A DNA stretch of 64,000 nt from positions 2,216,914 through 2,280,913 of the forward strand of contig BAOK01000001.1 in assembly GCA_000509225.1 (NCBI GenBank), given 5' to 3'. The notes beneath the pieces are model-generated. The model was given only the letters and a program-made list of their open reading frames with translations, had not been told where the DNA came from and searched no databases. Shown piece by piece: positions 1 through 64,000 of the stretch. The DNA comes from Parvibaculaceae bacterium Mf 1.05b.01. Its GTDB lineage: Bacteria; Pseudomonadota; Alphaproteobacteria; Parvibaculales; Parvibaculaceae. The number at the start of each line of letters is the position of its first letter. Position 1 is the first letter of the stretch. The position numbers and the translations under genes were made by a program.

Positions 1-384
1 GGAATAGCAGATACGTTTTTCACCGTTCAGGAGCGGCTTTAGAAACTTCTCCTTCTGATGGTCCGTCCCATGGGTCAGAAGAGTGAGCATCGTCGCATCA
101 TCTGGCCCCTGCGTGTTCATGGAGAGCGCTCCCAGAATGCTCTCACCCAACTCCATTTGCACCAGAGCGTTCGCCAGGGGTTTCAGCCCCATGCCGCCAT
201 GTTCTTCCGGAATGAACGGACACCAGAGACCTTCTTCTCGTGCTTTCACGCGCAGGGCCGCCAGCTTTTCATCGAACGTATCAGCTGTGAGCCCCTCTTC
301 CGCCGGGATGCAATGGTCGCGAACAAACTTGCGCACCGTCTCGCGGATAATCTTCGCATCTTCGGGAATTTCAAAGTCAATCAT
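1..384 (-). CDS. Acyl-CoA dehydrogenase, N-terminal part (cut by window edge)
   Basis: The minus strand from 384 reads 128 codons without a stop to the window edge. The start MIDFEIPEDAK is followed by RETVRKFVRDHCIPAEE and by PEEHGGMGL, which match the helical N-terminal domain of acyl-CoA dehydrogenases. These flavoenzymes oxidise acyl-CoA thioesters to trans-2-enoyl-CoA. The flavin-binding and catalytic-base regions lie outside the window, so the substrate cannot be judged. A short degraded copy of the same N-terminal segment lies at about 3288-3336. Confidence 0.85.
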   Translation of the reverse strand, partial: MIDFEIPEDAKIIRETVRKFVRDHCIPAEEGLTADTFDEKLAALRVKAREEGLWCPFIPEEHGGMGLKPLANALVQMELGESILGALSMNTQGPDDATMLTLLTHGTDHQKEKFLKPLLNGEKRICYS

Positions 385-660
385 AGTGTCCTCCACCGTT
401 TTCATATTCTTTTGAATTTCGATGGAGGCATGTTGGCACACTTCGGTGCGCGGTACAGCGCTATGGCCCAACTCATTTATGCCGCTACGGCAAATGGCGG
501 AGCTTTTGACACACCGGCGCGCAGATCACGCGCTATGAGATCTTGGCCTCTCATTTCACACTAAATCTGCGACAAATCGACCGACCGGCTTGTTCTGATG
601 ACCCTGCCCCCCTAACTTTGAGGAGTGGTCGGCGATGATAAGTTTTGGGGAGAGTCATCC

Positions 661-1554
661 ATGACCCATTGGCCTTTGCGACACCTTTTTCTCTTTGCCT
701 GTGCATTGCTTGTCGGGTCTCCCGCAAGTGTTTACGCTGAGCAACCCGGTGCTCTGGAATTTTCCACGCTCAACGAGCCTGTTGTTACGACGCTTGATCA
801 GGCACCGAGTGACATCGCCCTCGTCACGACAGCGATAGTCGCCCGCATGCGCACCGACGGGGCGCCTGAAACCACGCCAGTTGTTTTTGCACCCAACATG
901 GCGAACCGCCTGCACGAAAAGTCGTTTCGGTATGCGGGCTTCTTTATTGACAGTATCACCGTGAGTTTCATCGGTCCTGCGAATGGATTGGAGGAGGGAC
1001 GGCGAGTCTATGGAACAATCCAGTTTGCTGATCAGCTTGGACGCCGCGCCGCTACTGCTTTTGGTGTTGAGTATGTTTTCGATGCTGGAGAGATTTACGT
1101 CTCTGATGTTTCGCTAGACCTTGCCGTGCCTGTCGATCCCGACATTCGGCTCTATCTCCTACCGACAGAAAGAGCATCGCAGATGCTGAGTGACGCCTCA
1201 GCAAGTCATCTTGATCTAATGGCATTCCTCGCCGAGCACGCCCTCGACGTGAACAGCATGAGCGGTATGTGCAATTGCGCAATTGTGGCAACCACGTTTG
1301 ATCGCATTCCTGGCGACGCACACCTCTATACGAGCGTCAGCAACGCGGAAAGTGGAGATAAGATTGTCATGGGTTCACACTTTCTGATGGACTATGACGG
1401 CTGGCGCGTGGCCGTTCTGGAAGGTCAATTTGATCTCACGTCGAGTTCTGACATACGCATCGATGCTCTCTATGCCGCCGCGCCAACACAAATCGACACG
1501 CCATCAACCTTCACCGTGGCCCGGAGTTTCCTCGCTGGTGAGGCCAGCCAATGA
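661..1554 (+). CDS. Secreted protein of unknown function
   Basis: This encodes 297 residues. I chose ATG 661 over an in-frame upstream start at 625 because it opens directly with a signal peptide: MTHWPLRH, a hydrophobic run, then a VYA cleavage site near residue 26. The rest is soluble with alternating strand-like segments, and a CNC motif sits near residue 205. No family is recognised. It overlaps the next gene by 4 nt (ATGA), so the two are probably co-translated and both exported, which suggests a shared extracytoplasmic job. Confidence 0.6.
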   Translation: MTHWPLRHLFLFACALLVGSPASVYAEQPGALEFSTLNEPVVTTLDQAPSDIALVTTAIVARMRTDGAPETTPVVFAPNMANRLHEKSFRYAGFFIDSITVSFIGPANGLEEGRRVYGTIQFADQLGRRAATAFGVEYVFDAGEIYVSDVSLDLAVPVDPDIRLYLLPTERASQMLSDASASHLDLMAFLAEHALDVNSMSGMCNCAIVATTFDRIPGDAHLYTSVSNAESGDKIVMGSHFLMDYDGWRVAVLEGQFDLTSSSDIRIDALYAAAPTQIDTPSTFTVARSFLAGEASQ

Positions 1555-3176
1555 ACATTCAATCAAGAGTCCCAAGCTTGATCCTGATGACGGTTCTCAG
1601 CCTCGCCAGTTCTGGTGCTGCTTTCGCTCAACATCATCATCTACCACACACCCCTCAACCGCCGGTCTTTACGCCGCCGACGCCGACACCCCCGGTGCCG
1701 CCGACGTTGCGGACGCCGAAGCCTCCCAGTGTGCCGCCGGCAGCAGCGCCGGATAACGCAGACACGCCCGAAGCAGGCGGCGACACGCGAGTGCCAAAAA
1801 TAGAAAAAGAGAACATCCCAAGGTTCGTCTACACGCTAGGGGATAGCTCTGACATCCAGGCTTATTTCAAGCCACCGACTGCAGGGCCAACGAACTGGGC
1901 GGCCGACGAAAACTGGTGCGATTGGCAGTGCGAAGCCCATAAAATGTTTCCCGACGCGGAAGAACCAACCGTGGAATACACGAAGATGATGGAGGAAAAG
2001 TACCGCATTCGTGAGGAGAGGCTTGACTACATCAACTCTGGCGAAGCTATTCCAGAGGAGTTGCGCATCGGTTTCTGGCACTTTGACGAAATCAAAGTGC
2101 GCACAGACGAAGATGGCAACGAGCGTTTTTTGCTACGCATTCAAGGCTTCGGCCAGGAAGCTGTTTTCTCTGTTGCCGCTGATGATATTGACGGGGGCAT
2201 TGCCGACAATGTCGAGAAGATCAGATCGATCGCCAGCTACAACGCACTGAATGTACAGGATCAGGCTGAGTTCTATCGAAGCAGAGCTGAGTCAGGGACA
2301 TTCACCGAAGAAAGCACAAAGGAATATTTCAGGCTTGCGGAAGCTTACGAAGCACAATTGCGCGCCTATAAGGGGCCCATCGCAAAAGTCGAAACAGCAT
2401 CCAGTGACACAACAACAAATCGGCCGGTTGATTCAATCTCAGTGCCGAGCGATGGCAACACACCAGGCGATTTACCAATTGTGCCGGCTCCCGAGGTGAA
2501 TGACACCAAGCCGCTGATCGACGCAATTGTATTGGATGACACAAGTCTATTCGATCCGGGCATGCTGGGCGGACACAAAGAGCCCAGCACCGGCGCGAAC
2601 GCCGCCCTCGAAGAACTCATTCGCACCACGCGCGACTTCAGCAATGATGAAGTGCTTATTGATATTGATGTGATTGACAATGGCAATCTCGAAGCGCTCG
2701 CCAACACCATGGCCAAGGTCAGTTTGGATGTGGGATTGGCGGTCGCAGGTGCCGTCAATCCCACGGTCGGCCTCACCATCGCATTCAGCAAAAACGCCAA
2801 GGAGACCTATGACTATGCGATCTCACAAGGGCTTAGCACACGTCAGGCGATTTTTGCCGCCACCGCTGCAGGTGCTGTTGGCGGCGCAGACACCTATGTG
2901 ATGGGTCTGGGGATTGGCAAAGTTGCAGGCTGGGGCGCCGAAGCCATCAAAGGAGCAACCAAAGGCGCCCTGGAACATGGAGTCGGGACAGCAGGGAATG
3001 CGTCTGGCTTTTCATTGGTGGGAAATGTGGGCAAGGCCCTTGTGGACAAAATGGTTGAACAGAATAAAAATCCATATCTCTATCAGCGTCCAAAAAGAAT
3101 ACAGCCAACAGGCCCTGGCCAGGTAACATTCATCATGGCTGGCGGGGGCAATTGGCAACAGAATGCTATGAAGTGA
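1551..3176 (+). CDS. Large secreted proline-rich protein of unknown function
   Basis: This encodes 541 residues with a signal peptide ending near AAFAQ (about residue 27). A His/Pro-rich linker follows with many P-x-P and TPPTP units (about 28-75). The middle region is acidic and soluble and contains a WCDWQCEAH segment. Residues about 400-500 are Gly/Ala-rich and resemble the glycine-zipper regions that precede toxin domains in polymorphic toxins, but no toxin domain is recognised. The start overlaps the upstream secreted gene by 4 nt. The proline linker suggests it spans the cell envelope. Function is unknown. Confidence 0.6.
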   Translation: MNIQSRVPSLILMTVLSLASSGAAFAQHHHLPHTPQPPVFTPPTPTPPVPPTLRTPKPPSVPPAAAPDNADTPEAGGDTRVPKIEKENIPRFVYTLGDSSDIQAYFKPPTAGPTNWAADENWCDWQCEAHKMFPDAEEPTVEYTKMMEEKYRIREERLDYINSGEAIPEELRIGFWHFDEIKVRTDEDGNERFLLRIQGFGQEAVFSVAADDIDGGIADNVEKIRSIASYNALNVQDQAEFYRSRAESGTFTEESTKEYFRLAEAYEAQLRAYKGPIAKVETASSDTTTNRPVDSISVPSDGNTPGDLPIVPAPEVNDTKPLIDAIVLDDTSLFDPGMLGGHKEPSTGANAALEELIRTTRDFSNDEVLIDIDVIDNGNLEALANTMAKVSLDVGLAVAGAVNPTVGLTIAFSKNAKETYDYAISQGLSTRQAIFAATAAGAVGGADTYVMGLGIGKVAGWGAEAIKGATKGALEHGVGTAGNASGFSLVGNVGKALVDKMVEQNKNPYLYQRPKRIQPTGPGQVTFIMAGGGNWQQNAMK

Positions 3177-3287
3177 TGCCCTTGGCTCCTAACGCAAGCT
3201 GAATGCGGCGTGACGTATAGATTTACCTCTCATGCGGATTGCCCCGAGGTTGATCATACTGTGGTTTGCAAGCGCAGCTTTGGGGCG

Positions 3288-3336
3288 CCGGGAGGTTTTC
3301 TTCCGCCGGAATGCATTGGTCACGATCAAACTTGCG
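3288..3336 (-). pseudogene. Remnant of acyl-CoA dehydrogenase N-terminus
   Basis: On the minus strand this segment reads RKFDRDQCIPAEENLPA. It closely matches RKFVRDHCIPAEEGL of the acyl-CoA dehydrogenase at the window start, also at the nucleotide level. There is no start codon and the match ends on both sides. I read it as the leftover of a deleted or recombined acyl-CoA dehydrogenase copy. Confidence 0.55.
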
Positions 3337-3401
3337 CCCGGTTCGGCCCCATGCACAACGCTGCGACATCTGGCGGTCCGACCTGACACTTGTGGAAGAA
3401 C

Positions 3402-3854
3402 TTACTTAGCAGGGAGATAGCGTGGGTCCAGGCCTACGCCCCATTTTGTCATCCAATCGTCAAAACGGGCGGCTTCACCAGCGTCATAGACATCAATCAT
3501 GCGCTCGATCATTCCGTCCCGGTAAGTCGCAATCTCCCAAAGGCCCGTTTCGAAGACTGGGGCGTCGCCACGGGAAAACCGGATATCTGCATGGACGAGC
3601 ACTGTGTTGTTTTCTTCCGCAACGAACGAATTCAATCCCACGGTTCGCGTGCACAATTTGTCAAACCGGTCTGTTGACCATTTGAGCCCGAAGATGAGTT
3701 CGTCGATCCCATTCAATTGACAATGGAAGGACATATTCATCACCTCATAAGAAACATCGGGTGTGAAATAGGGTCTCAAATTGTCCCAGCCCCCTTTCTC
3801 ATATGCCTCTTCAAATACGCCGCGTTGCTCAACAAATTTCTCAATCAAGCTCAT
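3402..3854 (-). CDS. SnoaL/NTF2-like protein
   Basis: This encodes 150 residues starting MSLIEKFVEQRG, preceded by a GAGAG ribosome-binding site about 5 nt upstream. An in-frame upstream start at 3911 lacks such a site. The pattern of N-terminal helices, then YFTPDVSYEV, then FETGLWEIATYRDGMIERM is typical of the SnoaL-like / NTF2-like cone fold, found in small isomerases, hydrolases and ligand-binding proteins. The GMIERMIDVYD segment is the usual last strand pair. Catalytic residues cannot be assigned. It stands alone on the minus strand. Confidence 0.7.
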   Translation of the reverse strand: MSLIEKFVEQRGVFEEAYEKGGWDNLRPYFTPDVSYEVMNMSFHCQLNGIDELIFGLKWSTDRFDKLCTRTVGLNSFVAEENNTVLVHADIRFSRGDAPVFETGLWEIATYRDGMIERMIDVYDAGEAARFDDWMTKWGVGLDPRYLPAK

Positions 3855-4077
3855 ATTCTCTCTCTTTTCGGTCGGGCCTGTGGGTTCGAGCACTCTGTGC
3901 AACCCACCCAAAACTCTACTTAGACTACTCTCAGTATTTATCTCCCTTACTTTGAGTTGTCAATGTAATATAATTGAGGAAAGGTAAGGCCCATTGACGA
4001 GAGCTGCATGCCTTCCCAATTGCTGTATGCATCGTTTTAGAAAAGCGTATGGACCAACTAGGCGTGCGAGGCCTCAT

Positions 4078-4509
4078 ATGACCATCCCCTATCGTGGTGA
4101 CTGCACCTGCGGCGCTATCTCCGTAGAGATCACCCTGCCAAAACCGATCGACACCTATACGCCGCGCGCCTGTGATTGCAGCTACTGCACACCGCGTGGT
4201 GCAGCCTATCTTTCGGACCCCAGCGGCGCGGTACAGATTTGGGCGCCAAGCGAGAGCGGACTTTGCAAAGAGCGGCAGGGCTCGGAAACTGCAACCATGT
4301 TGCTCTGTGCAGCTTGCAAGGGTCTGCTGGGAGCGGTGTGTGAGATTGAGGGGCGGCTCCTTGGTGCCGTCAATGTACGTACTCTGGAGCGCTATACTGT
4401 AGTTCCACCCGCGCAAACAGTTCACCTCAGCGAACTCGACGCTGACACGAAGGTTCAACGATGGTCTGACCTATGGATGCCATTTCAGGTCAATGTGCTG
4501 GCTGCCTAG
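4078..4509 (+). CDS. GFA/CENP-V family zinc protein
   Basis: This encodes 143 residues. The chosen start MTIPYRGDCTCGAI gives the standard GFA N-terminus, and an in-frame upstream start at 3994 adds only low-complexity sequence. Zinc ligands are visible as CTCG (about residues 9-11), CDCSYC (about 32-37) and CAAC (about 78-81). The family is named for glutathione-dependent formaldehyde-activating enzyme, but most members have unknown substrates. The third cysteine motif is CAAC instead of the usual CxxC-G arrangement after FC. It is a single gene ahead of a MATE exporter. Confidence 0.78.
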   Translation: MTIPYRGDCTCGAISVEITLPKPIDTYTPRACDCSYCTPRGAAYLSDPSGAVQIWAPSESGLCKERQGSETATMLLCAACKGLLGAVCEIEGRLLGAVNVRTLERYTVVPPAQTVHLSELDADTKVQRWSDLWMPFQVNVLAA

Positions 4510-4650
4510 GGCGACCTTTTCACAGCGACATAACCTCAATGCCTCTTTCTTTGCGCGGGTGCCTAACGTTTATTGCCTAACTTCAACTTTGAAAGCTATA
4601 ACTTTCGAATCCGAAGCCAGTCAATAAACACAAGAAAGCACCCGGACTCA

Positions 4651-6006
4651 ATGGATGAGCGTACCCGACACCTACTGACCTCTGCACCCGCTCCCCTTCT
4701 TGTCAAAATGGCAACACCCAACTCGCTGGCCTTTGTGATCCAATCAAGTGTCAGTCTGATCGAGGTCTGGTTTATTGGGCAATTGGGCACAAGTGCGCTC
4801 GCAAGCATTGCTCTCGCATTTCCCTTACTCATGCTGATGCAGGCCATGTCTGGTGGCGCGCTTGGCGGGGCGGTGGCGTCTTCCATCGCACGTGCCCTTG
4901 GCGCCGGAGATCGCGACCGGGCGCATAAGCTCATCTGGCATGCGCTCGCCATTGCGGCGATGGGCAGTGCTTTCTTCCTTTTTGTGTACCTGCTTTTTGG
5001 ACGCGCGCTGCTCGCCTTTCTGGGTGGGACCGGAGAAATTCTGGATCAGGCAGCTTCCTATTGCCTGGTCCTGTTTTTCGGCGGCCTGTTTGTCTGGCTG
5101 ATCGGTGTCGTTGGCGCGGTCTTTCGAGGCATGGGAGATATGAAGTTCCCTGCAATGTTGATGGTCATCAGCGCATTCATCCAGGTGCCACTTTCTGGCG
5201 TGTTGGTGCTTGGCCTTTTCGGCGTTCCACAATTGGGTATTGTGGGCGCGGCAATCTCTACCGTTGCAACCGGGTTTCTGGTCAGCGCTGTCATGCTTTT
5301 TGCGCTGAGCCGCCCGGGCCACGTCATCCAGCTGGACCGGCAGTTCATTGCCTTTGCCAAACCGCTCTTTCAGGACATTTTTAAAGTGGCGCTCCCTGCC
5401 TCCCTGTCGCCGCTTCTCACCATCTTCGGCATTCTCTTTCTCACTGCCATGGTGGCGACCTATGGCGAAGCGGCGCTCGCAGGCTATGGCATCGGTTCCC
5501 GGATTGAGTTTCTCCTTATTCCTCTGGTGTTCGGCATCGGTGCCGCTATGACATCGCTGGTAGGCCTGAGTATTGGCGCTAGGAACGTGGAGCGCGCAGA
5601 ACATATTGGCTGGACTGGCGGTCTTTTCGCTGCGGGCCTTGCAGGTGTGGTCGGGCTCTTGCTGGCGCTCTTCCCAGATGCCTGGATCTCTGCTTTTACC
5701 AATGACCCGGAGACGTTTGGGGCATCGCGCACCTACATCCTCTATGTGGGACCCTTCTTTGCCTTCCAGGGCCTTGGGCTTTCGCTCTATTTCGCAAGCC
5801 AGGGGGCAGGTGCCATGAGATGGCCGATTGCTGCGACCATCGTGCGCTTCATATTCGCCGTTGGCGGCGGTTGGGTACTCGCCTTCTCTTTCAATATGGG
5901 GCTTGAGGGTATTTTCATTGGCGCCGCTGCCGCCATGTTCATCTATGGCCTTATGATCGCCGCATCCCTGAAGCTTGGCGCCTGGCGTAACCTGGAGAGA
6001 GGTTAG
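4651..6006 (+). CDS. MATE family multidrug/Na+ antiporter
   Basis: This encodes about 451 residues from ATG 4651 (MDERTRHLL); an in-frame upstream start at 4573 adds an unlikely leader. It has roughly twelve hydrophobic segments. The MATE signature is present: an N-terminal TPNSLAFVIQSSVSLIEVWF helix and a FRGMGDMKFPA loop, with a second half beginning near PLFQDIFKVALPASL that repeats the pattern. MATE proteins export cationic drugs or metabolites using Na+ or H+ gradients. The stop is 2 nt before the HxlR regulator at 6009, so the two form an operon and the regulator may control the exporter. Confidence 0.88.
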   Translation: MDERTRHLLTSAPAPLLVKMATPNSLAFVIQSSVSLIEVWFIGQLGTSALASIALAFPLLMLMQAMSGGALGGAVASSIARALGAGDRDRAHKLIWHALAIAAMGSAFFLFVYLLFGRALLAFLGGTGEILDQAASYCLVLFFGGLFVWLIGVVGAVFRGMGDMKFPAMLMVISAFIQVPLSGVLVLGLFGVPQLGIVGAAISTVATGFLVSAVMLFALSRPGHVIQLDRQFIAFAKPLFQDIFKVALPASLSPLLTIFGILFLTAMVATYGEAALAGYGIGSRIEFLLIPLVFGIGAAMTSLVGLSIGARNVERAEHIGWTGGLFAAGLAGVVGLLLALFPDAWISAFTNDPETFGASRTYILYVGPFFAFQGLGLSLYFASQGAGAMRWPIAATIVRFIFAVGGGWVLAFSFNMGLEGIFIGAAAAMFIYGLMIAASLKLGAWRNLERG

Positions 6007-6008
6007 AC

Positions 6009-6329
6009 ATGCATGCATCCCACCGTTCGCCCTGTCCCATTGCGCGGACCCTGGACCTTGTCGGAGATAAATGGACCCTGCTCATCTTGCGGGACGCGCT
6101 GGTGTTTAAGGCCAAATCCTTCGCAGAGTTCGAACAGAGCCCTGAAAAAATTCCGACAAGCCTCTTGGCAGAGCGCTTAAAGCGATTGGTCGAAAACGGG
6201 TTCCTTACCAAAGTGCCCTATCAGGAAAAACCTGTCCGCTATCATTACGTGACAACGGAAAAAGCAAAGGCGGTCCTGCCTGTCATTCGCGCGATGCAGA
6301 AGTTCGGAGAAACGCAACTGGACACTTAA
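6009..6329 (+). CDS. HxlR family transcriptional regulator
   Basis: This encodes 106 residues. CPIARTLDLVGDKWTLLILRDAL is the hallmark first helix of HxlR winged-helix regulators. It is followed by FAEFEQSPEKIPTSLLAERLKRL (recognition helix) and PVRYHYVTTEKAKAVLPVI (wing and dimer helix). Family members sense redox or electrophile stress, often through cysteines; here Cys8 is conserved. It follows the MATE exporter by 2 nt in the same operon and ends 3 nt before the convergent GMC gene. Confidence 0.88.
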   Translation: MHASHRSPCPIARTLDLVGDKWTLLILRDALVFKAKSFAEFEQSPEKIPTSLLAERLKRLVENGFLTKVPYQEKPVRYHYVTTEKAKAVLPVIRAMQKFGETQLDT

Positions 6330-6332
6330 TGA

Positions 6333-8030
6333 TTATCGGAGTGGTGCGCGCTCACGCTGGCTGTTTTTCCAATCGTCTGAAATCCAAACGGGTGCATCAC
6401 TCTGTGGAAGGCTCGCGTTGCCCAGGATAAGGTCGGCAGCTTTCTCCGCGACCATAATAGTGGGCGCGTTGATATTTCCGTTTGGAACTGTCGGGAAGAT
6501 AGAGGCGTCCACCACACGCAGGCCCTCAACACCCAATACGCAACATTCCGTATCGACGACAGTGCCTGGATCTTCCGGCTGTCCCATCCTGGCAGTCCCA
6601 CAAGGATGATAGGCACTCTCCAGATTTTCGCGTACCCAGATATCGATCTCATCGTCAGTGGCGATGTCCAACCCTGGCTGGATTTCCGGCCCACGAAAAG
6701 CATCCATCGCCGGTTGCGCAATGATTTCGCGGGTGAGGCGGATGCAGCGCCGCCACGCGGCGACGTCCTCTTCATGGCCAAGATAATTGAAGAGCAAGCT
6801 TGGCTCGTCGGTTGGGTCAGCTGACCGAATAGAGACCTGGCCCCGGCTTTTGGGTTTGTTGGGTCCCACATGCACCTGGAAGCCATGGCCATCCACAGAC
6901 GGTGTTCCGTCATACCGCATGGCGGCGGGCAGGAAGTGATATTGAATGTCCGGCGATTTGCGCCCGGCTTCGGAACGGATGAAAGCGCAGGATTCAAAAT
7001 GATTGGTGGCGCCAAGTCCGTTCTTAAAGAAGAACCAGCGCGCGCCGATCAAGAATTTTGAAAAGAGACCGAGCTTATTGTTGAGACTCACCGGCTGAGT
7101 GCAGTGAAACTGAAAATAGACTTCCGTGTGATCCTGCAGATTCTGCCCTACCCCCTGTGACAGGTGTACCGGTGTTACGCCCGCCTGGTGCAGCACGTCG
7201 GCGGGCCCGATGCCGGAGCGCTGCAGGATCATGGGCGATGCAAAAGCCCCGCTTGCGAGCAATACTTCTTTGCCCGCACGAATGGTCTGTGACTTGCCGT
7301 TGCTTACCGTCGCAACACCAACAGCGCGTTTGCCTTCAAACACCACTTTGTCGACAAGGGTTTTGGAGAGAACGGTCAGGTTTGGGCGTTTCATCACTGG
7401 CCTAAGATAGGCGCGCGATGTTGACTCACGCACGCCGTCTCGCACGGTCATGTGCATCGGCCCGAAGCCTTCCTGACGCAGACCGTTATAATCGTCGGTG
7501 TGCGGGTAGCCGGCTTCGACGCCTGCATCGATAAAGGCCTGGTAGAGCGGGTTGCCGGTCATATTGTTGCCGCCGGTCACGCCGAGCGGTCCGTCACCAC
7601 CGCGATAGATGTCTTCGCCGCCCTGCCACTCTTCTGCCCGTTTGAAATAGGGCAGGCAGTCGGCATAGCCCCAGCCGGTCGCGCCCTCTTCTTCCCATTC
7701 GTCGAAATCACATGCATGGCCACGCACGTAGACCATGCCATTGATGGTGGACGTGCCACCAAGCCCCTTGCCCCGCGGGCTTGTGATCTGACGATTATTG
7801 ACTGCGGGTTCCGGCTCGGAATTATAGCCCCAGTTATAGGTTTTCGAGGCCATGGGATAGGAAAGCGCAGTGGGCATCTGCACCAGAATATTGCGATCGC
7901 TGCCGCCTGCTTCAATCAGGAGGACCGAATGCTTGCCATTCTCCGTCAATCGATTGGCAAGTACGCAGCCGGCACTGCCCGCGCCCACAATGATGTAGTC
8001 AAAAGTCTTGTCTGTCACGCAGGAGCCCAC
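6333..8030 (-). CDS. GMC family FAD-dependent oxidoreductase (choline dehydrogenase-like)
   Basis: This encodes 565 residues. The N-terminal Rossmann motif is [21 protein letters not shown] signature 1 is around [14 protein letters not shown], and the C-terminal active-site region has HPCGTARMG followed by [19 protein letters not shown]. Length and motifs fit choline or alcohol dehydrogenases of the BetA group, which oxidise alcohols with FAD and pass electrons to quinone or O2. No betaine aldehyde dehydrogenase or choline transporter is nearby, so choline as substrate is not supported. A start a few codons later (GTG at residue 6) is possible. Confidence 0.85.
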
Positions 8031-8176
8031 CCCAAATACTTGAATGTTGTGATTGGCGGGGAGCCTAATGGGTTTTAATCCTTATGGCTATGTCAGCGGT
8101 CAATGTCGCAGCAACACATCTTGAGCTACTGATCAGTCTGCCGACAGAGCCGCGCTATTGGTATGCACCGCGCCAC

Positions 8177-8842
8177 CTATGTGGGTCGAAGCGCCGAAAC
8201 ATGCCCGATAAGTTCCATGTCCTTTTTGATCGATGCGACAAATGACGGACGCTGATGCATCCGGTTCAGGTAGTCAGCCAGTTTTGGCCATCGGTCAGGG
8301 TCAATCTCTTCACCTGCATGGCGCATGTTGAGGAGCACGCTTGCCGCCGTCACGTCTGCGAGGGTGAGGTCCGAAGAGGATAGAAACGCCGTATTCATCA
8401 GGTGCGCTTCCAGATATTCATAGGCTGGCGGAATGTGATGCGCGACCTCGCTGATTTTGCCTTCATCCGGTGCCGCCTTTTCAAAGGCCGGCCTGACAAC
8501 CCGCTGCACAAAGAAGGTGCCTTCGAACCTGGAGAAAATCGCCGAAGCGACAAACTCGCAAAGCCACAAATCCCACGACCGCGCCCAATTGTCCGCCGGG
8601 ATGAATTGATGGCCTGGGAAGGCACTATCGAGATAGATGCTGGCAGCCAGAGAATCTGCCAGAAAACGCCCATCATCCAGCTCAAGCACCGGAATCCGCC
8701 CGAGGGGATTCATGTTTCGCAGTTCAGCACTTGCGTTTTCGCCTGGAACGGCCGGTACGAGTTCATACTCAATGCCCTTTTCATCCATCAAGACCATTAG
8801 GCGTCTGACCCAGGGGGACAGGGAGACTCCGTGAAGTTTCAT
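8177..8842 (-). CDS. Glutathione S-transferase family protein
   Basis: This encodes 221 residues. The thioredoxin-like N-terminal domain is MKLHGVSLSPWVRRL, with the cis-Pro segment NPLGRIPVLELDDG and the glutathione-binding ADSLAASIYLD. An all-helical C-terminal domain follows with a SDLTLADVTAASVL segment typical of GSTs. Ser9 is the likely catalytic residue. GSTs conjugate glutathione to electrophiles or act as isomerases. It neighbours the GMC oxidoreductase on the same strand with about 146 nt between, possibly a separate transcript. Confidence 0.85.
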   Translation of the reverse strand: MKLHGVSLSPWVRRLMVLMDEKGIEYELVPAVPGENASAELRNMNPLGRIPVLELDDGRFLADSLAASIYLDSAFPGHQFIPADNWARSWDLWLCEFVASAIFSRFEGTFFVQRVVRPAFEKAAPDEGKISEVAHHIPPAYEYLEAHLMNTAFLSSSDLTLADVTAASVLLNMRHAGEEIDPDRWPKLADYLNRMHQRPSFVASIKKDMELIGHVSALRPT

Positions 8843-8991
8843 GCTTCTTTCCTCTCAGATTTTGTCGGTCTGAAACTTCTATATTGAATAAATGTACTTT
8901 GTATACTATTTATTTCCTTGTAGGCCGGGAAACACCCGGCGCGCAGAAGCCAGGCCCACTGAAAACATGGGTCACACCTGGAGGAACGGAC

Positions 8992-9387
8992 ATGACAAAA
9001 ACAGCCCGTATGATTTTGATCCTGAATGCGATCGTTATCGGATCGATTGGACTGGCCTATCTGGTCGACCCCAACCTGTTGCTCGCAAATTACGGTCTTT
9101 CCGTGGGCGAAGTGGGAATGGACAATATGTTGCGCAGCACCTATGGCGGCCTGTTCGTCGCAATAGCCGGACTATTTGCGCTCGGTAGTGTCAAAGAGAA
9201 CCGCAGGCGCGACGCTCTGGGGTTGCTCGCGCTTTTTATGGGCGGGCTCGCCGCAGGTCGCATCGCCAGCCTCACTCTCGCGGGTGTGCCAGATGGCTCC
9301 ATGCATATGCTGCTTGCCTATGAAGCAACGGCCTTTGCCGTCGCTGTCTTTCTGTACCAACGCACGCCGGCTGCCACCGCCCGCTGA
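8992..9387 (+). CDS. DUF4345-like membrane protein
   Basis: This encodes 131 residues with four predicted membrane helices, at about 5-25, 48-66, 78-97 and 105-122. I chose ATG 8992 because GAGGAACGG lies 5 nt upstream; in-frame extension to 8884 lacks support. The pattern MLRSTYGGLFVAIAGLFALG with charged loop KENRRRDAL matches small DUF4345-type membrane proteins. Function is unknown. It is divergent from the GST gene and convergent with the HxlR gene. Confidence 0.65.
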   Translation: MTKTARMILILNAIVIGSIGLAYLVDPNLLLANYGLSVGEVGMDNMLRSTYGGLFVAIAGLFALGSVKENRRRDALGLLALFMGGLAAGRIASLTLAGVPDGSMHMLLAYEATAFAVAVFLYQRTPAATAR

Positions 9388-9397
9388 TACCTGCCCG

Positions 9398-9919
9398 CTA
9401 TTTGGCTTTGGCGGCTTTGATCTCCACAGCACGCTCATCCATATAGCGCTGGCGTTCCGGACTGGTTGTCTCCGCCACCGCTGACGGCAGGGAGGCGCAT
9501 TCCTGCATCGGGACTGATTTGCCCGTATCGCTGCGGACCATGGCCGGATGGATCTCCTTGCCCGAGGGAACATGGGTGTGTTCGTACCGAGGGCCCCGTT
9601 TGCCGGGGTACCACCGCTCCCCCCAGTCGGCAAACGCCATAAGCACCATGGAGAGTTCCGCTCCTTTGCGTGTGGGGACATATTTCATGCGCGCAGCGCC
9701 TTCTTTGACCGGCACGCGATCAATCAGGCCGCTTTCTTCCATTTCCTTCAGCCGTCTGCTCAAGAGCCGACGCGAAATACCAAGGCTTTGTTCAAACCCC
9801 GTGAAGCTGGAGACGCCTGTCAGGGCATCGCGAATGATGAGCAAGGTCCACTGGTCCCCCACAATGCTAAGCGACTCAGCGATGGGACAGTCAAGATTGA
9901 GATAGTTCGACGTCGTCAT
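9398..9919 (-). CDS. HxlR family transcriptional regulator
   Basis: This encodes 173 residues from MTTSNYLNLDCPIAESL. The HxlR first helix LSIVGDQWTLLIIRDAL, the recognition segment SRRLLSRRLKEMEESGL and the wing MKYVPTRKGAELSMVLMAF are clear. Cys11 occupies the redox-sensing position seen in many members. A C-terminal tail of about 60 residues beyond the usual domain carries two further cysteines or prolines and is of unknown role. It is convergent with the DUF4345 gene and divergent from the membrane genes at 10.2 kb, which it might regulate. Confidence 0.85.
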   Translation of the reverse strand: MTTSNYLNLDCPIAESLSIVGDQWTLLIIRDALTGVSSFTGFEQSLGISRRLLSRRLKEMEESGLIDRVPVKEGAARMKYVPTRKGAELSMVLMAFADWGERWYPGKRGPRYEHTHVPSGKEIHPAMVRSDTGKSVPMQECASLPSAVAETTSPERQRYMDERAVEIKAAKAK

Positions 9920-10203
9920 ATCAAGTTTCCAACCAGTGCAGGTCCGACCTGTCGGCAAGGAACAGGCCGTCAGGCAGAGCGCACTCTCTCCACGATAGAG
10001 TTTACATAATTTACTTTAGTTTTCGCTGCGATGCCAGCCGACACCCTCGGCAAAGCGACGGCCGAACCGGCTGAGACGCCCCCAAATAGACAATTACCTT
10101 TTCCTGATCCCCCTGTCTGTGTGTGTCTCAGAACACGCTTGCGCTTCGCCATTCTTATTTGTATTCTTTTTATACTTTTAAAGATTTTGGAAAGATCACT
10201 GCT

Positions 10204-10290
10204 ATGGACCTGCTCGTCATACTCGCGCTCTATCTGATCCCCTTTTCTCTGATGCTGTGGCTTGTCGGCGGGAAAGGGGGTGACCAATGA
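10204..10290 (+). CDS. Small 28-residue membrane peptide
   Basis: This short frame begins ATG GAC CTG and encodes one membrane helix (MDLLVILALYLIPFSLMLWL) followed by a polar GGKGGDQ tail. Its stop overlaps the next gene's start (ATGA), the usual sign of translational coupling. A GGAAAGATC sequence lies upstream. It may be a genuine small partner of the following membrane protein or a leader peptide. Confidence 0.45.
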   Translation: MDLLVILALYLIPFSLMLWLVGGKGGDQ

Positions 10291-10835
10291 TCGGTGGACA
10301 TTATGCAACGGCGCTGGTGCCCTACACACGGCTGGAACGGAAAGCCCCACTCTGGCTGTTGCTCAGCGCGGCGATGCTGGTGGACTTTGTGCTGATTAGC
10401 CTCGTGGCGAGCGGCGTGGAAACGATGGTCCCTGATGGGGAGACGCCGCCGGATATGCGCTATAGCCACGACCTTCTGCCCGTCCTTGGGCTTGCAACTG
10501 TCGCGAGCCTCGCCATCTGGGCGGTGACGCGGCGCCGGGTCCTTGCGCTTTGGGTCGGGGCGCTCATCCTGCTGCACGAACTGGCGGATGTGTTTTCAGG
10601 ATATCAGCACAATGTGAACGGGCCTGACTCACACGCGTTTGGACTGAATAATTATATGACCAATCCGGCTCAGGCTTTGGGGATTGAAGCGCTGCTCATC
10701 GTTGTCTGCCTTGCCTACTATCAATGGCATGAGCGACGGGCGGGCCGGTCTTTTGAAACCTGGAAATCAGTGGCGCTGTTCTTTGTCCTGACGGCGCCGA
10801 CAACGCTGGCGTTTGGCCCGCAGATAGCGGGATAG
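10287..10835 (+). CDS. Integral membrane protein, metal-dependent-hydrolase-like
   Basis: This encodes 182 residues with about five membrane helices. It starts MIGGHYATALVPYTRLE, and His5, a conserved DF after the second helix (LVDFVLISLV) and HELADVFSG resemble the His/Asp pattern of membrane-bound predicted metal-dependent hydrolases (YdjM/DUF457-like). That assignment is tentative. The start overlaps the upstream 28-residue peptide by 4 nt. Confidence 0.6.
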   Translation: MIGGHYATALVPYTRLERKAPLWLLLSAAMLVDFVLISLVASGVETMVPDGETPPDMRYSHDLLPVLGLATVASLAIWAVTRRRVLALWVGALILLHELADVFSGYQHNVNGPDSHAFGLNNYMTNPAQALGIEALLIVVCLAYYQWHERRAGRSFETWKSVALFFVLTAPTTLAFGPQIAG

Positions 10836-10875
10836 GCTGGAGCGGCGCCGCACAATAGAAAAAATGCGGCGCTGA

Positions 10876-11148
10876 TCAGACTTTTTCTTTTTCTTTCGGA
10901 GCTGAGACTTTGCGGGGTTTCTGTTCAATTTTGGGTTTGGGAAGCAGCCGGAAGCGGGACTGGCACCAGGCGAAGTCAACGCCGACATCGAGCAGCGCAT
11001 CGGACCGCCCGCAGGGGCACGCAAACTCCAAAACGTCGTACACCCGGTAGGTCTCGCCGGCAACAAGCGGCACCGGCTGACCCGTCATGTGGTTCGGGGC
11101 CGCATTCACACATAAAACCAGATCGCCTGGACCGACTGCATAGCTCAT
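10876..11148 (-). CDS. Small hypothetical protein with Cys motif, probably phage-derived
   Basis: This encodes 90 residues, MSYAVGPGDLVLCVNAAPN at the start. A CPCGRSD motif near residue 44 plus an earlier and a later Cys could bind a metal. The tail is Lys/Glu/Pro-rich (KPRKVSAPKEKEKV). It lies beside the prophage relic at 11.2 kb. I do not recognise a family; it is likely a stranded phage early gene. Confidence 0.5.
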   Translation of the reverse strand: MSYAVGPGDLVLCVNAAPNHMTGQPVPLVAGETYRVYDVLEFACPCGRSDALLDVGVDFAWCQSRFRLLPKPKIEQKPRKVSAPKEKEKV

Positions 11149-11204
11149 AACTTCTAACCTATATCACAGGGGCCTCGGTCCGCCTACAAACACCATACGG
11201 CAAA

Positions 11205-11360
11205 AGCGGTTAGCGATCACTTCGCGCACGATACCCGGCCCGCGAGGACGTGGACAAAACAACGTCCACCTGCGTCTTCGTCAACTGCAATGGCGAGCTA
11301 CGCGCATTCACCATCCCCGACCTTGTTCACGCGCTGGAGCAGTCACCCCAGGCGCATTGA
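11205..11360 (+). pseudogene. 3' relic of a prophage early gene (second copy of the 58.1-58.4 kb gene)
   Basis: From about 11244 to the TGA at 11358 this reads PAREDVDKTTSTCVFVNCNG and ends in HALEQSPQAH. It is nearly identical in protein and DNA to the end of the intact gene at 58078-58419. Upstream similarity fades by about 11205 and there is no start codon. Both copies are followed by the same two-gene membrane cassette on the opposite strand. This is the visible scar of a related prophage. The whole 11149-11450 interval holds nothing else I can support. Confidence 0.75.
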
Positions 11361-11450
11361 GTTTCAGTCTTTCGAGGACAAACGTCGGTGCAGACCACCG
11401 GTCAAAAACATGTACGCCTCAATGCCCTAAGCGGTGTAAGGCAATTTAAG

Positions 11451-12353
11451 CTATTGCTCCCGATGCGCTGGTCTATCGGGCTCATAGGATACACCTTTCG
11501 ATATTCGATCAACCTCTGCTTGCCACCTGTGTTTTCTATGTTGGAATGCGGCGGAAGTTCTTCTCCGCAACACATTTATTTCTTCGGTAGTGAATTGCTT
11601 ATCATTAGGCCACTCATCGCCCAGAGCCAAATTTGCCGCGCTAGAAATTCCCGCCCATTGCTCGAACTCGAACCCTTTGTTCACTCTAAAGGCTTCAGCG
11701 GTAAGAGCTACATCCAGGGCGATAAGTGCGAACGCAAGAATATCATTCTTGGAAAATCGATTGCGCTCACGACACGCCGCTTGGAGCCCATTCAACTTAT
11801 AGATGGCACCTTCAACATTTGCGCTGAATTTCAAAACCTCCCTGCGAACGCCATCATCATTCACTTCGACCAACTTCGTGGTTTCTGCGGCGCTGGGAAC
11901 AAGAGCAGAAAGAGATCCAGCGTATGGCTGGTCGGCAATTCTCAAGCAAACACTGACTGCCCAGGAAATTCTCTCGTCATCCCCATCTTCTTCTGCTTCC
12001 AGCAACCCCATGAATGCAAGATCAATCTCCTGAGCAATTGCCAGCAGCTGTATCGCGCAACGTTGAATCTGCGCGTAGACGTTGACAAACTGTGCCTCCT
12101 GAATTCGTGCACGGTCTAGCGCGACTATGTCGTCTTGTCTTTTCCATTCGCGCTCCTGCGTGCGCCTTGCCGCACGTACACCCCAGAAAGCACCAACAGT
12201 TGCGCCGATAGTGCCGATGGCAACCAGAATGTTGATGAAGTCACTTCGCTGCCACCCTTCAGTCGTAGCGAATATGCCCCAGACTCCAATGATGAGAAGG
12301 GTGACGGCAAAACCAATCGCAACACCGAGATGAAGGTCGTTCGAGTTCTTCAT
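11451..12353 (-). CDS. Two-helix membrane protein of duplicated cassette (copy 1)
   Basis: This encodes 300 residues. Two membrane helices lie at about 9-28 and 40-60, and a basic RRTQEREWKRQD stretch marks the cytoplasmic side. A long, mostly helical soluble domain follows. Residues 1-75 are about three-quarters identical to the gene at 58437-59258 (shared MKNSND, GIFATT, RSDFI, RRTQEREW), but the soluble domains differ. It lies 12 nt downstream of the pentapeptide-repeat gene on the same strand, the same gap as in copy 2. No known family is recognised. A membrane-anchored sensor or effector in phage exclusion is inferred from context only. Confidence 0.65.
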   Translation of the reverse strand: MKNSNDLHLGVAIGFAVTLLIIGVWGIFATTEGWQRSDFINILVAIGTIGATVGAFWGVRAARRTQEREWKRQDDIVALDRARIQEAQFVNVYAQIQRCAIQLLAIAQEIDLAFMGLLEAEEDGDDERISWAVSVCLRIADQPYAGSLSALVPSAAETTKLVEVNDDGVRREVLKFSANVEGAIYKLNGLQAACRERNRFSKNDILAFALIALDVALTAEAFRVNKGFEFEQWAGISSAANLALGDEWPNDKQFTTEEINVLRRRTSAAFQHRKHRWQAEVDRISKGVSYEPDRPAHREQ

Positions 12354-12365
12354 GATGGCCCGCCT

Positions 12366-13490
12366 CTACTCTTCATTGTTTGTGTCTTCAATCGGCTTTA
12401 CGTCAAACTTGTGGCCATTTTCATCATGCTCTCCAGTAAGATTGAGATACATAGGAGGATCGCATTCGTCCAAACCAGTCGGCAACTGGCCAGGGTTCCA
12501 AACAAGACACTCTTCAAAATTGCTCGAAGTCAAATGCACGCCCGACATTTGCATCCTGAAACTGTCAGTAGCGCGGAAATCAACGTTGCCCATGATACAG
12601 CGATAAAACACAGGCCGGTTTTTTCGGAACAAGACATCACGAAATGCCGCACCCGTCATATCGCAACCGACCCAAATACCCATGCGAATTTCACCACTAA
12701 AGAAACCTGTATGCGTGAAATTGCTGCCGATGAACTCTGCACGATCAAATTCGCAGTCAGTAAACACAGCCCCTATGCACTTGAAATCATCTGGCTCGAA
12801 ACGACCCTCAAAAGAACATTTAACAAAATCCGCCTGCAGGAGGTCGCTCCCTTTGAATGTTTGTGGAGTTACAATGAGGTTACGTATTTGCGGTTGCCCC
12901 AAAACAATTTCTGTCAGCTCTACTTCCGGATAGTAGATCCGTTTAAGTTCACAGCGCTCGATATGCTCAAACAGGTACGCCGATGTTTCGTTCACAAAAT
13001 TGGTTGGAAATCCTTTCGGATCACGTCTTTTGTGACTCGCAGCAGCCACAATACGTAACTGTCCCGCAAACAGGCTTATCGCAGCCGCCGAATATTCATC
13101 AGGCCAGGCGGTCGCTATTGTGTTGATGCGCGAAACGGCAAACTGCTGAAACCTAAGCTCATCAGACCCAAGAAGCTCTACGGCTCGCTCGAAGCGGGCA
13201 GCAACGTGGTCCATTTCTTTTTGTTTGGAATCTTGGAGGGCGACCTCTGTTTGTCGGTCCATCAATACAATGCGGCGCCAGGCGAGCCAGAGGCCGAGGA
13301 AACCACCGACGATCAGCGCGAAGTTGCGGATGATCTCCATGCGGTTGAAGTCATCGCCGCCCCAATACTTGAAGCCCAACATCTCATACTCGCCAACCGT
13401 TTGATAAAAAGGGATCGCGATGACGAGCGCCGCCGCCGCCAGCGGCCATTCGGCAAGATTTGCGGCGTTCTTCTCCATATCGGTGTGCAT
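12366..13490 (-). CDS. Membrane-anchored pentapeptide-repeat protein of duplicated cassette (copy 1)
   Basis: This encodes 374 residues from an ATG preceded by GGGATTTGGA; an in-frame upstream ATG at 13532 would add 14 residues. Two membrane helices lie at about 12-30 and 55-75, then LAWRRIVLMDRQTEVA and a DHVAARFERAVELLGSD helix. That order matches membrane pentapeptide-repeat proteins with an RQ-rich linker. The C-terminal half has loose pentapeptide units such as AVFTDCEFDRAEFIGSNF. Copy 2 is at 59271-60428. Pentapeptide repeats form a right-handed beta-helix used for protein contacts or DNA mimicry. It is probably the first gene of a two-gene operon. Confidence 0.7.
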   Translation of the reverse strand: MHTDMEKNAANLAEWPLAAAALVIAIPFYQTVGEYEMLGFKYWGGDDFNRMEIIRNFALIVGGFLGLWLAWRRIVLMDRQTEVALQDSKQKEMDHVAARFERAVELLGSDELRFQQFAVSRINTIATAWPDEYSAAAISLFAGQLRIVAAASHKRRDPKGFPTNFVNETSAYLFEHIERCELKRIYYPEVELTEIVLGQPQIRNLIVTPQTFKGSDLLQADFVKCSFEGRFEPDDFKCIGAVFTDCEFDRAEFIGSNFTHTGFFSGEIRMGIWVGCDMTGAAFRDVLFRKNRPVFYRCIMGNVDFRATDSFRMQMSGVHLTSSNFEECLVWNPGQLPTGLDECDPPMYLNLTGEHDENGHKFDVKPIEDTNNEE

Positions 13491-13532
13491 TCCAAATCCC
13501 CAATAGCTAACCACTAAGGTTCTGCGAAACAT

Positions 13533-13971
13533 CTGTTTCGTTCAAGGATTCGAATCTGGGCTTGAAGGCTTTCGGCGCTTTTCAAACGAAAAGGCGCCTG
13601 TCGCTCAGACGTGTGATTTTGTGGAGGGGCCGTGCTCGCTTTGTACCGCAAAGCTCCGGCAAATGGTACTGGGGGCGGCATGGAATTCCGCATGTAAGCA
13701 ATTGGTTTCAAACGATATTGAGATCGTCAAGATTGACCGATGCCAACAAGAAACCCAACTTTTCAATTTCGAGGAGTGCTTCTGCTCCCTGCTGCCCTAG
13801 CCAGTCGACCGAGTGCCAAGTTGCCTCAGGAAGACGTCTTCTTGTTGGAACTGCCTGACCAGCCACCACCCAAAAGAAATGCCGACCCAGCGGGGGAACT
13901 GAGTCGGCATCCATTGGGCAAAAGCTGAGAACTACCGCGTCCGGGAGGACAGACCCGGTAGCATCAAGACA
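13533..13971. other. Intergenic stretch without a supported gene
   Basis: This lies between the cassette and the entericidin gene. It contains a perfect 8-bp stem hairpin (13879-13910) and a 6-bp stem hairpin (13932-13961). Short open frames on the minus strand (for example ending EKLGFLLASVNLDD, about 13708-13800) lack start signals. They may be decayed coding sequence at the edge of the prophage relic. Confidence 0.4.
13879..13910 (-). terminator. Hairpin terminator downstream of entericidin gene
   Basis: The arms ATGCCGAC and GTCGGCAT pair perfectly over 8 bp. Read on the minus strand the stem is followed by TTTCTTTT, as expected for a rho-independent terminator of the minus-strand gene ending at 13972. 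Confidence 0.6.
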
Positions 13972-14121
13972 TTAATCGCTTGCTTCGCGCGCACTGTCTT
14001 GAATTGCATCGCCCGTGTTCTCAATGTCCTGGCCAACCCCTTCAACCGTATTACATGCGGCAATGCCGAGGGCCATCGCCATCGTAAGGCCAAGCATGCG
14101 GATAGAGCGCAACATAGACAT
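13972..14121 (-). CDS. ecnB: Entericidin-like lipoprotein
   Basis: This encodes 49 residues: MSMLRSIRMLGLTMAMALG then a lipobox ending AAC at residue 23, followed by NTVEGVGQDIENTG, the conserved core of entericidin A/B. Family members are tiny envelope lipoproteins linked to stationary-phase and osmotic stress; EcnB is called a bacteriolytic toxin in E. coli. GAGGAGAA lies 5 nt before the start. It opens the stress island and diverges from the lipid-kinase gene. The symbol rests on the motif only. Confidence 0.82.
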   Translation of the reverse strand: MSMLRSIRMLGLTMAMALGIAACNTVEGVGQDIENTGDAIQDSAREASD

Positions 14122-14253
14122 ATTCTTCTCCTCGTGTGTTTAATCTCCCGTCATCAACGCGCACAGGTCAAAAAAGATCCTTCGCCTGGAAAGAATTTGA
14201 CCACTTTTGAAAGCAGAACTGATGCGCAGTTGGCCAATACGGCCAACGCCTGG

Positions 14254-14278
14254 GGAACCTAGGGGTTTTTCAATCGTT
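14254..14278 (+). promoter_or_regulatory. EcfG-type general stress promoter
   Basis: GGAAC at 14254 and CGTT at 14275 are separated by exactly 16 nt, the consensus of alphaproteobacterial general-stress sigma promoters. It points at the lipid-kinase gene starting at 14348. Confidence 0.7.
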
Positions 14279-14347
14279 TTTGCTGAATAGCAGATGTCGA
14301 CGGTAAGAGCCGCCTGATGTGCTGCCCTGAACTGAGGGAACGAAAAC

Positions 14348-15697
14348 GTGTCTGACTCCAATGCTAATCAGCAGAAGCGCATATTGATCATCGAAAACCC
14401 GCATAGTGGCGGTGGCGAAGGTGACATTTCGACTGTTGTATCGGCGCTCACCGAGCGCGGGTTCAACATTGAGCACAAAACCCCAGAGAGCCCTGAGGAA
14501 GCGCGTAGATTTGTTGAAAACGAGACAGATGCGGATTTTATCGCTGTAGCAGGTGGGGACGGCACATTAAGCACTCTTCTCCCGTCACTTATTGAAAAGG
14601 AGATTCCGCTTATTGTTCTCCCGCGAGGTACAGCCAATGACTTTGCCCGCGGATTGAACCTGCCGGTGGACCCCGAAACAGCCATAAGTGCAGTGGAAGA
14701 TGGGGAAATTCGCGCCGTTGATGTCGGATATGCCAACGGGCATCCGTTTCTCAATGCTGCCAGTATCGGCATGAGCGCTGAAGTTACCGAACGACAAACC
14801 AAGGAGCGGAAACGCCAGTTCGGCGCCATCAGCTATGCGATCAGTGCGTGGGAAGCACGGCGAGACATTCGCCACTTCAAGGTAAGGCTGGAAGGAAAAG
14901 GTGAAAGCCGGACTGTTCAGGATTGCATTCAACTTCTGGTCGGAAACGGGCCGCATTATGGCGGCGGCATGACGGTTCGCGAGGGCGCAAGCCTTCAGGA
15001 CGGCCACCTCAACATCAGTATTGTTCGTGCGAAATCGCCATGGACAATGGCGACCGCTCTTCCCTTCCTAAAGACAGGTCGAGCGGATTTTGCGCCTCAT
15101 GTAGACGTCAAAACAGTCGAGCGAATTCGAATAGAACCAGACAGAAAAATGACCGTCTATGCAGATGGGGAACCGATCACAAAAACCCCAACAGACTTTG
15201 AAGTAAAGCCAGCAACACTTTCAGTGCTGGTGCCGAAAGAAGACCAGAATTTAGGTGACCTATTTGGTGTTCGAAGCACCGAAGAGCTTGCAATGAACGA
15301 CCTGTTCGCAGCCTGCCTGTCCGCCCAAAAATTCTACGAAACTGCGTGCACCATCCCTTCGGACAGCAGCGTCCGGAACCATATTGATGCCCGCGCCAAA
15401 CACTATGCGCACCTGAAAAGAAGGCTCCGCCTGGCTATAAGCGATGAGTGGAAAGCGCCGAATGAACCTGATGTTGAACTTGAATGGTTGAAGAGCCTCG
15501 CCCTTTCCGTGCAGTCAGTCCTCAGCCGGGATGAAACCGCGCTCCTGTTAGACAAATGCTGCACAAAGGAAGGGCATGTTCTGCAAGCAATTTCAAGCGG
15601 TGGTGCAAAACAACTACCGGATGATCTTATTGAGATCGCAGAATATGCCGGAATATCAAGCCTCGAAGGACTGGTCTCCGCCTGGCGTCTGCGCTGA
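14348..15697 (+). CDS. Diacylglycerol/lipid kinase with extra C-terminal helical domain
   Basis: This encodes 449 residues with a GTG start. Residues 1-300 are a DAGK-catalytic domain: IIENPHSGGG, the GGDGTL nucleotide loop (about 69-74), LPRGTANDFARGL, then a YegS/YtlR-type C-terminal fold with YADGEPI. This family phosphorylates diacylglycerol or related lipids with ATP at the membrane. Residues about 310-449 are an added all-helical domain that resembles four-helix DUF2383/PA2169-type bundles. An EcfG-type promoter lies about 70 nt upstream, so it probably belongs to the stress regulon. Confidence 0.8.
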   Translation: MSDSNANQQKRILIIENPHSGGGEGDISTVVSALTERGFNIEHKTPESPEEARRFVENETDADFIAVAGGDGTLSTLLPSLIEKEIPLIVLPRGTANDFARGLNLPVDPETAISAVEDGEIRAVDVGYANGHPFLNAASIGMSAEVTERQTKERKRQFGAISYAISAWEARRDIRHFKVRLEGKGESRTVQDCIQLLVGNGPHYGGGMTVREGASLQDGHLNISIVRAKSPWTMATALPFLKTGRADFAPHVDVKTVERIRIEPDRKMTVYADGEPITKTPTDFEVKPATLSVLVPKEDQNLGDLFGVRSTEELAMNDLFAACLSAQKFYETACTIPSDSSVRNHIDARAKHYAHLKRRLRLAISDEWKAPNEPDVELEWLKSLALSVQSVLSRDETALLLDKCCTKEGHVLQAISSGGAKQLPDDLIEIAEYAGISSLEGLVSAWRLR

Positions 15698-15740
15698 CGG
15701 ACGGCTTTCCCCTACTGTTGCCGAATTTGTAAAAGACACC

Positions 15741-15765
15741 GGAACAATCTCCTACCTTCCACGTT
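15741..15765 (+). promoter_or_regulatory. EcfG-type general stress promoter
   Basis: GGAAC (15741) and CGTT (15762) have a 16-nt spacer. It lies 98 nt before the PRC-barrel gene at 15863 and could also serve the CsbD, DUF1328 and lipoprotein genes downstream. Confidence 0.75.
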
Positions 15766-15862
15766 TGTCTACTGAATCAGCCGACCACCCCCAAATTTTG
15801 GTCGCGTTTAGGAAGCGCTGTTCTTTTTGATCGAACGCGCAGACAACAGACTAGGAGACGTT

Positions 15863-16717
15863 ATGAAACGCAATCTACTTATGACCGTGAGCGCCCTTGC
15901 AATTGCAGCTCCATTGAGCGCAGCCGGTGCAGCTGAGGATAACGGCAACTATCTCATTCTGGCTTCGAACACAGACAGCAGCCTCGGACAAGCGATCGAA
16001 AGCGCAGCCGATGCAACAGCTGGTGCGGCCGTGGACAGTTATGAAGCGGTTAGCAGCATGTTCGAATCTTCCTCCGCAACGCTGCGTGTCGACAATTATG
16101 TGCTGGCGCCTAATGCCGTGACCGCGTCTTACGTCATCGGCGCAGATGTTCGCAATCCGACAAACGAAACAATCGCAAGTATCGCAGACATTGTGATTGA
16201 GCAAGACGGGGACGCGGAACTTCTCATTCTTTCAGATGGTGGCTTCCTTGGTTTCGCAGACAAAAAGGTCGCGATTCCCTTTGAAAGTGCAAATCTTACG
16301 TTTGACGAAGATGGCACGCGCATCGTCGCTGTCGCGCTGACCCAAGCTCACCTTGACCAGGCAAAACCCTTCTACTACGAGGCGCCCGAAGGCACGATAG
16401 AAAACGGAGCTCACCTTATGGCTTCTGACCACATGAGCGTTGACGCCATCGTAGGTTCAGATGTGAAGCTTTCCAACAAGGACGAGAGCGTTACGGTTGC
16501 TGATGTCCTAATGGACAAAGACGGTGAATCAGAGCGAGCCGTTCTTGAAGTTGGTGGCTTCCTGGGCCTCGGCGAGCGACTTGTAACTGTTCCCTTCTCC
16601 GCTCTCACGATCGGTGAGAACAAAGACGGATACACAATCGTCGCGACACGGGCAGACATTGAGGCGGCCCCTACCTTTGCCTACACGCGGGCATCTGCAG
16701 GCAGCTCTACGCAGTAA
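15863..16717 (+). CDS. Exported protein with two PRC-barrel domains
   Basis: This encodes 284 residues. The chosen start MKRNLLMTVSALAIAAP follows AGGAGACGT and gives a signal peptide cleaved near AGAAED. Two PRC-barrel repeats are visible. The first, about 93-150, starts at GADVRNPTNE and includes GGFLGFADKKVAIPF. The second, about 193-260, starts at GSDVKLSNKDE and includes GGFLGLGERLVTVPF. PRC barrels are small beta-barrels found in stress and photosynthetic-reaction-centre proteins, and periplasmic alphaproteobacterial members are often stress-induced. An EcfG-type promoter lies upstream. A related single-barrel protein is encoded at 25424-26125. Confidence 0.82.
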   Translation: MKRNLLMTVSALAIAAPLSAAGAAEDNGNYLILASNTDSSLGQAIESAADATAGAAVDSYEAVSSMFESSSATLRVDNYVLAPNAVTASYVIGADVRNPTNETIASIADIVIEQDGDAELLILSDGGFLGFADKKVAIPFESANLTFDEDGTRIVAVALTQAHLDQAKPFYYEAPEGTIENGAHLMASDHMSVDAIVGSDVKLSNKDESVTVADVLMDKDGESERAVLEVGGFLGLGERLVTVPFSALTIGENKDGYTIVATRADIEAAPTFAYTRASAGSSTQ

Positions 16718-16794
16718 ATCTCAACATAATCAGCCATCGCCCAGAGGGCGGTGGCATCCTCCCCCCCCCAACCAACTTGAATTGGAGATACGTT

Positions 16795-16986
16795 ATGAGT
16801 GGCGACAAAATTGCCGGTGAATGGAAACAGCTTCGCGGCAAAGTAAAACAAAAATGGGGCGATCTGACTGACAATGATCTGGATCGCACAGAAGGCAAAA
16901 TGGAAGAGCTGGAAGGTCTCATTCAAGAGAAATATGGCTCCACTAAAGACGAAATCCGCAAACAACTCGACTCTCTGAAGAGCTAA
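16795..16986 (+). CDS. CsbD family stress protein
   Basis: This encodes 63 residues, [25 protein letters not shown] at the start, the CsbD signature (G-x-W-K-Q-x-K-G-K-x-K-x-x-W-G-x-L-T). CsbD proteins are small hydrophilic helical proteins induced by general stress (sigma-B in Bacillus), with unknown biochemistry. TTGGAGA lies 8 nt before the ATG, and a run of nine C residues lies 25 nt upstream. It follows the PRC gene by 77 nt and is probably in the same stress operon. Confidence 0.9.
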
Positions 16987-17017
16987 CCCGCTCCATCAGA
17001 AAGGAAAGGAAAGACGA

Positions 17018-17188
17018 ATGTTGTATTGGGCTTTGATATTTCTGGTCGTGGCGGTCTTTGCCGGTTTCATGGGGTTTGGCGGGATTGCCGGAACGGCGGC
17101 CGGCCTGGCGCAGATCTTGTTCTTTGTTTTCATCGTCTTGCTGGTTGCCAGCCTTCTTATGCATCTGGTGCGCGGCGGTCGACGATAG
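17018..17188 (+). CDS. DUF1328 small membrane protein (YtjA type)
   Basis: This encodes 56 residues with two membrane helices. [20 protein letters not shown], then [18 protein letters not shown] and a basic HLVRGGRR tail, match the DUF1328/YtjA family. GAAAGGAAAG precedes the start. It lies 31 nt after CsbD. Family members commonly cluster with CsbD and other stress genes in Proteobacteria. Function is unknown. Confidence 0.88.
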
Positions 17189-17245
17189 CGCCGCTTCCGC
17201 TTGCCTATTGAAGATGCAACGTCCTGAAAATCAATGGAGAAAATT

Positions 17246-17392
17246 ATGGAACAATTGAAAAAGACCATCCTAGTCGCGGCGTTTTCGCTGCCCCTTATGT
17301 TCGTCGCAGCATGCGATCAGGATGGACCAATGGAAGAAGCAGGTGAAAGCCTGGACGAAGCGACTGAAGATCTGGACGATTCATTCCAATAG
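17246..17392 (+). CDS. Small acidic lipoprotein
   Basis: This encodes 48 residues: MEQLKKTILVAAFSLPLMF then a lipobox VAAC at residue 23, and an acidic tail with E/D repeats (ESLDEATEDLDD). ATGGAGAAAATT lies upstream. It resembles the entericidin-sized lipoproteins but lacks the NTVEGVG core. It is last in the CsbD-DUF1328 run and followed by a strong terminator. Confidence 0.7.
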   Translation: MEQLKKTILVAAFSLPLMFVAACDQDGPMEEAGESLDEATEDLDDSFQ

Positions 17393-17423
17393 GATAACCA
17401 GAGCTACAATCGGTCAAAACATA

Positions 17424-17450
17424 GGGCAGACCTACGGTCTGCCCTTTTTA
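17424..17450 (+). terminator. Rho-independent terminator
   Basis: GGGCAGAC and GTCTGCCC form a perfect 8-bp stem with a 5-nt loop, followed directly by TTTTT. It ends the plus-strand stress operon. Confidence 0.85.
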
Positions 17451-17521
17451 AATCAACACTCTCGTTAATGGCTGACCTTACATGGAAGCGCTCAAATCGC
17501 CTCACCTCAGCGTGTCGTCCC

Positions 17522-17556
17522 AAAAAAAGCACCCTCCGGCTCAGTTGAAGGGTGCT
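17522..17556 (-). terminator. Rho-independent terminator of the sigma/anti-sigma operon
   Basis: AGCACCCT and AGGGTGCT form an 8-bp stem. On the minus strand it is followed by seven Ts. It lies 26 nt past the anti-sigma stop at 17582. Confidence 0.8.
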
Positions 17557-17581
17557 GACGGGGCCAGATAACTCTCCAGTA

Positions 17582-17773
17582 TCACGCCCGCTTGGGCCCA
17601 AACTTTCTCACGAGAAGCACATTTTGCCGCTCGTAGGCCATAAGCTCTGCCATACGATCCGGATCCTCTTCCAGAAGTTCAAGCAGAGCCTGTCGGTCGT
17701 TAATGTTCAATTCGCCATCAACGTAGCGATGGATGTCGGCTGGCGTAAAAATTTCAACGACTGCCCCACTCAT
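17582..17773 (-). CDS. Short anti-sigma-factor-like protein
   Basis: This encodes 63 residues, MSGAVVEIFTPADIHRYVDGEL at the start. The pattern (T/D)xxDxHxYVDGEL with an acidic turn and a LELLEEDPDRMAEL helix is that of the N-terminal domain of ECF anti-sigma factors. Here the protein ends after that domain and lacks a membrane helix or zinc cysteines, so it would act in the cytoplasm. It overlaps the sigma gene by 4 nt (ATGA), which strongly suggests it controls that sigma factor. Confidence 0.78.
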   Translation of the reverse strand: MSGAVVEIFTPADIHRYVDGELNINDRQALLELLEEDPDRMAELMAYERQNVLLVRKFGPKRA

Positions 17774-18303
17774 GTTGACGTTCTCATCTGATCTGAAGAG
17801 GTTGCTTTCGTTACCGCCGCACCCTCCAGCTCCCACTCACGCAGTCTTTTACGCGCTCTGGAAAGGCGACTTTTGACAGTTCCAATGGCGATATCGAGAT
17901 GTTCCGCGATGTCATCATAGGACTGACCATTAACAGCTATCCTGAGCAAAATGTCTTTTTCATCTGCACGCAGTCGATCAAAGCTCTGACCGAATTCACG
18001 AAGTTCGACTGTCCATTCCTGGCTTGGTGCCACAGCGGCGTCGCCCGTCCAGTCCTCCAGGGGGATCATCGGACCCCGACGCTGGTTCTTCCGGCACTCG
18101 TCAATGTGACCATTGCGAAGAATGGTAAAAAGCCATGAGCGAAGATTTGTCCCCACCTGAAACTGCTCACACCGGCTGATTGCCCGTTCCAGACAATCCT
18201 GAACCAAGTCATCCGCCTGCGTCGTCTCACGTGTGAGACTGCGTGCGTACCGGCGAAGATGAGGGATTTCAGCCTCCAATGCGTCAAAGTCGAACTGTGA
18301 CAT
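17770..18303 (-). CDS. ECF-type RNA polymerase sigma factor
   Basis: This encodes 177 residues from MSQFDFDALEAEIP. Region 2 includes LRRYARSLTRETTQADDLVQD and LRSWLFTILRNGHID; region 4 includes YDDIAEHLDIAIGTVKSRL. An in-frame extension to 18411 is unlikely. It is co-transcribed with the short anti-sigma gene. The region 2 sequence resembles the ECF type used in alphaproteobacterial stress responses, but PhyR and NepR are absent from the window, so it may not be the EcfG that reads the GGAAC/CGTT promoters. A second ECF gene of similar design is at 23.2 kb. Confidence 0.87.
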   Translation of the reverse strand: MSQFDFDALEAEIPHLRRYARSLTRETTQADDLVQDCLERAISRCEQFQVGTNLRSWLFTILRNGHIDECRKNQRRGPMIPLEDWTGDAAVAPSQEWTVELREFGQSFDRLRADEKDILLRIAVNGQSYDDIAEHLDIAIGTVKSRLSRARKRLREWELEGAAVTKATSSDQMRTST

Positions 18304-18655
18304 AAGTTGATATCCTTTGTGCTTGCGTCGATGAGCCGACCATACGTGCACGTGTGATTTTCGCAACCCATTTTTCGTTGTAAAACTCAATAAAAACAAT
18401 GGCTTACGCATTTTATGGCATTTGAATAGGCGGTGCTTTTACGGGCTCTTTAGTGGTCTATGCGAGTGATACAGAGGAGGGAACCCACCCTGTTATCGTC
18501 TGCCATGTCTTCTGAGATTTTTGGTCTATCTGAGTGAGTGATTAAATTTGATGGCAATGACCAATCAGCGTATTATGAGTAAGTAAAGCACTGCATCTAC
18601 GATAGTGTGCTGCCCCAAAAATCACTTAAATTCCAGCATCGGGAGACACATTATC
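18304..18655. other. Divergent intergenic region
   Basis: This separates the minus-strand sigma operon from the plus-strand small regulator gene. I see no gene and no GGAAC-N16-CGTT match here. A GGAAC at about 18480 has no matching -10 element. Promoters for both sides must lie here. Confidence 0.4.
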
Positions 18656-18895
18656 GTGCCTGAGAAGAAGCTCTATCGCACTGAACGCTTACAGGTCATG
18701 CTTGATGAGAATGAGCTAGAACTCATCGACGAATGGCGATTTGACAAGCGCATTCCTTCTCGAGCGGCTGCCATTCGCGAATTGATCGCTCGTGGCCTTG
18801 CCACAAATGAGCTGCCGGACCCCGAGCGGATGGCAAAGTCTACCGACTACACGGTAACAGATGAAGTTGACACGGATTCCTCGAAGACGGAGTAG
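18656..18895 (+). CDS. Small ribbon-helix-helix-like protein
   Basis: This encodes 79 residues with a GTG start preceded by GGGAGACA. RTERLQVMLDENELELIDEWRF then PSRAAAIRELIARGL is the classic ribbon-helix-helix layout: a beta-strand (RLQVML) and two helices with the arginine/isoleucine pattern of CopG/Arc-like DNA-binding proteins. An acidic tail follows. It could repress neighbouring stress genes. No toxin partner gene is adjacent. Confidence 0.68.
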   Translation: MPEKKLYRTERLQVMLDENELELIDEWRFDKRIPSRAAAIRELIARGLATNELPDPERMAKSTDYTVTDEVDTDSSKTE

Positions 18896-19013
18896 ACACC
18901 CCTCTTCTCGCGAACGCCTTAGAACCAACAGTTCATCATTTCTCTTTGAGGATTGGTTGATTCCCAAACCAGATCTAGTGCTTTTCAATGTGTTTATTCG
19001 CTCTTAGTGTTCG

Positions 19014-19038
19014 GGAACGCTTCTGAAGAAAATTCGTT
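19014..19038 (+). promoter_or_regulatory. EcfG-type general stress promoter
   Basis: GGAAC (19014) and CGTT (19035) have a 16-nt spacer, 38 nt before the start of the anti-sigma-like gene at 19076. Confidence 0.78.
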
Positions 19039-19075
19039 CTTACAGGAGTACAAACGAGAGAGCGCGCTAGTAGGA

Positions 19076-19324
19076 ATGACCCGATCGAAGTTGATAGATG
19101 ATCTGTGGGACTATCTGGACGGCCAACTTGACGATGAGCGCACGGCTGAAATAGAGACCGCTCTTCAGGGCGACGCTGATCTTCGTGAAACCCTGGAAGA
19201 AATCCGCGCGCATCACAAAATCCTGTCTCGTACTGGAGAAGAGGTTTTGAAAGAAGAGGTACCTGCCAGACTCAAACGCATCGTCGAAAACGGCCGCCTC
19301 AGTAGAAAAAAGAAAATGCACTAG
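19076..19324 (+). CDS. Anti-sigma-factor-like protein without adjacent sigma gene
   Basis: This encodes 82 residues from MTRSKLIDDLWDYLDGQLDD. The DLWDYLDGQLDDERTAEIETAL opening matches the conserved start of anti-sigma domains, followed by a helical region and a basic tail. No sigma gene is next to it, but the EcfG-type promoter directly upstream implies stress-induced expression and a possible feedback role on one of the sigma factors in this island. Confidence 0.65.
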   Translation: MTRSKLIDDLWDYLDGQLDDERTAEIETALQGDADLRETLEEIRAHHKILSRTGEEVLKEEVPARLKRIVENGRLSRKKKMH

Positions 19325-19393
19325 CTTACATGCTGCATTCAATATGATTGGCGACGCTCCGGCACCCAATTACCTCCTCCCGCTCATATTTCT

Positions 19394-19418
19394 GGAACCT
19401 TTGACTTTCTTGTCCGTT
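19394..19418 (+). promoter_or_regulatory. EcfG-type general stress promoter
   Basis: GGAAC (19394) and CGTT (19415) have a 16-nt spacer, 40 nt before the dps start at 19458. Stress-sigma control of dps is well established in Alphaproteobacteria. Confidence 0.82.
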
Positions 19419-19457
19419 CATTAAGTGAGTTCAAGACACACAGGAGATCAAGGAACC

Positions 19458-19958
19458 ATGAGTACCGCTCTTAGCGCTTCGCCAACAGCTGACAATGTTC
19501 AAACTGGTTTGAACAAAGCAGACACAGTTACCATCGCAAATGCACTTAAAGACGCCCTGGCGGACAGTTTCACACTCTATGTAAAAACACTCGGCGTGCA
19601 CTGGAATGTTGTCGGCCCCAACTTCTTTAGCCTCCACAAGCTCACTGAAGAGCAATATCAGGATTTAGCAGGAGCGATTGACAATATTGCAGAACGGATA
19701 CGCGCGCTTGGACAAATCGCTCCGGCAAGCTTTGGCGACTTTCGCGTTGCCAGCGCCATCGAATGCGAAACAACCATTCAAAATGCGGAAGAGATGCTTA
19801 CCGGTCTGATCAATGACAATGAGGCTCTGGCCAAACGGTTTCGCGCCTTCACAGCCGTGGCTGAGGAAGCAGAAGATGTGTTTACCGCTGACTTGCTGAC
19901 CGCTCGTATCGGACAGCATGAACAGAACGCTTGGATGCTCCGAGCATTGGTGGCCTGA
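19458..19958 (+). CDS. dps: Dps family DNA-protecting ferritin-like protein
   Basis: This encodes 166 residues. I chose the ATG at 19458 because AAGGAACC lies upstream and an ASPTADNVQTG-type flexible tail precedes the fold. The Dps ferroxidase motif is present: YVKTLGVHWNVVGPNFFSLH (His) and DNIAERIRALG (Asp/Glu). Dps forms dodecamers that bind and condense DNA, oxidise Fe2+ with H2O2 and limit Fenton damage. An EcfG-type promoter is 40 nt upstream. It is followed by superoxide dismutase 62 nt downstream, so the two may form one oxidative-stress transcript. Confidence 0.93.
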   Translation: MSTALSASPTADNVQTGLNKADTVTIANALKDALADSFTLYVKTLGVHWNVVGPNFFSLHKLTEEQYQDLAGAIDNIAERIRALGQIAPASFGDFRVASAIECETTIQNAEEMLTGLINDNEALAKRFRAFTAVAEEAEDVFTADLLTARIGQHEQNAWMLRALVA

Positions 19959-20020
19959 TCTCCTACCGCGTCAATTCTTCACTACACCACCGCTCTCCAG
20001 AAAAGTTCACGGAGTTATGT

Positions 20021-20659
20021 ATGCCCTTCACGCTTCCCCTTCTCCCATTCGCAAAAAATGCCCTCGCCCCCCACATCTCAGAAAGAACGATGGGCTTTCA
20101 CTACGACAAGCATCACGCTGGATATGTGAAAAAGCTGAACAATCAGATCGAGGGAACTGACTATGCGAACATGGCTCTTGAAGACATCATCCGGAAAGCT
20201 GACGCTTCCGGCGATAGCGGCATCTTCAACAACGCGGCTCAGATCTGGAACCACACTTTCTTCTGGGATTCTCTAAGTCCAAATGGCGGGACTAAACCGG
20301 ATGCACCCCTGTCCGAGGCAATCAAAACCAGCTTTGGCAGCTTTGATGATTTCAACAAGGCCTTTGTCGAAGCAGGCAAGGGTCAGTTTGGCAGCGGCTG
20401 GGTTTGGCTGGTCAGCAACGCAGGTAAGCTGTCCATCACGACCACTAAGGATGCCCTGACACCCGTGCTGGATGATTCCATCCCGCTTCTGACTTGCGAT
20501 GTTTGGGAACATGCCTACTACCTGGATTACCAGAACCGACGCGGCGACTTCCTGCAGGCGTTTGTCGATGAACTTGCAAATTGGACGTTTGCTGAACAGC
20601 AATTCCAATTGAACGGCCAGAAAGACTACTGGAGTCTCGTCGAAGAAAGATCCGCGTAA
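20021..20659 (+). CDS. sodB: Iron superoxide dismutase
   Basis: This encodes 212 residues from MPFTLPLLPFAKNALAP. Metal ligands are visible: His in FHYDKHHAGYV, His in NHTFFWDSL, and Asp/His in DVWEHAYYLDYQNRRGDFL. FFWDSLSPNGG and an Ala-Ala-Gln-Ile-Trp-Asn stretch favour the iron form. It converts superoxide to O2 and H2O2 in the cytoplasm, and Dps next door consumes H2O2. CGGAG precedes the start. Length is slightly above the usual 190-200. Confidence 0.93.
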   Translation: MPFTLPLLPFAKNALAPHISERTMGFHYDKHHAGYVKKLNNQIEGTDYANMALEDIIRKADASGDSGIFNNAAQIWNHTFFWDSLSPNGGTKPDAPLSEAIKTSFGSFDDFNKAFVEAGKGQFGSGWVWLVSNAGKLSITTTKDALTPVLDDSIPLLTCDVWEHAYYLDYQNRRGDFLQAFVDELANWTFAEQQFQLNGQKDYWSLVEERSA

Positions 20660-20673
20660 GCCTGGACCCCGAC

Positions 20674-21036
20674 ATGCCATACGACAGGACCTATATGTTC
20701 GGCTCTGCCGGTGTTGCAGCGTTTTCCATTATCACACTCGGGATTGGCGCAACGGCGATCCGTGCCGACGGCATATCAAAAGTCGATGTCGGGCGGGTCG
20801 TACAAGATATTATCGGTGGCATTGGCTGTCTGGGAGCGGGCACGATTATCCAATCCGGCAGCGGCGTTTGAGGGACCGGCACTGGCGCGGCGATTTGGTG
20901 CGTGGGTTCGGTCGGGCTTGCTTGCGGCTTTGGCCTTTACGCTTTTGCGGGGGTTCTGACCCTCATCTCTCTGGTTATTCTCGTCGGCATCGGCCTGCTG
21001 AGACAACGGTTCTCCTCTCCCAAGGATGACGAATAG
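20674..21036 (+). pseudogene. MgtC/SapB-like membrane protein, truncated with in-frame TGA
   Basis: The frame from 20674 reads RTYMFGSAGVAAFSIITLGI, then GGIGCLGAGTIIQSGSGV, a TGA at about 20869, and then GTGTGAAIWCVGSVGLACG in the same frame to a TAG at 21034. This matches the MgtC core GIGFLGAG...VRGLTTAA, where the stop replaces the conserved Arg, probably a CGA to TGA change. The N-terminal helices of MgtC are also missing. It is likely a decaying gene unless the TGA is a sequencing error. Confidence 0.65.
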
Positions 21037-21058
21037 GCGACAGCTTTCACTCAAGTCG

Positions 21059-21083
21059 GGAACAAACGCCGCAAGAGCGCGTT
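21059..21083 (+). promoter_or_regulatory. EcfG-type general stress promoter
   Basis: GGAAC (21059) and CGTT (21080) have a 16-nt spacer, 77 nt before the DUF883-like gene start codon at 21160. Confidence 0.75.
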
Positions 21084-21159
21084 CCTTTAGCAGACCTCTA
21101 CAAGAGCGGGTGTCTTTAACAAGACCACCGCCCATGCAGACTTAATGAAAGGACGCACT

Positions 21160-21450
21160 ATGGCTGAAAAGAACTACGAGAATGAACTGGAGTCCGTTAA
21201 GGCAGATCTCGGCGCCTTACGTTTGGATATGGAAAAGCTCGTCAGCGCTATGACAAGTGCCGCGTCAGAAAAAAGCCAGGAAGCGCTGAGTGCGACAAAA
21301 GAAGGCCTCTCTGATATTGCTGATACGGCTCAAAAACGCGGTGCCGATGGTGTTGCTTACGCTGAATCCCAGATAGAACAAAACCCTCTAATGAGTGTCG
21401 CCGCTGCATTTGGCGTCGGTCTTGTTGTTGGCAAACTGCTCGACAAGTAA
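21160..21450 (+). CDS. DUF883/ElaB-YqjD family membrane-anchored protein
   Basis: This encodes 96 residues from MAEKNYENELESVKAD. A long amphipathic helical region is followed by QIEQNPLMSVAAAFGVGLVVGKLL, the conserved C-terminal membrane anchor of the ElaB/YqjD/DUF883 family (QNPxxxVxxAxGxGxxxGxL). In E. coli these proteins tether ribosomes to the inner membrane in stationary phase. AAAGGACGC precedes the start, and an EcfG-type promoter lies upstream. It is first in an operon with the next gene (2 nt gap). Confidence 0.85.
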   Translation: MAEKNYENELESVKADLGALRLDMEKLVSAMTSAASEKSQEALSATKEGLSDIADTAQKRGADGVAYAESQIEQNPLMSVAAAFGVGLVVGKLLDK

Positions 21451-21452
21451 TC

Positions 21453-21911
21453 ATGCCCAGCCCGCTAGGACCGTTATCAGAAATCCTGGAATCAACGCTC
21501 GCTGCCCCGGTCAAAGGGGCAGTGCTATCCGCGCTCCCTGGAACAGTCGCCATCGGAGTCGCTTTGGCATTCACAATAATTTCCGCGACATGTATCGTAG
21601 TGACGAGTTACCTCTATCTCGTTTTATACATGCCCGCACATCAAGCGGCTGCCGTCCTCTCGCTGGTAACTGTTTCAGCAGCAACGCTTTGCTTCGTGCT
21701 CGCGAAGCGCAAGCTAAGGGCAAGCGCGACCACTCCCAAAGCACCAGCTGATCATTCGACTGCATATGTCGCGCTGGGAAACCAGGCCGGTCAATATATA
21801 GGCCAAAACCCTAAGCAGGCGGCCGCGCTCGCCTTGGTTGCCGGCGTCGCCGTCGGCGCCAATCCTGGACTGCGCAAAGCATTGCTGGATTTGGCACAGG
21901 CCCAACAATGA
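21453..21911 (+). CDS. Membrane protein, YqjE/holin-superfamily-like, with DUF883-type anchor
   Basis: This encodes 152 residues. Two membrane helices (about 25-55 and 60-82) are followed by a linker and a second hydrophobic C-terminal segment, QYIGQNPKQAAALALVAGV, which echoes the QNP anchor of the upstream gene. In many proteobacteria DUF883 genes sit beside YqjE-type membrane genes. It starts 2 nt after the previous stop. The C-terminal likeness suggests shared ancestry or interaction of the two products. Confidence 0.65.
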   Translation: MPSPLGPLSEILESTLAAPVKGAVLSALPGTVAIGVALAFTIISATCIVVTSYLYLVLYMPAHQAAAVLSLVTVSAATLCFVLAKRKLRASATTPKAPADHSTAYVALGNQAGQYIGQNPKQAAALALVAGVAVGANPGLRKALLDLAQAQQ

Positions 21912-21977
21912 GAGCCACGTACAAGCCAGTTGTGCTCGCGCCTCTCAGAATCTTTAGTATGCGAAAGAGGCAGCAAG

Positions 21978-22913
21978 ATGCAAGCCGACGAAGCGGAGCT
22001 TATGACCCTAGATAGTGCGGCGAACATTTTGCTGGTTCGTTTGACCGAAATGGCTGAAGCCTTTATTCAGCTGCTGCCACAGCTTGCTGTCGCCGGCGTC
22101 GTGCTTATTCTGACCTGGCTTGTTGCCAAGCTTACAAACCGTGTCGTTAGCTGGCTCTTTTCACGGACCTCGATCAGGAGGTCACTGATTGACCTTTTTG
22201 AGACCCTGGCAAGCATAGCTGTCTGGCTTGTTGGCATATTGGTTTCAATCACGATTGTTTTTCCGTCCATTACGCCTGCCAACCTTTTGGCCGCGCTGGG
22301 CCTTGGGTCCATAGCGATCGGTCTTGCCTTTAAGGACATATTTGAAAATTTCCTCGCCGGCATGATGATCTTGTCGCGTAGGCCTATGCGGATAGGAGAT
22401 TTTATTGAGTGTGACGGCGTCGAAGGAACTGTGGAGCGCATCACAATGCGCGACACCTATCTCAGACGAACGGATCAGCAGCTCGTTATGGTTCCCAACT
22501 CGATGATCTACAAAAACCCTGTTTATGTTCTAACCGATAGAGAAAAGCGGCGCTTTGAGATTGTGTGCGGTGTCGCATATGGCGAAAATATTGGTGAAGC
22601 TCGTGATGTCATTAAGGATGCCCTGCAAGAGCTTGAACATGTCGATTACAACAGAGCACCGGAAGTCTTCGCTCGTGAGTTTGGGTCCTCAAGCGTGGAT
22701 TTCACAATACGGTGGTGGTCTGGCTCTCGACCGATCGACATGCACCGGTCACGTGATCAGGTCGTTGAGGCCATCAAGCGTGCCTTGGACAAGGCTGGGA
22801 TCGAAATACCGTTTCCCTATCGCACCCTTACTTTCAAGGAGCCACTGCCGGTCAACATGAAAGGTGTATCTGACGATACGTCCGATGAGCGCGACCCATC
22901 TTCCGCTCACTGA
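21978..22913 (+). CDS. mscS: MscS family mechanosensitive channel
   Basis: This encodes 311 residues from MQADEAELMTLDS, with GAGGCAGCAAG upstream. Three N-terminal helices are followed by the pore helix LLAALGLGSIAIGLAFKDIF and FLAGMMILSRRPMRIGDFI, the MscS hallmark, then the beta-domain VEGTVERITMRDTYLRR and VMVPNSMIYKNPV. It releases osmolytes on hypo-osmotic shock. Small-conductance channels belong to general-stress regulons in several Alphaproteobacteria, but no GGAAC promoter is visible directly before this gene; it may read through from the operon at 21.1 kb. Confidence 0.92.
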   Translation: MQADEAELMTLDSAANILLVRLTEMAEAFIQLLPQLAVAGVVLILTWLVAKLTNRVVSWLFSRTSIRRSLIDLFETLASIAVWLVGILVSITIVFPSITPANLLAALGLGSIAIGLAFKDIFENFLAGMMILSRRPMRIGDFIECDGVEGTVERITMRDTYLRRTDQQLVMVPNSMIYKNPVYVLTDREKRRFEIVCGVAYGENIGEARDVIKDALQELEHVDYNRAPEVFAREFGSSSVDFTIRWWSGSRPIDMHRSRDQVVEAIKRALDKAGIEIPFPYRTLTFKEPLPVNMKGVSDDTSDERDPSSAH

Positions 22914-22969
22914 TCCACATTCAGGCGTTGTGAGCCCGTGTCTTTTCGCGATTGGTGCTGACGATCTGC

Positions 22970-23215
22970 CTATGCTTCATCATCAGTGATGGCTTTTAGG
23001 ACAAAACTTTCCATGCGATGGGGAATTGGTTCGACGAGTATTGCGTCATACAGCTTGTGAAGAGCGGCTTCATTTTTCAGATTCGCGTTGAGTTGTTCGA
23101 TCACCTCAGGGTGTTGTTCAATCAGATCGATAAACCGACGGTGCGTGACGGGATCTAGTTTATCCGCCAAGTACGCGTTGAGGATCAGTGGCGGTATGAG
23201 CATGCGATTTGTCAT
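22970..23215 (-). CDS. Small protein in anti-sigma position
   Basis: This encodes 81 residues, mostly helical: PPLILNAYLADKLDPVTHRRF then LIEQHPEVIEQLNANLKNEAAL. The A-Y-L-A-D-K-L-D phrase recalls the DYLDGEL start of anti-sigma domains, though it is weaker than in the 17.6 kb gene. Its start lies inside the 3' end of the sigma gene (56 nt overlap); a later start at residue 5 shortens this. Position and size argue for an anti-sigma factor. Confidence 0.6.
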   Translation of the reverse strand: MTNRMLIPPLILNAYLADKLDPVTHRRFIDLIEQHPEVIEQLNANLKNEAALHKLYDAILVEPIPHRMESFVLKAITDDEA

Positions 23216-23714
23216 CGTCCGATCTAGGCTCCTCTGCCAATCTTGTCCACGCTAACAGCGATCGTCGCGCTCTGGACAGGCGCGACTTCACCGTGCCGAC
23301 TGGCACTCCCGTAATTGCCGCGGCGTGCTCGTAAGACTGGCCTTCTAAAGCAATCAGCAGAAGAACGGATCTTTGTTCTGCTGGCAGTCTCTGAAGCAGA
23401 GCTTCATATTCTCGCAGCTCCACACGCTCCAGCTGTCCGCCATCTATTGACAGGTTCTGCCCAGCGGCATCATAAGGCACGTGCGTCGGTTTCCGTCCTT
23501 TGCTGCGCACCTGGTCGATGAATATGTTGTGCATGACTGTAAACAACCAAGCGCGCAGGTTTGTTCCCTGGCAAAATTTTTGCTCACGCTGCATTGCTCT
23601 CACAAGACAGTCTTGCACCAGGTCGTCTGCTGTATCCAGGTTTCCTGTTAGCGCCCGCGCATAGCGGCGTAACGGCGGGATCTGTTGCAGCAATTGCTGT
23701 TTGAAGTCGTTCAC
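23160..23714 (-). CDS. ECF-type RNA polymerase sigma factor
   Basis: This encodes 184 residues from GTG 23714 (VNDFKQQLLQQIPPLRRY); the frame is open to 23780, so the start is uncertain. Region 2 has RYARALTGNLDTADDLVQD and LRAWLFTVMHNIFID. Region 4 has YEHAAAITGVPVGTVKSRLSRAR. It is the second sigma/anti-sigma pair of the island and closely parallels the pair at 17.6-18.3 kb, probably by old duplication. It diverges from the Crp/FNR gene. Confidence 0.85.
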   Translation of the reverse strand: MNDFKQQLLQQIPPLRRYARALTGNLDTADDLVQDCLVRAMQREQKFCQGTNLRAWLFTVMHNIFIDQVRSKGRKPTHVPYDAAGQNLSIDGGQLERVELREYEALLQRLPAEQRSVLLLIALEGQSYEHAAAITGVPVGTVKSRLSRARRSLLAWTRLAEEPRSDDDKSHAHTATDPQRVLGG

Positions 23715-24001
23715 GGTCAAGCCATGCCCCACACTAAAGCACCCCTTATCAGAACCATCGGCGCAACCGACATCGAACATACCTTGTCGGCGCAGATTGG
23801 TTGTTCATGCGCAGCGGACACGATGGGAGGTTCCCTGTCGTTAAACTATGTTACCGTTGGGTCCTACTGGCCCCGAAACCGGAGAAAAACGTCGGAAATC
23901 CAGGGGTTTTTTATAAGAAAATTTGAATTTTGGATGCACAGGCCATCGGCATAACGTGCCTGTGACTCAATATGCTGGGGAAGCCCGTGAAAAAAGAGAT
24001 T

Positions 24002-24748
24002 ATGGAGACAGATGGACCTGACTGTCTTATTGGCAAGTTCTCGTGCCACCAAGATCTGACAGACGGAGAAAGGTCTTTTCTCCAGGACCTCCAAAAGGAC
24101 GAGCGGTCCATTGAGGGGGGCACCGAAGTGATCCAGCAAGATGAAACATCCGACCAGCTTTATGTTCTTAAAAGTGGATGGGCGTATGCCTATAAGGTAC
24201 TTCGGAATGGTCAAAGGCAGGTACTCGAATTTCTTCTCCCGGGAGACTTTCTTGGCATCCGAGAGTTTGCTTACAATTCAGCGTTGAACTATGTCGTGGC
24301 CTGCGGCGACTGCACCATCTGTCCCTTTCCCAAGGAACGGATGGAAGAGATATTTGTTCAATATCCACGCCTCACCGGCACACTGATGCAGATGAGCACC
24401 CGTGAGCAGGTCGTTTTGATGGAGCGTGTTGTAAACCTGGGTTCCAGAGATGCGCATGAGCGCATGGCGCATCTCTTTATGGAGCTCTATATGCGGTTGA
24501 GTGCGGTTAAACTAAATGACGGGCTTGCTTTTCGTTTTCCGGTGAGCCAATCGGTTTTGGCTGACGCACTCGGACTGAGCAAAGTACACACCAATCGCAC
24601 GCTCAAACGCTTGCGGGAGGAAGGCCTGCTGACCGTGTCCAACGGTTTAGCAACAGTCCAGAACATGAACGGACTCATCTCTGCCGCACAGTTTGAGTCT
24701 TTTTACCTCAATGATGAGAATCTTCGATCCTATTTCGGAAAAAAGTAG
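24002..24748 (+). CDS. Crp/FNR family transcriptional regulator
   Basis: This encodes about 248 residues from ATG 24002 (METDGPDCLIG), which has AAAAGAGATT upstream; an in-frame ATG at 23972 is an alternative. The cyclic-nucleotide-like barrel includes QLYVLKSGWAYAYKV and VLEFLLPGDFLGI. The C-terminal Crp-type HTH has VSQSVLADALGLSKVHTNRTLKRL. FNR-type N-terminal cysteines for an Fe-S cluster are not arranged (only scattered Cys), so oxygen sensing by a cluster is unlikely. It is probably a stress or redox regulator of this island. Confidence 0.88.
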   Translation: METDGPDCLIGKFSCHQDLTDGERSFLQDLQKDERSIEGGTEVIQQDETSDQLYVLKSGWAYAYKVLRNGQRQVLEFLLPGDFLGIREFAYNSALNYVVACGDCTICPFPKERMEEIFVQYPRLTGTLMQMSTREQVVLMERVVNLGSRDAHERMAHLFMELYMRLSAVKLNDGLAFRFPVSQSVLADALGLSKVHTNRTLKRLREEGLLTVSNGLATVQNMNGLISAAQFESFYLNDENLRSYFGKK

Positions 24749-24787
24749 GCCAGAGGCCGACAAAAGCTGCATCCATCGGCATTCAGC

Positions 24788-24812
24788 GGAACTAAATACA
24801 ACACTGCTCGTT
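24788..24812 (+). promoter_or_regulatory. EcfG-type general stress promoter
   Basis: GGAAC (24788) and CGTT (24809) have a 16-nt spacer, 103 nt before the small membrane gene at 24915. Confidence 0.72.
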
Positions 24813-24914
24813 GTCCTATCAGTGGCACTTCGCCACCCACATTGCACGGCTAACAGGCTCACCATATTTCAGCCGCCGCAAACGTGTCATTGATAAAACT
24901 ATACGGAGACTGTT

Positions 24915-25103
24915 ATGGGCATTGAAGTAGGCGGACTGCTTGGATTGATCATCTTGATTGCAGATATCTGGGCTATTGTAAACGTCGTCTCGAGCGGGGT
25001 ACCTGCAATCAATAAAGTTCTATGGATTCTGATTATTCTGCTCCTGCCAGTAATAGGGTTGATTATCTGGCTGTTGGCGGGGCCAAAGAGCGCAAGAGTT
25101 TAG
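24915..25103 (+). CDS. PLDc_N-type small membrane protein
   Basis: This encodes 62 residues with two membrane helices (about 4-26 and 35-57). IADIWAIVNVVSSGVPAINKVLWILIILLLPVIG-type order matches the PLDc_N domain (phospholipase D nuclease N-terminal, found alone in many small proteins): a D-x-W start of the loop and LLLPVIGLIIWLLAGP end. TACGGAGAC precedes the start. An EcfG-type promoter lies upstream, so it is a likely stress-regulon member. Function is unknown. Confidence 0.8.
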   Translation: MGIEVGGLLGLIILIADIWAIVNVVSSGVPAINKVLWILIILLLPVIGLIIWLLAGPKSARV

Positions 25104-25214
25104 CGCCCAAATTGATGGCGGGAGGAAAAAAGACCACCCGTCGTCAACTCACCCGGTTCGACCACCTAAACTTTGGCGAGCTTCCTATATTGAACAACTT
25201 TTTTTCAGATAGGC

Positions 25215-25240
25215 GGAACCTGACCTCACGCCGCCACGTT
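25215..25240 (+). promoter_or_regulatory. EcfG-type promoter with 17-nt spacer
   Basis: GGAAC (25215) and CGTT (25237) are separated by 17 nt, an accepted spacing. No open frame of note starts directly behind it. It either adds to the promoter at 25361 or drives a small RNA. Confidence 0.55.
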
Positions 25241-25246
25241 TGTTCT

Positions 25247-25330
25247 TTGGACAGGCGCAGCGGTTCAAATTGCAACCCTTGCAACATGAGCTGACCCCAC
25301 AGCGAAGCGCTGCGCCTATCCACCCTCTTC
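25247..25330 (+). ncRNA. Candidate stress-induced small RNA
   Basis: Seven or more nt behind the N17 promoter, the segments 25249-25262 and 25308-25321 can pair over 14 positions with one mismatch, enclosing a 45-nt loop rich in unpaired C and A. No start codon with a real frame lies inside. There is no clear U-run terminator, so the 3' end is a guess. The interval 25104-25423 holds no protein gene that I can support. Confidence 0.35.
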
Positions 25331-25360
25331 ATATTTCGACATCAAGCTTGTCCTCTAAGC

Positions 25361-25385
25361 GGAACAAAAGCATTCAGCCCGCGTT
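25361..25385 (+). promoter_or_regulatory. EcfG-type general stress promoter
   Basis: GGAAC (25361) and CGTT (25382) have a 16-nt spacer, 38 nt before the PRC-barrel gene start at 25424. Confidence 0.8.
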
Positions 25386-25423
25386 TATGAGTTGACGAAA
25401 CAGGTTCTAATGAGGGCGGACAT

Positions 25424-26125
25424 ATGCACAAAGGTCTTTTTACATTTACGGTGGCCAGTTCCTTGCTGGTATCAACATCTGTCTTTGCCTCTTGCCAAAA
25501 CGCGCTTGGAGATCTAAACCAAAAAATCTCTATGAATGAGAACCACTACCAGGAACTCATGATCGGTGACCTCGGCAAAGATGTAAAAATGCTGCGCAAC
25601 GCAGCCCGTGTCTTCTCCGATAACGGCATGCCTGATGCGTGTGTTGAAACCATCAATCACACCACCTCTCTGCTTGAGCAACATGCCAAAGCGCTGACGG
25701 GTCGTTATGATGCAAAAGGTAATGGCAACTGGTTCACGACCGAGGTTGAGAGGATCCGTACGGCCGTGCCGGTCAGCGACATCGACAAGCCGCTGCGTGC
25801 AGCTGAAGTCGTCGGAGCTGACATTCGGAACATGGAAAATACGATTCTCGGCGAAATTGAAGATGTTGTCGTGGAACCACAGAACGGCAACATCACTTAT
25901 GTGATCGTTGCCCATGGTGGGTTTTTGGGGTGGGGAGAGAACCAGGTCGCTGTTCCCTGGCAGCAACTTAGAATTACACCAAACACACAGAACCCCGTCT
26001 TCATTTTGAACATTTCACCTGACGTCTTAGCGGAGGCACCGAGCTTCAGGAGAGACTCTTGGGCGGAAGTGGACAATGCGGACTGGCGCATGCTCAACGA
26101 GCTCTATTTTTCACAGAATCAATAG
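25424..26125 (+). CDS. Exported PRC-barrel protein
   Basis: This encodes 233 residues. A signal peptide MHKGLFTFTVASSLLVSTSVFA is followed by a helical region with a few Cys (about 24-115), then one PRC barrel, about 124-200, starting VVGADIRNMENTILGEIEDVVV with GGFLGWGENQVAVPW. The barrel closely resembles those of the 15.9 kb protein (G-G-F-L-G followed by a V-P strand). It is likely periplasmic. The directly preceding EcfG-type promoter makes it a strong stress-regulon member. Confidence 0.82.
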   Translation: MHKGLFTFTVASSLLVSTSVFASCQNALGDLNQKISMNENHYQELMIGDLGKDVKMLRNAARVFSDNGMPDACVETINHTTSLLEQHAKALTGRYDAKGNGNWFTTEVERIRTAVPVSDIDKPLRAAEVVGADIRNMENTILGEIEDVVVEPQNGNITYVIVAHGGFLGWGENQVAVPWQQLRITPNTQNPVFILNISPDVLAEAPSFRRDSWAEVDNADWRMLNELYFSQNQ

Positions 26126-26188
26126 TTTCTTATCCGCTCGTCAAATCCAAACTTTGCCCAGGGACTGCGCGCTGCCTCACCGGGGAGA

Positions 26189-27460
26189 TTAGCTGTGGAA
26201 ATCTGCTAGTGCTTGTTTGTCTTGAGCTAATTCAAGTCGTAAGAGACCGAAATCCATTGCGCGCTCACTTTCAGTGGATAACGCGTCGGCATAATCGGCA
26301 TGGGCAATCTTGGACAACTGCAGGAGCATCCGTATGATCGCTTCGATCACTTCATACGTGCTTGCGCCATCGCGGACAACCGGACGGACGGCACTTTTTA
26401 AAAAGGCACTGAAATCCGGTCGCTTGAACTTAATGCGACCGTCTGCTGAAAACCCACTCGGATACCGGTGCGATGGCACAACCGCCGCGCACGCCAGCAG
26501 GGCGCCAATATGATCGATACAAGCCAATGCTGTCCGGGGGTCGTTTATACCGGACGAGAGGGACCGACAGGCGATTTCCGCCAATAATTCGAACCCGAGA
26601 AGTGGATCATTCTCAGAGCTGCGTTCGGACCCTGTTACAATGCAAGACCGAACTTTAGCAATCAGAGCTTGTTCTTCTTCGTTGAGCATTGATGTCGGGC
26701 TGGCCAACCTCATCAATGGCACGTGAGGATGAACAAAAGTGCCTTCACGAACCAGCATTTCCACTTTCAGGTCAGCGCAGTCAGCAATGTCAATGAGGGC
26801 CTTCTCATCGACGAGCTGAACAAAACCTGTGGCATCGGCCTGAACTGTGATGCCGTCATCGAAATCAATCCCTGACACAGGCGGGTGCGAGTCCGACTCG
26901 CCCTGTACATAATTGTCCAAAACAGCGGCAGCCTGACAATGAACACTACTAACGATTTGGTTGAGCTTCATCGCATCTGCGACATGGTGTATCCACTGAA
27001 CCAGGTAACGCACAGAGGAGGCAACCAACACCAGAGTGGCAATGAAAGTAAGCGTCACGCCGGCCTGGCTGATTGTGTTCAAGCTCAGCAGAAGCAGTGA
27101 TGACAGGGAAAAGACAAAACTTCCCAGAAACGTTCCAAGTGCATTCTGCGTGACTTTGTCTGCTAGAAGCTCTGGTACGGCTCTTGGAGACGCCTGGCCA
27201 CTGACTAGACTGAGAACGAGCATCAGCACCGAAAGCGTTACTGTGGAAACAGTTAACATGCTACCGGCGACAAGGCGTAGAAGTTCTCGCAGGGTGTCGC
27301 GGTCGATTTCAGGCAATAATGAGAACAATTTCGTCGGCAGGTATTCATCCCCCACTGCCACACCGAGTGCCGCAAAAACAGCTACAAGACAAAACGATGT
27401 CGGCCGAAACCACAGCGCAGACCGGATAGAATCCAGTTCATTTCTTAGAAAAGACCGCAT
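26189..27460 (-). CDS. DUF2254 membrane protein
   Basis: This encodes 423 residues. Four N-terminal membrane helices (about 20-40, 62-85, 108-128, 135-155) include GSMLTVSTVTLSVLMLVLSL and SGQASPRAVPELL, the DUF2254 signature. A cytoplasmic domain with DDGITVQADATGFVQLVDEKAL and SGINDPRTALACIDHI follows. The function of DUF2254 is unknown. It is last of three minus-strand genes (Pmp3, DUF4112, DUF2254) behind one EcfG-type promoter at 28128. Confidence 0.82.
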   Translation of the reverse strand: MRSFLRNELDSIRSALWFRPTSFCLVAVFAALGVAVGDEYLPTKLFSLLPEIDRDTLRELLRLVAGSMLTVSTVTLSVLMLVLSLVSGQASPRAVPELLADKVTQNALGTFLGSFVFSLSSLLLLSLNTISQAGVTLTFIATLVLVASSVRYLVQWIHHVADAMKLNQIVSSVHCQAAAVLDNYVQGESDSHPPVSGIDFDDGITVQADATGFVQLVDEKALIDIADCADLKVEMLVREGTFVHPHVPLMRLASPTSMLNEEEQALIAKVRSCIVTGSERSSENDPLLGFELLAEIACRSLSSGINDPRTALACIDHIGALLACAAVVPSHRYPSGFSADGRIKFKRPDFSAFLKSAVRPVVRDGASTYEVIEAIIRMLLQLSKIAHADYADALSTESERAMDFGLLRLELAQDKQALADFHS

Positions 27461-27535
27461 GCTATTTTTCTCCTCTGGCTTCGCCGGCCCGTCGAGAGAC
27501 CGACAATAACTTGGGTACCCACAGGAGACGGCGGA

Positions 27536-27970
27536 CTATTGACCGGCCTTAGTCGAAGCCCGTTCCAGATGGCGGCTTTCCTTTTCGACGTGGCGCGATA
27601 CCAATGCGATATTGCGGCGGTTTGCTTTGAATCCAAAGTCAAATACATCTCCGACCAGGGGAACAGAACCAACCAACAAGTCCACGCCAACGTTCGAGGC
27701 CATCCTAATCAGCAGGGATTTTGGTACGCCCAAATACGCGGCGTGTGCGATTAGGTACACAGCTGGAATTATCGACACACCATCTCCGATGCCGGGCACA
27801 AGGCCGAGTACGGCATCTATGCCGAAGCGTATATTCGTACCTGGCACCCGAAATCGACTGTCCATCCAATCGGCAAGCGTGTCCAGGCGACGGAGATGCC
27901 GCTCTTTGTCCAGGTCTCTATCTTTTTGCAATAATCCAGACCGCGTGAACGATGCCAGGTATATATCCAA
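27536..27970 (-). CDS. DUF4112 protein
   Basis: This encodes up to 144 residues; the frame opens with TTG at 27970 inside the Pmp3 gene, and a later TTG is also possible, so the start is uncertain. LDTLADWMDSRFRVPGTNIRFGIDAVLGLVPGIGDG and LVGSVPLVGDVFDFGFKANRRN are the DUF4112 hallmarks, with two hydrophobic hairpins. It is a small membrane-associated family with unknown role, often near stress genes. It is middle gene of the Pmp3-DUF4112-DUF2254 operon. Confidence 0.78.
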   Translation of the reverse strand: MDIYLASFTRSGLLQKDRDLDKERHLRRLDTLADWMDSRFRVPGTNIRFGIDAVLGLVPGIGDGVSIIPAVYLIAHAAYLGVPKSLLIRMASNVGVDLLVGSVPLVGDVFDFGFKANRRNIALVSRHVEKESRHLERASTKAGQ

Positions 27971-28076
27971 GCAGCGTCAGAAGTATGTTGATCCAGAAGT
28001 GCAATCCGATCCCCACTTGCAGGAATACACCAACAGGTGGAAGAAGGATTGCGAAAATGATGCGAATAATGTCCAT
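27918..28076 (-). CDS. Pmp3/YqaE (UPF0057) family membrane protein
   Basis: This encodes 52 residues with two membrane helices. MDIIRIIFAILLPPVGVFLQVG, then WINILLTLLGYIPGIVHAVW, is the full Pmp3/YqaE pattern. These proteolipids affect membrane potential and are salt- or cold-induced in plants, yeast and bacteria. The start has GAAAAACATGG context. It is first in the operon behind the minus-strand EcfG-type promoter, and its 3' end overlaps the DUF4112 gene. Confidence 0.9.
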   Translation of the reverse strand: MDIIRIIFAILLPPVGVFLQVGIGLHFWINILLTLLGYIPGIVHAVWIIAKR

Positions 28077-28127
28077 GTTTTTCCTTCGAGACGCAGCTAA
28101 TGAAAGGCTGTTGGCTATTCACCTAAG

Positions 28128-28152
28128 AACGCGGTGGCAAAGTGGAAGTTCC
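28128..28152 (-). promoter_or_regulatory. EcfG-type general stress promoter (minus strand)
   Basis: Read on the minus strand, GGAAC (28152-28148) and CGTT (28131-28128) have a 16-nt spacer. It lies 52 nt before the Pmp3 start at 28076 and would drive the Pmp3-DUF4112-DUF2254 operon. Confidence 0.78.
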
Positions 28153-28190
28153 CTGGGCAAATATGTTTTTGCGAAGGGAGGCCGACGTGT

Positions 28191-29021
28191 TCAGCGTTTT
28201 ACCTTTTCGGTGAGCTCTTCCTTAATTTGGCCGTATGCAATAAGTGCAAACAGCACAGTTCCCCCGACGACATTGCCTAGAAAAGCCGGCACGATGAAGC
28301 CAAACACGACCCCTGAAAAACTCATCTCGCCTGTGAGGACGAGAACGGCCATCTCCACAGCACCCGCAATAACATGCGAGAATTCAGCAAGAGCAATCAC
28401 ATAGGTCACCACAAATACCAAAAACAGTTCGCCGCCTTTGACATTCGCGAGGATCCACACCAAAGCTGCGATCAGAAACCCTGCTCCTATTCCTTTTACT
28501 GAAATGTCCATAAAGCTGCCGTCTGCTGCATGCAGACTGATGGCGACAACCTCCGAGATCATGCCTGGTGAGAAAGCGCCGCTATAAACGATAAATGTTC
28601 CAAAAAGAGCGGCTCCTACCATGTTTGCCAGGAATACGATTCCCCACAAACGCGCAAGTGATCGGAAATTCTTCTTCGTCGGCGCATAACAGATGGGCAT
28701 TACGGGTGTGATCGTATTTTCCGTAAAAAGCTGCAGCTTGCCCAGAATAACCAAAATAAATCCGACTGCGTATCCTGCATCAGCAACGACGGGAACCCAA
28801 CCTCCTCCCGCAGGAAGCCGATAGTGTAAGGTCGCTTCAGCGACGACTGAAAATCCGATCGCCAGTCCAGCGGCTAGCCCTGACCAGGCTAATGAGCTGC
28901 TTGGGCGCGCAAGCTCCTCTTCTCCATCCCGCCGCACGACTTCGAAGACCTGATCCGCGCGTAAGCGACGTTGCTCTTCAATGTCTGCGTTTTCCGACTT
29001 GTCAAAATGTGGTGCGGCCAT
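28191..29021 (-). CDS. Formate/nitrite transporter (FNT) family channel
   Basis: This encodes 276 residues with six membrane helices. An N-terminal basic cytoplasmic tail with RLRADQVFEVVRRDGEEEL is followed by FTENTITPVMPI and LANMVGAALFGTF, the FNT core loops, and FSHVIAGAVEMAVLVLTGEMSF near the end. FNT channels carry formate, nitrite, hydrosulfide or lactate by a pentameric pore. The long N-terminal tail is typical of the YfdC-like subgroup of unknown substrate. It ends 39 nt before the Pmp3 promoter and is the last clear host gene before the prophage. Confidence 0.88.
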   Translation of the reverse strand: MAAPHFDKSENADIEEQRRLRADQVFEVVRRDGEEELARPSSSLAWSGLAAGLAIGFSVVAEATLHYRLPAGGGWVPVVADAGYAVGFILVILGKLQLFTENTITPVMPICYAPTKKNFRSLARLWGIVFLANMVGAALFGTFIVYSGAFSPGMISEVVAISLHAADGSFMDISVKGIGAGFLIAALVWILANVKGGELFLVFVVTYVIALAEFSHVIAGAVEMAVLVLTGEMSFSGVVFGFIVPAFLGNVVGGTVLFALIAYGQIKEELTEKVKR

Positions 29022-29354
29022 GTCTTACCTCTGCCCGTTGATGCGAGTAATACAGTCAAGTTCCACGGGTCTTGCTGATCGTACACTTTTCGCCCGTTGT
29101 GCAATTTAAGCATCAAGGGAACGCTTTACCTATCCCGCTTGTTCCATGTCTATGAGAGGAAACCTGCTGGCGCCGCCGAAATGCATAGAGTGCCGAGAAC
29201 GATTCGACACCATCACTCCGAAAGTGTTGATCCTGCATCCTGGTACCAAGGCACGTCAGGTGACGGGAGCGATGGAAGGACATGTTGGGGAAAGTGGAAA
29301 TGGTGCCCGGGGGCGAGCTCCAACGGTTTTTATTTGTCAGTGACTTACGAGCCG

Positions 29355-29409
29355 GTGGGACACTTTTATTTTCTAGTGTTTACTTATGTTTATGACGAAA
29401 GTGTCCCAC
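29355..29409. repeat. 12-bp perfect inverted repeat
   Basis: GTGGGACACTTT (29355-29366) and AAAGTGTCCCAC (29398-29409) are perfect inverse complements, separated by 31 nt. On the plus strand the right arm runs into TTTTTTT, so it could be a terminator or a protein-binding site near the prophage border. Confidence 0.6.
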
Positions 29410-29568
29410 TTTTTTTGCACCCCCTAGCGCCCACTTATTCCGTCTACTGATTTATTTGAAATCACCCACTTTGATGATGGTTGAGTGGTCACAGTCGCCT
29501 CCAAAGGGCGCGTAATTTTCCGACCGCTGCAGAAGAGGGGTCGAAAAAAAATTTGGCCGTCGGAAAAA

Positions 29569-29813
29569 GGTGACAAAGGTCACAAAGGTGACCGCGTTGT
29601 TTTTAAAGGGAAATTTCGAATGTCAAAAGGTCACCAAAAGGTAACCGGTTACCTTTTTGAAGGGTCACCAGCTCAAAAAAATTAGTGAATCATTTCAATA
29701 GGTTAGAAACGGTTACCTTTTGGGTTACCTTTGGTCACCTTTTAGGGGTCACCACGAACCTCAACAATATCAATAAGTTAGGTGCCATTTTCGGCGCGGT
29801 GACCCGGGTTACC
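29569..29813. repeat. Array of GGTNACC palindromic heptamers
   Basis: Within 245 bp there are eleven GGTNACC heptamers plus two GGTNAC partial copies. The left copies have A-runs in front and the right copies mostly have T-runs behind. The switch falls at a 22-bp perfect palindrome, 29636-29657 (AAAAGGTAACCGGTTACC plus TTTT). Iteron-like binding arrays of this kind occur at origins and partition sites. No protein from the window is shown to bind it. Confidence 0.75.
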
Positions 29814-29931
29814 CTTTTCCGGAGGGGGTGGGGTACTTTTTGTCCCAGCGGGTGGTTTGACCGTGAATGAGCTGCCTCTCGGCACATCAAATCCACACCC
29901 AATTTCGCGGAAGTGTCAGCGACAAGCGATC

Positions 29932-30201
29932 GGTCCCATTCCCATTGGCCTGCCAGTGTTTATCGCCACTGCAGTTGAAGAAAAAACGATCCACAAAGCA
30001 CACAGGCGAGGCGGGGAGTTGAGAGCGCAGTAAGAGGGAGACGAAAGGCTTGCCGAGAAACATATCGACTGGGCAAAACGCGACATCGCAGACCTGGAGT
30101 CCGGCTTCCAAAGACCTTTCACTTTTGATGATGTAGCTATCATTACGGAGCGCGTTAAGCGAACCGGGCTCACAGCCGCCTTTCGATCGTGCAGCATATG
30201 A
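29932..30201 (+). pseudogene. Broken reading frame, probable phage gene remnant
   Basis: One frame reads GLPVFIATAVEEKTIHKAHR, a TAA at 30031, then EGDERLAEKHIDWAKRDIAD and GFQRPFTFDDVAIITERVKR to a TGA at 30199. The second half has protein-like composition but no start codon. I do not recognise the family. Confidence 0.45.
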
Positions 30202-30307
30202 ATTGGCTTAACTGAAGAAGCTCCTGCTGAGGACAGCCCAGCGCCGACTTTCTGTAGCAACCAATTTGCCGCAGTGCGATGTGTCTCCGTAGCACTAGTG
30301 AGAGATG

Positions 30308-31300
30308 CTAGTAATCAGTGATGGGTTCAAAGCCAAAGTGTTCACCCATCATGTTGTGCGCTAAGTCCGCAGCTCTGAGCAAACGGCGATCGGCATGCTC
30401 CAGTTTCTTGTTGTACAAGGTCATGTTCATGGCGCCTTCGTGAACAAAACTATTTCGATCACCCACTAGCCTTGTAATCTGGTCGAAAAGCAAAATTCGC
30501 TTTCCCTTGGAATTCTTCTTCCAGCAGCCTTCGAAGTCCAAAGACTTGTCAAGAAGTTGGAAGTTTCGTGAAATCACATCTGGTCGCTGAAAAGCGAACT
30601 GGTTGGCAATAATTTCCTCTGCGCTGCGGCCTTTCTCTAGGCTGAAACGTGTCTTCGTTGGGTTCAAATTCGATCTTACTCGGTCCGAAATGCCTAGCTC
30701 TCGGAGAGATGCAACAAACAGGCTGCGAAAGTAGTCTTCCCAAACAGCGATCAAATATGGAAGTTGCATGTTATTCGAGAACAACAGCGGATTGAGATCA
30801 TCTAGAAAGGGTATTTCGTGCGGACCGTCGAGCGCGATATCGCCTTCAAACTTGCGAACCATCCTATAACGTCTTGCCAAACCAACAGCGTTTTCAAACC
30901 GCCAACGTGCGATGAAGCATCCTGAAGCAATGGGCGAGACTCTTTCATAGTCAGTTGGAAAAAACCTGTTTCTTCCGTAATCACTGATAAAGTGCCCTGC
31001 AGTAAAATCACGATATACGCGCAGGGTTTCATTAAGCTTTCGAACATCCCAGAAGCTGCCGCCGTACCGTGAGCGTGAGTGAACTGACAGACCTTCTTCT
31101 GTTTGATAGATGCCCAGCTCCACACCCGTCCATGATTTGTAATCCTCTTTTTCGTACCAAATGTAGCTTCCGACATGGCCCTCTATGTCTCTCCAGTCCT
31201 TGACTTTTTGGTACCCGAGAAGATCAGCGATTCTTCTAAGCTTCCTAAGTGAAGTTCCATCCGGAAAATAATTCGTCGCCTCGCGAGCCAAGACTTGCAC
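30308..31300 (-). CDS. Hypothetical protein with HEPN-like C-terminal domain
   Basis: This encodes 330 residues with a GTG start 5 nt after the stop of the gene upstream, so the two are coupled. The N-terminal half (about 1-170) is not recognised. The C-terminal half is helical: LPYLIAVWEDYFRSLFVASL, then IRLVGDRNSFVHEG-type sequence containing R-N-S-F-V-H, which fits the Rx4-6H active site of HEPN RNases, and a final helix HADRRLLRAADLAHNMM. HEPN proteins cut RNA in toxin-antitoxin and abortive-infection systems. Assignment is by motif and helix order only. It sits with an Abi-alpha gene at the left end of the prophage. Confidence 0.6.
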   Translation of the reverse strand: MQVLAREATNYFPDGTSLRKLRRIADLLGYQKVKDWRDIEGHVGSYIWYEKEDYKSWTGVELGIYQTEEGLSVHSRSRYGGSFWDVRKLNETLRVYRDFTAGHFISDYGRNRFFPTDYERVSPIASGCFIARWRFENAVGLARRYRMVRKFEGDIALDGPHEIPFLDDLNPLLFSNNMQLPYLIAVWEDYFRSLFVASLRELGISDRVRSNLNPTKTRFSLEKGRSAEEIIANQFAFQRPDVISRNFQLLDKSLDFEGCWKKNSKGKRILLFDQITRLVGDRNSFVHEGAMNMTLYNKKLEHADRRLLRAADLAHNMMGEHFGFEPITDY

Positions 31301-31305
31301 CCGTT

Positions 31306-31845
31306 TTATTCAACTTTACGGCCATGTTCTGCAGAGCTCGAAATGGATGTTGGCCAACAATCTGCAGCTTCAAGCAAGAGCTCCGACCATACAGTAAACT
31401 CTATCAGAAACCCTCTGTCATCTTGCTTACGATATGAACAGATGATTGCGCCGCAAGCAGCCCCGTCTTCTTCCACCCACCAATAGCGCGCAAAGAAATG
31501 TACTATTTGGCTGCACAGTTCCTTGATACCTACTACAGCCCGCTGAGGGCTTTCCCACTCAAAGTCTATGTGGCCGGGCGCATCTCTCCATATTGAGGAT
31601 TTCTCTGGAGCCTTACTGCGATAGGAAATTAGATCCAAGGATTTTGATGCAAAAACGTCAGTGACCTTGCGATCCTCGATGAGTTTGCGAAGAACTACAG
31701 CCGAGTAAAACAGTGATCGCTCAAGGTCGAATGGAACCTCTTCGCACGGCCATTTACCAGCATCGCGCATTGTTGCCGCGTGCTTTCGAAGCTCGGTCCG
31801 CCATGGAGCGCTCTCGTACATATTGCTATTCTTGCAATATTTCAT
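31306..31845 (-). CDS. Hypothetical protein coupled to HEPN-like gene
   Basis: This encodes 179 residues from ATG 31845, with AGAAG upstream; the frame is open to a TTG at 31869. No family is recognised. Features: an early helical segment FDLERSLFYSAVVLRKLIEDRKV, then a middle stretch rich in aromatic residues, WRDAPGHIDFEWESPQRAVV, and CSQIVHFFARYWWVEEDG. The stop is 5 nt before the HEPN-like gene. If the partner is an RNase toxin, this could be its antitoxin or a sensor. Confidence 0.55.
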   Translation of the reverse strand: MKYCKNSNMYESAPWRTELRKHAATMRDAGKWPCEEVPFDLERSLFYSAVVLRKLIEDRKVTDVFASKSLDLISYRSKAPEKSSIWRDAPGHIDFEWESPQRAVVGIKELCSQIVHFFARYWWVEEDGAACGAIICSYRKQDDRGFLIEFTVWSELLLEAADCWPTSISSSAEHGRKVE

Positions 31846-32002
31846 TTTAACTTCTACTGCCTTGTCCAAAGGCTGCGAAAGACCGCTTCCCGTCCTTCTA
31901 TACCATCTAATGCACTGCAGCGGAGGGCTCGAAGCCGCCGTGACAGCTCCCTGACTGGCAGCCCAGAATTCACGGCTTAACTATTAGTTGCCCAACCTGC
32001 GT

Positions 32003-32701
32003 TCACCGCTCCTGGCTATCATTTACAGCGTAAAAGAAATCAACGCCCAAGCCGGTGACAGCAAATAGCTCAGTATCCTTGTAGGAGGATAGAGAATGGT
32101 CTCCTATGCTGACGCCGCCGGTTACAACTCCTGGCTTGAACAAACCCAGGCGGATCAGGTTGCGCACAGCGTTCTCAACGACTCCCCCAGGAAGACTGGT
32201 ATGTTCTACTATCTTGTCCCTCACGAAAAGGGTTCGATCTGTACGCTTCTTATCGGCCAAATGTTCCCTAACGATTAGATCGAGTATCTGAGAGTCAATC
32301 GGCTCCATGTCCGCGAGCATGGAAGTGAAATTTCGGCGTAACGGTCTGTCGTAAGTGGCATCACGCGCGTTGGCTAGCAAGTTCGCCCATTTTTCCTGAA
32401 GACTCGGGTCTTCTTCAACAGTTGCCTTCTCTATAATCGGCAAACCAAATGCGACTGGCACATGTCGTTTCGCTACACCACGCTCTCGCAGCTTTTGATC
32501 AACAGCCTGTTGCAAAGCAATGGCCTTCTCCAGTCGATAATAGGCAAGCTTATCGCCAACAAGGCCGACGGAATTAGAAACAACGTTACCAAACATGCCA
32601 TCCAAAAACGAGGCGAGGTTCTTTACCGTTTCAACTGAAGTATTGGCCGCCTCAGCGATGTCTTTGGCCTGTTTTCCAATATCGTGGTTTGATTCTGACA
32701 A
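32003..32701 (-). CDS. Abi-alpha (DUF4393) family abortive-infection protein
   Basis: This encodes 232 residues from a TTG at 32701 that has GGAGGTG 7 nt upstream; the frame stays open to 32851 but the extension has no family-like sequence. GLVGDKLAYYRLEKAIALQQ, then RGVAKRHVPVAFGLPIIEKA and EEDPSLQEKWANLLANARD, match the Abi-alpha/DUF4393 pattern, with PIDSQILDLI in the C-terminal part. The founding members are named for abortive infection in Lactococcus; the mechanism is unknown. It is a separate minus-strand gene between two HEPN-like genes in the P2 old/tin position. Confidence 0.75.
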   Translation of the reverse strand: MSESNHDIGKQAKDIAEAANTSVETVKNLASFLDGMFGNVVSNSVGLVGDKLAYYRLEKAIALQQAVDQKLRERGVAKRHVPVAFGLPIIEKATVEEDPSLQEKWANLLANARDATYDRPLRRNFTSMLADMEPIDSQILDLIVREHLADKKRTDRTLFVRDKIVEHTSLPGGVVENAVRNLIRLGLFKPGVVTGGVSIGDHSLSSYKDTELFAVTGLGVDFFYAVNDSQER

Positions 32702-33071
32702 ACTGAGCACCTCCAATAGCAGCTGGCACTCGCCAGATTTTATATGAATGTCCACTGTCGGAGAACAGTCCCAAATTTGCAAATCCCGCTTGCGAAGTAG
32801 AGCTGCCGTCTGACGACAACGCCGCGTCCGGTAAAGAAGGCTCGAAGCCACCGCGTTGTCGTACGGCCCGCGCCCGACTTCAAAGCGGGGTGGAGTCTCG
32901 GTCGACTATAATACCCGAATTAAACTTCCAAAGGGGCGCCTAGTCTATTCGAAGTGCAAACGCCATGACGGCGTGGCAACATGACCAACAAAGAAGCCAA
33001 CACCAGGGATCGAGCCCTGCGTCGGCTACCAACAAAATCTCTGGTAGGGTGCTTGACGACCCAACGACGCT
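32702..33071. other. Intergenic stretch between defence genes
   Basis: This contains the possible N-terminal extension of the Abi-alpha frame (32702-32851) and then sequence in which I see no gene, hairpin or repeat. Confidence 0.3.
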
Positions 33072-33980
33072 TTACGATGTTGGTGGGTCAATCAGTGTCC
33101 AGTCTGTATCGTCCTTGTTAGGGTCAGCACGTTTATCTGGATACTGGCGAACATCGTGCTGCATTCTTCCATTCTCATTGTGACCTATTTCGATGATACG
33201 CGCCTCTTCCCAAAGGCCATCTGGAAACTTTGCGTCGCTGTCTTCAAGAAGCATCTTCATATCGTCAACGCGAATTTCATCTGTTTCGGTCATTCCACTA
33301 CTGGCTCTGTATGTTATTCTCGACGGTGCGCCACCACCAATTCGTGCAACACAGAAACCATCATCGTCGATATTGAAGACCCAACTCCGCAATAGGTCTG
33401 ACTTATCACTGTTGATTCTCTTTACGTCGTCACGAATACGCTCGACCAACGTACACAGCTTGTCAAATCGGCCTGCATCCCACATTCGTTTGGTTCGCTC
33501 ATTCACTAGACGTGCATAATCTTCTCGACCCTTCGGGTCTATGGGATATCGTGCATCAAAGACAACTGCATCCCGAAGGTCGTTAAGAAGACTTCGCTCC
33601 TCACTAATCAAAGCCAAGCCAAGCTCTTCAGCCATTCGAACAAAATCATGCCCGAACACATCCTTCACCGCGTGGCGAAAAACATCTTCCGGGCAATCGC
33701 CATAGAGTTTTACCAAGCCCGCTTTCAGGAAGCTCTCAGCCGCATAACCAACCAACAAGATTGTCGAGCGAGGCGCGCCTTCCAACTTGTACCAGTCCAC
33801 TCCAAAATCTTTCCCGCTGCGTAACCTCTCACCAGTGTTCTGTTTGAACTCTTCCCGATATGTCATCCAGTGTTCCCGCAGGATATCCGCCGAAGCTAGA
33901 TGCCCCTCGCCCGCGTCCAACCACTCCCTCGGGTCAAACAGGCCTTTACTTCTAATGGTTACCTTGGGTTTCCTTTTCAT
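33072..33980 (-). CDS. HEPN-like hypothetical protein, candidate defence gene
   Basis: This encodes 302 residues from MKRKPKVTIRSKG, preceded by AGGAGGA. The order FDPREWLDAGEGHLASADILRE, then STILLVGYAAESFLKAGLVKLYG, FGHDFVRMAEELGLAL and DLRDAVVFDARYPID is that of HEPN-type helical domains (first-helix ladder, A-x-E-x-x-L-K, then an H-D/F-x-x-L helix and R-Y-P). The C-terminal part (about 200-302) is beta-rich and unassigned. It neighbours the Abi-alpha gene and the portal gene. Confidence 0.6.
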   Translation of the reverse strand: MKRKPKVTIRSKGLFDPREWLDAGEGHLASADILREHWMTYREEFKQNTGERLRSGKDFGVDWYKLEGAPRSTILLVGYAAESFLKAGLVKLYGDCPEDVFRHAVKDVFGHDFVRMAEELGLALISEERSLLNDLRDAVVFDARYPIDPKGREDYARLVNERTKRMWDAGRFDKLCTLVERIRDDVKRINSDKSDLLRSWVFNIDDDGFCVARIGGGAPSRITYRASSGMTETDEIRVDDMKMLLEDSDAKFPDGLWEEARIIEIGHNENGRMQHDVRQYPDKRADPNKDDTDWTLIDPPTS

Positions 33981-34145
33981 CAGTCCTCCTACCACTGCAA
34001 CACCGTGTGTCGCTGTGCTATTGCAAATCGTCATTGAAAAAAGGGGAAATGGAACGCCACCCAGGCTGTGGAACAAACGACGCCACAGCACTTACACTCT
34101 TTACCATGAACTTCTGGGAGTCAACGATACCGGCCCAGTTGAGTT

Positions 34146-35165
34146 CTACTTTACTCCCACCCCGGCATCAGCGACATCGATGACATAGTCGTCAAAATCG
34201 ACAACCTCTTCCCCGATCCAGTCATTCACTTCGCGAAAGCGTTGCTGCAACGCCGTTAGTTCGTTGATCACGAAGACCTTGCTCGCCGCTTCAATAGAAC
34301 CAAAGCCGCCTGTATTGCTCGGCACGATGCCCATCAAGGGAGGCGGCACGCGGTGCGCGGCCAGTACATCGTCGCGGGTTGCATTCTTGATGTTGAAAAA
34401 CTCATCCTTTGCGGTGACCTCAGAAATCGGGATGAGCTGCACCCCGTCTTTCTGGCCCCCTGGCGCGTTTAAAAACAGGTTCTTGAAATTGCCGATGCCC
34501 TTCGACTTCTTCAGCTCTTCGCGGATCCTGTCTGCATCTTTCTGTTCAATGTTCGCGTCGTTCAGATAGAGGATGAAACCCGCATGGCTTCCATTCTCGT
34601 AATATTTGCGACGAAAGAGCGTCGCACTTTCATTGAGCCAGGCAGAGTTGAGCGCGGCGAGATATTGCGGCATGCCGTAAATCTCTTGCGCCGGGTCCGG
34701 CTCCAGCAGATGGAAAACCGACCCAGCCTTAAACTGGTGCGTGTCCGCCCAGGATTTCACCCAGAGATAATGATCCGGGTCTTTCATGCGCCTGGTTTGC
34801 AGCGCAGGTGTCGGGCGCAACTTCGCGGAACCACCCAGGCGATTGGCGACATTCTCCAGATAGCAATTGCCAAGAATGAGATAGTCGAGCACCCAGCGGC
34901 TAAAGTCCTGCCTGGACAAAAGGCGGTGCGGCTTAAAGGTGGAGGTGAGGATTGCCTGCTTTAAATGAATGGCCGAGGCATGGTGCGCATTCGCCCGGAA
35001 GCTTTTCACCAATCCCATTTGCGAGATGGGCGGCTCAAAATAGAGCCCATTATCCATGAGCTGGAGATAGTCCATCACTTCCCGGCCGTCGAGCATGGGC
35101 ACCGGATCCCCAAGCGTGAAGACCTCCGCACTTACCTTTGACGCACTCTTGCCTGCATCACTCAT
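34146..35165 (-). CDS. Q: Phage portal protein, P2 gpQ type
   Basis: This encodes 339 residues. Typical gpQ/PBSX portal phrases are FTLGDPVPMLDGREVMDYLQ near the start, GLYFEPPISQMGLVKSFRAN, SRWVLDYLILGNCYLE and ATRDDVLAAHRVPPPLMGI. The portal forms the dodecameric DNA channel at one head vertex. Its start overlaps the terminase stop by one base (TAATG). Both are transcribed leftwards, away from the capsid genes, exactly as Q and P in P2. Confidence 0.93.
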   Translation of the reverse strand: MSDAGKSASKVSAEVFTLGDPVPMLDGREVMDYLQLMDNGLYFEPPISQMGLVKSFRANAHHASAIHLKQAILTSTFKPHRLLSRQDFSRWVLDYLILGNCYLENVANRLGGSAKLRPTPALQTRRMKDPDHYLWVKSWADTHQFKAGSVFHLLEPDPAQEIYGMPQYLAALNSAWLNESATLFRRKYYENGSHAGFILYLNDANIEQKDADRIREELKKSKGIGNFKNLFLNAPGGQKDGVQLIPISEVTAKDEFFNIKNATRDDVLAAHRVPPPLMGIVPSNTGGFGSIEAASKVFVINELTALQQRFREVNDWIGEEVVDFDDYVIDVADAGVGVK

Positions 35166-36967
35166 TAGAAAATCTCCACTGTTGATCTTTTAGGCCTGCC
35201 CGCACTGTCCAAAGACACGATGTCGCCCTGGGCAAGCGCGTGCATCACCGCCCAGGCCTGGTCTGCATGGCCCGTCGTTTCTGTCCGGCTTGCCTGATAG
35301 CTGATCTGTTTTCCGCTTGCCGTGACGGATCGGTGTATGGTCATGAAGGCGTTCGCCATGTCTGTCCATCCAGCATCAAATTCAAAGCGCCCGTTTTCGA
35401 TCACCTGCTTGGCCTTCGCCACCAGCCGGTTCTTCACTTCCACGGAATAGGTAATTTTGAGCGCGCGCGGGTAGAAGCCTTTCACCAGCTCATAGAGCCC
35501 TACCCCCATGCCGCTTGCATCAATGCCAATATGGGTGACGTTGTAGCGCTCGGTGAGCTTTCTGATTTCTTTCGCCTGATGCTCAAAGTTCATATTGTTG
35601 AAGCGCAGCTTCTCAAGCGCGCGGAACTTGCCCCCATCAAGGCCTGGCGGCGCGATTACCACACAGCTTGCATCGTCGCGTGTCCGGCTTGGGTCATAGC
35701 CAATCCAAACCTCTTTATTGCCAAAGGGGCGCTTGCGCACAGGTCGGAAATCGTCCCACGCATACCAGGCATCCACCATGCAGTTTTGAAGGGTCGCCAG
35801 CTTAAAGACGGAATGCGCATCATCAATGAAGACGCACATGAAGAGATTGGCAAAATCGTCCGGCGCATATTCCAGCTTGAGCGCATCAATGTTGAACAGG
35901 TCACAGCCCGCCGCTTCCGCGTCTTCAATGGTGAGCATTTGACGCCACTGCCCATCGGCACACAGCATACCGTCTTTCAGGGCATCATGGCTAAGGTCAA
36001 TCTCAACCTTGTCTTCGTCCGCCCGGCCCTTGTTGAAGTCCCGGCCAGACCAGAAGCCATAGGCCTCATGGCCCAGTGTCGACGGCGTAGAGATATAGGT
36101 CTTGCGCCATTTCTTGTGTGCGGCCATGCCGCTGGCAACCTTGTTAAGGTCTTTGTAGCGCGGTATCCAGAAATACTCATCCACATAGAGGTGACCGTGA
36201 TAGCTCTGGGCTGTACGGCTATTGGTGGACAGGAAATAGAGCGTTGCCCCATTGGGGAGCACAAGCGGGTTTCCCTTCAGCTCTTTGCCGGTCACGTCCC
36301 GCACGAAGTCGATAATGTAGGACCGGAACACTTCGGCCTGGTTGCGCGAGGCAGAGAGGAAAATCTGATTATCCCCTGTCTCCAGGGCATCCATGAAGGC
36401 TTCGCGGGCGAAGTACCATGTGGCCCCTACCTGGCGGGATTTCAGGATATTGCGAATGCGCTGATGGCGGTTTTCATTCCAGAGCCGTTGATAGTCAAAC
36501 AGCGGCGCTTCCCAGGCGGTCACCAGGGCCGCTTCTTCTTCGTCGGTGAGCGCGTTCTTGTGTTTCTTTCCTTTCCGCTTCTTGTTGCGATTTTTCACAT
36601 TGGGGTTCAGGTCTGCCTCGTTCCCACCTTGTTGGTACTTCTCGACACGGGCCATGCGCTCAAGCTGTTTGCCAAGCGCCTCAATCTCCTTGTAGTCGCC
36701 GGGTGTTTTTTCTTCCTTGTCCACAAGCAGGCACAGGCGCCGGTCAATGGTCGACCCGACACGCTCATGCACCGGGGCTTCACGCCAGCCATCCCGGCGC
36801 TTCCAGCTATCAATGGTTGAATAGCTTTTCTTTAGCTGCTTGGAGATTTCAGCAACCGTATAGCCCTGCCAGAAAAGCTGGGCCGCGCGTTTGCGCAACA
36901 GCACTCCGTTCGTGTTGTCAGTGCCAGATTTTGGGGCAGGCTTTGTCTCATTATCGGTCGTTTCCAT
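35165..36967 (-). CDS. P: Terminase large (ATPase) subunit, P2 gpP type
   Basis: This encodes 600 residues. An N-terminal HTH (GYTVAEISKQLKKSYSTIDS) is followed by an ATPase with KSRQVGATWYFAREA (Walker A variant) and LYVDEYFWIPRYKDL (Walker B and following loop). A RNase-H-fold nuclease has GYDPSRTRDDASCVV and HIGIDASGMG. It packages DNA into the prohead with gpM. It diverges from the scaffold gene O across a dyad at 37013. Confidence 0.95.
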   Translation of the reverse strand: METTDNETKPAPKSGTDNTNGVLLRKRAAQLFWQGYTVAEISKQLKKSYSTIDSWKRRDGWREAPVHERVGSTIDRRLCLLVDKEEKTPGDYKEIEALGKQLERMARVEKYQQGGNEADLNPNVKNRNKKRKGKKHKNALTDEEEAALVTAWEAPLFDYQRLWNENRHQRIRNILKSRQVGATWYFAREAFMDALETGDNQIFLSASRNQAEVFRSYIIDFVRDVTGKELKGNPLVLPNGATLYFLSTNSRTAQSYHGHLYVDEYFWIPRYKDLNKVASGMAAHKKWRKTYISTPSTLGHEAYGFWSGRDFNKGRADEDKVEIDLSHDALKDGMLCADGQWRQMLTIEDAEAAGCDLFNIDALKLEYAPDDFANLFMCVFIDDAHSVFKLATLQNCMVDAWYAWDDFRPVRKRPFGNKEVWIGYDPSRTRDDASCVVIAPPGLDGGKFRALEKLRFNNMNFEHQAKEIRKLTERYNVTHIGIDASGMGVGLYELVKGFYPRALKITYSVEVKNRLVAKAKQVIENGRFEFDAGWTDMANAFMTIHRSVTASGKQISYQASRTETTGHADQAWAVMHALAQGDIVSLDSAGRPKRSTVEIF

Positions 36968-37012
36968 GGGGCAGACACTAACGGCGGCTTACATATTTCC
37001 TTTGGCCCCTCT

Positions 37013-37035
37013 GGTTGTTAGCGGGGCTAACAACC
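37013..37035. promoter_or_regulatory. Ogr-type late-promoter dyad, P/O divergent region
   Basis: Two perfect 10-bp arms, GGTTGTTAGC and GCTAACAACC, are separated by GGG. The core TTGT-N11-ACAA matches the P2 Ogr/Delta binding element TTGT-N12-ACAA within one base of spacing. An identical copy is at 42697. It lies between divergent P and O, as the late promoters do in P2. Confidence 0.75.
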
Positions 37036-37120
37036 CGGTCCCGCTTGCGATTAAAACCCCAATTGCTCGACCTTCGTGAAAAGCCAAAGCTCACGTCCGC
37101 ATCCAAAAAGGCCGCGCCCC

Positions 37121-37969
37121 ATGAAAAAGCTGATTTCCAACTTCATCCGCATCGCCACCGAAGGTCTCACCATTGATGGGCGCACCATTACGGGGGAGCA
37201 GCTTACGCAGATGGCGGCAAGTTATGACCCGAAGAAGTATGGCGCACGCATCTGGCTTGAGCATTTCCGTAGCCTCTTTGCCGACGGCGCTTTTCCCGCA
37301 CTCGGCGATGTGATGGAACTTAAAACGGAAAAGGACAGTGACGGAAAGCTCGCCCTTTTCGGTCGCCTCCAGCCCAATGACAAGTTGCTGGAGATGAACA
37401 AACAAGGCCAGAAGGTCTTCACCTCTATTGAGATGGATGGCGACTTCGCAGGCTCCGGCCAGGCCTATCTTGTGGGCCTCGCCGTCACTGACAGTCCGGC
37501 ATCGCTCGGTACAGAGCGTCTACAGTTTGCGCAAGAAGGCATCAACAGATTTGCTGATGGGGACAAAACACCCAAGACACAGATCTGGCCTGCTGTGGAT
37601 GCTGGCACGCTTGAGTTTTCGGAAGAAGGTGACGGGGACAAGCCCGACCAATCGCCGGGCCTCTTCGCAAAAGTGACCGACATCTTGAACGGCACGTCGA
37701 AGCGCAATGATCAGCGATTTTCCGACATGGAAAGCAGCATTGTCGAGCTGGCCAAGGGGATTGACGCGCTCAATCAAAAACTGGCGGACCTCACCACATC
37801 GGGAAATGACACCCCGGCGCCCGATGCAGGCCTCTCAAAGCAGGTTGAAACCCTCTCGACCCAGCTTTCCACATTGACAAAGAAAATCACGGGTGAGCCC
37901 GACCCGGCGACGCCCGTCCGACCTGAATCCCAAGGCTTCACCGGCACTCAAGAATTGGCTGACTGCTAG
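37121..37969 (+). CDS. O: Capsid scaffolding protein, P2 gpO type
   Basis: This encodes 282 residues from MKKLISNFIRIATEG; the frame is open to 37076 but the first ATG has no ribosome-binding site. The N-terminal protease part (about 1-160) has TEGLTIDGRTITGEQLTQM, IWLEHFRSLF and FTSIEMDGDFAGSGQAYLVG. The C-terminal half is a charged coiled coil with NQKLADLTTS. gpO is the internal scaffold and self-cleaving protease that shapes the procapsid. Confidence 0.9.
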   Translation: MKKLISNFIRIATEGLTIDGRTITGEQLTQMAASYDPKKYGARIWLEHFRSLFADGAFPALGDVMELKTEKDSDGKLALFGRLQPNDKLLEMNKQGQKVFTSIEMDGDFAGSGQAYLVGLAVTDSPASLGTERLQFAQEGINRFADGDKTPKTQIWPAVDAGTLEFSEEGDGDKPDQSPGLFAKVTDILNGTSKRNDQRFSDMESSIVELAKGIDALNQKLADLTTSGNDTPAPDAGLSKQVETLSTQLSTLTKKITGEPDPATPVRPESQGFTGTQELADC

Positions 37970-38023
37970 CCCTCCAATCACGCCTCGCCCTCGCCTCTCA
38001 TAGCACCTCGAAAGAAAGCACCC

Positions 38024-39037
38024 ATGCGCAATTCAACCCGAGAACTCTTCAACGCCTACCTTTCCCGCCAGGCAACGCTCAATGGCATCTCCTCTGCAGC
38101 AGTCCAGTTTGCGGTTGAACCAACAATCAGCCAAAAGCTAGAAGATCGCATTCGCGAAGACTCAGGGTTCCTGCAACAGATCAACATTGTTGAAGTTCCT
38201 GAGATGAAGGGACAGAAGCTCGGCCTTGATGTGAGTTCGCCCATTGCGTCCCGAACCGACACGAATGTTGACGAGCGCACACCGACGGACCCAACAGACC
38301 TCGGCCCGCAAGATTATGAGTGTTCAGAGACAGACTTTGACACCTTCGTCACCTATCAGAAGCTCGACATGTGGGCGAAGTTCCCAGACTTCCAGACACG
38401 ACTTCGAAACGCGGTCACAAAACAGCAGGCCCGCGACCGCATCATGATCGGCTTCAACGGCACCAGCATTGCCGCCACCTCAAACCTTGTCGCCAATCCA
38501 AAGCTGCAAGATGTGAATATTGGCTGGCTTCAAGAAATGCGCACCCATGCGCCAGAGCGCGTGTTGGACGCCCCAAAGATCGGCGACCAGGCAGGATCGG
38601 ACTATAAGAACATTGATGCCGCCGTCATGGACGCCACCAACAATCTGATCGCAGATTGGTTTGCAGACGACACAGACCTTGTGGCGATTGTGGGCCGCAA
38701 TCTGGTGAGCGACAAATATGTGGCTCTCGCCAATGATCACAATGCGCCAACAGAAAAGGTGGCGCTTGACACCATCATCACCAACAAACAGATCGGCGGC
38801 AAAAAGGCCATCATGGTGCCCTTCTTCCCCGCCAATGCGGCGATGATTACCAAGCTGTCTAATCTCTCCATCTATCATCAGGAAGGCACGCGCCGCCGTC
38901 ACATCAAGGAAGAGCCGGAGAAGCGCCGCATCGTTGACTATCAGTCCGTCCGTGAAGACTACGTGGTGGAAGACTTCTCCGCCGCGTGCCTCATCGAAAA
39001 CATCTCCGTGCCAGACGGCGCGGATGGCTGGACGTAA
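38024..39037 (+). CDS. N: Major capsid protein, P2 gpN type
   Basis: This encodes 337 residues. MRNSTRELFNAYLSRQATLN at the N-terminus, DSGFLQQINIVEVPEMKGQK and QKLDMWAKFPDFQTRLRNAV fit gpN of P2 and relatives. It forms the icosahedral head lattice (HK97 fold) after gpO-dependent cleavage. It is 54 nt after gpO and 54 nt before gpM. Confidence 0.95.
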   Translation: MRNSTRELFNAYLSRQATLNGISSAAVQFAVEPTISQKLEDRIREDSGFLQQINIVEVPEMKGQKLGLDVSSPIASRTDTNVDERTPTDPTDLGPQDYECSETDFDTFVTYQKLDMWAKFPDFQTRLRNAVTKQQARDRIMIGFNGTSIAATSNLVANPKLQDVNIGWLQEMRTHAPERVLDAPKIGDQAGSDYKNIDAAVMDATNNLIADWFADDTDLVAIVGRNLVSDKYVALANDHNAPTEKVALDTIITNKQIGGKKAIMVPFFPANAAMITKLSNLSIYHQEGTRRRHIKEEPEKRRIVDYQSVREDYVVEDFSAACLIENISVPDGADGWT

Positions 39038-39091
39038 CGCCCGCCTGCCTTCGTTTGTCACCCCCGTTGACGCTGGACCAGAGAGAAAATC

Positions 39092-39781
39092 ATGAGCCTT
39101 GCCCGCAATCACTACCAGAAGATCGTCGCCGCGAAAGCTGCAAAAATTGCAGCGGACAGCGACGAAGAAACCATGGAAAACCTCAATGCCTATGAGCAGC
39201 ATTTGGGGCAATTGCAAACCCACATGGCACAGCTCAAAAACACCCAGAGCCAGGCCAAAAAGATCGAGATGAAACAAGACTTCATCTCTGATTATGACCC
39301 TTACGTGGATGGCATCTTGGCAGAAGCGCCCGGCGTGCAGGATGAAGTCATGGTCACACAGATGATCTGGCGGCTCGACGTCGGACAGTTTGACCGCGCT
39401 TATGAAATTGCGGGCTATGCCCTGGAGCATGGGCTTGTGATGCCCGAACGTTTCAACCGCACCCTGCCAACCTATCTCGCAGAAGAATTTGCAGAAGCGA
39501 CCATTCAGGCTGATGGCAAAGACGACAAGCAGGCCCCACCAGTCAAGCTGTTGGTCACGCTTCTCGAAGACTTGAAGGAAGCAGACATGCCCGATCAGGT
39601 GCGGGCGAAACTGCACAAGGCCATTGCCTTTGGCCTGGATGAAGACGGCGAGCCCCAGGCCCTCCTCACAGCCCTTGAACATTATGACCGCACGATTGAA
39701 CTCAATCCCACCAAAAACGGCGTCAAGAAACGCCGCGAGCAATTGGTGAAACGGTTGGAAAAGGAAACCTCTAACACCTAA
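39092..39781 (+). CDS. M: Terminase endonuclease (small) subunit, P2 gpM type
   Basis: This encodes 229 residues. MSLARNHYQKIVAAKAAKI, then QDFISDYDPYVDGILAEAPG and DVGQFDRAYEIAGYALEHGL, match P2 gpM. With gpP it recognises and cuts cos to start packaging. The cos site itself is not identified; by P2 logic it should lie left of Q. Confidence 0.92.
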   Translation: MSLARNHYQKIVAAKAAKIAADSDEETMENLNAYEQHLGQLQTHMAQLKNTQSQAKKIEMKQDFISDYDPYVDGILAEAPGVQDEVMVTQMIWRLDVGQFDRAYEIAGYALEHGLVMPERFNRTLPTYLAEEFAEATIQADGKDDKQAPPVKLLVTLLEDLKEADMPDQVRAKLHKAIAFGLDEDGEPQALLTALEHYDRTIELNPTKNGVKKRREQLVKRLEKETSNT

Positions 39782-39896
39782 CCCCCTCTCTGGCCCAGCG
39801 CCAGGAAGGCCAGTCCGGAGGGTCTTCCTCCTCCCGAAGTGTCGCCTGATGGACTGGCCTTACCCTTCGTCTCTGTAGTGGAGTTTTAAAGACCCC

Positions 39897-40364
39897 ATGA
39901 GTGTTTTCATTCCAAACGACCGGCCAGAGGAAGAAGACCCGGAGATAGGCAATCTGGACTTTTTCCCGGCCATTTCTCTCGCCGCGTTTCGCGAACGCAT
40001 GAAGGTTCTGTCTAATCTGCCAGAAGGTCGGGTTGTCTGGCAGCTAAAGCGCGCGGTGATGGCCACCAATCGGGAACTGCATGACTGGCGGCTGGCACAG
40101 GAAGCCGAAGGCCATTTGACGCTCACCGATATTCCTCAGGAGGAATATGGGGACGAAGGCAAACTCACCCTTCTCTATGAAGCCGCCGTTTATCACCGCG
40201 CCAAGGGATTTCTCACAGAGGCCGGTCGTGACGTGGACCTCACCAATGAGGGGGCTGACGCCACGGACTTTGCCGATGAAGCGATCGAAGATCATTTCCG
40301 CCATGTGCGCGAAGCCCTGGCTGAAATCATCGGTCGCTCATCTGTCACAGCGGAGTTGTTTTGA
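39897..40364 (+). CDS. L: Head completion protein, P2 gpL type
   Basis: This encodes 155 residues. The N-terminal PEEEDPEIGNLDFFPAISLA-like segment, then LPEGRVVWQLKRAVMATNREL and LYEAAVYHRAKGFLTEAGRD, follow P2 gpL. It stabilises filled heads. Its stop overlaps the gpX start (ATGA). Confidence 0.88.
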   Translation: MSVFIPNDRPEEEDPEIGNLDFFPAISLAAFRERMKVLSNLPEGRVVWQLKRAVMATNRELHDWRLAQEAEGHLTLTDIPQEEYGDEGKLTLLYEAAVYHRAKGFLTEAGRDVDLTNEGADATDFADEAIEDHFRHVREALAEIIGRSSVTAELF

Positions 40365-40606
40365 TGAGTGTCGCCCGTGCGCCCTTCCCCGAAAATGGCA
40401 TCGCGCACGCCATGCAAGGAGACACGGTGGATCTTATCTGCGCTCGTTTCTTTGGGCGCACCGAAGGCGTGACAGAAGCGGTGCTGGATTTAAACAGAGG
40501 GCTTGCGAGCTTAGGCGCGGTCCTGCCCCACGGCACGCCAGTCATTTTGCCGTCACCGCAGGAACTCGCTCCCTCGAAACCCAAAACCATCAACCTATGG
40601 GACTGA
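40361..40606 (+). CDS. X: Tail protein X
   Basis: This encodes 81 residues. AMQGDTVDLICARFFGRTEG and LGAVLPHGTPVILP are the LysM-like gpX pattern (short peptidoglycan-binding-type fold). It is a minor tail protein in P2-like phages. The start overlaps gpL. Confidence 0.9.
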   Translation: MMSVARAPFPENGIAHAMQGDTVDLICARFFGRTEGVTEAVLDLNRGLASLGAVLPHGTPVILPSPQELAPSKPKTINLWD

Positions 40607-40608
40607 AG

Positions 40609-40806
40609 ATGGACCGAGCCGTTTCCAACGCCAGTTACATCACAAGTGGGGGAGCCACCGTCATTGGATTGCTGACCGTTACAGAATGGGTGGCGCTTGG
40701 CGGCCTGGTGCTGGCTGTCCTGACCTTCATTGTTAACTGGTGGTATCGACGCAAGCACTATCAACTCGAAGAACGGAAGACAGCTGCGCTGGAGAAACAA
40801 TCATGA
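40609..40806 (+). CDS. Probable phage holin
   Basis: This encodes 65 residues from MDRAVSNASYITSGGAT, with one or two membrane spans (about 12-45) and a strongly charged C-terminus WYRRKHYQLEERKTAALEKQ. Layout and position after X match HP1/P2-type holins (class II, small, with charged tail). An in-frame ATG at 40597 overlaps the gpX stop and is an alternative start. It overlaps the next gene by 4 nt. Confidence 0.68.
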   Translation: MDRAVSNASYITSGGATVIGLLTVTEWVALGGLVLAVLTFIVNWWYRRKHYQLEERKTAALEKQS

Positions 40807-41240
40807 TCCTGTCAGACGGTATTGGCGCCGCAGTAGGTGCAGTAGCGAAAGAAATTGGTGACCTCTTCACGAGCGACAAGGAACGCCTTCAAGCGACAAA
40901 TGCGCTTCGCGCCCTAGAAACAGATCTGATCTCCAAGGCGCTTAGCTATGAAGCGGCACTTGCCGCATCACAAGCCGCCGTCATACAGGCAGAGGCAAAC
41001 GGCAAGAGCTGGATACAGCGGAATTGGCGTCCCATCACCATGCTTGTGTTTGTAGGACTCGTTGTTGCCCGCTGGATGGGCTGGGCATCGCCTGTCATGA
41101 GTGAGGCAGAATACCTCTCAGTCTATGAGCTGATCAAAATAGGCCTTGGTGGATATGTCCTCGGTCGAAGCGCGGAGAAGATAGCCCCTGGTGTTATGCG
41201 TGCCTGGACTTCAAACCGCACCACTGATCCTGCACTATGA
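40803..41240 (+). CDS. 3TM-type holin
   Basis: This encodes 145 residues. An N-terminal amphipathic region (ILSDGIGAAVGAVAKEIGDLF), a charged helix, QRNWRPITMLVFVGLVVARW and a final membrane segment with IGLGGYVLGRSAEKIAPG match the GTA/3TM holin family. With the 40609 gene it probably forms a two-component membrane lysis module. Both overlap neighbours by 4 nt. Confidence 0.75.
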   Translation: MILSDGIGAAVGAVAKEIGDLFTSDKERLQATNALRALETDLISKALSYEAALAASQAAVIQAEANGKSWIQRNWRPITMLVFVGLVVARWMGWASPVMSEAEYLSVYELIKIGLGGYVLGRSAEKIAPGVMRAWTSNRTTDPAL

Positions 41241-41656
41241 AAAAGCTCGCGGCGGTGAGGGAGCATTTGCTGACCAGCGTCCTAAACCTGGACGCAGAGA
41301 AGATGCACACATTCGCGGAAGGCGGCACCATTACGTCCTACGAAGGAGACACAGAGAGCTTCCGCGTCACCTATGAAGCCAATGTGGTATTGGCAGACTA
41401 TGCGGGCGACCCAACCGCGCTCTATCTCATCTTTGTGGAATGGCTGAAGGCACATAACCCGACAAGCCCAACTGATGCACTGCGCTTCGACGTGGATATT
41501 CTCGACGAAGAAAAAGTGGATCTGGGCTTTCAGGTGGAACTCACCGAAGACTGGCTTGTAGAAACAGACGATGACGGCAGGCGCCTCACCCTCACCCCAG
41601 AGCCCAATCATGATGCGGACAGTCTCACGGGTTTTACTGACACGGAGCTCGGTTGA
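41237..41656 (+). CDS. R: Tail completion protein R
   Basis: This encodes 139 residues. MKKLAAVREHLLTSVLNLDA and ANVVLADYAGDPTALYLIFV, then HNPTSPTDALRFDVDILDEE, fit P2 gpR, which completes the tail end that joins the head. It lies between the lysis genes and gpS, as in P2. Confidence 0.88.
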   Translation: MKKLAAVREHLLTSVLNLDAEKMHTFAEGGTITSYEGDTESFRVTYEANVVLADYAGDPTALYLIFVEWLKAHNPTSPTDALRFDVDILDEEKVDLGFQVELTEDWLVETDDDGRRLTLTPEPNHDADSLTGFTDTELG

Positions 41657-41659
41657 CCC

Positions 41660-42139
41660 ATGGACGAGGCGGTCAAAGAGCTGAAACGGCTGGACGCTTG
41701 GGCCGAGACATTGCTTGCAAGCCTCGCCCCCCGTGAACGACAAAAGCTCTTACGGCGCATGGGGGTTCACCTCCGTCGCGCCAATTCCAAACGCATCACA
41801 CGCCAGGTTGATGCGAATGGCCGCCGCTGGAAACCTCGGAAGAAGCAAGAAGGCAAAGTCGCCCAAAAACGGAAGATGCTTCTGGGCTTTCGCAAAGCCC
41901 GGCACATGAAAGTGAAAGCCACGTCAGACAGTGTGTCCGTTGGTTTCTCTGGCAATGCGGGCCGGATAGCACGCATTCATCACTTTGGTCTTCGCGACCG
42001 CCTCTCAGCACCAAAAGGAGCCAAGGGACCATTGGTGAAGTTCGCCGAGCGGAAGCTTCTGGGTCTCTCCATCAAGGACAGGGATGCCCTGCAAGACATG
42101 CTCACCACCCATATTGATCCAAAAGGACTGGCCTCATGA
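41660..42139 (+). CDS. S: Tail completion / virion morphogenesis protein S
   Basis: This encodes 159 residues. ERQKLLRRMGVHLRRANSKR, then a basic stretch WKPRKKQEGKVAQKRKM, and GRIARIHHFGLRDRLS match gpS (phage virion morphogenesis family). It overlaps the endolysin gene by 4 nt. Confidence 0.9.
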   Translation: MDEAVKELKRLDAWAETLLASLAPRERQKLLRRMGVHLRRANSKRITRQVDANGRRWKPRKKQEGKVAQKRKMLLGFRKARHMKVKATSDSVSVGFSGNAGRIARIHHFGLRDRLSAPKGAKGPLVKFAERKLLGLSIKDRDALQDMLTTHIDPKGLAS

Positions 42140-42675
42140 ACTCTGTCGACTTTCGTCCGTCTGCTCACTTCACTTTGGCTGAGGCCATGCGCAGCCAGGA
42201 AGCCGTGCGTCACGGGATTGATAATCAGCCCCCACGAAATGTCTTTTCTGCCCTCACCGCCCTTGCTGAAAACATATTCGAACCCGTGCGGGATCATTTT
42301 GACATCCCCTTTTCGCCTCAAAGCTGGTTTCGCTGCCAGGCACTCGAACGCCGCTTATGCTGGACGTCTTTCATCAACTGGTGCAAGCGCAGAAAACGCG
42401 AACCGGATGAGGAAAGCTGGGCCATCTATTTTGATCGCAAGCAGCACCCAAAAGGCTGTGCAGGTGATCTGGAACTTCCGGGAATATCCAATTACGAGCT
42501 CGCCAAATGGATGCGTGACAACCTCGAATTCGATCAGCTCATTCTTGAGTTTCATGTGTGGGGCAAACCAACATCCGGCTGGGTACATGCCTCCTTCGTG
42601 GAAGGCGAAAACCGTGGCGAGGTTCTGACCATCGGTCGAGGCCGTGCGCTCGAAGGTCTGCCCGACTACGACTAA
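42136..42675 (+). CDS. Peptidase M15-type endolysin
   Basis: This encodes 179 residues. HFTLAEAMRSQEAVRHGIDN at the start is the usual opening of M15 D-Ala-D-Ala endolysins. The zinc ligands remain: His and Asp in QHPKGCAGDLELPG (H-x-x-G-x-x-x-D) and His in WVHASF. The normal SSGYRSP segment is replaced by QSWFRCQALERRLCWTSF followed by an 18-residue charged insert. It probably cuts the peptidoglycan peptide. A lysin located after S instead of K is unusual for P2. Confidence 0.8.
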   Translation: MNSVDFRPSAHFTLAEAMRSQEAVRHGIDNQPPRNVFSALTALAENIFEPVRDHFDIPFSPQSWFRCQALERRLCWTSFINWCKRRKREPDEESWAIYFDRKQHPKGCAGDLELPGISNYELAKWMRDNLEFDQLILEFHVWGKPTSGWVHASFVEGENRGEVLTIGRGRALEGLPDYD

Positions 42676-42696
42676 ACCACACCTGACATAGAAGCG

Positions 42697-42719
42697 GGTT
42701 GTTAGCGGGGCTAACAACC
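42697..42719. promoter_or_regulatory. Ogr-type late-promoter dyad before gene V
   Basis: This is identical to the dyad at 37013-37035: arms GGTTGTTAGC and GCTAACAACC with a GGG centre. It lies between the lysin gene and V, where P2 has its V promoter. The centre is about 57 nt before the V start codon. Confidence 0.75.
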
Positions 42720-42764
42720 CAAGCATGCGTGACAGAAGAGTGTGACCCCCGCACCTTGTGCTTC

Positions 42765-43241
42765 ATGTCACAACACGCATTCCAATTGTCAGACCTCTTC
42801 CGCCGCATGGAAAATCTCATTCGTCGCGGCACCGTTGCCGAGCTTGATCTGAGCAAGGCGCGTCTGCGTGTGGCGATTGGCGAGACAGATACCGACTGGG
42901 TGCCTTGGATGACCCTTCGCGCCGGAGCCGACCGTACTTGGGTGGCCCCCAGCGTCGGCGAGCAAGTTCTTCTTCTCTCAGAGTCCGGCGACTATCGCAA
43001 CGGCATTGCCTTCTTTGGTTTCTACCAAGACGCCCACCCAGCACCTGATGAGGATGGCGACGTCACAAGTCACCATTGGGAAGACGGGGCAATTGCCTCC
43101 TATGATAAGGGTGCCCATGTGCTTGAAATCGAACTGCCCGAGACCGGCGAATTTAGCTTCAAGGTCGGTCGCACAATTCTCTCCCTTCGCGATTCCGAAG
43201 TCACGCTGACAACACCCAATTTCCGGGGGGTGCGGTCATGA
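42765..43241 (+). CDS. V: Baseplate assembly protein V (spike)
   Basis: This encodes 158 residues from MSQHAFQLSDLFRRMENLIR; the frame is open to 42699 but that part contains the dyad and is unlikely to be coding. TVAELDLSKARLRVAIGETDT, WMTLRAGADRTWVAPSVGEQ and GIAFFGFYQDAHPAPD follow P2 gpV, the OB-fold and beta-helix cell-puncturing spike. It overlaps the PAAR gene by 4 nt. Confidence 0.9.
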   Translation: MSQHAFQLSDLFRRMENLIRRGTVAELDLSKARLRVAIGETDTDWVPWMTLRAGADRTWVAPSVGEQVLLLSESGDYRNGIAFFGFYQDAHPAPDEDGDVTSHHWEDGAIASYDKGAHVLEIELPETGEFSFKVGRTILSLRDSEVTLTTPNFRGVRS

Positions 43242-43516
43242 GCAAGGGCATTGCCGTCAAGACACTCGACAGTGCCGGAGGCACGCAGCTCGCAGGCGGT
43301 CAGGACTTCTTCAAAGTAGAGGGCCAGGACGTGGTGTTGCTAAGCGACCCGGTCCAAGGCCATGGTCTACAACCTCATGCCTCACCCGTCATGGCAGAAG
43401 CCTCAAGCTGGATGAGCCTGGACGGCGTGTCCGTCTGCCAGGAAGGGCACAAAGCAAGCTGCGGCCATCCATCCACCGGACGTTCCTGGTTCACTCTGCC
43501 GGGTGACCTGTCATGA
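43238..43516 (+). CDS. PAAR-like tail spike tip protein
   Basis: This encodes 92 residues. VVLLSDPVQGHGLQPHASPV, then SLDGVSVCQEGHKASCGHPS, shows the PAAR-type series of His and Cys ligands (H-x-x-x-H, C-x-x-x-H, C-x-H). PAAR tips bind a metal and sharpen gpV/VgrG spikes. It lies between V and W with 4-nt overlaps on both sides. In P2 itself the tip is part of gpV, so this separate gene is a notable variant. Confidence 0.75.
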   Translation: MSKGIAVKTLDSAGGTQLAGGQDFFKVEGQDVVLLSDPVQGHGLQPHASPVMAEASSWMSLDGVSVCQEGHKASCGHPSTGRSWFTLPGDLS

Positions 43517-43854
43517 AGGGCATGAACGTTCATACAGGTGCGTCCTTGGACGGTATTGAACACCTTCGCCAATCCATCAGCGATATTCTGACAACGCCGC
43601 TCGGAAGTCGGGTCATGCGCCGGGATTATGGATCCCTTGCCTTTCAATTGATTGACCAGGCAGCCAATGCGACCGGGCAAATGCTTCTGAAAGCCGTCTG
43701 CGCCCACGCGCTTGCCAAATGGGAGCCCCGTGTGCGCCTCATCCGCATTGCGCTGTCTGATCTCGCAAAAGACGGACGCGTGACAATCGATCTCGACCTT
43801 GAATACTCCGAAACCGGGGACACGATCTCACTTGTGGGGCTCGCAGTCTCATGA
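43513..43854 (+). CDS. W: Baseplate assembly protein W (GPW/gp25 family)
   Basis: This encodes 113 residues. DGIEHLRQSISDILTTPLGS then SRVMRRDYGSLAFQLIDQAA is the GPW/gp25 opening, followed by ALAKWEPRVRLIRIALSDLA. It forms the baseplate wedge centre. Overlaps by 4 nt with the PAAR gene and gpJ. Confidence 0.93.
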   Translation: MKGMNVHTGASLDGIEHLRQSISDILTTPLGSRVMRRDYGSLAFQLIDQAANATGQMLLKAVCAHALAKWEPRVRLIRIALSDLAKDGRVTIDLDLEYSETGDTISLVGLAVS

Positions 43855-44825
43855 GCCGGTTTGATGACATAGATCTGAGCAAGCTTGGGCAACCAAATGT
43901 GATCGCACCGCTCGATTTCGAGACCGTGCTTATCGAGCTAAAAGCAGATTACCTCTCGCGCAACCCCGGTTTCTCAGCGGATCTCGAAAGCGAACCGCTG
44001 GTGAAGCTCATGGAGACCGCTGCCTACCGTGAAGTCATTTTGCGCGGACAGATTAATGACGATGCCCGTGCGGTGATGCTGGCTTTTGCTGAAGAGTCAG
44101 ACCTTGACCACATTGGCGCACGCTATGCGGTCGCCCGCAAACTAATTGACCCGGGTGACGCAAGTGCCATCCCGCCCGTGCCTCCAACTCACGAAGGAGA
44201 CGACGCCTTCCGCCGTCGCATTCAACTGGCCCCGGAAGCCCTTTCCGTTGCCGGTCCAAGGGGCGGCTATATTTTCAATGCCCTGACGGCTGGGGAGCAG
44301 CCGGCCACGTCAGAAATCACAAGCCCCGAACCCGGCATCGTTCTCATCCGATATGAATTTTCGGACAATGTGGCCGCACTCGCCAAAGACAGTGACGCCT
44401 ATATGAGCAATCCAGGCGAAGTGACGGTGGTTATCATGGGCTGGGACGGAAACGGCGTGCCCACACAAGCAACCCTTGACGCCATCACGGCTCATCTGAA
44501 TGACGAGCATGTTCGGCCTCTGGGCGACACGGTGATCGTGCGGGCGGTTGAGGTGATTGAGTACGCTATTGACGCAACCCTCGAAACACCGGATGGCCCC
44601 GCTGCGCCCATCATCAAGACAGGTGCAGAAATCGCCTTGGCGGCATACGTGAAAGAACGGCACCGTATTGGCTTGCGGGTCACAGAAAGTGGGGTCCATG
44701 AGGCCCTAACAGTCCCAGGCGTGGACAAAGTGATGCTCGCAGGCTTTGTCGACATTCTGCCAGAGCGACATGAGACAGCCTATTGCACCGGCTTCACGGT
44801 AAATGTGGAGGCTGTGAATGTCTGA
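43851..44825 (+). CDS. J: Baseplate assembly protein J
   Basis: This encodes 324 residues. LETVLIELKADYLSRN-type start, METAAYREVILRGQINDDAR, then DLDHIGARYAVAR and APEALSVAGPRGGYIFNALT, are the gpJ (baseplate J) signature. It builds the wedge with W and I. Overlaps gpI by 8 nt. Confidence 0.93.
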   Translation: MSRFDDIDLSKLGQPNVIAPLDFETVLIELKADYLSRNPGFSADLESEPLVKLMETAAYREVILRGQINDDARAVMLAFAEESDLDHIGARYAVARKLIDPGDASAIPPVPPTHEGDDAFRRRIQLAPEALSVAGPRGGYIFNALTAGEQPATSEITSPEPGIVLIRYEFSDNVAALAKDSDAYMSNPGEVTVVIMGWDGNGVPTQATLDAITAHLNDEHVRPLGDTVIVRAVEVIEYAIDATLETPDGPAAPIIKTGAEIALAAYVKERHRIGLRVTESGVHEALTVPGVDKVMLAGFVDILPERHETAYCTGFTVNVEAVNV

Positions 44826-45408
44826 CCTGCTTCCCCCAAACGCCTCTCTCCTCGAACGTCGTGTCGACGACACTTTGGCAAGGCGCTTCGACCAAGTACC
44901 GGGAATTGGAGAGACTGGCATTCGTGTGGTCTGGAACCCGGACCAGGCGCCGATGCACATAGTGCCCTTCCTGGCGCACGCCTTCTCTGTCGATCTCTGG
45001 GACGATGATTGGTCGGAAGAGGCAAAGCGCAATGTGACAGAAAAGAGCCTGGCCGTTCATCGCCGAAAAGGCACGCAAGGCGCCATCAAAGACGCACTCC
45101 GCGCCGCTGGCTACGGTGAAGTCGACATTATTGACGGGCTTGATGCTCGTACCCGCGACGGAGCCAAGCTTCGCAATGGCCGCTATTTCTACAGCACCTA
45201 TGCAAACTGGGCGCGCTTCCGCGTGATCATGACGCGGCCTGTCGCGATACACCAGGCGACACAGGTCCGGCGGATCATCGAACGCGCGGGTCGCGAAGCC
45301 TGCGAACTCTACGCCGTCCATTATGACGAAGCGCTCCACCTTCATAACAACGCCATTCTTCGAGATGGTACATACGCACGGGGGGTAGTTGATGGCCGAC
45401 TTGCCTGA
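44818..45408 (+). CDS. I: Tail protein I
   Basis: This encodes 196 residues. DLLPPNASLLERRVDDTLAR, then PHLAHAFSVDLWDDDWSEEA-like sequence and VHRRKGTQGAIKDALRAAGY, match P2 gpI (tail protein I family). The stop lies inside the start of the next gene. Confidence 0.9.
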   Translation: MSDLLPPNASLLERRVDDTLARRFDQVPGIGETGIRVVWNPDQAPMHIVPFLAHAFSVDLWDDDWSEEAKRNVTEKSLAVHRRKGTQGAIKDALRAAGYGEVDIIDGLDARTRDGAKLRNGRYFYSTYANWARFRVIMTRPVAIHQATQVRRIIERAGREACELYAVHYDEALHLHNNAILRDGTYARGVVDGRLA

Positions 45409-46306
45409 ACAATCAACTTGGGATGCAGGTGTTTATCAGTTTGAGGAAACCGACGCGGTGCAAGGTGGGCCGGACGGGATTGACAACAAGCCTCTAAAGA
45501 ATCTCACGAACCGTACTCGTTATCTTAAGGATGAGGTCGAAAAGCGCGCGCCGCTGATCGACGCCGCTCTAACCGGAATGCCAACAGCGCCGACGGCGGT
45601 GCCCGGCACTAACTCAAACCAGATCGCCACGACGGCGTTTCTTGCAACCGCTCTGGCTTCTCTTGTCGATAGCTCCCCTGAAACACTCGACACTTTGAAT
45701 GAACTGGCCGCCGCTCTAGGGGATGATGAAAACTTCGCGGCAACGATGGCCACGGCTCTCGCTGGAAAAGCAGATATTCTCGACGGTGTACCTATAGGCA
45801 CACCTTCCTTCTGCATGACAGCCACACCGCCAACGGGCTACCTAAAGCGCAATGGCGCACTTGTTCAACGGGCAGGGTTCTCTGCTCTCTGGAATTTTGC
45901 CACCAATAACGGGCTCGTGGTGAGTGAAGCAGCATGGCTGAGCGGAATGCAAGGCTACTTTGCTGAAGGTGACGGGGTGAACTCTTTCCGCCTCCCTGAA
46001 GGCAGATCGCTCGTCATTCGAGGCTGGGACGATGCCTATGGCTACGATAATAACCGCGCCCTCGGCAGCTTGCAGCTAGATGCTCTCCAGGGGTTCCAGG
46101 TTTTGTCCGAAAACCAATTACACTATGGCGGGCGTGGAACGCAAAACGTGCTGGAGTCGCTGGGAGCCGGGCCTCAGAGATATGGCCAAGCCTACAGCCA
46201 GCCGATTGCCGATGATTTGGGCAATGGGACACCCCGAATTTCCCATGAAACGCGGATGATCAACATCGCCTACACACCCATCATCAAATATCGGGGCATC
46301 GCATGA
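45392..46306 (+). CDS. H: Tail fibre/collar protein
   Basis: This encodes 304 residues from MADLPEQSTWDAGVYQFE. The N-terminus has GIDNKPLKNLTNRTRYLKDE (the tail-fibre attachment motif of P2-type fibres), then a repeat region with APTAVPGTNSNQIATTAFLA. The C-terminal part has PPTGYLKRNGALVQRAGFSA and a phage-collar DSFRLPEGRSLVIRGWDDA-like motif. It binds the host receptor. It is shorter than P2 gpH. Symbol by position and motif. Confidence 0.83.
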   Translation: MADLPEQSTWDAGVYQFEETDAVQGGPDGIDNKPLKNLTNRTRYLKDEVEKRAPLIDAALTGMPTAPTAVPGTNSNQIATTAFLATALASLVDSSPETLDTLNELAAALGDDENFAATMATALAGKADILDGVPIGTPSFCMTATPPTGYLKRNGALVQRAGFSALWNFATNNGLVVSEAAWLSGMQGYFAEGDGVNSFRLPEGRSLVIRGWDDAYGYDNNRALGSLQLDALQGFQVLSENQLHYGGRGTQNVLESLGAGPQRYGQAYSQPIADDLGNGTPRISHETRMINIAYTPIIKYRGIA

Positions 46307-46980
46307 CAACGCCAACGACCATCTTTCACTATGCCCATTCCACTGGTGTGTTCACGGGTCAAGCCATCGCAGACCCGAACCCGGAAGTTGAGGGCGACTA
46401 TCTTATTCCGGCATTCGCCACCACCTCCCCACCTCCTCCCACTGGCGAAAACGAATGCGCTGTGTTCGTCGACGGCCAATGGAACGTCACACCAGATTGG
46501 CGCGGCCACACCTATTGGCTTCCTGACCGTTCAGAACACACGATCACCGAGCTGGGTATCGCACCGCCAGTCGATACGTTGGATGAGATGCCGCCTGTGC
46601 CAATCGATGACATGAAGCGCGACGCATGCGCCCGCATTGACAGCACAGCCGAAGCGACGAGGTTGCTGTTTCTCACACCGGGCGCAGGCCAGGCCATGAC
46701 CTATCAGGCGAAAGAGGCAGAAGCGCATGCACTTGCGCAAGATGCCAATCCAGACCCTGCCAATTACCCCATGCTCACCGCCATGATCGGCATTGATGGG
46801 GACACGTTGGATGAGGTTGGAGAGACGATCCGCCACCGCGCAGCAGCGTGGGCACTCATCGGTGCAGAAATTGAACGTATCCGCCAAATCGCAAAGGTCG
46901 CTGTCAGAGCCGCCGATACCCACAAAGAGATTGAAACCATTCTGGACGGGCTCACCTGGCCCGCACCTTCCGACAGGTAA
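46303..46980 (+). CDS. G: Tail fibre assembly-type protein
   Basis: This encodes 225 residues. The start TTPTTIFHYAHSTGVFTGQA with ADPNPEVEGDYLIPAFATTS and a VDGQWNVTPDWRGHTYW segment resembles fibre-assembly proteins and DUF4376 proteins. The C-terminal half is helical (DDMKRDACARIDSTAEATRL; RHRAAAWALIGAEIERI). It overlaps the fibre gene by 4 nt, the normal place for the fibre chaperone. Confidence 0.72.
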   Translation: MTTPTTIFHYAHSTGVFTGQAIADPNPEVEGDYLIPAFATTSPPPPTGENECAVFVDGQWNVTPDWRGHTYWLPDRSEHTITELGIAPPVDTLDEMPPVPIDDMKRDACARIDSTAEATRLLFLTPGAGQAMTYQAKEAEAHALAQDANPDPANYPMLTAMIGIDGDTLDEVGETIRHRAAAWALIGAEIERIRQIAKVAVRAADTHKEIETILDGLTWPAPSDR

Positions 46981-47031
46981 CCCAATCCGTCGCAACAGAG
47001 CTATCAGCCCCACGGCTTAAAGGAGAGCCCC

Positions 47032-48210
47032 ATGCCAGCAGATTATCATCACGGTGTTCGCGTCATTGAACTGGACGGGGGCACCCGCCCCATCCGCACC
47101 ATCAATACGGGCATTATCGGCCTTGTCTGCACCGGCCCAGCCGCAGATGCAGACTTCTACCCGCTAAACCAACCCATTTTGGTGACGGACATTTACACCG
47201 CGCTTGCCAAAGCTGGTGAAACAGGCACCCTGCCCTTCGCGCTTGATGCCATTCGCGACCAGACAAATCCGGCCATGGTGATTGTCCGCGTGGAAGAAGG
47301 CGCAGACGAAGCAGAAACCACCGCTAACATTGTAGGCACAGTGGAAGCCGACGGCACACGCACCGGCATGAAGGCGCTTACCATGGCAAAAGCAAAGGTG
47401 GGGGCACAACCCCGCATCCTTGCGGTGCCAGGGCTCGACACACTGCCTGTCGCCACAGAACTTGTCTCCATTGCGCAAGAGCTGCGCGCTTTCGCCTATG
47501 TGTCTGCCTATGGCGCGACAAATAAGGAAGAAGCAAAAGCCTATCGCGACAATTTCGGACAGCGGGAGATCATGGTCATCTGGCCTGACTTCCAGAAGTT
47601 CAACACAGTTACCCAGGTCACGGATACGGCCTTTGCAACAGCCCGCGCCGTGGGCCTGCGCGCCAAGATCGATGAACAGATTGGCTGGCACAAGACGCTT
47701 TCCAATGTGAAGGTCAATGGCGTCACTGGCATTTCTCATGACGTGTTTTGGGATCTGCAAAATCCGGCGACCGACGCGGGCTATCTCAATGAGAATGACG
47801 TAACCACGCTCATTCGCGAAGACGGATTCCGTTTCTGGGGATCGCGCACCTGTGCCGGGCCCGCGAGCCTCTACCCGTTTGAAAACTACACCCGCACAGC
47901 ACAAGTGCTCGCCGACACGATGGCAGAAGCCCATATGTGGGTTGTCGATGGCGTCATGTCACCTGCCAATGTGAAAGACGTGATTGAAGGCGTGAATGCG
48001 AAACTGCGCACGCTCACCACACAGGGCTATTTGCTGGGCGGTGAATGCTGGTTCGATGACCAGCTCAATGTGCCAACGGAACTCAAAGCCGGGAAGCTCT
48101 ATATCGATTACGACTACACGCCCGTCCCGCCCATTGAAAACCTGCAATTCCAGCAGCGCATCACGGATCGCTATCTGCTCGACTTCGCGGCGCTTGTCGC
48201 TGCGGCGTAA
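47032..48210 (+). CDS. FI: Tail sheath protein, P2 gpFI type
   Basis: This encodes 392 residues. YHHGVRVIELDGGTRPIRTI, IRDQTNPAMVIVRVEEG, and VSHDVFWDLQNPATDAGYLN-like text with IREDGFRFWGSRTC match gpFI sheaths. It forms the contractile outer tube. AAAGGAGAGCCCC precedes the start. No Ogr-type dyad is seen upstream, so it likely depends on read-through from V. Confidence 0.95.
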   Translation: MPADYHHGVRVIELDGGTRPIRTINTGIIGLVCTGPAADADFYPLNQPILVTDIYTALAKAGETGTLPFALDAIRDQTNPAMVIVRVEEGADEAETTANIVGTVEADGTRTGMKALTMAKAKVGAQPRILAVPGLDTLPVATELVSIAQELRAFAYVSAYGATNKEEAKAYRDNFGQREIMVIWPDFQKFNTVTQVTDTAFATARAVGLRAKIDEQIGWHKTLSNVKVNGVTGISHDVFWDLQNPATDAGYLNENDVTTLIREDGFRFWGSRTCAGPASLYPFENYTRTAQVLADTMAEAHMWVVDGVMSPANVKDVIEGVNAKLRTLTTQGYLLGGECWFDDQLNVPTELKAGKLYIDYDYTPVPPIENLQFQQRITDRYLLDFAALVAAA

Positions 48211-48263
48211 GGGCTTGCTCGTCACCCTCTCTGCCCCCTTCATTCTGACTAGGAGAAACCCTT

Positions 48264-48776
48264 ATGGTCCCCGAAATTTTGAAACGCATGGATATGCTTG
48301 TGGAGGGCGGTTCCTTCCTTGGCAAAGCTGAGGAAGTAACCCTTCCCACCATTGAGCGCACCCTTGTTGAGTATCGCGGAGCGGGCATGCCTGGCCCTGT
48401 GAAAATTCCGCAGGGCTGGAATGAAATGACGCTTGGCATCAAGCTTTGCGAATACACCCCCCTCATGCTTTCCCAGCTAGAGAAAGTGGACATTTCTGGC
48501 ACTGGCCTTCGTTTCGTTGGGGCCTATGGCGGTGACAATCCCGGTGCCAGCACGGTTGGCATAGAAGTGGTTGCCAGGGGCCTTGTATCAAAGCTCGACT
48601 TTGGCAGTGCCAAGGAAGGCGAGAAGACAGAACTCGAAACAGAGTTTCCGCTCACCTACTTCAAACTTTCGCGAAACAACGAGCCCCAGATCGAGTTGGA
48701 TTTTATCAACGGCATTGAAAAGATCGGCACTGTCGACCTTGCCGCCGACATTCGCCAGATCCTCGGACTGACTTAG
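48264..48776 (+). CDS. FII: Tail tube protein, P2 gpFII type
   Basis: This encodes 170 residues. MVPEILKRMDMLVEGGSFLG, then LPTIERTLVEYRGAGMPGPV and EKIGTVDLAADIRQILGL, are the gpFII pattern. It forms the inner tail tube. The spacing behind the sheath gene and the AGGAGAAA site fit a single operon. Confidence 0.95.
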   Translation: MVPEILKRMDMLVEGGSFLGKAEEVTLPTIERTLVEYRGAGMPGPVKIPQGWNEMTLGIKLCEYTPLMLSQLEKVDISGTGLRFVGAYGGDNPGASTVGIEVVARGLVSKLDFGSAKEGEKTELETEFPLTYFKLSRNNEPQIELDFINGIEKIGTVDLAADIRQILGLT

Positions 48777-48851
48777 ACCACACACCCGTTGGTGGCGGCG
48801 AACGCCACTGACACCCATCCCCTTCATCATTGCAGGAACCGGAGAGACCCC

Positions 48852-49163
48852 ATGCCAGAAAAAGCAAACGCGCCCACAAAAGTGCAAGAAAAATCGAAAG
48901 CCGTGCCCCTAACAGAACCAATCGACCTGAACGGCAACGGTGAGAACAAGATCGACAAGCTTACGATCCGGCGCCCGACCCCCGGTGACCTTCGGGGCCT
49001 CTCCATCGGCAATCTTCTCCAAGCAGACGCCGACACCTATTACGAATATCTGCCGCGCGTCCTCACACCCGCGCTGACATCTGAGCAGGTTGTGGCGCAT
49101 GTCGACATTGCGGACCTCATGTCTTTGATCAAGGCCACAAATGAGATGATTGAGGGAAAGTAA
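48852..49163 (+). CDS. E: Tail assembly chaperone gpE
   Basis: This encodes 103 residues from MPEKANAPTKVQEKS. IDKLTIRRPTPGDLRGLSIG and LLQADADTYYEYLPRVLTPA match the phage tail assembly chaperone (P2 gpE / Mu gp41) family. It ends at TAA 49161 with GGGAAAG directly before the stop, a -1 slippery heptamer read G-GGA-AAG. See the E' extension. Confidence 0.9.
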   Translation: MPEKANAPTKVQEKSKAVPLTEPIDLNGNGENKIDKLTIRRPTPGDLRGLSIGNLLQADADTYYEYLPRVLTPALTSEQVVAHVDIADLMSLIKATNEMIEGK

Positions 49164-49327
49164 TTCCCGCCGACATTCAGCAGGCTTGGGGGTTTATCAA
49201 CCTCGTGTTCGGTGGGGGATGGCCTCCAAGCCTGCTCAATGACATGGAATTGGATGAGTTTCTGGACTGGCTGAAGATCGCCAACGAGCGCAATGAAGAC
49301 GTAAAGCGCGCCAACAAGCAGCGATGA
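49160..49327 (+). CDS. E': gpE' extension, made by -1 frameshift from gpE
   Basis: In the -1 frame behind the heptamer GGGAAAG (49154-49160) the reading goes VIPADIQQAWGFINLVFGGG, then WPPSLLNDMELDEFLDWLKI to a TGA at 49325. The WPPSxL and ELxxWxxxA-type residues match the GpE family. The frame has a stop at 49151-49153 and no internal start upstream of the conserved part, so translation must come from gpE by frameshift, as for P2 E+E'. The fusion adds about 55 residues and chaperones the tape measure. Confidence 0.8.
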   Translation, partial: VIPADIQQAWGFINLVFGGGWPPSLLNDMELDEFLDWLKIANERNEDVKRANKQR

Positions 49328-49339
49328 AGGTTTGCAGAC

Positions 49340-51850
49340 ATGAAAGACCTGAAATTCACACTCATCGCCCAAGGCTTCGATAAAGCTTCGAAGCCATTCA
49401 AGAACATCATCAAGACATCAGGCACGATGCAAAAGACCCTTGGCAAAACAGCCAAGGAACTAAAGTCGCTGAATGACACTCAGAAGCACATGAAGGGCTT
49501 CGTATCGCTGAAGCGTCAATCTAAGGCCACAAATCTCGAACTCGGGAAAGCCCAGAAAGAAGCCCAGAAGCTTGCCCGTGCCTATAAGACCACGGTGAAC
49601 CCAACCAACAAGATGGCCCGGGCTGCACAAAAGGCGGCGCGCCAGGTAAATGAGCTGAAACTCCGGCAGACGGCTCAGCGAACGGAACTTCAGGCGAGCC
49701 GGTCTGCTCTTTCGCGCGCAGGCATCAACGTGAAGAAGCTGGGCCAGGAACAAGCCCGCACCGCCCAGAAAATCACGTCTACCAATCGCCGCTTGAACCA
49801 GCAGCAACAGGCTTTGCGCAGGTCTACACAAGCGCAAAACCGATTGAGATGGGCAAGTGAGCGCTACCGCAAGACCTTACAGACGCAATCAGGTGCCGCC
49901 TTTGTTGGGGCCGCTGGCATGGCTTCTGGCGGCATGGCGCTTCGGGGCATCGCCCGCACGGTGACGCCTGGCATTAGCTTTGATGAACAGATGAGTGCCG
50001 TTGGCGGGATTTCCCGCGTGGATAAAAGCTCCAAGGCATTTGCAGACCTGCGGGCACAGGCACTGCACCTCGGCGAGACAACCCAATATTCGGCATCTGA
50101 AGCCGCAGGCGGCATGGAGTTTCTGGCCCGTGCTGGCTTTGAAGCCACAGAAGTGATGGGGGCCATGCCGGGACTTCTGGATCTGGCGAAGGCCGGTCGC
50201 ACGGACCTCGCCGAAACCGCAGATATTGCCAGCAACATTCTAAGTGCCTTCAAGATGGACCCGGCAAACATGGGTGATTTGGGCGACACGCTCACCGCCA
50301 CCTTCACCAGGTCCAATGTCAGCCTCACCCAGCTTGGAGAGACCATGGCCTACGTCGCCCCTGTCGCCAATCAGGTGGGTGCCTCAATGCAAGAGACATC
50401 TGCGATGGCGGGTCTCTTGGGCAATATTGGCATTCAGGCCAGCATGGCGGGCACTCAGTTGCGGGCACTCTATACACGCATGGCAAGCCCTCCGTCAGAA
50501 GCGGCCAAGGCCTTGAAACGTCTCTCCATCGATACGGCTGATGCCACAGGCAATATGCGGGCCATGCCGGACATCCTCGCAGAAGTCGCTCGCAAGACAG
50601 AACATCTAGGCAATGCGGAGCGACTGGGTTATTTCACCGATATTGCGGGCCTGCGCGCGGGTTCTGGCATGGCAGAACTTGTCGGCCAGGGAGGTGCCGG
50701 GGAGATCCAACAATTCGTTGACATCTTGAACGCAGCGGGAGGTGAATCGGCCCGTGTCGCCAAAGCGATGGGAGACAATGCAGCCGGTGACATCAAGACC
50801 CTGAAATCAGCCTGGGAAGGCCTCAACATCGCTATGTCTGATACCCAGACCGGCGGACTGCGCAGTGTCATACAGGGCATCACGAGCGTCACCAGAGGCA
50901 TCACCACATGGGTACGGGAAAACCCGCGCCTGGCTGGCACCCTCTTCACCATCATCGGCGCTGTTGCCGCCCTCTGGACCGTGGTGGGAGGCCTTGCCTT
51001 GGGTGTAGCTGCCATTGTTGGCCCCTTTGCCATTGCGAAGTTTGCCCTCACGGCCATTGGCCTGAAAGCCGCCCTGCTCGGTCCCATCTTCTTGAAGGTG
51101 GGGTCTGCCTTTGCGCTGCTCGGCAAACTCTTTCTGGCAAACCCCATCGGCCTTGCCATTGCCGGCATTGCGGTTGCGGCGTTCCTCATCTGGAAATATT
51201 GGGAACCCATCACCGGTCTGTTCTCCACACTCTGGTCCAACATCAAAGCCACCTTCGCCGGAGGTATTGGCTCAATCACGGCCGCCATCATCAATTGGTC
51301 GCCGATGGGGCTGTTCTATCGAAGTTTCGCAGGCGTATTGAATTGGTTTGGCGCGGATCTGCCTGAGACCTTTACGGACTTCGGTGCGGCCCTTGTGGAT
51401 GGACTGATTGACGGCATTCTGAGCGCATGGAGCGACCTCACAGCGACGATCAGCAATATAGGAGACCTCATCACAGGCACCTTCAGTTCTGTCATGGGCA
51501 TCCGCTCCCCAAGCCGCGTGTTTGCCCGTCTGGGTGGCTTCGTGTCTGAAGGTCTGGCAGATGGGATCACCGGAAGCAGACAGAAGGCCGTCAACGCGGT
51601 TTCGAGGCTCGGCTCTTCTCTGCCGCGCACTCTCGCGACAGGTGCTGTGGCCGCAACAGTAGCGGCGGTTCCGGCTTACGCGGGTGCCGCACCGCAAAAC
51701 AGCGTGAGCCAGAGCAATATAGAAATTCATATTCACGCAGCACCCGGCATGGATCTTCACGAGATTGCCCGTCAGGTACGCGCGGAACTCGACGCAAGAG
51801 ACCGGGAACACGCCGCGCGCAATCGCTCCTCTCTCTTTGATCAGAGGTAA
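49340..51850 (+). CDS. T: Tail tape measure protein, gpT type
   Basis: This encodes 836 residues. A helical, basic N-terminus (coiled coils about 20-170, with LRQTAQRTELQASRS) precedes the conserved TP901-type core: SFDEQMSAVGGISRVDKSSK, ALHLGETTQYSASEAAGGME, LARAGFEATEVMGAMPGLLD and GIQASMAGTQLRALYTRMAS. A hydrophobic region about 530-620 has several membrane-like segments. It sets the tail length and is ejected during infection. It has a second start 12 nt after the E' stop. Confidence 0.95.
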   Translation: MKDLKFTLIAQGFDKASKPFKNIIKTSGTMQKTLGKTAKELKSLNDTQKHMKGFVSLKRQSKATNLELGKAQKEAQKLARAYKTTVNPTNKMARAAQKAARQVNELKLRQTAQRTELQASRSALSRAGINVKKLGQEQARTAQKITSTNRRLNQQQQALRRSTQAQNRLRWASERYRKTLQTQSGAAFVGAAGMASGGMALRGIARTVTPGISFDEQMSAVGGISRVDKSSKAFADLRAQALHLGETTQYSASEAAGGMEFLARAGFEATEVMGAMPGLLDLAKAGRTDLAETADIASNILSAFKMDPANMGDLGDTLTATFTRSNVSLTQLGETMAYVAPVANQVGASMQETSAMAGLLGNIGIQASMAGTQLRALYTRMASPPSEAAKALKRLSIDTADATGNMRAMPDILAEVARKTEHLGNAERLGYFTDIAGLRAGSGMAELVGQGGAGEIQQFVDILNAAGGESARVAKAMGDNAAGDIKTLKSAWEGLNIAMSDTQTGGLRSVIQGITSVTRGITTWVRENPRLAGTLFTIIGAVAALWTVVGGLALGVAAIVGPFAIAKFALTAIGLKAALLGPIFLKVGSAFALLGKLFLANPIGLAIAGIAVAAFLIWKYWEPITGLFSTLWSNIKATFAGGIGSITAAIINWSPMGLFYRSFAGVLNWFGADLPETFTDFGAALVDGLIDGILSAWSDLTATISNIGDLITGTFSSVMGIRSPSRVFARLGGFVSEGLADGITGSRQKAVNAVSRLGSSLPRTLATGAVAATVAAVPAYAGAAPQNSVSQSNIEIHIHAAPGMDLHEIARQVRAELDARDREHAARNRSSLFDQR

Positions 51851-51855
51851 GCCAA

Positions 51856-52290
51856 ATGATGATGAGTTTGGGAGTCTTCATCTTCTCTATTCCTACTACC
51901 GCCTATCAAGAATTGCAGCGCCAGGGAAGTGCGGAGTTTGGGGAGAACAAACGCGTGGGACTTCGCTCAGCCTCGCAATTCTTAGGCCCAGGCGCGGACA
52001 CGATCACGCTTTCAGGCACACTCCATCCAGGCTTTACCGGTGGGGTGGAAAACCTCAATCTCCTGCGCACCATGATGAATGGCGGCAAGGCCTATGCGCT
52101 CATGGATGGGCAAGGCGCAATGATCGGCTATTGGACCATTCGCTCGATGAGCGAGACGCAGAAGATTTTCCTGAAAGACGGCGTCGCCCGTCAGATTGAC
52201 TTCAACATGGCCCTGCAACATGAGCCGGACGACACAGTGGATTTGGCTGACCTCACCAGCGCCGACCTGCAGGCAACGGGCTTTGCATGA
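51856..52290 (+). CDS. U: Tail protein U
   Basis: This encodes 144 residues (three ATG codons in a row at the start). MSLGVFIFSIPTTAYQELQR, GPGADTITLSGTLHPGFTGG and RQIDFNMALQHEPDD match P2 gpU. It terminates tail polymerisation. Overlaps gpD by 4 nt. Confidence 0.93.
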   Translation: MMMSLGVFIFSIPTTAYQELQRQGSAEFGENKRVGLRSASQFLGPGADTITLSGTLHPGFTGGVENLNLLRTMMNGGKAYALMDGQGAMIGYWTIRSMSETQKIFLKDGVARQIDFNMALQHEPDDTVDLADLTSADLQATGFA

Positions 52291-53279
52291 CACCTGATTA
52301 TGACATCTCTGTCGCCGGGCGCTCGATCACTCCTACGATCTCTGGTCGGCTCATCGACCTGACGCTTTCAGACAAAAGAGGCTTTGAGGCAGATGAGCTC
52401 AGCCTCACCCTGGATGACTCAGACGGGCTTTTGGACATCCCGAGCCGGGGTGCAGTGGTGGAAGTCTCACTCGGTTTTAAAGAGACCGGCTTCGTGGACA
52501 AAGGGTCTTACGTGGTGGATGAGGCAGGCCATACGGGTCCGCCGGACAGGCTGACACTCAGGGCACGCTCCGCCGACTTTCATAAGTCTCTCAACGAGCA
52601 AAAACGTCGCGCGTTCCGTGACACGCCCTTGGGCGATATCCTAAAAACCATTGCAGGCGATCATGGGCTTGAGGCAGCGATTGAAGAAGGCCTTGCCTGG
52701 ACAAATCCCGGTCACATAGATCAGACGGATGAAAGCGACGGACACCTGCTCACGCGTCTCGGGCGTTTGCACGATGCCGTTGCAACGGTGAAGGCAGGAC
52801 GGCTTTTGTTCACGCCAATGGGGCGTGGCTCGACGGCGGGCGGCACTGTCCTCCCCGGTGTGCGCATAGCCCGCCAGGATGGCGACAGCCACAGCTTTCA
52901 GAACCTGGAAGGAAGTTCCGACTATTCAGGTGTCCGCGCCAATTGGTATGACGTGGCAAGCGCCGTCACGAAAACCGTGCTGGCCGAAGGCGAAAGCGAC
53001 ATCTCAAAGTTGAAAACCCTGTTAGAGACATTTGCGTCAGAAGCAGAGGCACAAACCGCTGCACGAGCCGAATGGAACCGCATCGAGCGCGGGCGTTACA
53101 CCCTATCTCTCACCCTCGCCATTGGCAGACCAGATCTCTTACCCGAAACACCCGTGACACTCACAGGGTGGAAAGCAGCGATCACCGATCACAAATGGAT
53201 TTGTGGACCGATAGAACACACGCTCAATGACAGTGGCTTGGTGACAAAGGTGACTTTGGAGAGTTCGCCCCATGAGTGA
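52287..53279 (+). CDS. D: Late control protein D
   Basis: This encodes 330 residues. RSITPTISGRLIDLTLSDKR, FEADELSLTLDDSDGLLDIP and SARSADFHKSLNEQKRRAFR-like residues match gpD (VgrG-like hub). Despite its name it is a tail hub protein. It closes the tail operon. Confidence 0.93.
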   Translation: MTPDYDISVAGRSITPTISGRLIDLTLSDKRGFEADELSLTLDDSDGLLDIPSRGAVVEVSLGFKETGFVDKGSYVVDEAGHTGPPDRLTLRARSADFHKSLNEQKRRAFRDTPLGDILKTIAGDHGLEAAIEEGLAWTNPGHIDQTDESDGHLLTRLGRLHDAVATVKAGRLLFTPMGRGSTAGGTVLPGVRIARQDGDSHSFQNLEGSSDYSGVRANWYDVASAVTKTVLAEGESDISKLKTLLETFASEAEAQTAARAEWNRIERGRYTLSLTLAIGRPDLLPETPVTLTGWKAAITDHKWICGPIEHTLNDSGLVTKVTLESSPHE

Positions 53280-53309
53280 TATGATGATTTTCAATAGGGA
53301 GCTTGAACG

Positions 53310-53918
53310 ATGGATGATCTTCTCAAACTCACGTTCGAAATGCAGGTCGCACTGGTTGCGGGCTATCTAGCCTTTTCCGCCGCCACGTCGGGATTAAAAC
53401 ATGGGCTCAGCACCGAAGACGGGGTCTTCCAGATCATCGTCTACGCATTGCCCGCCACACTCATTATGCAGCTACGGCCCGAGACATGGAACATCTATGC
53501 TGTCTCTGCAGCCGCAATCGCTGCCAGCTATCTCGTGGGACTTTTCTGGAGGCGATGGCTAAAGGAGAGATGGTTTTCATTACTCCGAAAACTAAAACTT
53601 GCAACGGAAGACAATATGCCGAGCACTCTCGACTCAGTGATTCACAAGCAGGACCTTGAGTGGCGCCAATTGTCAGTCATGCTTCAGGACGGTACAAAAT
53701 ATGAGTGTCGATCACCCGGTGCGTACGACATCGGGTCGATCAAACTTCCTTTGATCGACAAAGACGGTAACGTTGCCATGTATGCAGACACAATTCAAAG
53801 GATGGGAGAGGATGCAAAACCATTGGAGCATATCCTCAACGAAGAACACGGCGATCTCATGACCTATATTCCAGCGTCCCAAGTGAAAAGACTTCAGATC
53901 CGGATTAAAAAACACTAA
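53310..53918 (+). CDS. Membrane protein of unknown function, prophage cargo
   Basis: This encodes 202 residues. Three membrane helices (about 10-30, 41-58, 64-82) are followed by a basic stretch WRRWLKERWFSLLRKLKLAT and a soluble domain of strand-like segments (MLQDGTKYECRSPGAYDIGS). The arrangement resembles DUF6338-type phage-associated proteins, tentatively. It lies 30 nt past gpD, where P2-like phages often keep morons. Superinfection exclusion is possible but not shown. Confidence 0.6.
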   Translation: MDDLLKLTFEMQVALVAGYLAFSAATSGLKHGLSTEDGVFQIIVYALPATLIMQLRPETWNIYAVSAAAIAASYLVGLFWRRWLKERWFSLLRKLKLATEDNMPSTLDSVIHKQDLEWRQLSVMLQDGTKYECRSPGAYDIGSIKLPLIDKDGNVAMYADTIQRMGEDAKPLEHILNEEHGDLMTYIPASQVKRLQIRIKKH

Positions 53919-53931
53919 GTCTCTTGAGACT

Positions 53932-54111
53932 TCAATCGTTTGATGCTGGTGGCTCATCTCCACCACTGCCGCTCTGGTTGGTGGTAACAGGTTGCACCGC
54001 TGCATCCCCGTCACTAGAGCCGCTGGGCGTTCTTGGTTCAACGCTATATGTTCTCGGCGTAACGCTCTCGCGAATGGTCACGCGTTCAGCTCTTTCTTTC
54101 TCATCACCCAT
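53932..54111 (-). CDS. Small hydrophilic protein, uncertain
   Basis: This encodes 59 residues on the minus strand: MGDEKERAERVTIRESVTPR, then VEPRTPSGSSDGDAAVQ and a Gly/Ser/Pro-rich tail. It has no membrane or HTH part, and the ribosome-binding site is weak. The frame is well ordered in composition and fills the gap between convergent genes, but it may be noncoding. Confidence 0.4.
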   Translation of the reverse strand: MGDEKERAERVTIRESVTPRTYSVEPRTPSGSSDGDAAVQPVTTNQSGSGGDEPPASND

Positions 54112-54260
54112 GATATTTTTCCCAATTTTGTCGCAGACACTTGCGATTCATGGCCGAGAATCGCTCAGGTGTTTATTCTATGATCCAAAATAAAAGAGTC
54201 GATTCATAGTGAATTTCATGTTTTCCTCCCTACAAAGATCTAATACGGGGGATCGACATT

Positions 54261-55064
54261 ATGAAGAACCACTTTCCGAGAAACATTGCAAAAATGACAA
54301 AATCCTTGTGCGCAACTCTAGTTGTCGCCGGATCAGTTTCTGCGTGCACATCTCTGCAATTGGGCGGGGGCAGACCAGCATCGGTCGACAGTCAATCAAG
54401 AAAAGACACAGACGCCAACCGTGCTTGCGGATATACATCAAACGCTGGAGAGAACGGTCTCAACGTTGTTTTATGCAGAGCACTTGAGCACTTGGAGGGA
54501 TACAGAAACCTGGCAGACAAATGGGAACGTGACGGGAACTACTTGCAATACGGGACGATCGCTGCTGGACTAACTGCTGCAACGGCTATCGCTTATGACT
54601 GGCACGCCGATATTCTTCGCGCAACCGGATTGGTGGCTGGAGGAACGATAGCAGTCGGCGAAGCTGTAACTCCAAAACAAAAGGCTACTCTCCTGCGAGC
54701 TGCAGTGAAGGATCTGCGATGCATTGCTGATGAAATCGAACGAACACGAGTCGTCGGAAACAATGTAGTTTTTGAACCAACGAACATGTCCAACGCGGCG
54801 AGAATCGCCTCAGATGCCTTTCGAAAAATCGTTGACGAGGTGAACGTAAAATTTGATAAGCTTACTGCAGACGTGAAATATGGCGACATCATCACGAATG
54901 TTGGCACCTTTGCGAACCAAAATCTGCCTGCAGAACAACAGAGAATAAGTGCCGCACACGCTGCATTCTATCACGGGGTTATGGCTGACAATGTCCCCGC
55001 TCCAACGGCCTATCAGCTTGTCGATCTATCGAAATTTTCGAAAGAGATAGCGAAGTGCCTATAG
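54261..55064 (+). CDS. Prophage-borne lipoprotein of unknown function
   Basis: This encodes 267 residues. A signal sequence with lipobox VSAC near residue 29 is followed by a Gln/Gly/Arg linker and a mostly helical domain with RACGYTSNAGENGLNVVLCR and a hydrophobic stretch YGTIAAGLTAATAIAYDWHA (about 93-112). A GLVAGGTIAVGEAVTPKQKA segment follows. It may act in the envelope, for example by blocking receptors or protecting against superinfection. No family is recognised. GGGGATCGAC precedes the start. Confidence 0.6.
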   Translation: MKNHFPRNIAKMTKSLCATLVVAGSVSACTSLQLGGGRPASVDSQSRKDTDANRACGYTSNAGENGLNVVLCRALEHLEGYRNLADKWERDGNYLQYGTIAAGLTAATAIAYDWHADILRATGLVAGGTIAVGEAVTPKQKATLLRAAVKDLRCIADEIERTRVVGNNVVFEPTNMSNAARIASDAFRKIVDEVNVKFDKLTADVKYGDIITNVGTFANQNLPAEQQRISAAHAAFYHGVMADNVPAPTAYQLVDLSKFSKEIAKCL

Positions 55065-55087
55065 TTCATCCTTAGCTACAGCAAACT

Positions 55088-55837
55088 CTAGTCATTGGAT
55101 GCTGGAGGGAGTCCAGTGGGAGCAGTTTCGTTTTGGGAAGTGTGCGGTCGAACAGAGACATCCTCTGCGTTGGTTGGATTGCAATTAGCTCCTAACCCGA
55201 ACTCGCAAGCCATCTTCCTATATCGCGCTGCTTGGACTACATCGACAACACCAGCTTCTCCGCTGGAGTATAACGACGCTAAACGCAGACACGCGTCCGC
55301 CAATCCTTTTCTACACGATGTGTCATAGTACTCGGTTGCTAACGGCAGGTTCTTTGTTTCACCCAAACCATAGTAGTGGAAATCAGCCAGACTATAGCAA
55401 CCTTCAACCACACCCTCGTTACATGCGCGTTGATAATAGGTTGCAGCGCTTTTGTGGTCAGCAGTTCCGGCCAAAGGGTACCCCAACAGAACACCAAGGA
55501 GATAACAGCTACTACCCAGACCTCCATCACACGCGATCAGAAAAAGCTCACCCGCACGCTCCACATCACGCTCGACTACAAAACCAGATTCATACAGGAC
55601 GCCCAACTCCTCGCAGCTCTCATAAACGCCGTCGGAACAGGCCTCTCGCAATAACTCCAGCCGTTTCGACAAAGCCTCCTCTGCCCCTTCACCAAACACA
55701 GCATCCAAAAAAGAACCAAATGTAACCTGCGGCTCTTCTGGTGTTTGAGATATTGATGACGCCGAAGGGTCTGTTGTTGCTTGACAGCTAAGCAACATGA
55801 CGCCAATCAGCACCCACCAAATTGCCTTGAATGTCAT
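55088..55837 (-). CDS. Cysteine-rich SEL1-repeat lipoprotein
   Basis: This encodes 249 residues with lipobox LLSC at residue 18. About five SEL1-like repeats follow, each with paired cysteines: ACSDGVYESCEELGVLYESG, ACDGGLGSSCYLLGVLLGYP, ACNEGVVEGCYSLADFHYYG, SCRKGLADACLRLASLYSSG and ACEFGLGANC. This matches Helicobacter Hcp-type disulfide-braced repeats, which are exported and often bind proteins. It is likely lysogenic-conversion cargo on the minus strand, downstream of the SH3-like gene. Confidence 0.75.
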   Translation of the reverse strand: MTFKAIWWVLIGVMLLSCQATTDPSASSISQTPEEPQVTFGSFLDAVFGEGAEEALSKRLELLREACSDGVYESCEELGVLYESGFVVERDVERAGELFLIACDGGLGSSCYLLGVLLGYPLAGTADHKSAATYYQRACNEGVVEGCYSLADFHYYGLGETKNLPLATEYYDTSCRKGLADACLRLASLYSSGEAGVVDVVQAARYRKMACEFGLGANCNPTNAEDVSVRPHTSQNETAPTGLPPASND

Positions 55838-55858
55838 AAAGCCAAGCCTTCACTCTGG

Positions 55859-55915
55859 TTATGCGGAAAAAAACACGACCACGCCGAGGATTGGGGCATT
55901 GCCGAAAAAGCTAAA
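55859..55915 (-). pseudogene. Remnant of a second repressor C-terminus
   Basis: On the minus strand this reads FFGNAPILGVVVFFSA and stops at 55859. It matches the end of the neighbouring S24 repressor (INGNASILGVVVFSGKPR). No upstream repressor sequence is present. It flags duplication of the repressor 3' end on either side of the SH3-like gene. Confidence 0.6.
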
Positions 55916-55983
55916 AAATCTGCAGCTGCATATTGCGGGTATTGTTGTACGCAAATGAATACCCACGGAAAAGTTTGTCACGA

Positions 55984-56565
55984 CTAAAACCAGACATTGA
56001 ATGAGAAGCCACCGTCAGCCGGAGTGCACGTTGCGTAGTACCTGCCACGTCCACTGCTGCTGCGATATCCGTCAACAATCTTTGCGCAGTCCCGATTTGT
56101 ACGGAGAATGCGCAGTGCTTCACGGCGTACTTCCTCTTTCTCAGTGGCATTGAATGCTGACTCGTTTTCGATGTCCCAGATCAGGCCAGCGGTCACGTCA
56201 GCAGATGCTCCACTAGAAACGAAGCTCTTGTGAACCCATCCCGTCTCCCAACTAACAGCCCTACCATCGGCTTCCACTATGTCAGCCATCACCCAATCAT
56301 CAGTCTCGCAGCGCGCGGAAAGAACTATCGCTGGCGACAGAGTCCTGTATTCAACAGTTCCGAGAACGCGGGTGGCCTTCTCGTTGATAACCCTGCTGCT
56401 CGCAGCGCTTGGACCCACCCGAAAATTCACATTGTTTCCCTTCACATAGAGCGTTCCTTTGATCTGCTCGCCAACTTCGCAGGAAGCGTAAGCTGCACTA
56501 CTAATGCCGGAAACGCTAAACACAAAAAGGGCGGCTGAAAGCCACCCTGTAATCTTGAATATCAT
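55984..56565 (-). CDS. Secreted SH3-like protein, prophage cargo
   Basis: This encodes 193 residues. A signal peptide (MIFKITGWLSAALFVFSVSG, cleaved near AYAS) is followed by an SH3-like beta domain (about 28-120): GTLYVKGNNVNFRVGPSAAS and DDWVMADIVE, the bacterial SH3b pattern. A helical tail with EVRREALRILRTNRDCAKI and Cys pairs follows. It lies directly behind the repressor gene on the same strand (12 nt), so it could be expressed from the lysogen. It may bind peptidoglycan or block other phages. Confidence 0.7.
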   Translation of the reverse strand: MIFKITGWLSAALFVFSVSGISSAAYASCEVGEQIKGTLYVKGNNVNFRVGPSAASSRVINEKATRVLGTVEYRTLSPAIVLSARCETDDWVMADIVEADGRAVSWETGWVHKSFVSSGASADVTAGLIWDIENESAFNATEKEEVRREALRILRTNRDCAKIVDGYRSSSGRGRYYATCTPADGGFSFNVWF

Positions 56566-56577
56566 GTGATTTCTCTC

Positions 56578-57489
56578 TTACCGTGGCTTACCAGAGAACA
56601 CGACGACGCCGAGGATGGATGCATTGCCATTGATGCGGATAACGCGGTCAGGCCAGTCTGGGTTGAGCGCTTCCAGGAACTTCTCATCACCCTCGAGCAC
56701 GAGTTTCTTGAACGTCGCTTCATTTGCATTGTCGAGCATGACGACAACATGGGAGCCGTTTTCAGATGCCCCTTCCGGGTCGATGAAGATCCAGTCGCCG
56801 TCGTGATATTCTGGCTCCATGGACGCCCCGCGAACGCGCAGGACAAAGGTCTTCTCACTGTGGGGCACTGGACACAAAACCCATTCATCACTCTGGTGCG
56901 CTTCAAAGGCACTTTCGACACTGGTCCACTCCCCCGCTTGAACCCAACTCAACAGCGGCACACGCCCCGGGCGCCGCACATCCACTGGCTCGGTGTTTCC
57001 ATCCTCCGCGCGTGCATCCTTCATAAAGTGAGCAGTTTCGTTCAATTGGTCAACTGATCGCGGCCCCTTTTTCATGGGTCCCTCGCCTGTCGCAAGCCAC
57101 ACGACCTCAACGCCAAGTGCTTTGGAAAGCGCCACCAGTTTGTCCGGCTTTGCACCTTTCGATTGCCCTGACTCCAATTGGCTGATCGCTGATGCCGTGA
57201 TGTTGCCAGTACGCCTGGAAAGGGCGGCGACGGAAAGACCTGCTTCCTCGCGCGCGACCCTTATGCGTTCACCGAAAAGCCCCGTCGCGCCGATATACCA
57301 ATCGATGCCTACAGCTTCCGCCAACTGTCGGATGCTGGAAAATGGACTATCTCGTCCATCGAGGAAGCCCCGCACCCTTCCCAGCGGTACGCCCGTCCGC
57401 TCGGAAAATGGCCGAAGACCCTCTTTTTCAATCTGTTCCCGTACCGCAACGCGAAGGATCTCTAGGTCTGGCTGTGTCATGTCTGACAC
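56578..57489 (-). CDS. C: Phage repressor with two N-terminal helical domains and S24 peptidase
   Basis: This encodes 303 residues. Residues about 1-65 form a small HTH-like domain (RPFSERTGVPLGRVRGFLDG). Residues about 70-135 form an XRE HTH (RIRVAREEAGLSVAALSRRT, ASAISQLESGQS). The C-terminal LexA/S24 domain has the cleavage pair in SWVQAGEW (Ala-Gly), the nucleophile Ser in RVRGASMEPEYHDGDWIF and Lys in EATFKKLV. It is expected to be SOS-inducible by RecA-dependent self-cleavage. It diverges from the early genes across a 53-nt operator region. The symbol follows P2 usage. Confidence 0.9.
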   Translation of the reverse strand: MSDMTQPDLEILRVAVREQIEKEGLRPFSERTGVPLGRVRGFLDGRDSPFSSIRQLAEAVGIDWYIGATGLFGERIRVAREEAGLSVAALSRRTGNITASAISQLESGQSKGAKPDKLVALSKALGVEVVWLATGEGPMKKGPRSVDQLNETAHFMKDARAEDGNTEPVDVRRPGRVPLLSWVQAGEWTSVESAFEAHQSDEWVLCPVPHSEKTFVLRVRGASMEPEYHDGDWIFIDPEGASENGSHVVVMLDNANEATFKKLVLEGDEKFLEALNPDWPDRVIRINGNASILGVVVFSGKPR

Positions 57490-57542
57490 GAAAAGCTATT
57501 TCTCGCTTGCAAGCAAGTGTTAGTCGTGACACATTTTGTGCT
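57490..57542. promoter_or_regulatory. Lysogeny operator/promoter region
   Basis: The 53 nt between divergent repressor and early genes contain CTTGCAAG (perfect 8-bp palindrome) and imperfect inverted repeats GTGTTAGTCGTGACAC and TGTGCTATGTTTAACACA (the latter extends into the next gene). These are likely repressor binding sites covering both promoters. Confidence 0.6.
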
Positions 57543-57797
57543 ATGTTTAACACAGCCGAGCATATCCCCCAATTATGTGAGCGCCTCGCCAAGGCGACCA
57601 ACCGCGCACCCAGTACGATTTCCAGGCTGGCGAGCGGCAGTGGCACGACTGTGGACCGCATCCGCCAGGGTAAGCCAATCACCATCCAGCGTGCAGAGCG
57701 CATGCTTCAATATCTCTCGGATCACTGGCCGGAAGGGACGACTTGGCCGAAAAAGGTCGCGCGCCCGAAACCATCAAAGAAGGGCGGACGGTCATGA
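57543..57797 (+). CDS. Small helical HTH-like early regulator
   Basis: This encodes 84 residues from MFNTAEHIPQLCERLAKATN. TNRAPSTISRLASGSGTTVD then RIRQGKPITIQRAERMLQYL is an HTH-like layout (helix-turn-helix about 20-45). It occupies the place of cox or cro, directly opposite the repressor gene, so it likely antagonises the repressor. Its stop overlaps the Ogr-type gene by 4 nt. Confidence 0.7.
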   Translation: MFNTAEHIPQLCERLAKATNRAPSTISRLASGSGTTVDRIRQGKPITIQRAERMLQYLSDHWPEGTTWPKKVARPKPSKKGGRS

Positions 57798-58063
57798 GCG
57801 GTGTGATGCGACGCATTCCCTGCCCGCACTGCAAGCGGCCGACCCATGTGCGCAAGACCATCCAGATTACGGCGACGTGCCGCGAGGTCACCTGCCACTG
57901 CACGAACGAACAATGCGGCTGCGTGTTTGTGGCCGAAATAACGCCGGTGCGGATTTTAAGCCCGTCGGCCATTCCCGACCCCGGCATTTTCATCCCTCTC
58001 TCCCGCCACGTGGATGTGGACCGGGTGACAGACGATCTCTTCAAAGACGTGAAGCGGGTCTAG
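57794..58063 (+). CDS. ogr: Ogr/Delta-type zinc-finger late activator
   Basis: This encodes 89 residues. MRRIPCPHCKRPTHVRKTIQ, then VTCHCTNEQCGCVFVAEITP, has the C-x2-C...C-x4-C zinc site and the CxNxxCGxxF phrase of Ogr/Delta. In P2 this protein activates late transcription through the RNA polymerase alpha subunit at TTGT-N12-ACAA dyads; two such dyads occur in this prophage. In P2, ogr lies after D; here it is in the early operon next to the repressor. A second start at residue 5 is possible. Confidence 0.82.
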   Translation: MSGVMRRIPCPHCKRPTHVRKTIQITATCREVTCHCTNEQCGCVFVAEITPVRILSPSAIPDPGIFIPLSRHVDVDRVTDDLFKDVKRV

Positions 58064-58077
58064 CAAAGGAGAAACCT

Positions 58078-58419
58078 ATGACAACGAGCTCGACACCGAG
58101 TGTTCAGGCACCCGAACAGATTGCCGAAACCGCCGAGACCCACATTGCCCGCCTAACCGGATTGGGTGTGGAAGACCGCGACGAGATGTTGAAGGCGACC
58201 GTGCGCTACCTCACAGATCAATGCGGCTGCACTCGCCGCGCCGCGAAGCTCCATGCAGCAAAAGCGATAGGGGAGCACGCCGCGCGCGGCACCCCGGCCC
58301 GCGTCGACGTGGACAAGACAACGTCCACCTGTGTCTTCGTCAACTGCAACGGGGAGCTGCGGGCACTCACCATCCCCGACCTTGTTCACGCGCTGGAACA
58401 TTCGCCCCAAGCGCATTGA
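58078..58419 (+). CDS. Hypothetical phage early protein
   Basis: This encodes 113 residues from an ATG with AAAGGAGAAA upstream. A helical N-terminal half (TAETHIARLTGLGVEDRDEM, YLTDQCGCTRRAAKLHAAKA) is followed by a strand-rich end (TSTCVFVNCNGELRALTIPD). No family is recognised. Its 3' end is duplicated at 11244-11360 in the relic locus. It is the last plus-strand gene before the first reverse cassette. Confidence 0.65.
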   Translation: MTTSSTPSVQAPEQIAETAETHIARLTGLGVEDRDEMLKATVRYLTDQCGCTRRAAKLHAAKAIGEHAARGTPARVDVDKTTSTCVFVNCNGELRALTIPDLVHALEHSPQAH

Positions 58420-58436
58420 AGGTCGGGTCAATCAAA

Positions 58437-59258
58437 TTACTGAAACGGGATTTGAACCAAATGTTGCAACCGATGAACTTCGTCGCCAGTCAGGTTTCCA
58501 TCCTCCCGTCGTTCAAATGCCGGATAGAGGAAGCTGACCATTCTTTCGAGTTCTTCCCACTGCTCCGCGTCCGCAACATAATGACCACGGGCAAACTCCG
58601 ATTGAATGGCGACGATGAGCGTATGCCTCGCAACCTCTTTCACTCCATACTCTCTGATTTCCCCTGCAGTTCGACAGAACTGTTGCACATCCTGCAATGT
58701 ATAAAGCGCTGCTCTTATCGCTTGAGAGAAATTTCCAACGACAATCTTGCGCAACAGATTGTTGGAAGGCGCAATAATTGCGAGGTCGTCAAAACTCAAA
58801 ACACTGTCAGCCAACAGTGCTTGGAAGTCGCGCGTAGCCACACGACCAATGTAATCGCGAGCTGCCTGATGACGGGGAGCATTCGCGTATGCCGTGTCAT
58901 CCACATGAAAGTTTCTCCTGGCGGTCTCCATTTCTTGAACGATGGTCCAAAGCAAGGCTGCCGCAGTTTGCATGTGATAGTAGGAGGCAACCCCCAAAGC
59001 ATGATTTCGGTCGTCCAGTTCTGCTGCACGGATTACGTCTTGCCTTTGCCACTCCCGCTCCTGCGTCCGCCTCGCTGCCTTCACACCCCAGACAGCGGCA
59101 ACCGCCGCACTCATCGTGCCAATAGCGACCAGGATGTCAATGAAGTCGCTTCGATGCCATCCATCTGTCGTGGCAAATATGCCCCACACACCGATGATGC
59201 CGATCACAACAGCGCCCCCAATCGCAACACCGAGATGGAAATCGTTCGAATTCTTCAC
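58437..59258 (-). CDS. Two-helix membrane protein of duplicated cassette (copy 2)
   Basis: This encodes 273 residues. MKNSNDFHLGVAIGGAVVIG, then GIFATTDGWHRSDFIDILVA, gives two membrane helices at about 9-28 and 40-60, with a basic KAARRTQEREWQRQD stretch behind. The helical soluble domain (about 75-273) differs from copy 1 (11451-12353). The gap to the pentapeptide gene is 12 nt, as in copy 1. The shared anchor with variable domain suggests a sensor, inhibitor or effector module. No family is recognised. Confidence 0.65.
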   Translation of the reverse strand: MKNSNDFHLGVAIGGAVVIGIIGVWGIFATTDGWHRSDFIDILVAIGTMSAAVAAVWGVKAARRTQEREWQRQDVIRAAELDDRNHALGVASYYHMQTAAALLWTIVQEMETARRNFHVDDTAYANAPRHQAARDYIGRVATRDFQALLADSVLSFDDLAIIAPSNNLLRKIVVGNFSQAIRAALYTLQDVQQFCRTAGEIREYGVKEVARHTLIVAIQSEFARGHYVADAEQWEELERMVSFLYPAFERREDGNLTGDEVHRLQHLVQIPFQ

Positions 59259-59270
59259 GACGATGCGCCT

Positions 59271-60428
59271 TTATTCATCACCGCCGTCCTCGATCTCCCT
59301 GAACTCAATGTAGTAACCACCTTCTTCTCTGGGCCCAAGAAGGACAGGTTTCAATGGGGGTGTGTTAGCACGCAGCGAGGCAGGCATATTGTCGGGATGA
59401 GTGATGTAGCACCTGCAAAATTCCTTCGCCCGAATGTCACTCCCCCACCCATTTCCTCCCAAGAGGACACGATCATATGGCTTTCCTCGATCAACCAGGA
59501 CCGCATTGTCCATCTTGCACCCTTCGAACATCGGCTTGTGAAACTGATCAGCAATATGAGAAAAAATACTCTCCGTCTGGGTTTGAATGTCGCAACCCTG
59601 GAAGTTGCTGAAGTCACAATCAATAAACCGCGCGAGAGTGAGCGTTCCCGCAGCCTGGCAACCATCGAAGCTAATTCCTTCGTAGTCACCGAGAATGGAC
59701 CCTCCAATGAACTTGCTACTGGCAAACGTCTCCGCAGATTCTCCGATATAGGCGACTTCACAGTCGATAAAGACAGCCTTTCTGAACCGGAGATTATCGC
59801 CAAAGAACACCCGGTCAAATTTAACGTCGAGCAAAGACGCATTGTCGAAGCTGACATTCCTGAGATCGAGAAACTTGTAGTCAGTAATTTCCTGCATACG
59901 AGTATTCAGTCGAGAAACCAAAGCAAACGCCTCTTCAAACTCTGGCGCTATTTCCTGAAATTCTTCAGTTGCAGGTCTGTTCTGTCGCAAAAAAGCACTT
60001 ATCTGTCTCAAACCGCTCTCCAGGTAGCGTTCTTCGTCACGCTCGGCGACTTCAGCCAGGCCGTTCATGCCCGCAATCCTCATGACGCTGCTATCACTGT
60101 CGAGAAGCTTCAGTGCGTTCTCATATCGTGCGGCAATGTGGTCGCGTTCAGATACATCGGTCTGTCGCTCCATCACCGCAATACGGCGCAACGCAAACCA
60201 CAACCCAAATGTACCGAGGCCCAACAAACCCCAGTTGCGCAGAACTTCAGTCCATCCCGCAAAATCTACGGGCCAATAGTCACCACGCGGCAGTTCAAAA
60301 ATCAGTGCAAAGCTGCCAACAATAACCACGCCGATCATCGTGGTCGCAATTGCGGCCATAACGCCGGAGAACCGGGACAGATCGAACCCGACTTTTTCTT
60401 TCAGCCATTTTTGCACTCGTTCAAACAA
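59271..60428 (-). CDS. Membrane-anchored pentapeptide-repeat protein of duplicated cassette (copy 2)
   Basis: This encodes 385 residues. Two membrane helices (about 22-45, 62-82) are followed by LWFALRRIAVMERQTDVSER and DHIAARYENALKLLDSD, similar to copy 1. The C-terminal half has pentapeptide-like units: FLDLRNVSFDNASLLDVKFD, CEVAYIGESAETFASSKFIG and ARFIDCDFSNFQGCDIQ. It is gene one of the two-gene minus-strand cassette. It faces the plus-strand phage genes, consistent with its own promoter and expression in the lysogen. Confidence 0.7.
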   Translation of the reverse strand: MFERVQKWLKEKVGFDLSRFSGVMAAIATTMIGVVIVGSFALIFELPRGDYWPVDFAGWTEVLRNWGLLGLGTFGLWFALRRIAVMERQTDVSERDHIAARYENALKLLDSDSSVMRIAGMNGLAEVAERDEERYLESGLRQISAFLRQNRPATEEFQEIAPEFEEAFALVSRLNTRMQEITDYKFLDLRNVSFDNASLLDVKFDRVFFGDNLRFRKAVFIDCEVAYIGESAETFASSKFIGGSILGDYEGISFDGCQAAGTLTLARFIDCDFSNFQGCDIQTQTESIFSHIADQFHKPMFEGCKMDNAVLVDRGKPYDRVLLGGNGWGSDIRAKEFCRCYITHPDNMPASLRANTPPLKPVLLGPREEGGYYIEFREIEDGGDE

Positions 60429-60502
60429 TGTAATGACTCCGCGCTGTTCGTCCGAACGATTACAAATTCACACCTTAATCACAAGGTGGCGGTATGAGTG
60501 CG

Positions 60503-61678
60503 TTACTTGCTTTGCGCGCCAATGCGGCTGAAGACAGCATCAATCCAGCTCGGCATGGGTTCTTCCTCGCCCTGCTGCATGCTAGGTCTAAAGATGGCCT
60601 TCAGGATCAGGTGCTTGTCGTCTTCAGTCAGACGCTCGTTTGCATTGAGTGCCAAATACGCCTTTGTCATAACCTCTCTTTCGGCAGCATCGACCTCAAG
60701 AGTTCGATGCGTTGCATGAGATTTACTCGCAATACGAATGAGCCACACACCGATCAACCCGGGGACAACAAGCACAGCAAACGAAAGCATCAGGGCATCA
60801 GGCTGCACCTGCTCCCATTCAAGAACTTTGCTGGCATAGAGGGGTATCCCGACCATCGCCACGACACAGAGGCCTACGAAGAACCCGAGCGACCACTGCC
60901 GATCGGTTTGGTGCGCATCTCGTCTGACAGACCAATATTCCTGCGGCTCTTTAAGTTCGAGGGCTGTGTGAACAGACTCGACAGTACTTTTTCGGGCGTC
61001 CTCAGCGGCAACTTTACAGGCCTCGTCAACAGTCTTCTGAAGATCCTCGTGCCATTCGTCAGCTTCTGCCAGTTGAGTTTCCAGCGTCGTTTTAGCCTTA
61101 TCTGCAGCACTCTTTGCTTCATTCAAGTTTGTGACAATGTTTGGAGCGGCTGCTTGAATTGCTTTGGCATCCGCTGTAGCACTTCGAAGATCGCGGACTG
61201 CATCATTTGCAGAAATGGTAAGCGACGATACTTCAGGTGCGTTGATTGTGATCAAGAATGTGCCAACGAGCTGCCTTGTCTCCGTCGATGCAGCGGCAAC
61301 GTTCGCTGTCTGCTGTACGTCCTCAAGATTTATGGCCAACGTCGACGTTCGAGTCGGTCTAAGCCCGCTCCCATACTCGTCCAAGACTTTCCAATACGCT
61401 TCCGGGGAACGCTCCCCTCCTCCCAGCAAGGAGTGGAAGGGATGATCATTCTCCAAGATGTCCAGGCCCTCTTTCAGGTAGTCGATAAAGCTCTGCCGCA
61501 GCGCCTCACCTTTGATCACCTGTGTAATCTCACCCCAGAACGCTCTCTCGCTTACCACGAACATTTCAATGTCGTCGGGTTTTTCAAATTTGTAGCGATT
61601 TCCACTGTTGTCAGAAAATATGCTGCGATTTCCAGCATTCGGTCCGTCGTCTGCCATCTTGCTCGCGTCCAATCTCAT
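60503..61678 (-). CDS. DUF6161-like membrane protein, reverse-strand cargo
   Basis: This encodes 391 residues (a start at residue 8, 61657, is preceded by GCGAGCAAG and may be the real one). An N-terminal soluble domain (FVVSERAFWGEITQVIKGEA) is followed by a long coiled coil (about 160-245, with DKAKTTLETQLAEADEWHED), two membrane helices (about 275-320) and a C-terminal tail AEREVMTKAYLALNANERLT. I associate this layout with DUF6161, with moderate confidence. It is the second reverse-strand insertion in the early operon. Confidence 0.6.
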   Translation of the reverse strand: MRLDASKMADDGPNAGNRSIFSDNSGNRYKFEKPDDIEMFVVSERAFWGEITQVIKGEALRQSFIDYLKEGLDILENDHPFHSLLGGGERSPEAYWKVLDEYGSGLRPTRTSTLAINLEDVQQTANVAAASTETRQLVGTFLITINAPEVSSLTISANDAVRDLRSATADAKAIQAAAPNIVTNLNEAKSAADKAKTTLETQLAEADEWHEDLQKTVDEACKVAAEDARKSTVESVHTALELKEPQEYWSVRRDAHQTDRQWSLGFFVGLCVVAMVGIPLYASKVLEWEQVQPDALMLSFAVLVVPGLIGVWLIRIASKSHATHRTLEVDAAEREVMTKAYLALNANERLTEDDKHLILKAIFRPSMQQGEEEPMPSWIDAVFSRIGAQSK

Positions 61679-61894
61679 CGTGCAGTTTCGATAATCAATA
61701 GAGAAAATGCGGTTTTAGGAGATATAGAGTCAAGGTGGAACCTGCCGTTCGGTCAGTGGTTGACGTTTATCGCAAATCAGCGCAACGTGTGTTCGCACGT
61801 CGAAAAAGGGCGTGCCGGGTTTGGAAGCTCGGATATCTCAAGGCGCTCGAAACCGCGCCACACCTGCCATCAGGTCAACGCGGTTTTTGCATTC

Positions 61895-61990
61895 TTATGG
61901 TCGAGCGCAATGGGGCACCTTCGGGTGCGCCGGTTCCTTGAGGCCGGTCTTCCAACCTGTTGTTGCTCGGCCACCCTTTTGGAAGGGGGT
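61895..61990 (+). ncRNA. C4-like antisense RNA
   Basis: The segment starts TTCTTATGG. A closing stem is GGTCGAGC (61899-61906) with GCTCGGCC (61965-61972), seven Watson-Crick pairs plus one G-U. Inside are a GGCACC-TTCG-GGTGCGCC hairpin, a CCGG...CCGG hairpin and the AACCTGTTGTTGC loop, the layout of the C4/P4-CI antisense RNA family in phages. That RNA silences a downstream or overlapping phage transcript by pairing. The interval 61679-62023 holds no protein gene I can support. Confidence 0.6.
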
Positions 61991-62023
61991 CGCCGAGGTC
62001 ACTCAACCTCAAGGAGGCCGCCC

Positions 62024-62353
62024 GTGCCAAACCAGACTCAAGCTCTGCCCGAAAACCCGTTCGGGCTACTCGCAGAGAGACTTCCGACCCTCGATCTCAC
62101 CACGCTGGCGCTTTACTACCGCGACCTTGGCCATATTCATGCGCTCGTGGACGCGGTGAACTATCGCTACACGAAAGAGTGGGAAGAGCATGGGTTTGAA
62201 CCCCTGCTCGAAGCCCTCGCCGACATTCGTCATCTCATCCTGTTGCAGATCCTCGCCCACACACCGCAGGACGATGCAGAAGGAATGCTCCGCTCACAAT
62301 CTATCGCCGACTGGACCTTTCAGCAGCGTGGCCTCGCGGAGGTCCGAGCATGA
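62024..62353 (+). CDS. Hypothetical phage early protein
   Basis: This encodes 109 residues with a GTG start and AAGGAGG 9 nt upstream. It is helical: LTTLALYYRDLGHIHALVDA and FEPLLEALADIRHLILLQIL. No family is recognised. It lies behind the C4-like RNA, so it may be a regulated target. Its end (GCATGA) abuts the third reverse-strand insertion. Confidence 0.62.
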   Translation: MPNQTQALPENPFGLLAERLPTLDLTTLALYYRDLGHIHALVDAVNYRYTKEWEEHGFEPLLEALADIRHLILLQILAHTPQDDAEGMLRSQSIADWTFQQRGLAEVRA

Positions 62354-62373
62354 GAGACAGAAGTTTGGAGAAA

Positions 62374-63144
62374 TCAACTTTTCTGGTGCACTTGTTTCGA
62401 GCCGAATGGCGGAATATCCCAGTAGTCCCAATCAGCGAAATCATCACGTTCACGAACTATTCTATAAAACTCACGGCGAAGTGTATTCATCTGACCGTAG
62501 AGACGCGGCTCATTCTCTATCAAGAAATTGACCTCGTCCGGCGGAAGAATTTCATCTCGGCACATGATTATGTTACCGAGCGCCAACTCCAATCTAGATA
62601 CCGTTACCTGAATGTTGTGAAAGCTTGTTTCCACTTCAACTCTGCTTTCCACAGATACAAATACACTCATTGCCTCCCAAAGACGCAGCCTGGGTACATG
62701 GGCCAGATGCGCCATCAATTCTTGCATAGCCGCAAGTTGCGACATCATATATTCAACGTTCTTCGCCGCCACGCCAAGGTAGAAAGTCATTTCCCTAACC
62801 GTATCTGGATCTTCCAGCGTAGAGTCCAAAAGGAAAACTTTATACGCCTCGGAGAGTCCAATACTGATCGTAGTCGGGACGCTCGCAATCGTTGCCCATA
62901 CAAAATCATTTGCTTGGCGTTCCTGAACTGCGCGGGGTTCCTCAATCGATTGTCGGTGCATTTGATACGCAATCAGAATAGCGAAGGGCGTAGCTATTCC
63001 TCCAATCAATGTTCCGAGCATTGTCAAAAACGCTACCGTGTCATTCGCCGAGGCGAGCAGCGGACTGACAAGCCACACGGTGAAAGCAATCGGATAGAGC
63101 GCCAGAACACCTATGACAATTGTGAGAAGAAGATTGTTTTTCAT
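62374..63144 (-). CDS. Two-helix membrane protein, reverse-strand cargo
   Basis: This encodes 256 residues from MKNNLLLTIVIGVLALYPIA; in-frame starts at 63168 and 63180 are possible. Two membrane helices (about 4-28, 40-62) are followed by a helical soluble domain (YHLGVAAKNVEYMMSQLAAM-like and LWEAMSVFVSVESRVEVET). The architecture resembles the cassette membrane proteins at 58.4 and 11.5 kb, but sequence identity is low. It is the third reverse-strand insertion, placed between the 62.0 kb gene and the primase. Confidence 0.6.
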   Translation of the reverse strand: MKNNLLLTIVIGVLALYPIAFTVWLVSPLLASANDTVAFLTMLGTLIGGIATPFAILIAYQMHRQSIEEPRAVQERQANDFVWATIASVPTTISIGLSEAYKVFLLDSTLEDPDTVREMTFYLGVAAKNVEYMMSQLAAMQELMAHLAHVPRLRLWEAMSVFVSVESRVEVETSFHNIQVTVSRLELALGNIIMCRDEILPPDEVNFLIENEPRLYGQMNTLRREFYRIVRERDDFADWDYWDIPPFGSKQVHQKS

Positions 63145-63191
63145 AGTGAAACAGTGACTCACATTCATGCTGACTCGCAAGGGGTGGCGGC

Positions 63192-64000
63192 ATGATGGAT
63201 GATGCTCTCCGCCAAGAAGTCACGCCTCGCCTGAAAGCCGACTATGGGTTTAAAGCCCGGGCCGACTGGCTGCAGGAAGGCAAGTGTCCGGCTTGTGGCA
63301 AGAAAGAGCTCTTCACGAGTGCCAACAGCCCCTGGGTGCTGCGCTGTGGACGGCAGAACAAATGCGGGGCGGAGTTCAGCATTCGCGATCTCTATCCCGA
63401 CCTCTTCCAGGACTTTAACAAGCGCTATAAGCCGAGCCCCAAAGAGCCCAATGCGACGGCTGATGCCTATATGAAGTTGATGCGCGGGCTCGACCCCACA
63501 CGCATGGGTGGGTTCTACCGGCAGGAGAAGTTCTGGCACCCGCAAGCAGAAGGTGACAAGGGAAGCGCCACGGTGCGCTTTGATATTGACCGGGCGAACG
63601 ACATTTACATGGAGCGGCTGATTGAGCCCGTCACCATTCGTGCCTCAGACGGCACACTCACCACCCGCAAGGCGCACTTTAACGGCTCCTATCGCGGGCT
63701 CTGGTGGCAACCGCCGGGCATGGAAATTAATGATGGCGATGAAGTGTGGCTGGTGGAAGGCTGCATTGACGCCATCTCTCTTTTCCTCAATGGCCAAAAA
63801 GCTGTCGCAACGCTTACCTGCACCAACTATCCCGCCCGCAAGCTTGGCGAACATGGCGCTACCAACGTCAAATGGGTATGGGCGCTCGACAATGACAAGG
63901 CGGGCCGCAAATATAACGTCAAACATGCACGCACCATGCGGGATGCGGGCATACCCCAAGTCTTCTGCGCGCTCATTCCCCAGAAGGGGCGCACCAAAAC
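63192..64000 (+). CDS. Toprim-type phage primase/helicase (cut by window end)
   Basis: The first 269 codons are visible. A zinc site CPACGKKELFTSANSPWVLR with a later CG-x-x-x-x-CG (CGRQNKCGAEF) matches the zinc ribbon of phage primases. A toprim domain follows: DEVWLVEGCIDAISLFLNGQ, then WALDNDKAGRKY (D-x-D). It synthesises primers for phage replication, perhaps as a fused primase/helicase. The start (two ATGs in a row) has GGGGTGGCGG upstream. The gene continues beyond 64000. Confidence 0.88.
   Translation, partial: MMDDALRQEVTPRLKADYGFKARADWLQEGKCPACGKKELFTSANSPWVLRCGRQNKCGAEFSIRDLYPDLFQDFNKRYKPSPKEPNATADAYMKLMRGLDPTRMGGFYRQEKFWHPQAEGDKGSATVRFDIDRANDIYMERLIEPVTIRASDGTLTTRKAHFNGSYRGLWWQPPGMEINDGDEVWLVEGCIDAISLFLNGQKAVATLTCTNYPARKLGEHGATNVKWVWALDNDKAGRKYNVKHARTMRDAGIPQVFCALIPQKGRTK

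Follow-up and report, generated by a model that had tools for sequence, protein, structure and literature searches.

The alpha protein of phage P4, an element related to P2, is a fused primase-helicase that works on iterons, those of ori1 and crr. The available part of PMC6092414 mentions the P4 ori site and presents PICI origins as AT-rich DNA with a set of iterons on either side. According to the accessible portion of PMC7581432, the C-terminal domain of the SaPI Rep helicases reads iterons that lie just 3' of their own gene, and the C-terminal domain of Cch2 binds a putative origin.

The repeat array analysed here has, like SaPI and PICI iteron origins, two repeat sets that flank AT-rich DNA; its own face inward. 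It belongs to a P2-like prophage that looks intact, in which attL lies to one side of it and a P2-type cos sequence to the other (for P2 and Smp131 the cos sequences are given in the available part of PMC3931495), and is very probably the replication origin of that prophage, of the iteron type and bound by the phage's own primase-helicase. The prophage is integrated at tRNA-Phe; its other end, at L007:5299, corresponds to position 67885 in the numbering of the window (the whole stretch of DNA that was analysed, 64,000 nucleotides), and the integrase and an intact 891-residue primase lie at that far end. The features are the following (positions are those of the window).

29301-29315, no strand: attL core, a direct repeat of the tRNA-Phe 3' end at the other prophage end (L007:5299)
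29355-29409, no strand: inverted GTGGGACACTTT...AAAGTGTCCCAC, also present beside attR and apart from the array; candidate integrase arm sites
29569-29813, no strand: the entire array (11 exact GGTNACC together with GGTGACA and GGTCACA), put forward as replication origin
29569-29593, plus strand: left outer block, three sites at 9 bp spacing, AAAGGTNAC direction
29629-29669, no strand: central block of four sites, with the 22-bp palindrome (29636-29657)
29670-29710, no strand: AT-rich spacer, 73% AT (46% in the part of the prophage within the window)
near 29693-29705: IHF-like site with one mismatch to the consensus, in the AT-rich spacer
29711-29753, minus strand: right block, four sites, three with T-runs, GTNACCTTT direction
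29768-29780, plus strand: exact match to the IHF consensus, TATCAATAAGTTA
29798-29813, minus strand: right outer pair of sites, 9 bp spacing
30005-30023, plus strand: cos-like GGCGAGGCGGGGAGTTGAG, 191 bp from the last array site
34146-35165, minus strand: P2-type portal protein (gpQ)
35165-36967, minus strand: P2-type terminase large subunit (gpP)
63192-64000, plus strand: primase-helicase of phrog_1139, 891 residues, continuing beyond the window as far as L007:3281; put forward as initiator

Three further prophage genes, in the stretches 30308-34091 and 60503-61678, may serve in defence. The one at 32003-32851 encodes a protein with an Abi_alpha domain, the product of that at 30308-31300 matches HEPN weakly, and that of the gene at 60503-61678 is AbiZ-like.

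A scan of the window finds 11 exact GGTNACC heptamers at 29587-29813 and the perfect 22-bp palindrome AAAAGGTAACCGGTTACCTTTT. The preliminary description had placed eleven such heptamers around this palindrome in a region starting at 29569; the count and the palindrome hold, and the first exact site is the one at 29587, since the sites at 29569 (GGTGACA) and 29578 (GGTCACA) are one-base variants with a changed last base. The symmetry that it had seen, with A-runs on the left sites and T-runs on the right, is confirmed: along the array the copies of AAAGGT point +++++----, and the extended half-site AAAGGTNAC faces inward from either side. The density, which it had put beyond chance, is borne out by the 24 GGTNACC of the window, 11 of them inside the array, against 9.68 expected from 100 dinucleotide shuffles (the largest shuffle having 20). 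No other palindromic heptamer in the window exceeds four copies per 500 bp, and a search of the host genome shows the array to be the sole cluster of its kind.

The closest relative, H029, whose primase is 94% identical, carries the array at the same place. The two sequences differ by 11 changes between 29561 and 29825: one falls on the 66 fixed site positions, two on the 11 central N and eight on the 188 other array positions. The layout recurs in Smp131, Halomonas phage 4908 and Dobby, with GGTAAC or GGTAAT as the repeated motif and the same order of parts (outer pair, central block bearing a palindrome, AT-rich spacer, right block, outer pair). The preliminary description had named absence from related elements as a point that would tell against it; the array is present in such elements. 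A literature search, with most subscription journals outside its scope, returned no description of the array in P2-like phages.

To place these likenesses in a wider frame, 54 assembled records were scanned for 6-mers clustered within 330 bp, with a score of -8.5 or lower counted as an array (simulated Markov nulls reached at best -7.8 in one run and -8.1 in another). Arrays are present in 24 of the 26 phages that have both a phrog_1139 primase and a complete portal side, four of them weak (-9.2 to -9.6); the two phages of this set without a passing array are G004, at -8.2 just below the threshold, and H289, which has none. The arrays are dense, usually inverted repeats of a phage-specific motif and lie mostly near cos or directly after the primase gene. 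The 28 records left out of the 26 were judged by reading, and most are fragments or end at or near the portal; ZY1 is treated as cut, since its record ends 1.6 kb beyond the portal. Also outside the 26 are G010, H145, H184a and H184b, in which arrays are found and the portal side is missing or split, and six elements, likewise returned by the phrog_1139 search, that on a reading of their sequences appear to carry P4-type primases; in five of these, 27-43 bp separate the array from the end of the gene, and in the sixth the two overlap. The short records L010 and L024 were covered by one scan only, and G439, which has stops in the primase, and one stretch fall outside the survey.

Six P2-like phages of the gpA type with homologous terminases (P2, Fels-2, ENT90, Cartapus, ST13-OXA48phi12.1 and M16-3) have no array, their best scores being -6.1 to -7.2. 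It is because relatives with the same primase carry a likewise-built array and gpA-type P2 relatives do not that the array looks like an origin. A search of the prophage itself for a gpA homologue gives at best a match of 23 residues (E 0.62); ENT90 and M16-3 match clearly.

Some other repeat clusters came to light in the same records. KL3 (-8.6; L119:1518-1758, beside a CHC2 primase gene) and KS14 (-8.7; L123:29662-29959), both with another primase type, have borderline clusters. The viral record G018 carries, at the contig end with which it starts (L054:21-341), 16 same-direction copies of GGGACA and ATAACG, unlike the inverted arrays. A second dense palindromic array, of AACGTT, is found in two elements of one genome, with 12 and 8 copies (L100, about 4386-4622; H184a as oriented, 10361-10513), some 2-3 kb downstream of the primase arrays.

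The surveyed arrays are also enriched in IHF sites. Called with WATCAANNNNTTR, which we take to be the IHF consensus, exact sites number 12 in 28 arrays, against 0.7 expected from AT-matched windows of the same phages, and 11 of the 28 arrays have at least one. An iteron-type origin, one of the possibilities that the preliminary description had raised, is well supported by this enrichment, by the survey and by the absence of arrays from the gpA-type phages.

The proposed initiator is a TOPRIM/AAA+ protein. Foldseek matches its structure model (mean pLDDT 85, pTM 0.61) best to 5dgk, the Cch helicase of SCCmec (E 7e-14), and 8tch, the initiator of SaPIbov1 (E 1e-11), and its residues 793-891 are predicted to follow the winged-helix order of elements, with confidence uneven across the wing region. 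By prediction it is thus an initiator helicase of the Rep/Cch fold with a C-terminal DNA-binding domain. It belongs to phrog_1139 and not to the P4 type; an iterated profile missed the six P4-type proteins. Once the phage is circular, about 2.3 kb with attP in between separate the array from the primase stop, so that it is not directly 3' of the initiator gene, and in the sequence read beyond the window the 3' end of the primase gene is free of GGTNACC repeats. The idea that the array is what is left of the 3' end of a replication gene that bore repeats there therefore fails for this prophage, whose primase gene is intact; as a lead it was a good one, the arrays of other viruses abutting or overlapping primase 3' ends (see below).

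Which protein reads the array is addressed by two phages with nearly the same structural genes. Phi3 and JFK are 99.4% identical in terminase, 100% in capsid and 98.6% in portal, against 56.8% in primase, and their array motifs are different: GGAACA occurs in 16 copies in phi3 and none in JFK, GGAAGG in none and 11, respectively. BIBS67 and phita81A/2 share the phi3 primase (99.7-100%) and the phi3 array motif. With terminases so nearly identical, and primase and array motif different, the terminase is disfavoured as reader; the pair does not by itself prove the case for the primase, because primase gene and array adjoin and could swap together. Covariation was examined over 24 of the 28 arrays (the final run without ESSI2 and with H184a). 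Across these 24 phages motif similarity correlates with the identity of primase segments (0.47-0.55), portal (0.46) and terminase (0.44). The partial correlations are 0.347 for the primase C-terminal domain given the portal and 0.327 for the portal given the C-terminal domain, and the terminase, too, keeps a significant one; since those of primase and portal are both significant, correlation by itself does not tell which protein is the reader.

These figures bear on the improbable alternative that the array is a packaging signal, with terminase or another phage factor binding repeats beside cos and thereby selecting phage DNA. The covariation with portal and terminase suits it, and so does the near-constant distance between array and cos, 170-192 bp in 10 of the 12 cos-side phages though the neighbouring genes differ (in our prophage the interval is 29814-30004). 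Yet the array is not found wherever there is a P2-type terminase (witness the six gpA-type phages), different arrays go with the all but identical terminases of phi3 and JFK, and in the divergent branch of phi3, JFK, H184a and H184b it is the primase gene that the array follows, not cos, beginning 22-91 bp past the primase stop in all four. The steady distance is best read as that of an origin which, in the branch of our prophage, would have moved to a near-constant place beside cos. It is, together with a covariation that does not single out one protein, the main point against the origin reading, to which cumulative GC skew, with no consistent switch at the array, lends no support.

Dense palindromes with IHF-like sites are also known from partition sites, and the preliminary description had accordingly considered a partition or regulatory array. 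That the repeats form a centromere, or a repressor or activator array controlling partition or early genes, is nevertheless very unlikely: no partition gene was recognised among the subset of prophage proteins scanned, the short gap between repressor and early genes (57490-57516) contains no GGTNACC, and the array persists among phages in which the adjoining genes vary. The idea gained no support.

IHF-like sites are found at attachment sites as well, and the array is about 250 bp from the attL core, so that it might be thought to consist of the attP arm sites to which integrase or excisionase binds. One would hardly expect this, given that another inverted motif, AAAGTGTCCCACTTT, flanks both attL and attR and is a better candidate, the array being at one prophage end only, and that phages with more similar integrases do not have more similar array motifs (r = -0.02, 21 phages). 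In Smp131, moreover, the array is more than 2 kb from the attP region as given in the available part of PMC3931495.

The notion that the array is a mere DNA shadow of a repeated K-V-T peptide can be dismissed, for although open frames of 50-66 codons span it, non-silent codon changes relative to H029 exceed silent ones in all three small frames (7:1, 11:2 and 9:3), which argues that it is not a coding repeat, two of the three frames lose their stop codon in H029, and the central N accounts for two of the three changes that strike exact sites.

Taking the array as an iteron-type origin, one may picture its use as follows. The prophage would excise and circularise, and the primase-helicase, with its TOPRIM primase, AAA+ helicase and C-terminal winged helix, would bind the GGTNACC half-sites, which run inward from left and right around the central palindrome and the AT-rich spacers. 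IHF would bend the spacers, allowing two oppositely oriented helicase assemblies to load; these would open up the AT-rich DNA and prime theta replication in both directions. This would provide a concrete origin candidate for P2-like phages that replicate without gpA (the search for gpA having covered this prophage only), and motif swaps of the phi3/JFK type would offer a handle on how an initiator's DNA-binding domain reads its repeat.

The argument can also be run in reverse, from DNA alone. A scan of viral contigs for three clustered GGTNACC reported 90 stretches, of which 80 loci were listed and all of these examined. Twenty-two of the 80 have at least six GGTNACC in 300 bp and are not tandem; two are inside ORFs and were set aside. 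Among the listed loci, 8 of the 20 remaining non-coding dense arrays, some of the 20 being near-duplicates, are at most 36 bp from the 3' end of a large ORF or overlap it slightly. Seven of the eight abutting ORFs were scanned, and all seven are of primase or helicase types: Prim-Pol with D5_N, Prim-Pol alone, VapE-like (two), RepB-primase with DUF5906, DUF5906, and phrog_1139-like. The eighth, L184, is taken to be L135 in reverse, since the two agree in ORF lengths and spacing. Ten further array records were searched (L138 being outside the primase search): one, L159, has a phrog_1139 primase, and its array bears the 22-bp palindrome of our prophage; five, L159 included, have a DUF5906 match, two of these over the curated cut-off; and none of the ten has a VapE-like match. 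In a separate scan of genome contigs the matches listed look by eye to be mostly repeats. Many of those at L221-L298 are on Prevotella MAG contigs, with GGTNACC triplets on many contigs of the same assemblies; these are perhaps dispersed repeats.

A scan for CCTNAGG gave four dense cases that are not tandem; ORFs enclose three of these, and the other adjoins a terminase. The corresponding scan for GTGNCAC found 23 dense non-coding arrays (L390-L469), of which three have a helicase or VapE-like gene next to them, and for that reason GTGNCAC is not a neutral control; these arrays being similar, origins made of palindromic heptamers probably form a wider class than GGTNACC. One GTGNCAC array, at L440:5813-6079, abuts a VapE-like/Prim-Pol gene.

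We offer as a tentative thought that GGTNACC is a recurrent origin word, shared by several initiator families (TOPRIM/AAA+ phrog_1139, Prim-Pol with D5_N, VapE-like, and RepB-primase with DUF5906), and that one P2-like branch moved its origin and fixed it about 180 bp from cos. If the first part holds, the winged helices at the C-termini of the helicases in this superfamily would have kept an old, or repeatedly evolved, preference for GGTNA(C); if the second does, the start of replication would be coupled with packaging. The reverse scan would in addition provide a way to find such origins from DNA alone in other viruses with primase-helicase initiators.

Among the systems that this array may be set beside, P2 itself has the same structural and packaging genes, but nicks its origin inside gene A, for whose product the prophage has no homologue. 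P4 is alike in its fused primase-helicase and iterons, and the six surveyed elements with P4-type primases carry arrays by the gene end; the prophage primase is of another family, phrog_1139, whose iterated profile is without the P4-type proteins. The Cch and Cch2 proteins of SCCmec supply the top fold match, 5dgk, and a C-terminal domain that reads origin repeats (Cch2; accessible portion of PMC7581432), although the repeat differs. The SaPI and PICI origins differ in that the array here belongs to a full P2-like phage, has palindromic heptamers, a central palindrome and IHF sites, lies away from the initiator gene at a near-constant distance from cos, and would be served by a primase of the TOPRIM type fused to the helicase. 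They resemble it in having AT-rich DNA between two sets of short repeats (PMC6092414, available part), in the place of the array after the initiator gene in part of the family (phi3, JFK, H184a and H184b), and in an initiator helicase that binds DNA through its C-terminal domain (PMC7581432, accessible portion), such a domain being predicted here for a primase whose modelled fold matches SaPIbov1 Rep.

Follow-up and report, generated by a model that had tools for sequence, protein, structure and literature searches.

What are four consecutive minus-strand genes doing at the very edge of a P2-like prophage, between its attachment site and its portal gene? The window, that is, the whole stretch of 64,000 nucleotides that was analysed, corresponds to C2:2216914-2280913 of a 3.82-Mb two-contig genome. 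A sequence-only reading of it had proposed that the genes to the left of Q form a defence-type cluster, placed where P2 keeps old and tin and possibly including an undescribed system. The features that matter for this question are the following.

29301 to 29315, plus strand: attL core, TGGTGCCCGGGGGCG, which duplicates the tRNA-Phe 3' end (exact repeat and ARAGORN).
29316 to 30053: conserved phage-end DNA that bounds the cargo slot on the left and contains a GGTNACC array.
30308 to 31300, minus strand: g1, 330 aa, predicted C-terminal HEPN ribonuclease with R282-NSFV-H287 (PF18735, E 0.0033; relative in an E. coli phage).
31306 to 31821, minus strand: g2, 171 aa, unnamed family, 5 nt from g1 (24 relatives; start by homology).
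32003 to 32701, minus strand: g3, 232 aa, Abi-alpha (DUF4393) abortive-infection protein (PF14337; ORF readable from 32851).
33072 to 33980, minus strand: g4, 302 aa, orphan whose HEPN match is below threshold (PF05168, E 0.07).
34146 to 35165, minus strand: Q, portal protein, the right border of the cargo slot (phrog_68, E 2e-150).
L009:5885-5960, to the right of the window: tRNA-Phe gene, at the opposite prophage end.

The four genes proposed earlier are indeed there. All frames are intact, and codon use is better in the annotated frame than in the five others for every gene (4/4). Protein relatives of g1, g2 and g3 exist elsewhere, which rules these three out as chance ORFs. Two starts had to be corrected. 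For g3 the most likely start is TTG 32701, after the SD sequence GGAGGTG, and alignment with the homologues begins only near residue 57 of the long ORF; for g2 it is ATG 31821, as the three closest relatives begin at the same MYESAPWR. The start of g4 is ATG 33980, after GGAGGA, and that of g1 is GTG 31300, directly after the stop of g2. With this gap of 5 nt only g2 and g1 look translationally coupled, as had been suggested for the unnamed protein, while the remaining gaps are 165, 370 and 181 nt. A scan for sigma-70-like promoters, which is a weak guide in the present organism, found none on the cluster strand, and terminator-like sites in the cluster showed no excess over shuffled sequence.

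The prophage that carries these genes is of the P2 type, has a length of ca 38.6 kb and is inserted in a tRNA-Phe gene. The last 15 bases of that gene are repeated at 29301-29315, which sets the extent of the prophage to 29301 to ~67899; the same att core is found at the end of a sister prophage (L007:17643). To the right of the cluster lie the terminase gene P and the portal gene Q. Beyond the window, in L009, follow a large replication-type gene (1192-3867), a tyrosine-type integrase (4119-5165) and then the tRNA-Phe gene, where the replication-type and integrase roles are read from the sequence, with no profile search behind them. The cluster occupies the left prophage edge. Once the prophage is excised and circular, the cargo falls between int/attP and Q, and the large replication-type ORF sits just past int. 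The GC content of the cargo is 0.497, lower than the 0.563 of the stretch from Q to D.

Some further features of the prophage ends can be mentioned here. Beside attL (29587-29813), a seemingly non-coding stretch of ~230 bp contains eleven copies of GGTNACC, and the array is retained in both sister prophages (L007:17145-17365 and L008:8830-9050); in the whole window the motif occurs 24 times, against 9.7 expected. It is possibly a replication origin, a cos-region or a regulator array. Inverted copies of AAAGTGTCCCAC / GTGGGACACTTT adjoin both attL and attR (29355-29413 and L009:5800-5843), and these are possibly arm-type integrase sites. The IMG/VR entry IMGVR_UViG_2585427801_000002 is the same prophage trimmed at 33069, with g4 kept and attL and g1–g3 lost (29301-33068). 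Because the catalogued contig ends at this point, the hotspot cargo has been lost through automated prophage trimming.

The character of the slot can be judged by comparison with sister prophages. Q of the present type occurs in three of 40 genomes of the order, all of one genus, and is 93% identical in one sister prophage (G005) and 70% identical in the other (G003). In G005 the homology resumes at 29298-30053, with 92% identity to L007:16904-17660, and in G003 a part of the left border recurs with 78% identity (L008). Between Q and the attL-side border, the three prophages hold three unrelated cargos. In G005 the slot contains an ATPase and an HNH protein that form a PtuAB-like pair (PADLOC PDC-M01A/B, E 2e-186 and 1e-93; PtuA match also, E 1.7e-168), and in G003 a single restriction-methylation enzyme of 1629 residues, type IIG/ISP-like (E 0). 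Besides the PtuAB-like pair, the G005 slot also holds a 610-residue protein that has no Pfam or PADLOC family (L007:10668-12500).

The gpA-gpQ interval of P2, which contains old and tin, is a published hotspot of defence genes (PMC9122126, PMC9519451). With different cargos between conserved borders in three sisters, and with known or candidate defence genes in two of these cargos, the present slot is a defence cargo hotspot as well, as far as can be judged by genome comparison. As in P2-like phages, the cargo lies directly beside Q, is swapped among relatives and is replaced by recognised defence genes in the sisters. The proposed old/tin position is right with respect to Q and needs qualification at the other side: the slot appears to correspond to the gpA-gpQ interval, except that the integrase and the att site share the interval here, which puts the cargo at the edge of the prophage, with attL on one side and Q on the other, unlike in P2. 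A further difference is that no PADLOC or NCBIfam model recognises g1, g2 or g4. When 94 Q-adjacent proteins from other P2-like phages were scanned with PADLOC, DNA methyltransferase models came up in at most five members; the scan is too coarse for more. In a set of 79 further P2-like contigs, of which many are short, none of g1–g4 was found beside Q. The claim of a defence cargo spot, which draws also on the tested family of g3 and the intact motif of g1 described below, is upheld, and the slot is most likely a defence cargo site of a known kind, with partly undescribed genes.

Among the individual genes, the membership of g3 in Abi-alpha, as proposed earlier, is firm at the level of profile comparison: it scores 63.9 bits against PF14337 (E 2.5e-17), where the curated cut-off is 29. 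In PADLOC it has a weak match to the candidate PDC-S47. Its relatives include single genes in Vibrio filamentous-phage records, and the plasmid search gave two weak relatives; the same search gave nothing for g1, g2 and g4. The founding member of the family, ef2833 of E. faecalis prophage 6, has been tested and aborts infection through premature lysis (PMC6356687). Both it and g3 are prophage-borne, but g3 is a distant member of the family, with 22% identity over 97 aa to gp19 of phage 80alpha. A second Abi_alpha gene is present in the same genome, at C2:1523203-1523907 (E 1.8e-20; L060 = G000:C2:1518000-1529000).

For g1, the match to PF18735 (17.8 bits, cut-off 28.4) is below threshold. A relative in Escherichia phage 500465-2, which covers 88% of g1 with 24–25% identity, matches the same profile better (E 1.2e-4, 22.5 bits), and R282 and H287, the Rx4-6H motif of the C-terminal domain, are invariant between the two. 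In P2-like prophages of E. coli this relative stands by itself, with D on one side and ogr on the other, and its DNA is found in 64 of 5,426 complete E. coli genomes. There it is WP_000532200.1, annotated as hypothetical, an accession that a literature search did not retrieve. Among the genomes sampled from the phylum, class and family, the only hit to g1 was the window itself. g1 is a predicted C-terminal HEPN ribonuclease that belongs to no defence or NCBI model.

A protein to compare with g1 is Tha (80alpha ORF3), a tested, tail-activated prophage HEPN RNase with the motif R265-NSIM-H270 (PMC11087260). Both are prophage genes of ~300 aa with an uncharacterised N-terminal half and a C-terminal HEPN domain (predicted in g1), the motif being RNSIMH in Tha and RNSFVH in g1. 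However, homology between them is not detectable (hhalign probability 0.2%), Tha is located in the cI operon while g1 is beside Q, and no antisense inhibitor gene was identified for g1. It can also be mentioned that phage 80alpha contains both Tha and a DUF4393/Abi-alpha gene (L053:1662-2567 and L053:8517-9374), that is, the same two kinds of gene as g1 and g3.

Another protein of interest is RnlA of E. coli (RNase LS), which is likewise a HEPN RNase with an N-terminal domain. The AlphaFold2 model of g1, obtained from two distinct sequences, is poor (pLDDT 47), and its best fold match has a Z of 7.5, to designed bundles. Residues 10-102 align to the N-terminal domain of RnlA with Z 5.6–6.1 (~75–80 residues, 2.8–3.3 Å), values within the range of common arrangements, and because the model is poor this likeness is kept as a mere lead. 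Sequence homology to RnlA is not detectable (hhalign 0.1%), and the Pfam N-terminal, repeat and DBD domains of RnlA/LsoA, which are detected in RnlA, are absent from g1. When g1, its E. coli phage relative, Tha and RnlA are aligned, nine columns are invariant, including the catalytic R and H.

The second HEPN-like protein of the earlier proposal is g4, and here the assignment is weaker than for g1. The match to PF05168 reaches 13.7 bits, with a cut-off of 22, and contains no Rx4-6H; the sole Rx5H, at residue 261, lies outside it. Plasmids, phages and the genomes sampled at the levels of phylum, class and family yielded no homologue of g4. A HEPN identity of g4 is thus unproven.

Turning to g2, relatives were found at 24 loci when 84,980 species genomes were scanned. 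Three of these, of Rhodobacteraceae type, have 46–53% identity, and the rest, mainly from beta- and gammaproteobacteria, have 20–24% over the alignment. At least 7 of the 21 loci have complementary sequences (GTTAGCCGTCA and covarying variants) on either side of the gene, as in integron cassettes; complementarity of the two cassette ends was the test adopted. A strict test for GTTRRRY integron sites shows a weak excess (4/21, P 0.016), weak because the sites read GTTAGCC. Some of the locus tails appear to resemble the attC site of aadA. Across beta-/gammaproteobacteria, the family (L024-L044) has the appearance of a mobile integron cassette gene, for which neither annotation nor fold is known.

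The model of g2, of good quality (pLDDT 81), has two long helices and a mixed sheet. It gave no Foldseek match at E 0.001 in PDB or BFVD, and the best VIA-align hit (Z 4.8, 99 residues, 3.5 Å) is to an unrelated protein. A CNQxIH motif had prompted the idea that g2 is a HEPN protein. These searches gave the idea no support, though a relation to HEPN proteins may exist all the same, and the option of an RnlB-like antitoxin was discarded as there is no similarity. A HEPN family from integron cassettes has been described (PMC3710099, PDB 3jrt). Many g2 relatives share with it the integron-like cassettes, but no HEPN-like chain is among the solved-fold matches reported for the g2 model.

The close spacing of g2 and g1 raises the possibility that they constitute a single two-gene system, in which g2 would silence the HEPN RNase g1 as an antidote, or would sense the phage, to give a toxin-antitoxin-like abortion. 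Several of the g2 relatives indeed have Rx4H-motif or HEPN-type proteins as neighbours (in G690, Polynucleobacter, Methylophilus, Methylophaga and Stenotrophomonas). However, the HEPN-like protein encoded beside the G690 relative shows no detectable similarity to g1, and downstream of two of the closest g2 relatives (L022, L023) there is no HEPN gene, with a third locus (L021) ending too early to tell. Other neighbours are an AAA ATPase and a GajA-type ATPase, the contexts are diverse, and some loci have no recognisable defence gene. Given also that g1 has a solitary relative in E. coli and that g2 is not RnlB-like, the g2-g1 pairing is, in the genomes compared, not conserved, and we consider such a system unlikely. 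The more specific version, an undescribed anti-phage pair in which g2, with a fold without known relatives and spread in cassettes elsewhere, gates a prophage HEPN ribonuclease, is likewise doubtful.

An undescribed system, as proposed earlier, is possible, but the solitary relative of g1 and the g2 relatives without g1 make the four genes better read as separate modules. g1, g2 and g4 fall outside the PADLOC and NCBIfam models (the PADLOC-type check suggested earlier returned only the weak match of g3), while the slot and its logic are already known.

It is important to note that prophage cargo can also consist of morons with another benefit to the host. In the present case, the genes could accordingly act in host fitness, lysogeny control or phage morphogenesis, or be decaying cargo. 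The first GC-poor genes after attL are often non-essential cargo, and g2 and g4 have no recognised domain, both of which would fit such a role. On the other hand, the intact frames speak against decay, the absence of g1–g4 from the sister phages means that they are not structural, and the Abi-alpha and HEPN domains together with the sister cargo point to defence, which makes a role of this kind quite unlikely. Finally, that all four genes make up one undescribed defence system is very improbable, since, although they are consecutive, on the same strand and in one slot, the gaps other than that between g2 and g1 are wide, no related locus contains more than one of the four, the relatives of g1, g2 and g3 occur separately, and none of the four turned up in the Q-adjacent DNA of the 79 other P2-like contigs, a set with many short members.

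The explanation that we favour, and regard as probable, is that the interval 30054-34145 serves a P2-like temperate phage as its cargo slot and holds separately acquired superinfection-exclusion genes that would be expressed from the prophage. In this scenario, g1 would most likely be a prophage HEPN RNase that rests as an idle dimer. Its N-terminal half would sense, directly or indirectly, a product of the invading phage, upon which the C-terminal HEPN domain, through R282 and H287, would cleave RNA and halt the infected cell. g3 most likely acts like the Enterococcus Abi-alpha, that is, early lysis or death would abort the infection. g2 could assist or regulate g1, or act on its own, and g4 would be a cargo gene without assigned role. 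The sequence itself establishes the genes and their position, the borders of the prophage, the exchange of cargo among the sisters, the membership of g3 in Abi-alpha and the conserved HEPN motif; expression, sensing, cleavage of RNA, death of the cell and the roles of g2 and g4 are inferred.

The analysis also puts a name to a putative HEPN gene, WP_000532200.1, that is annotated only as hypothetical in those 64 complete E. coli genomes and is testable in laboratory strains, and it brings out, in g2, a widespread unnamed cassette family with no fold known. For the prophage lineage itself, the results suggest that the cos-proximal defence hotspot known from E. coli P2-like phages is at work in a distant genus.
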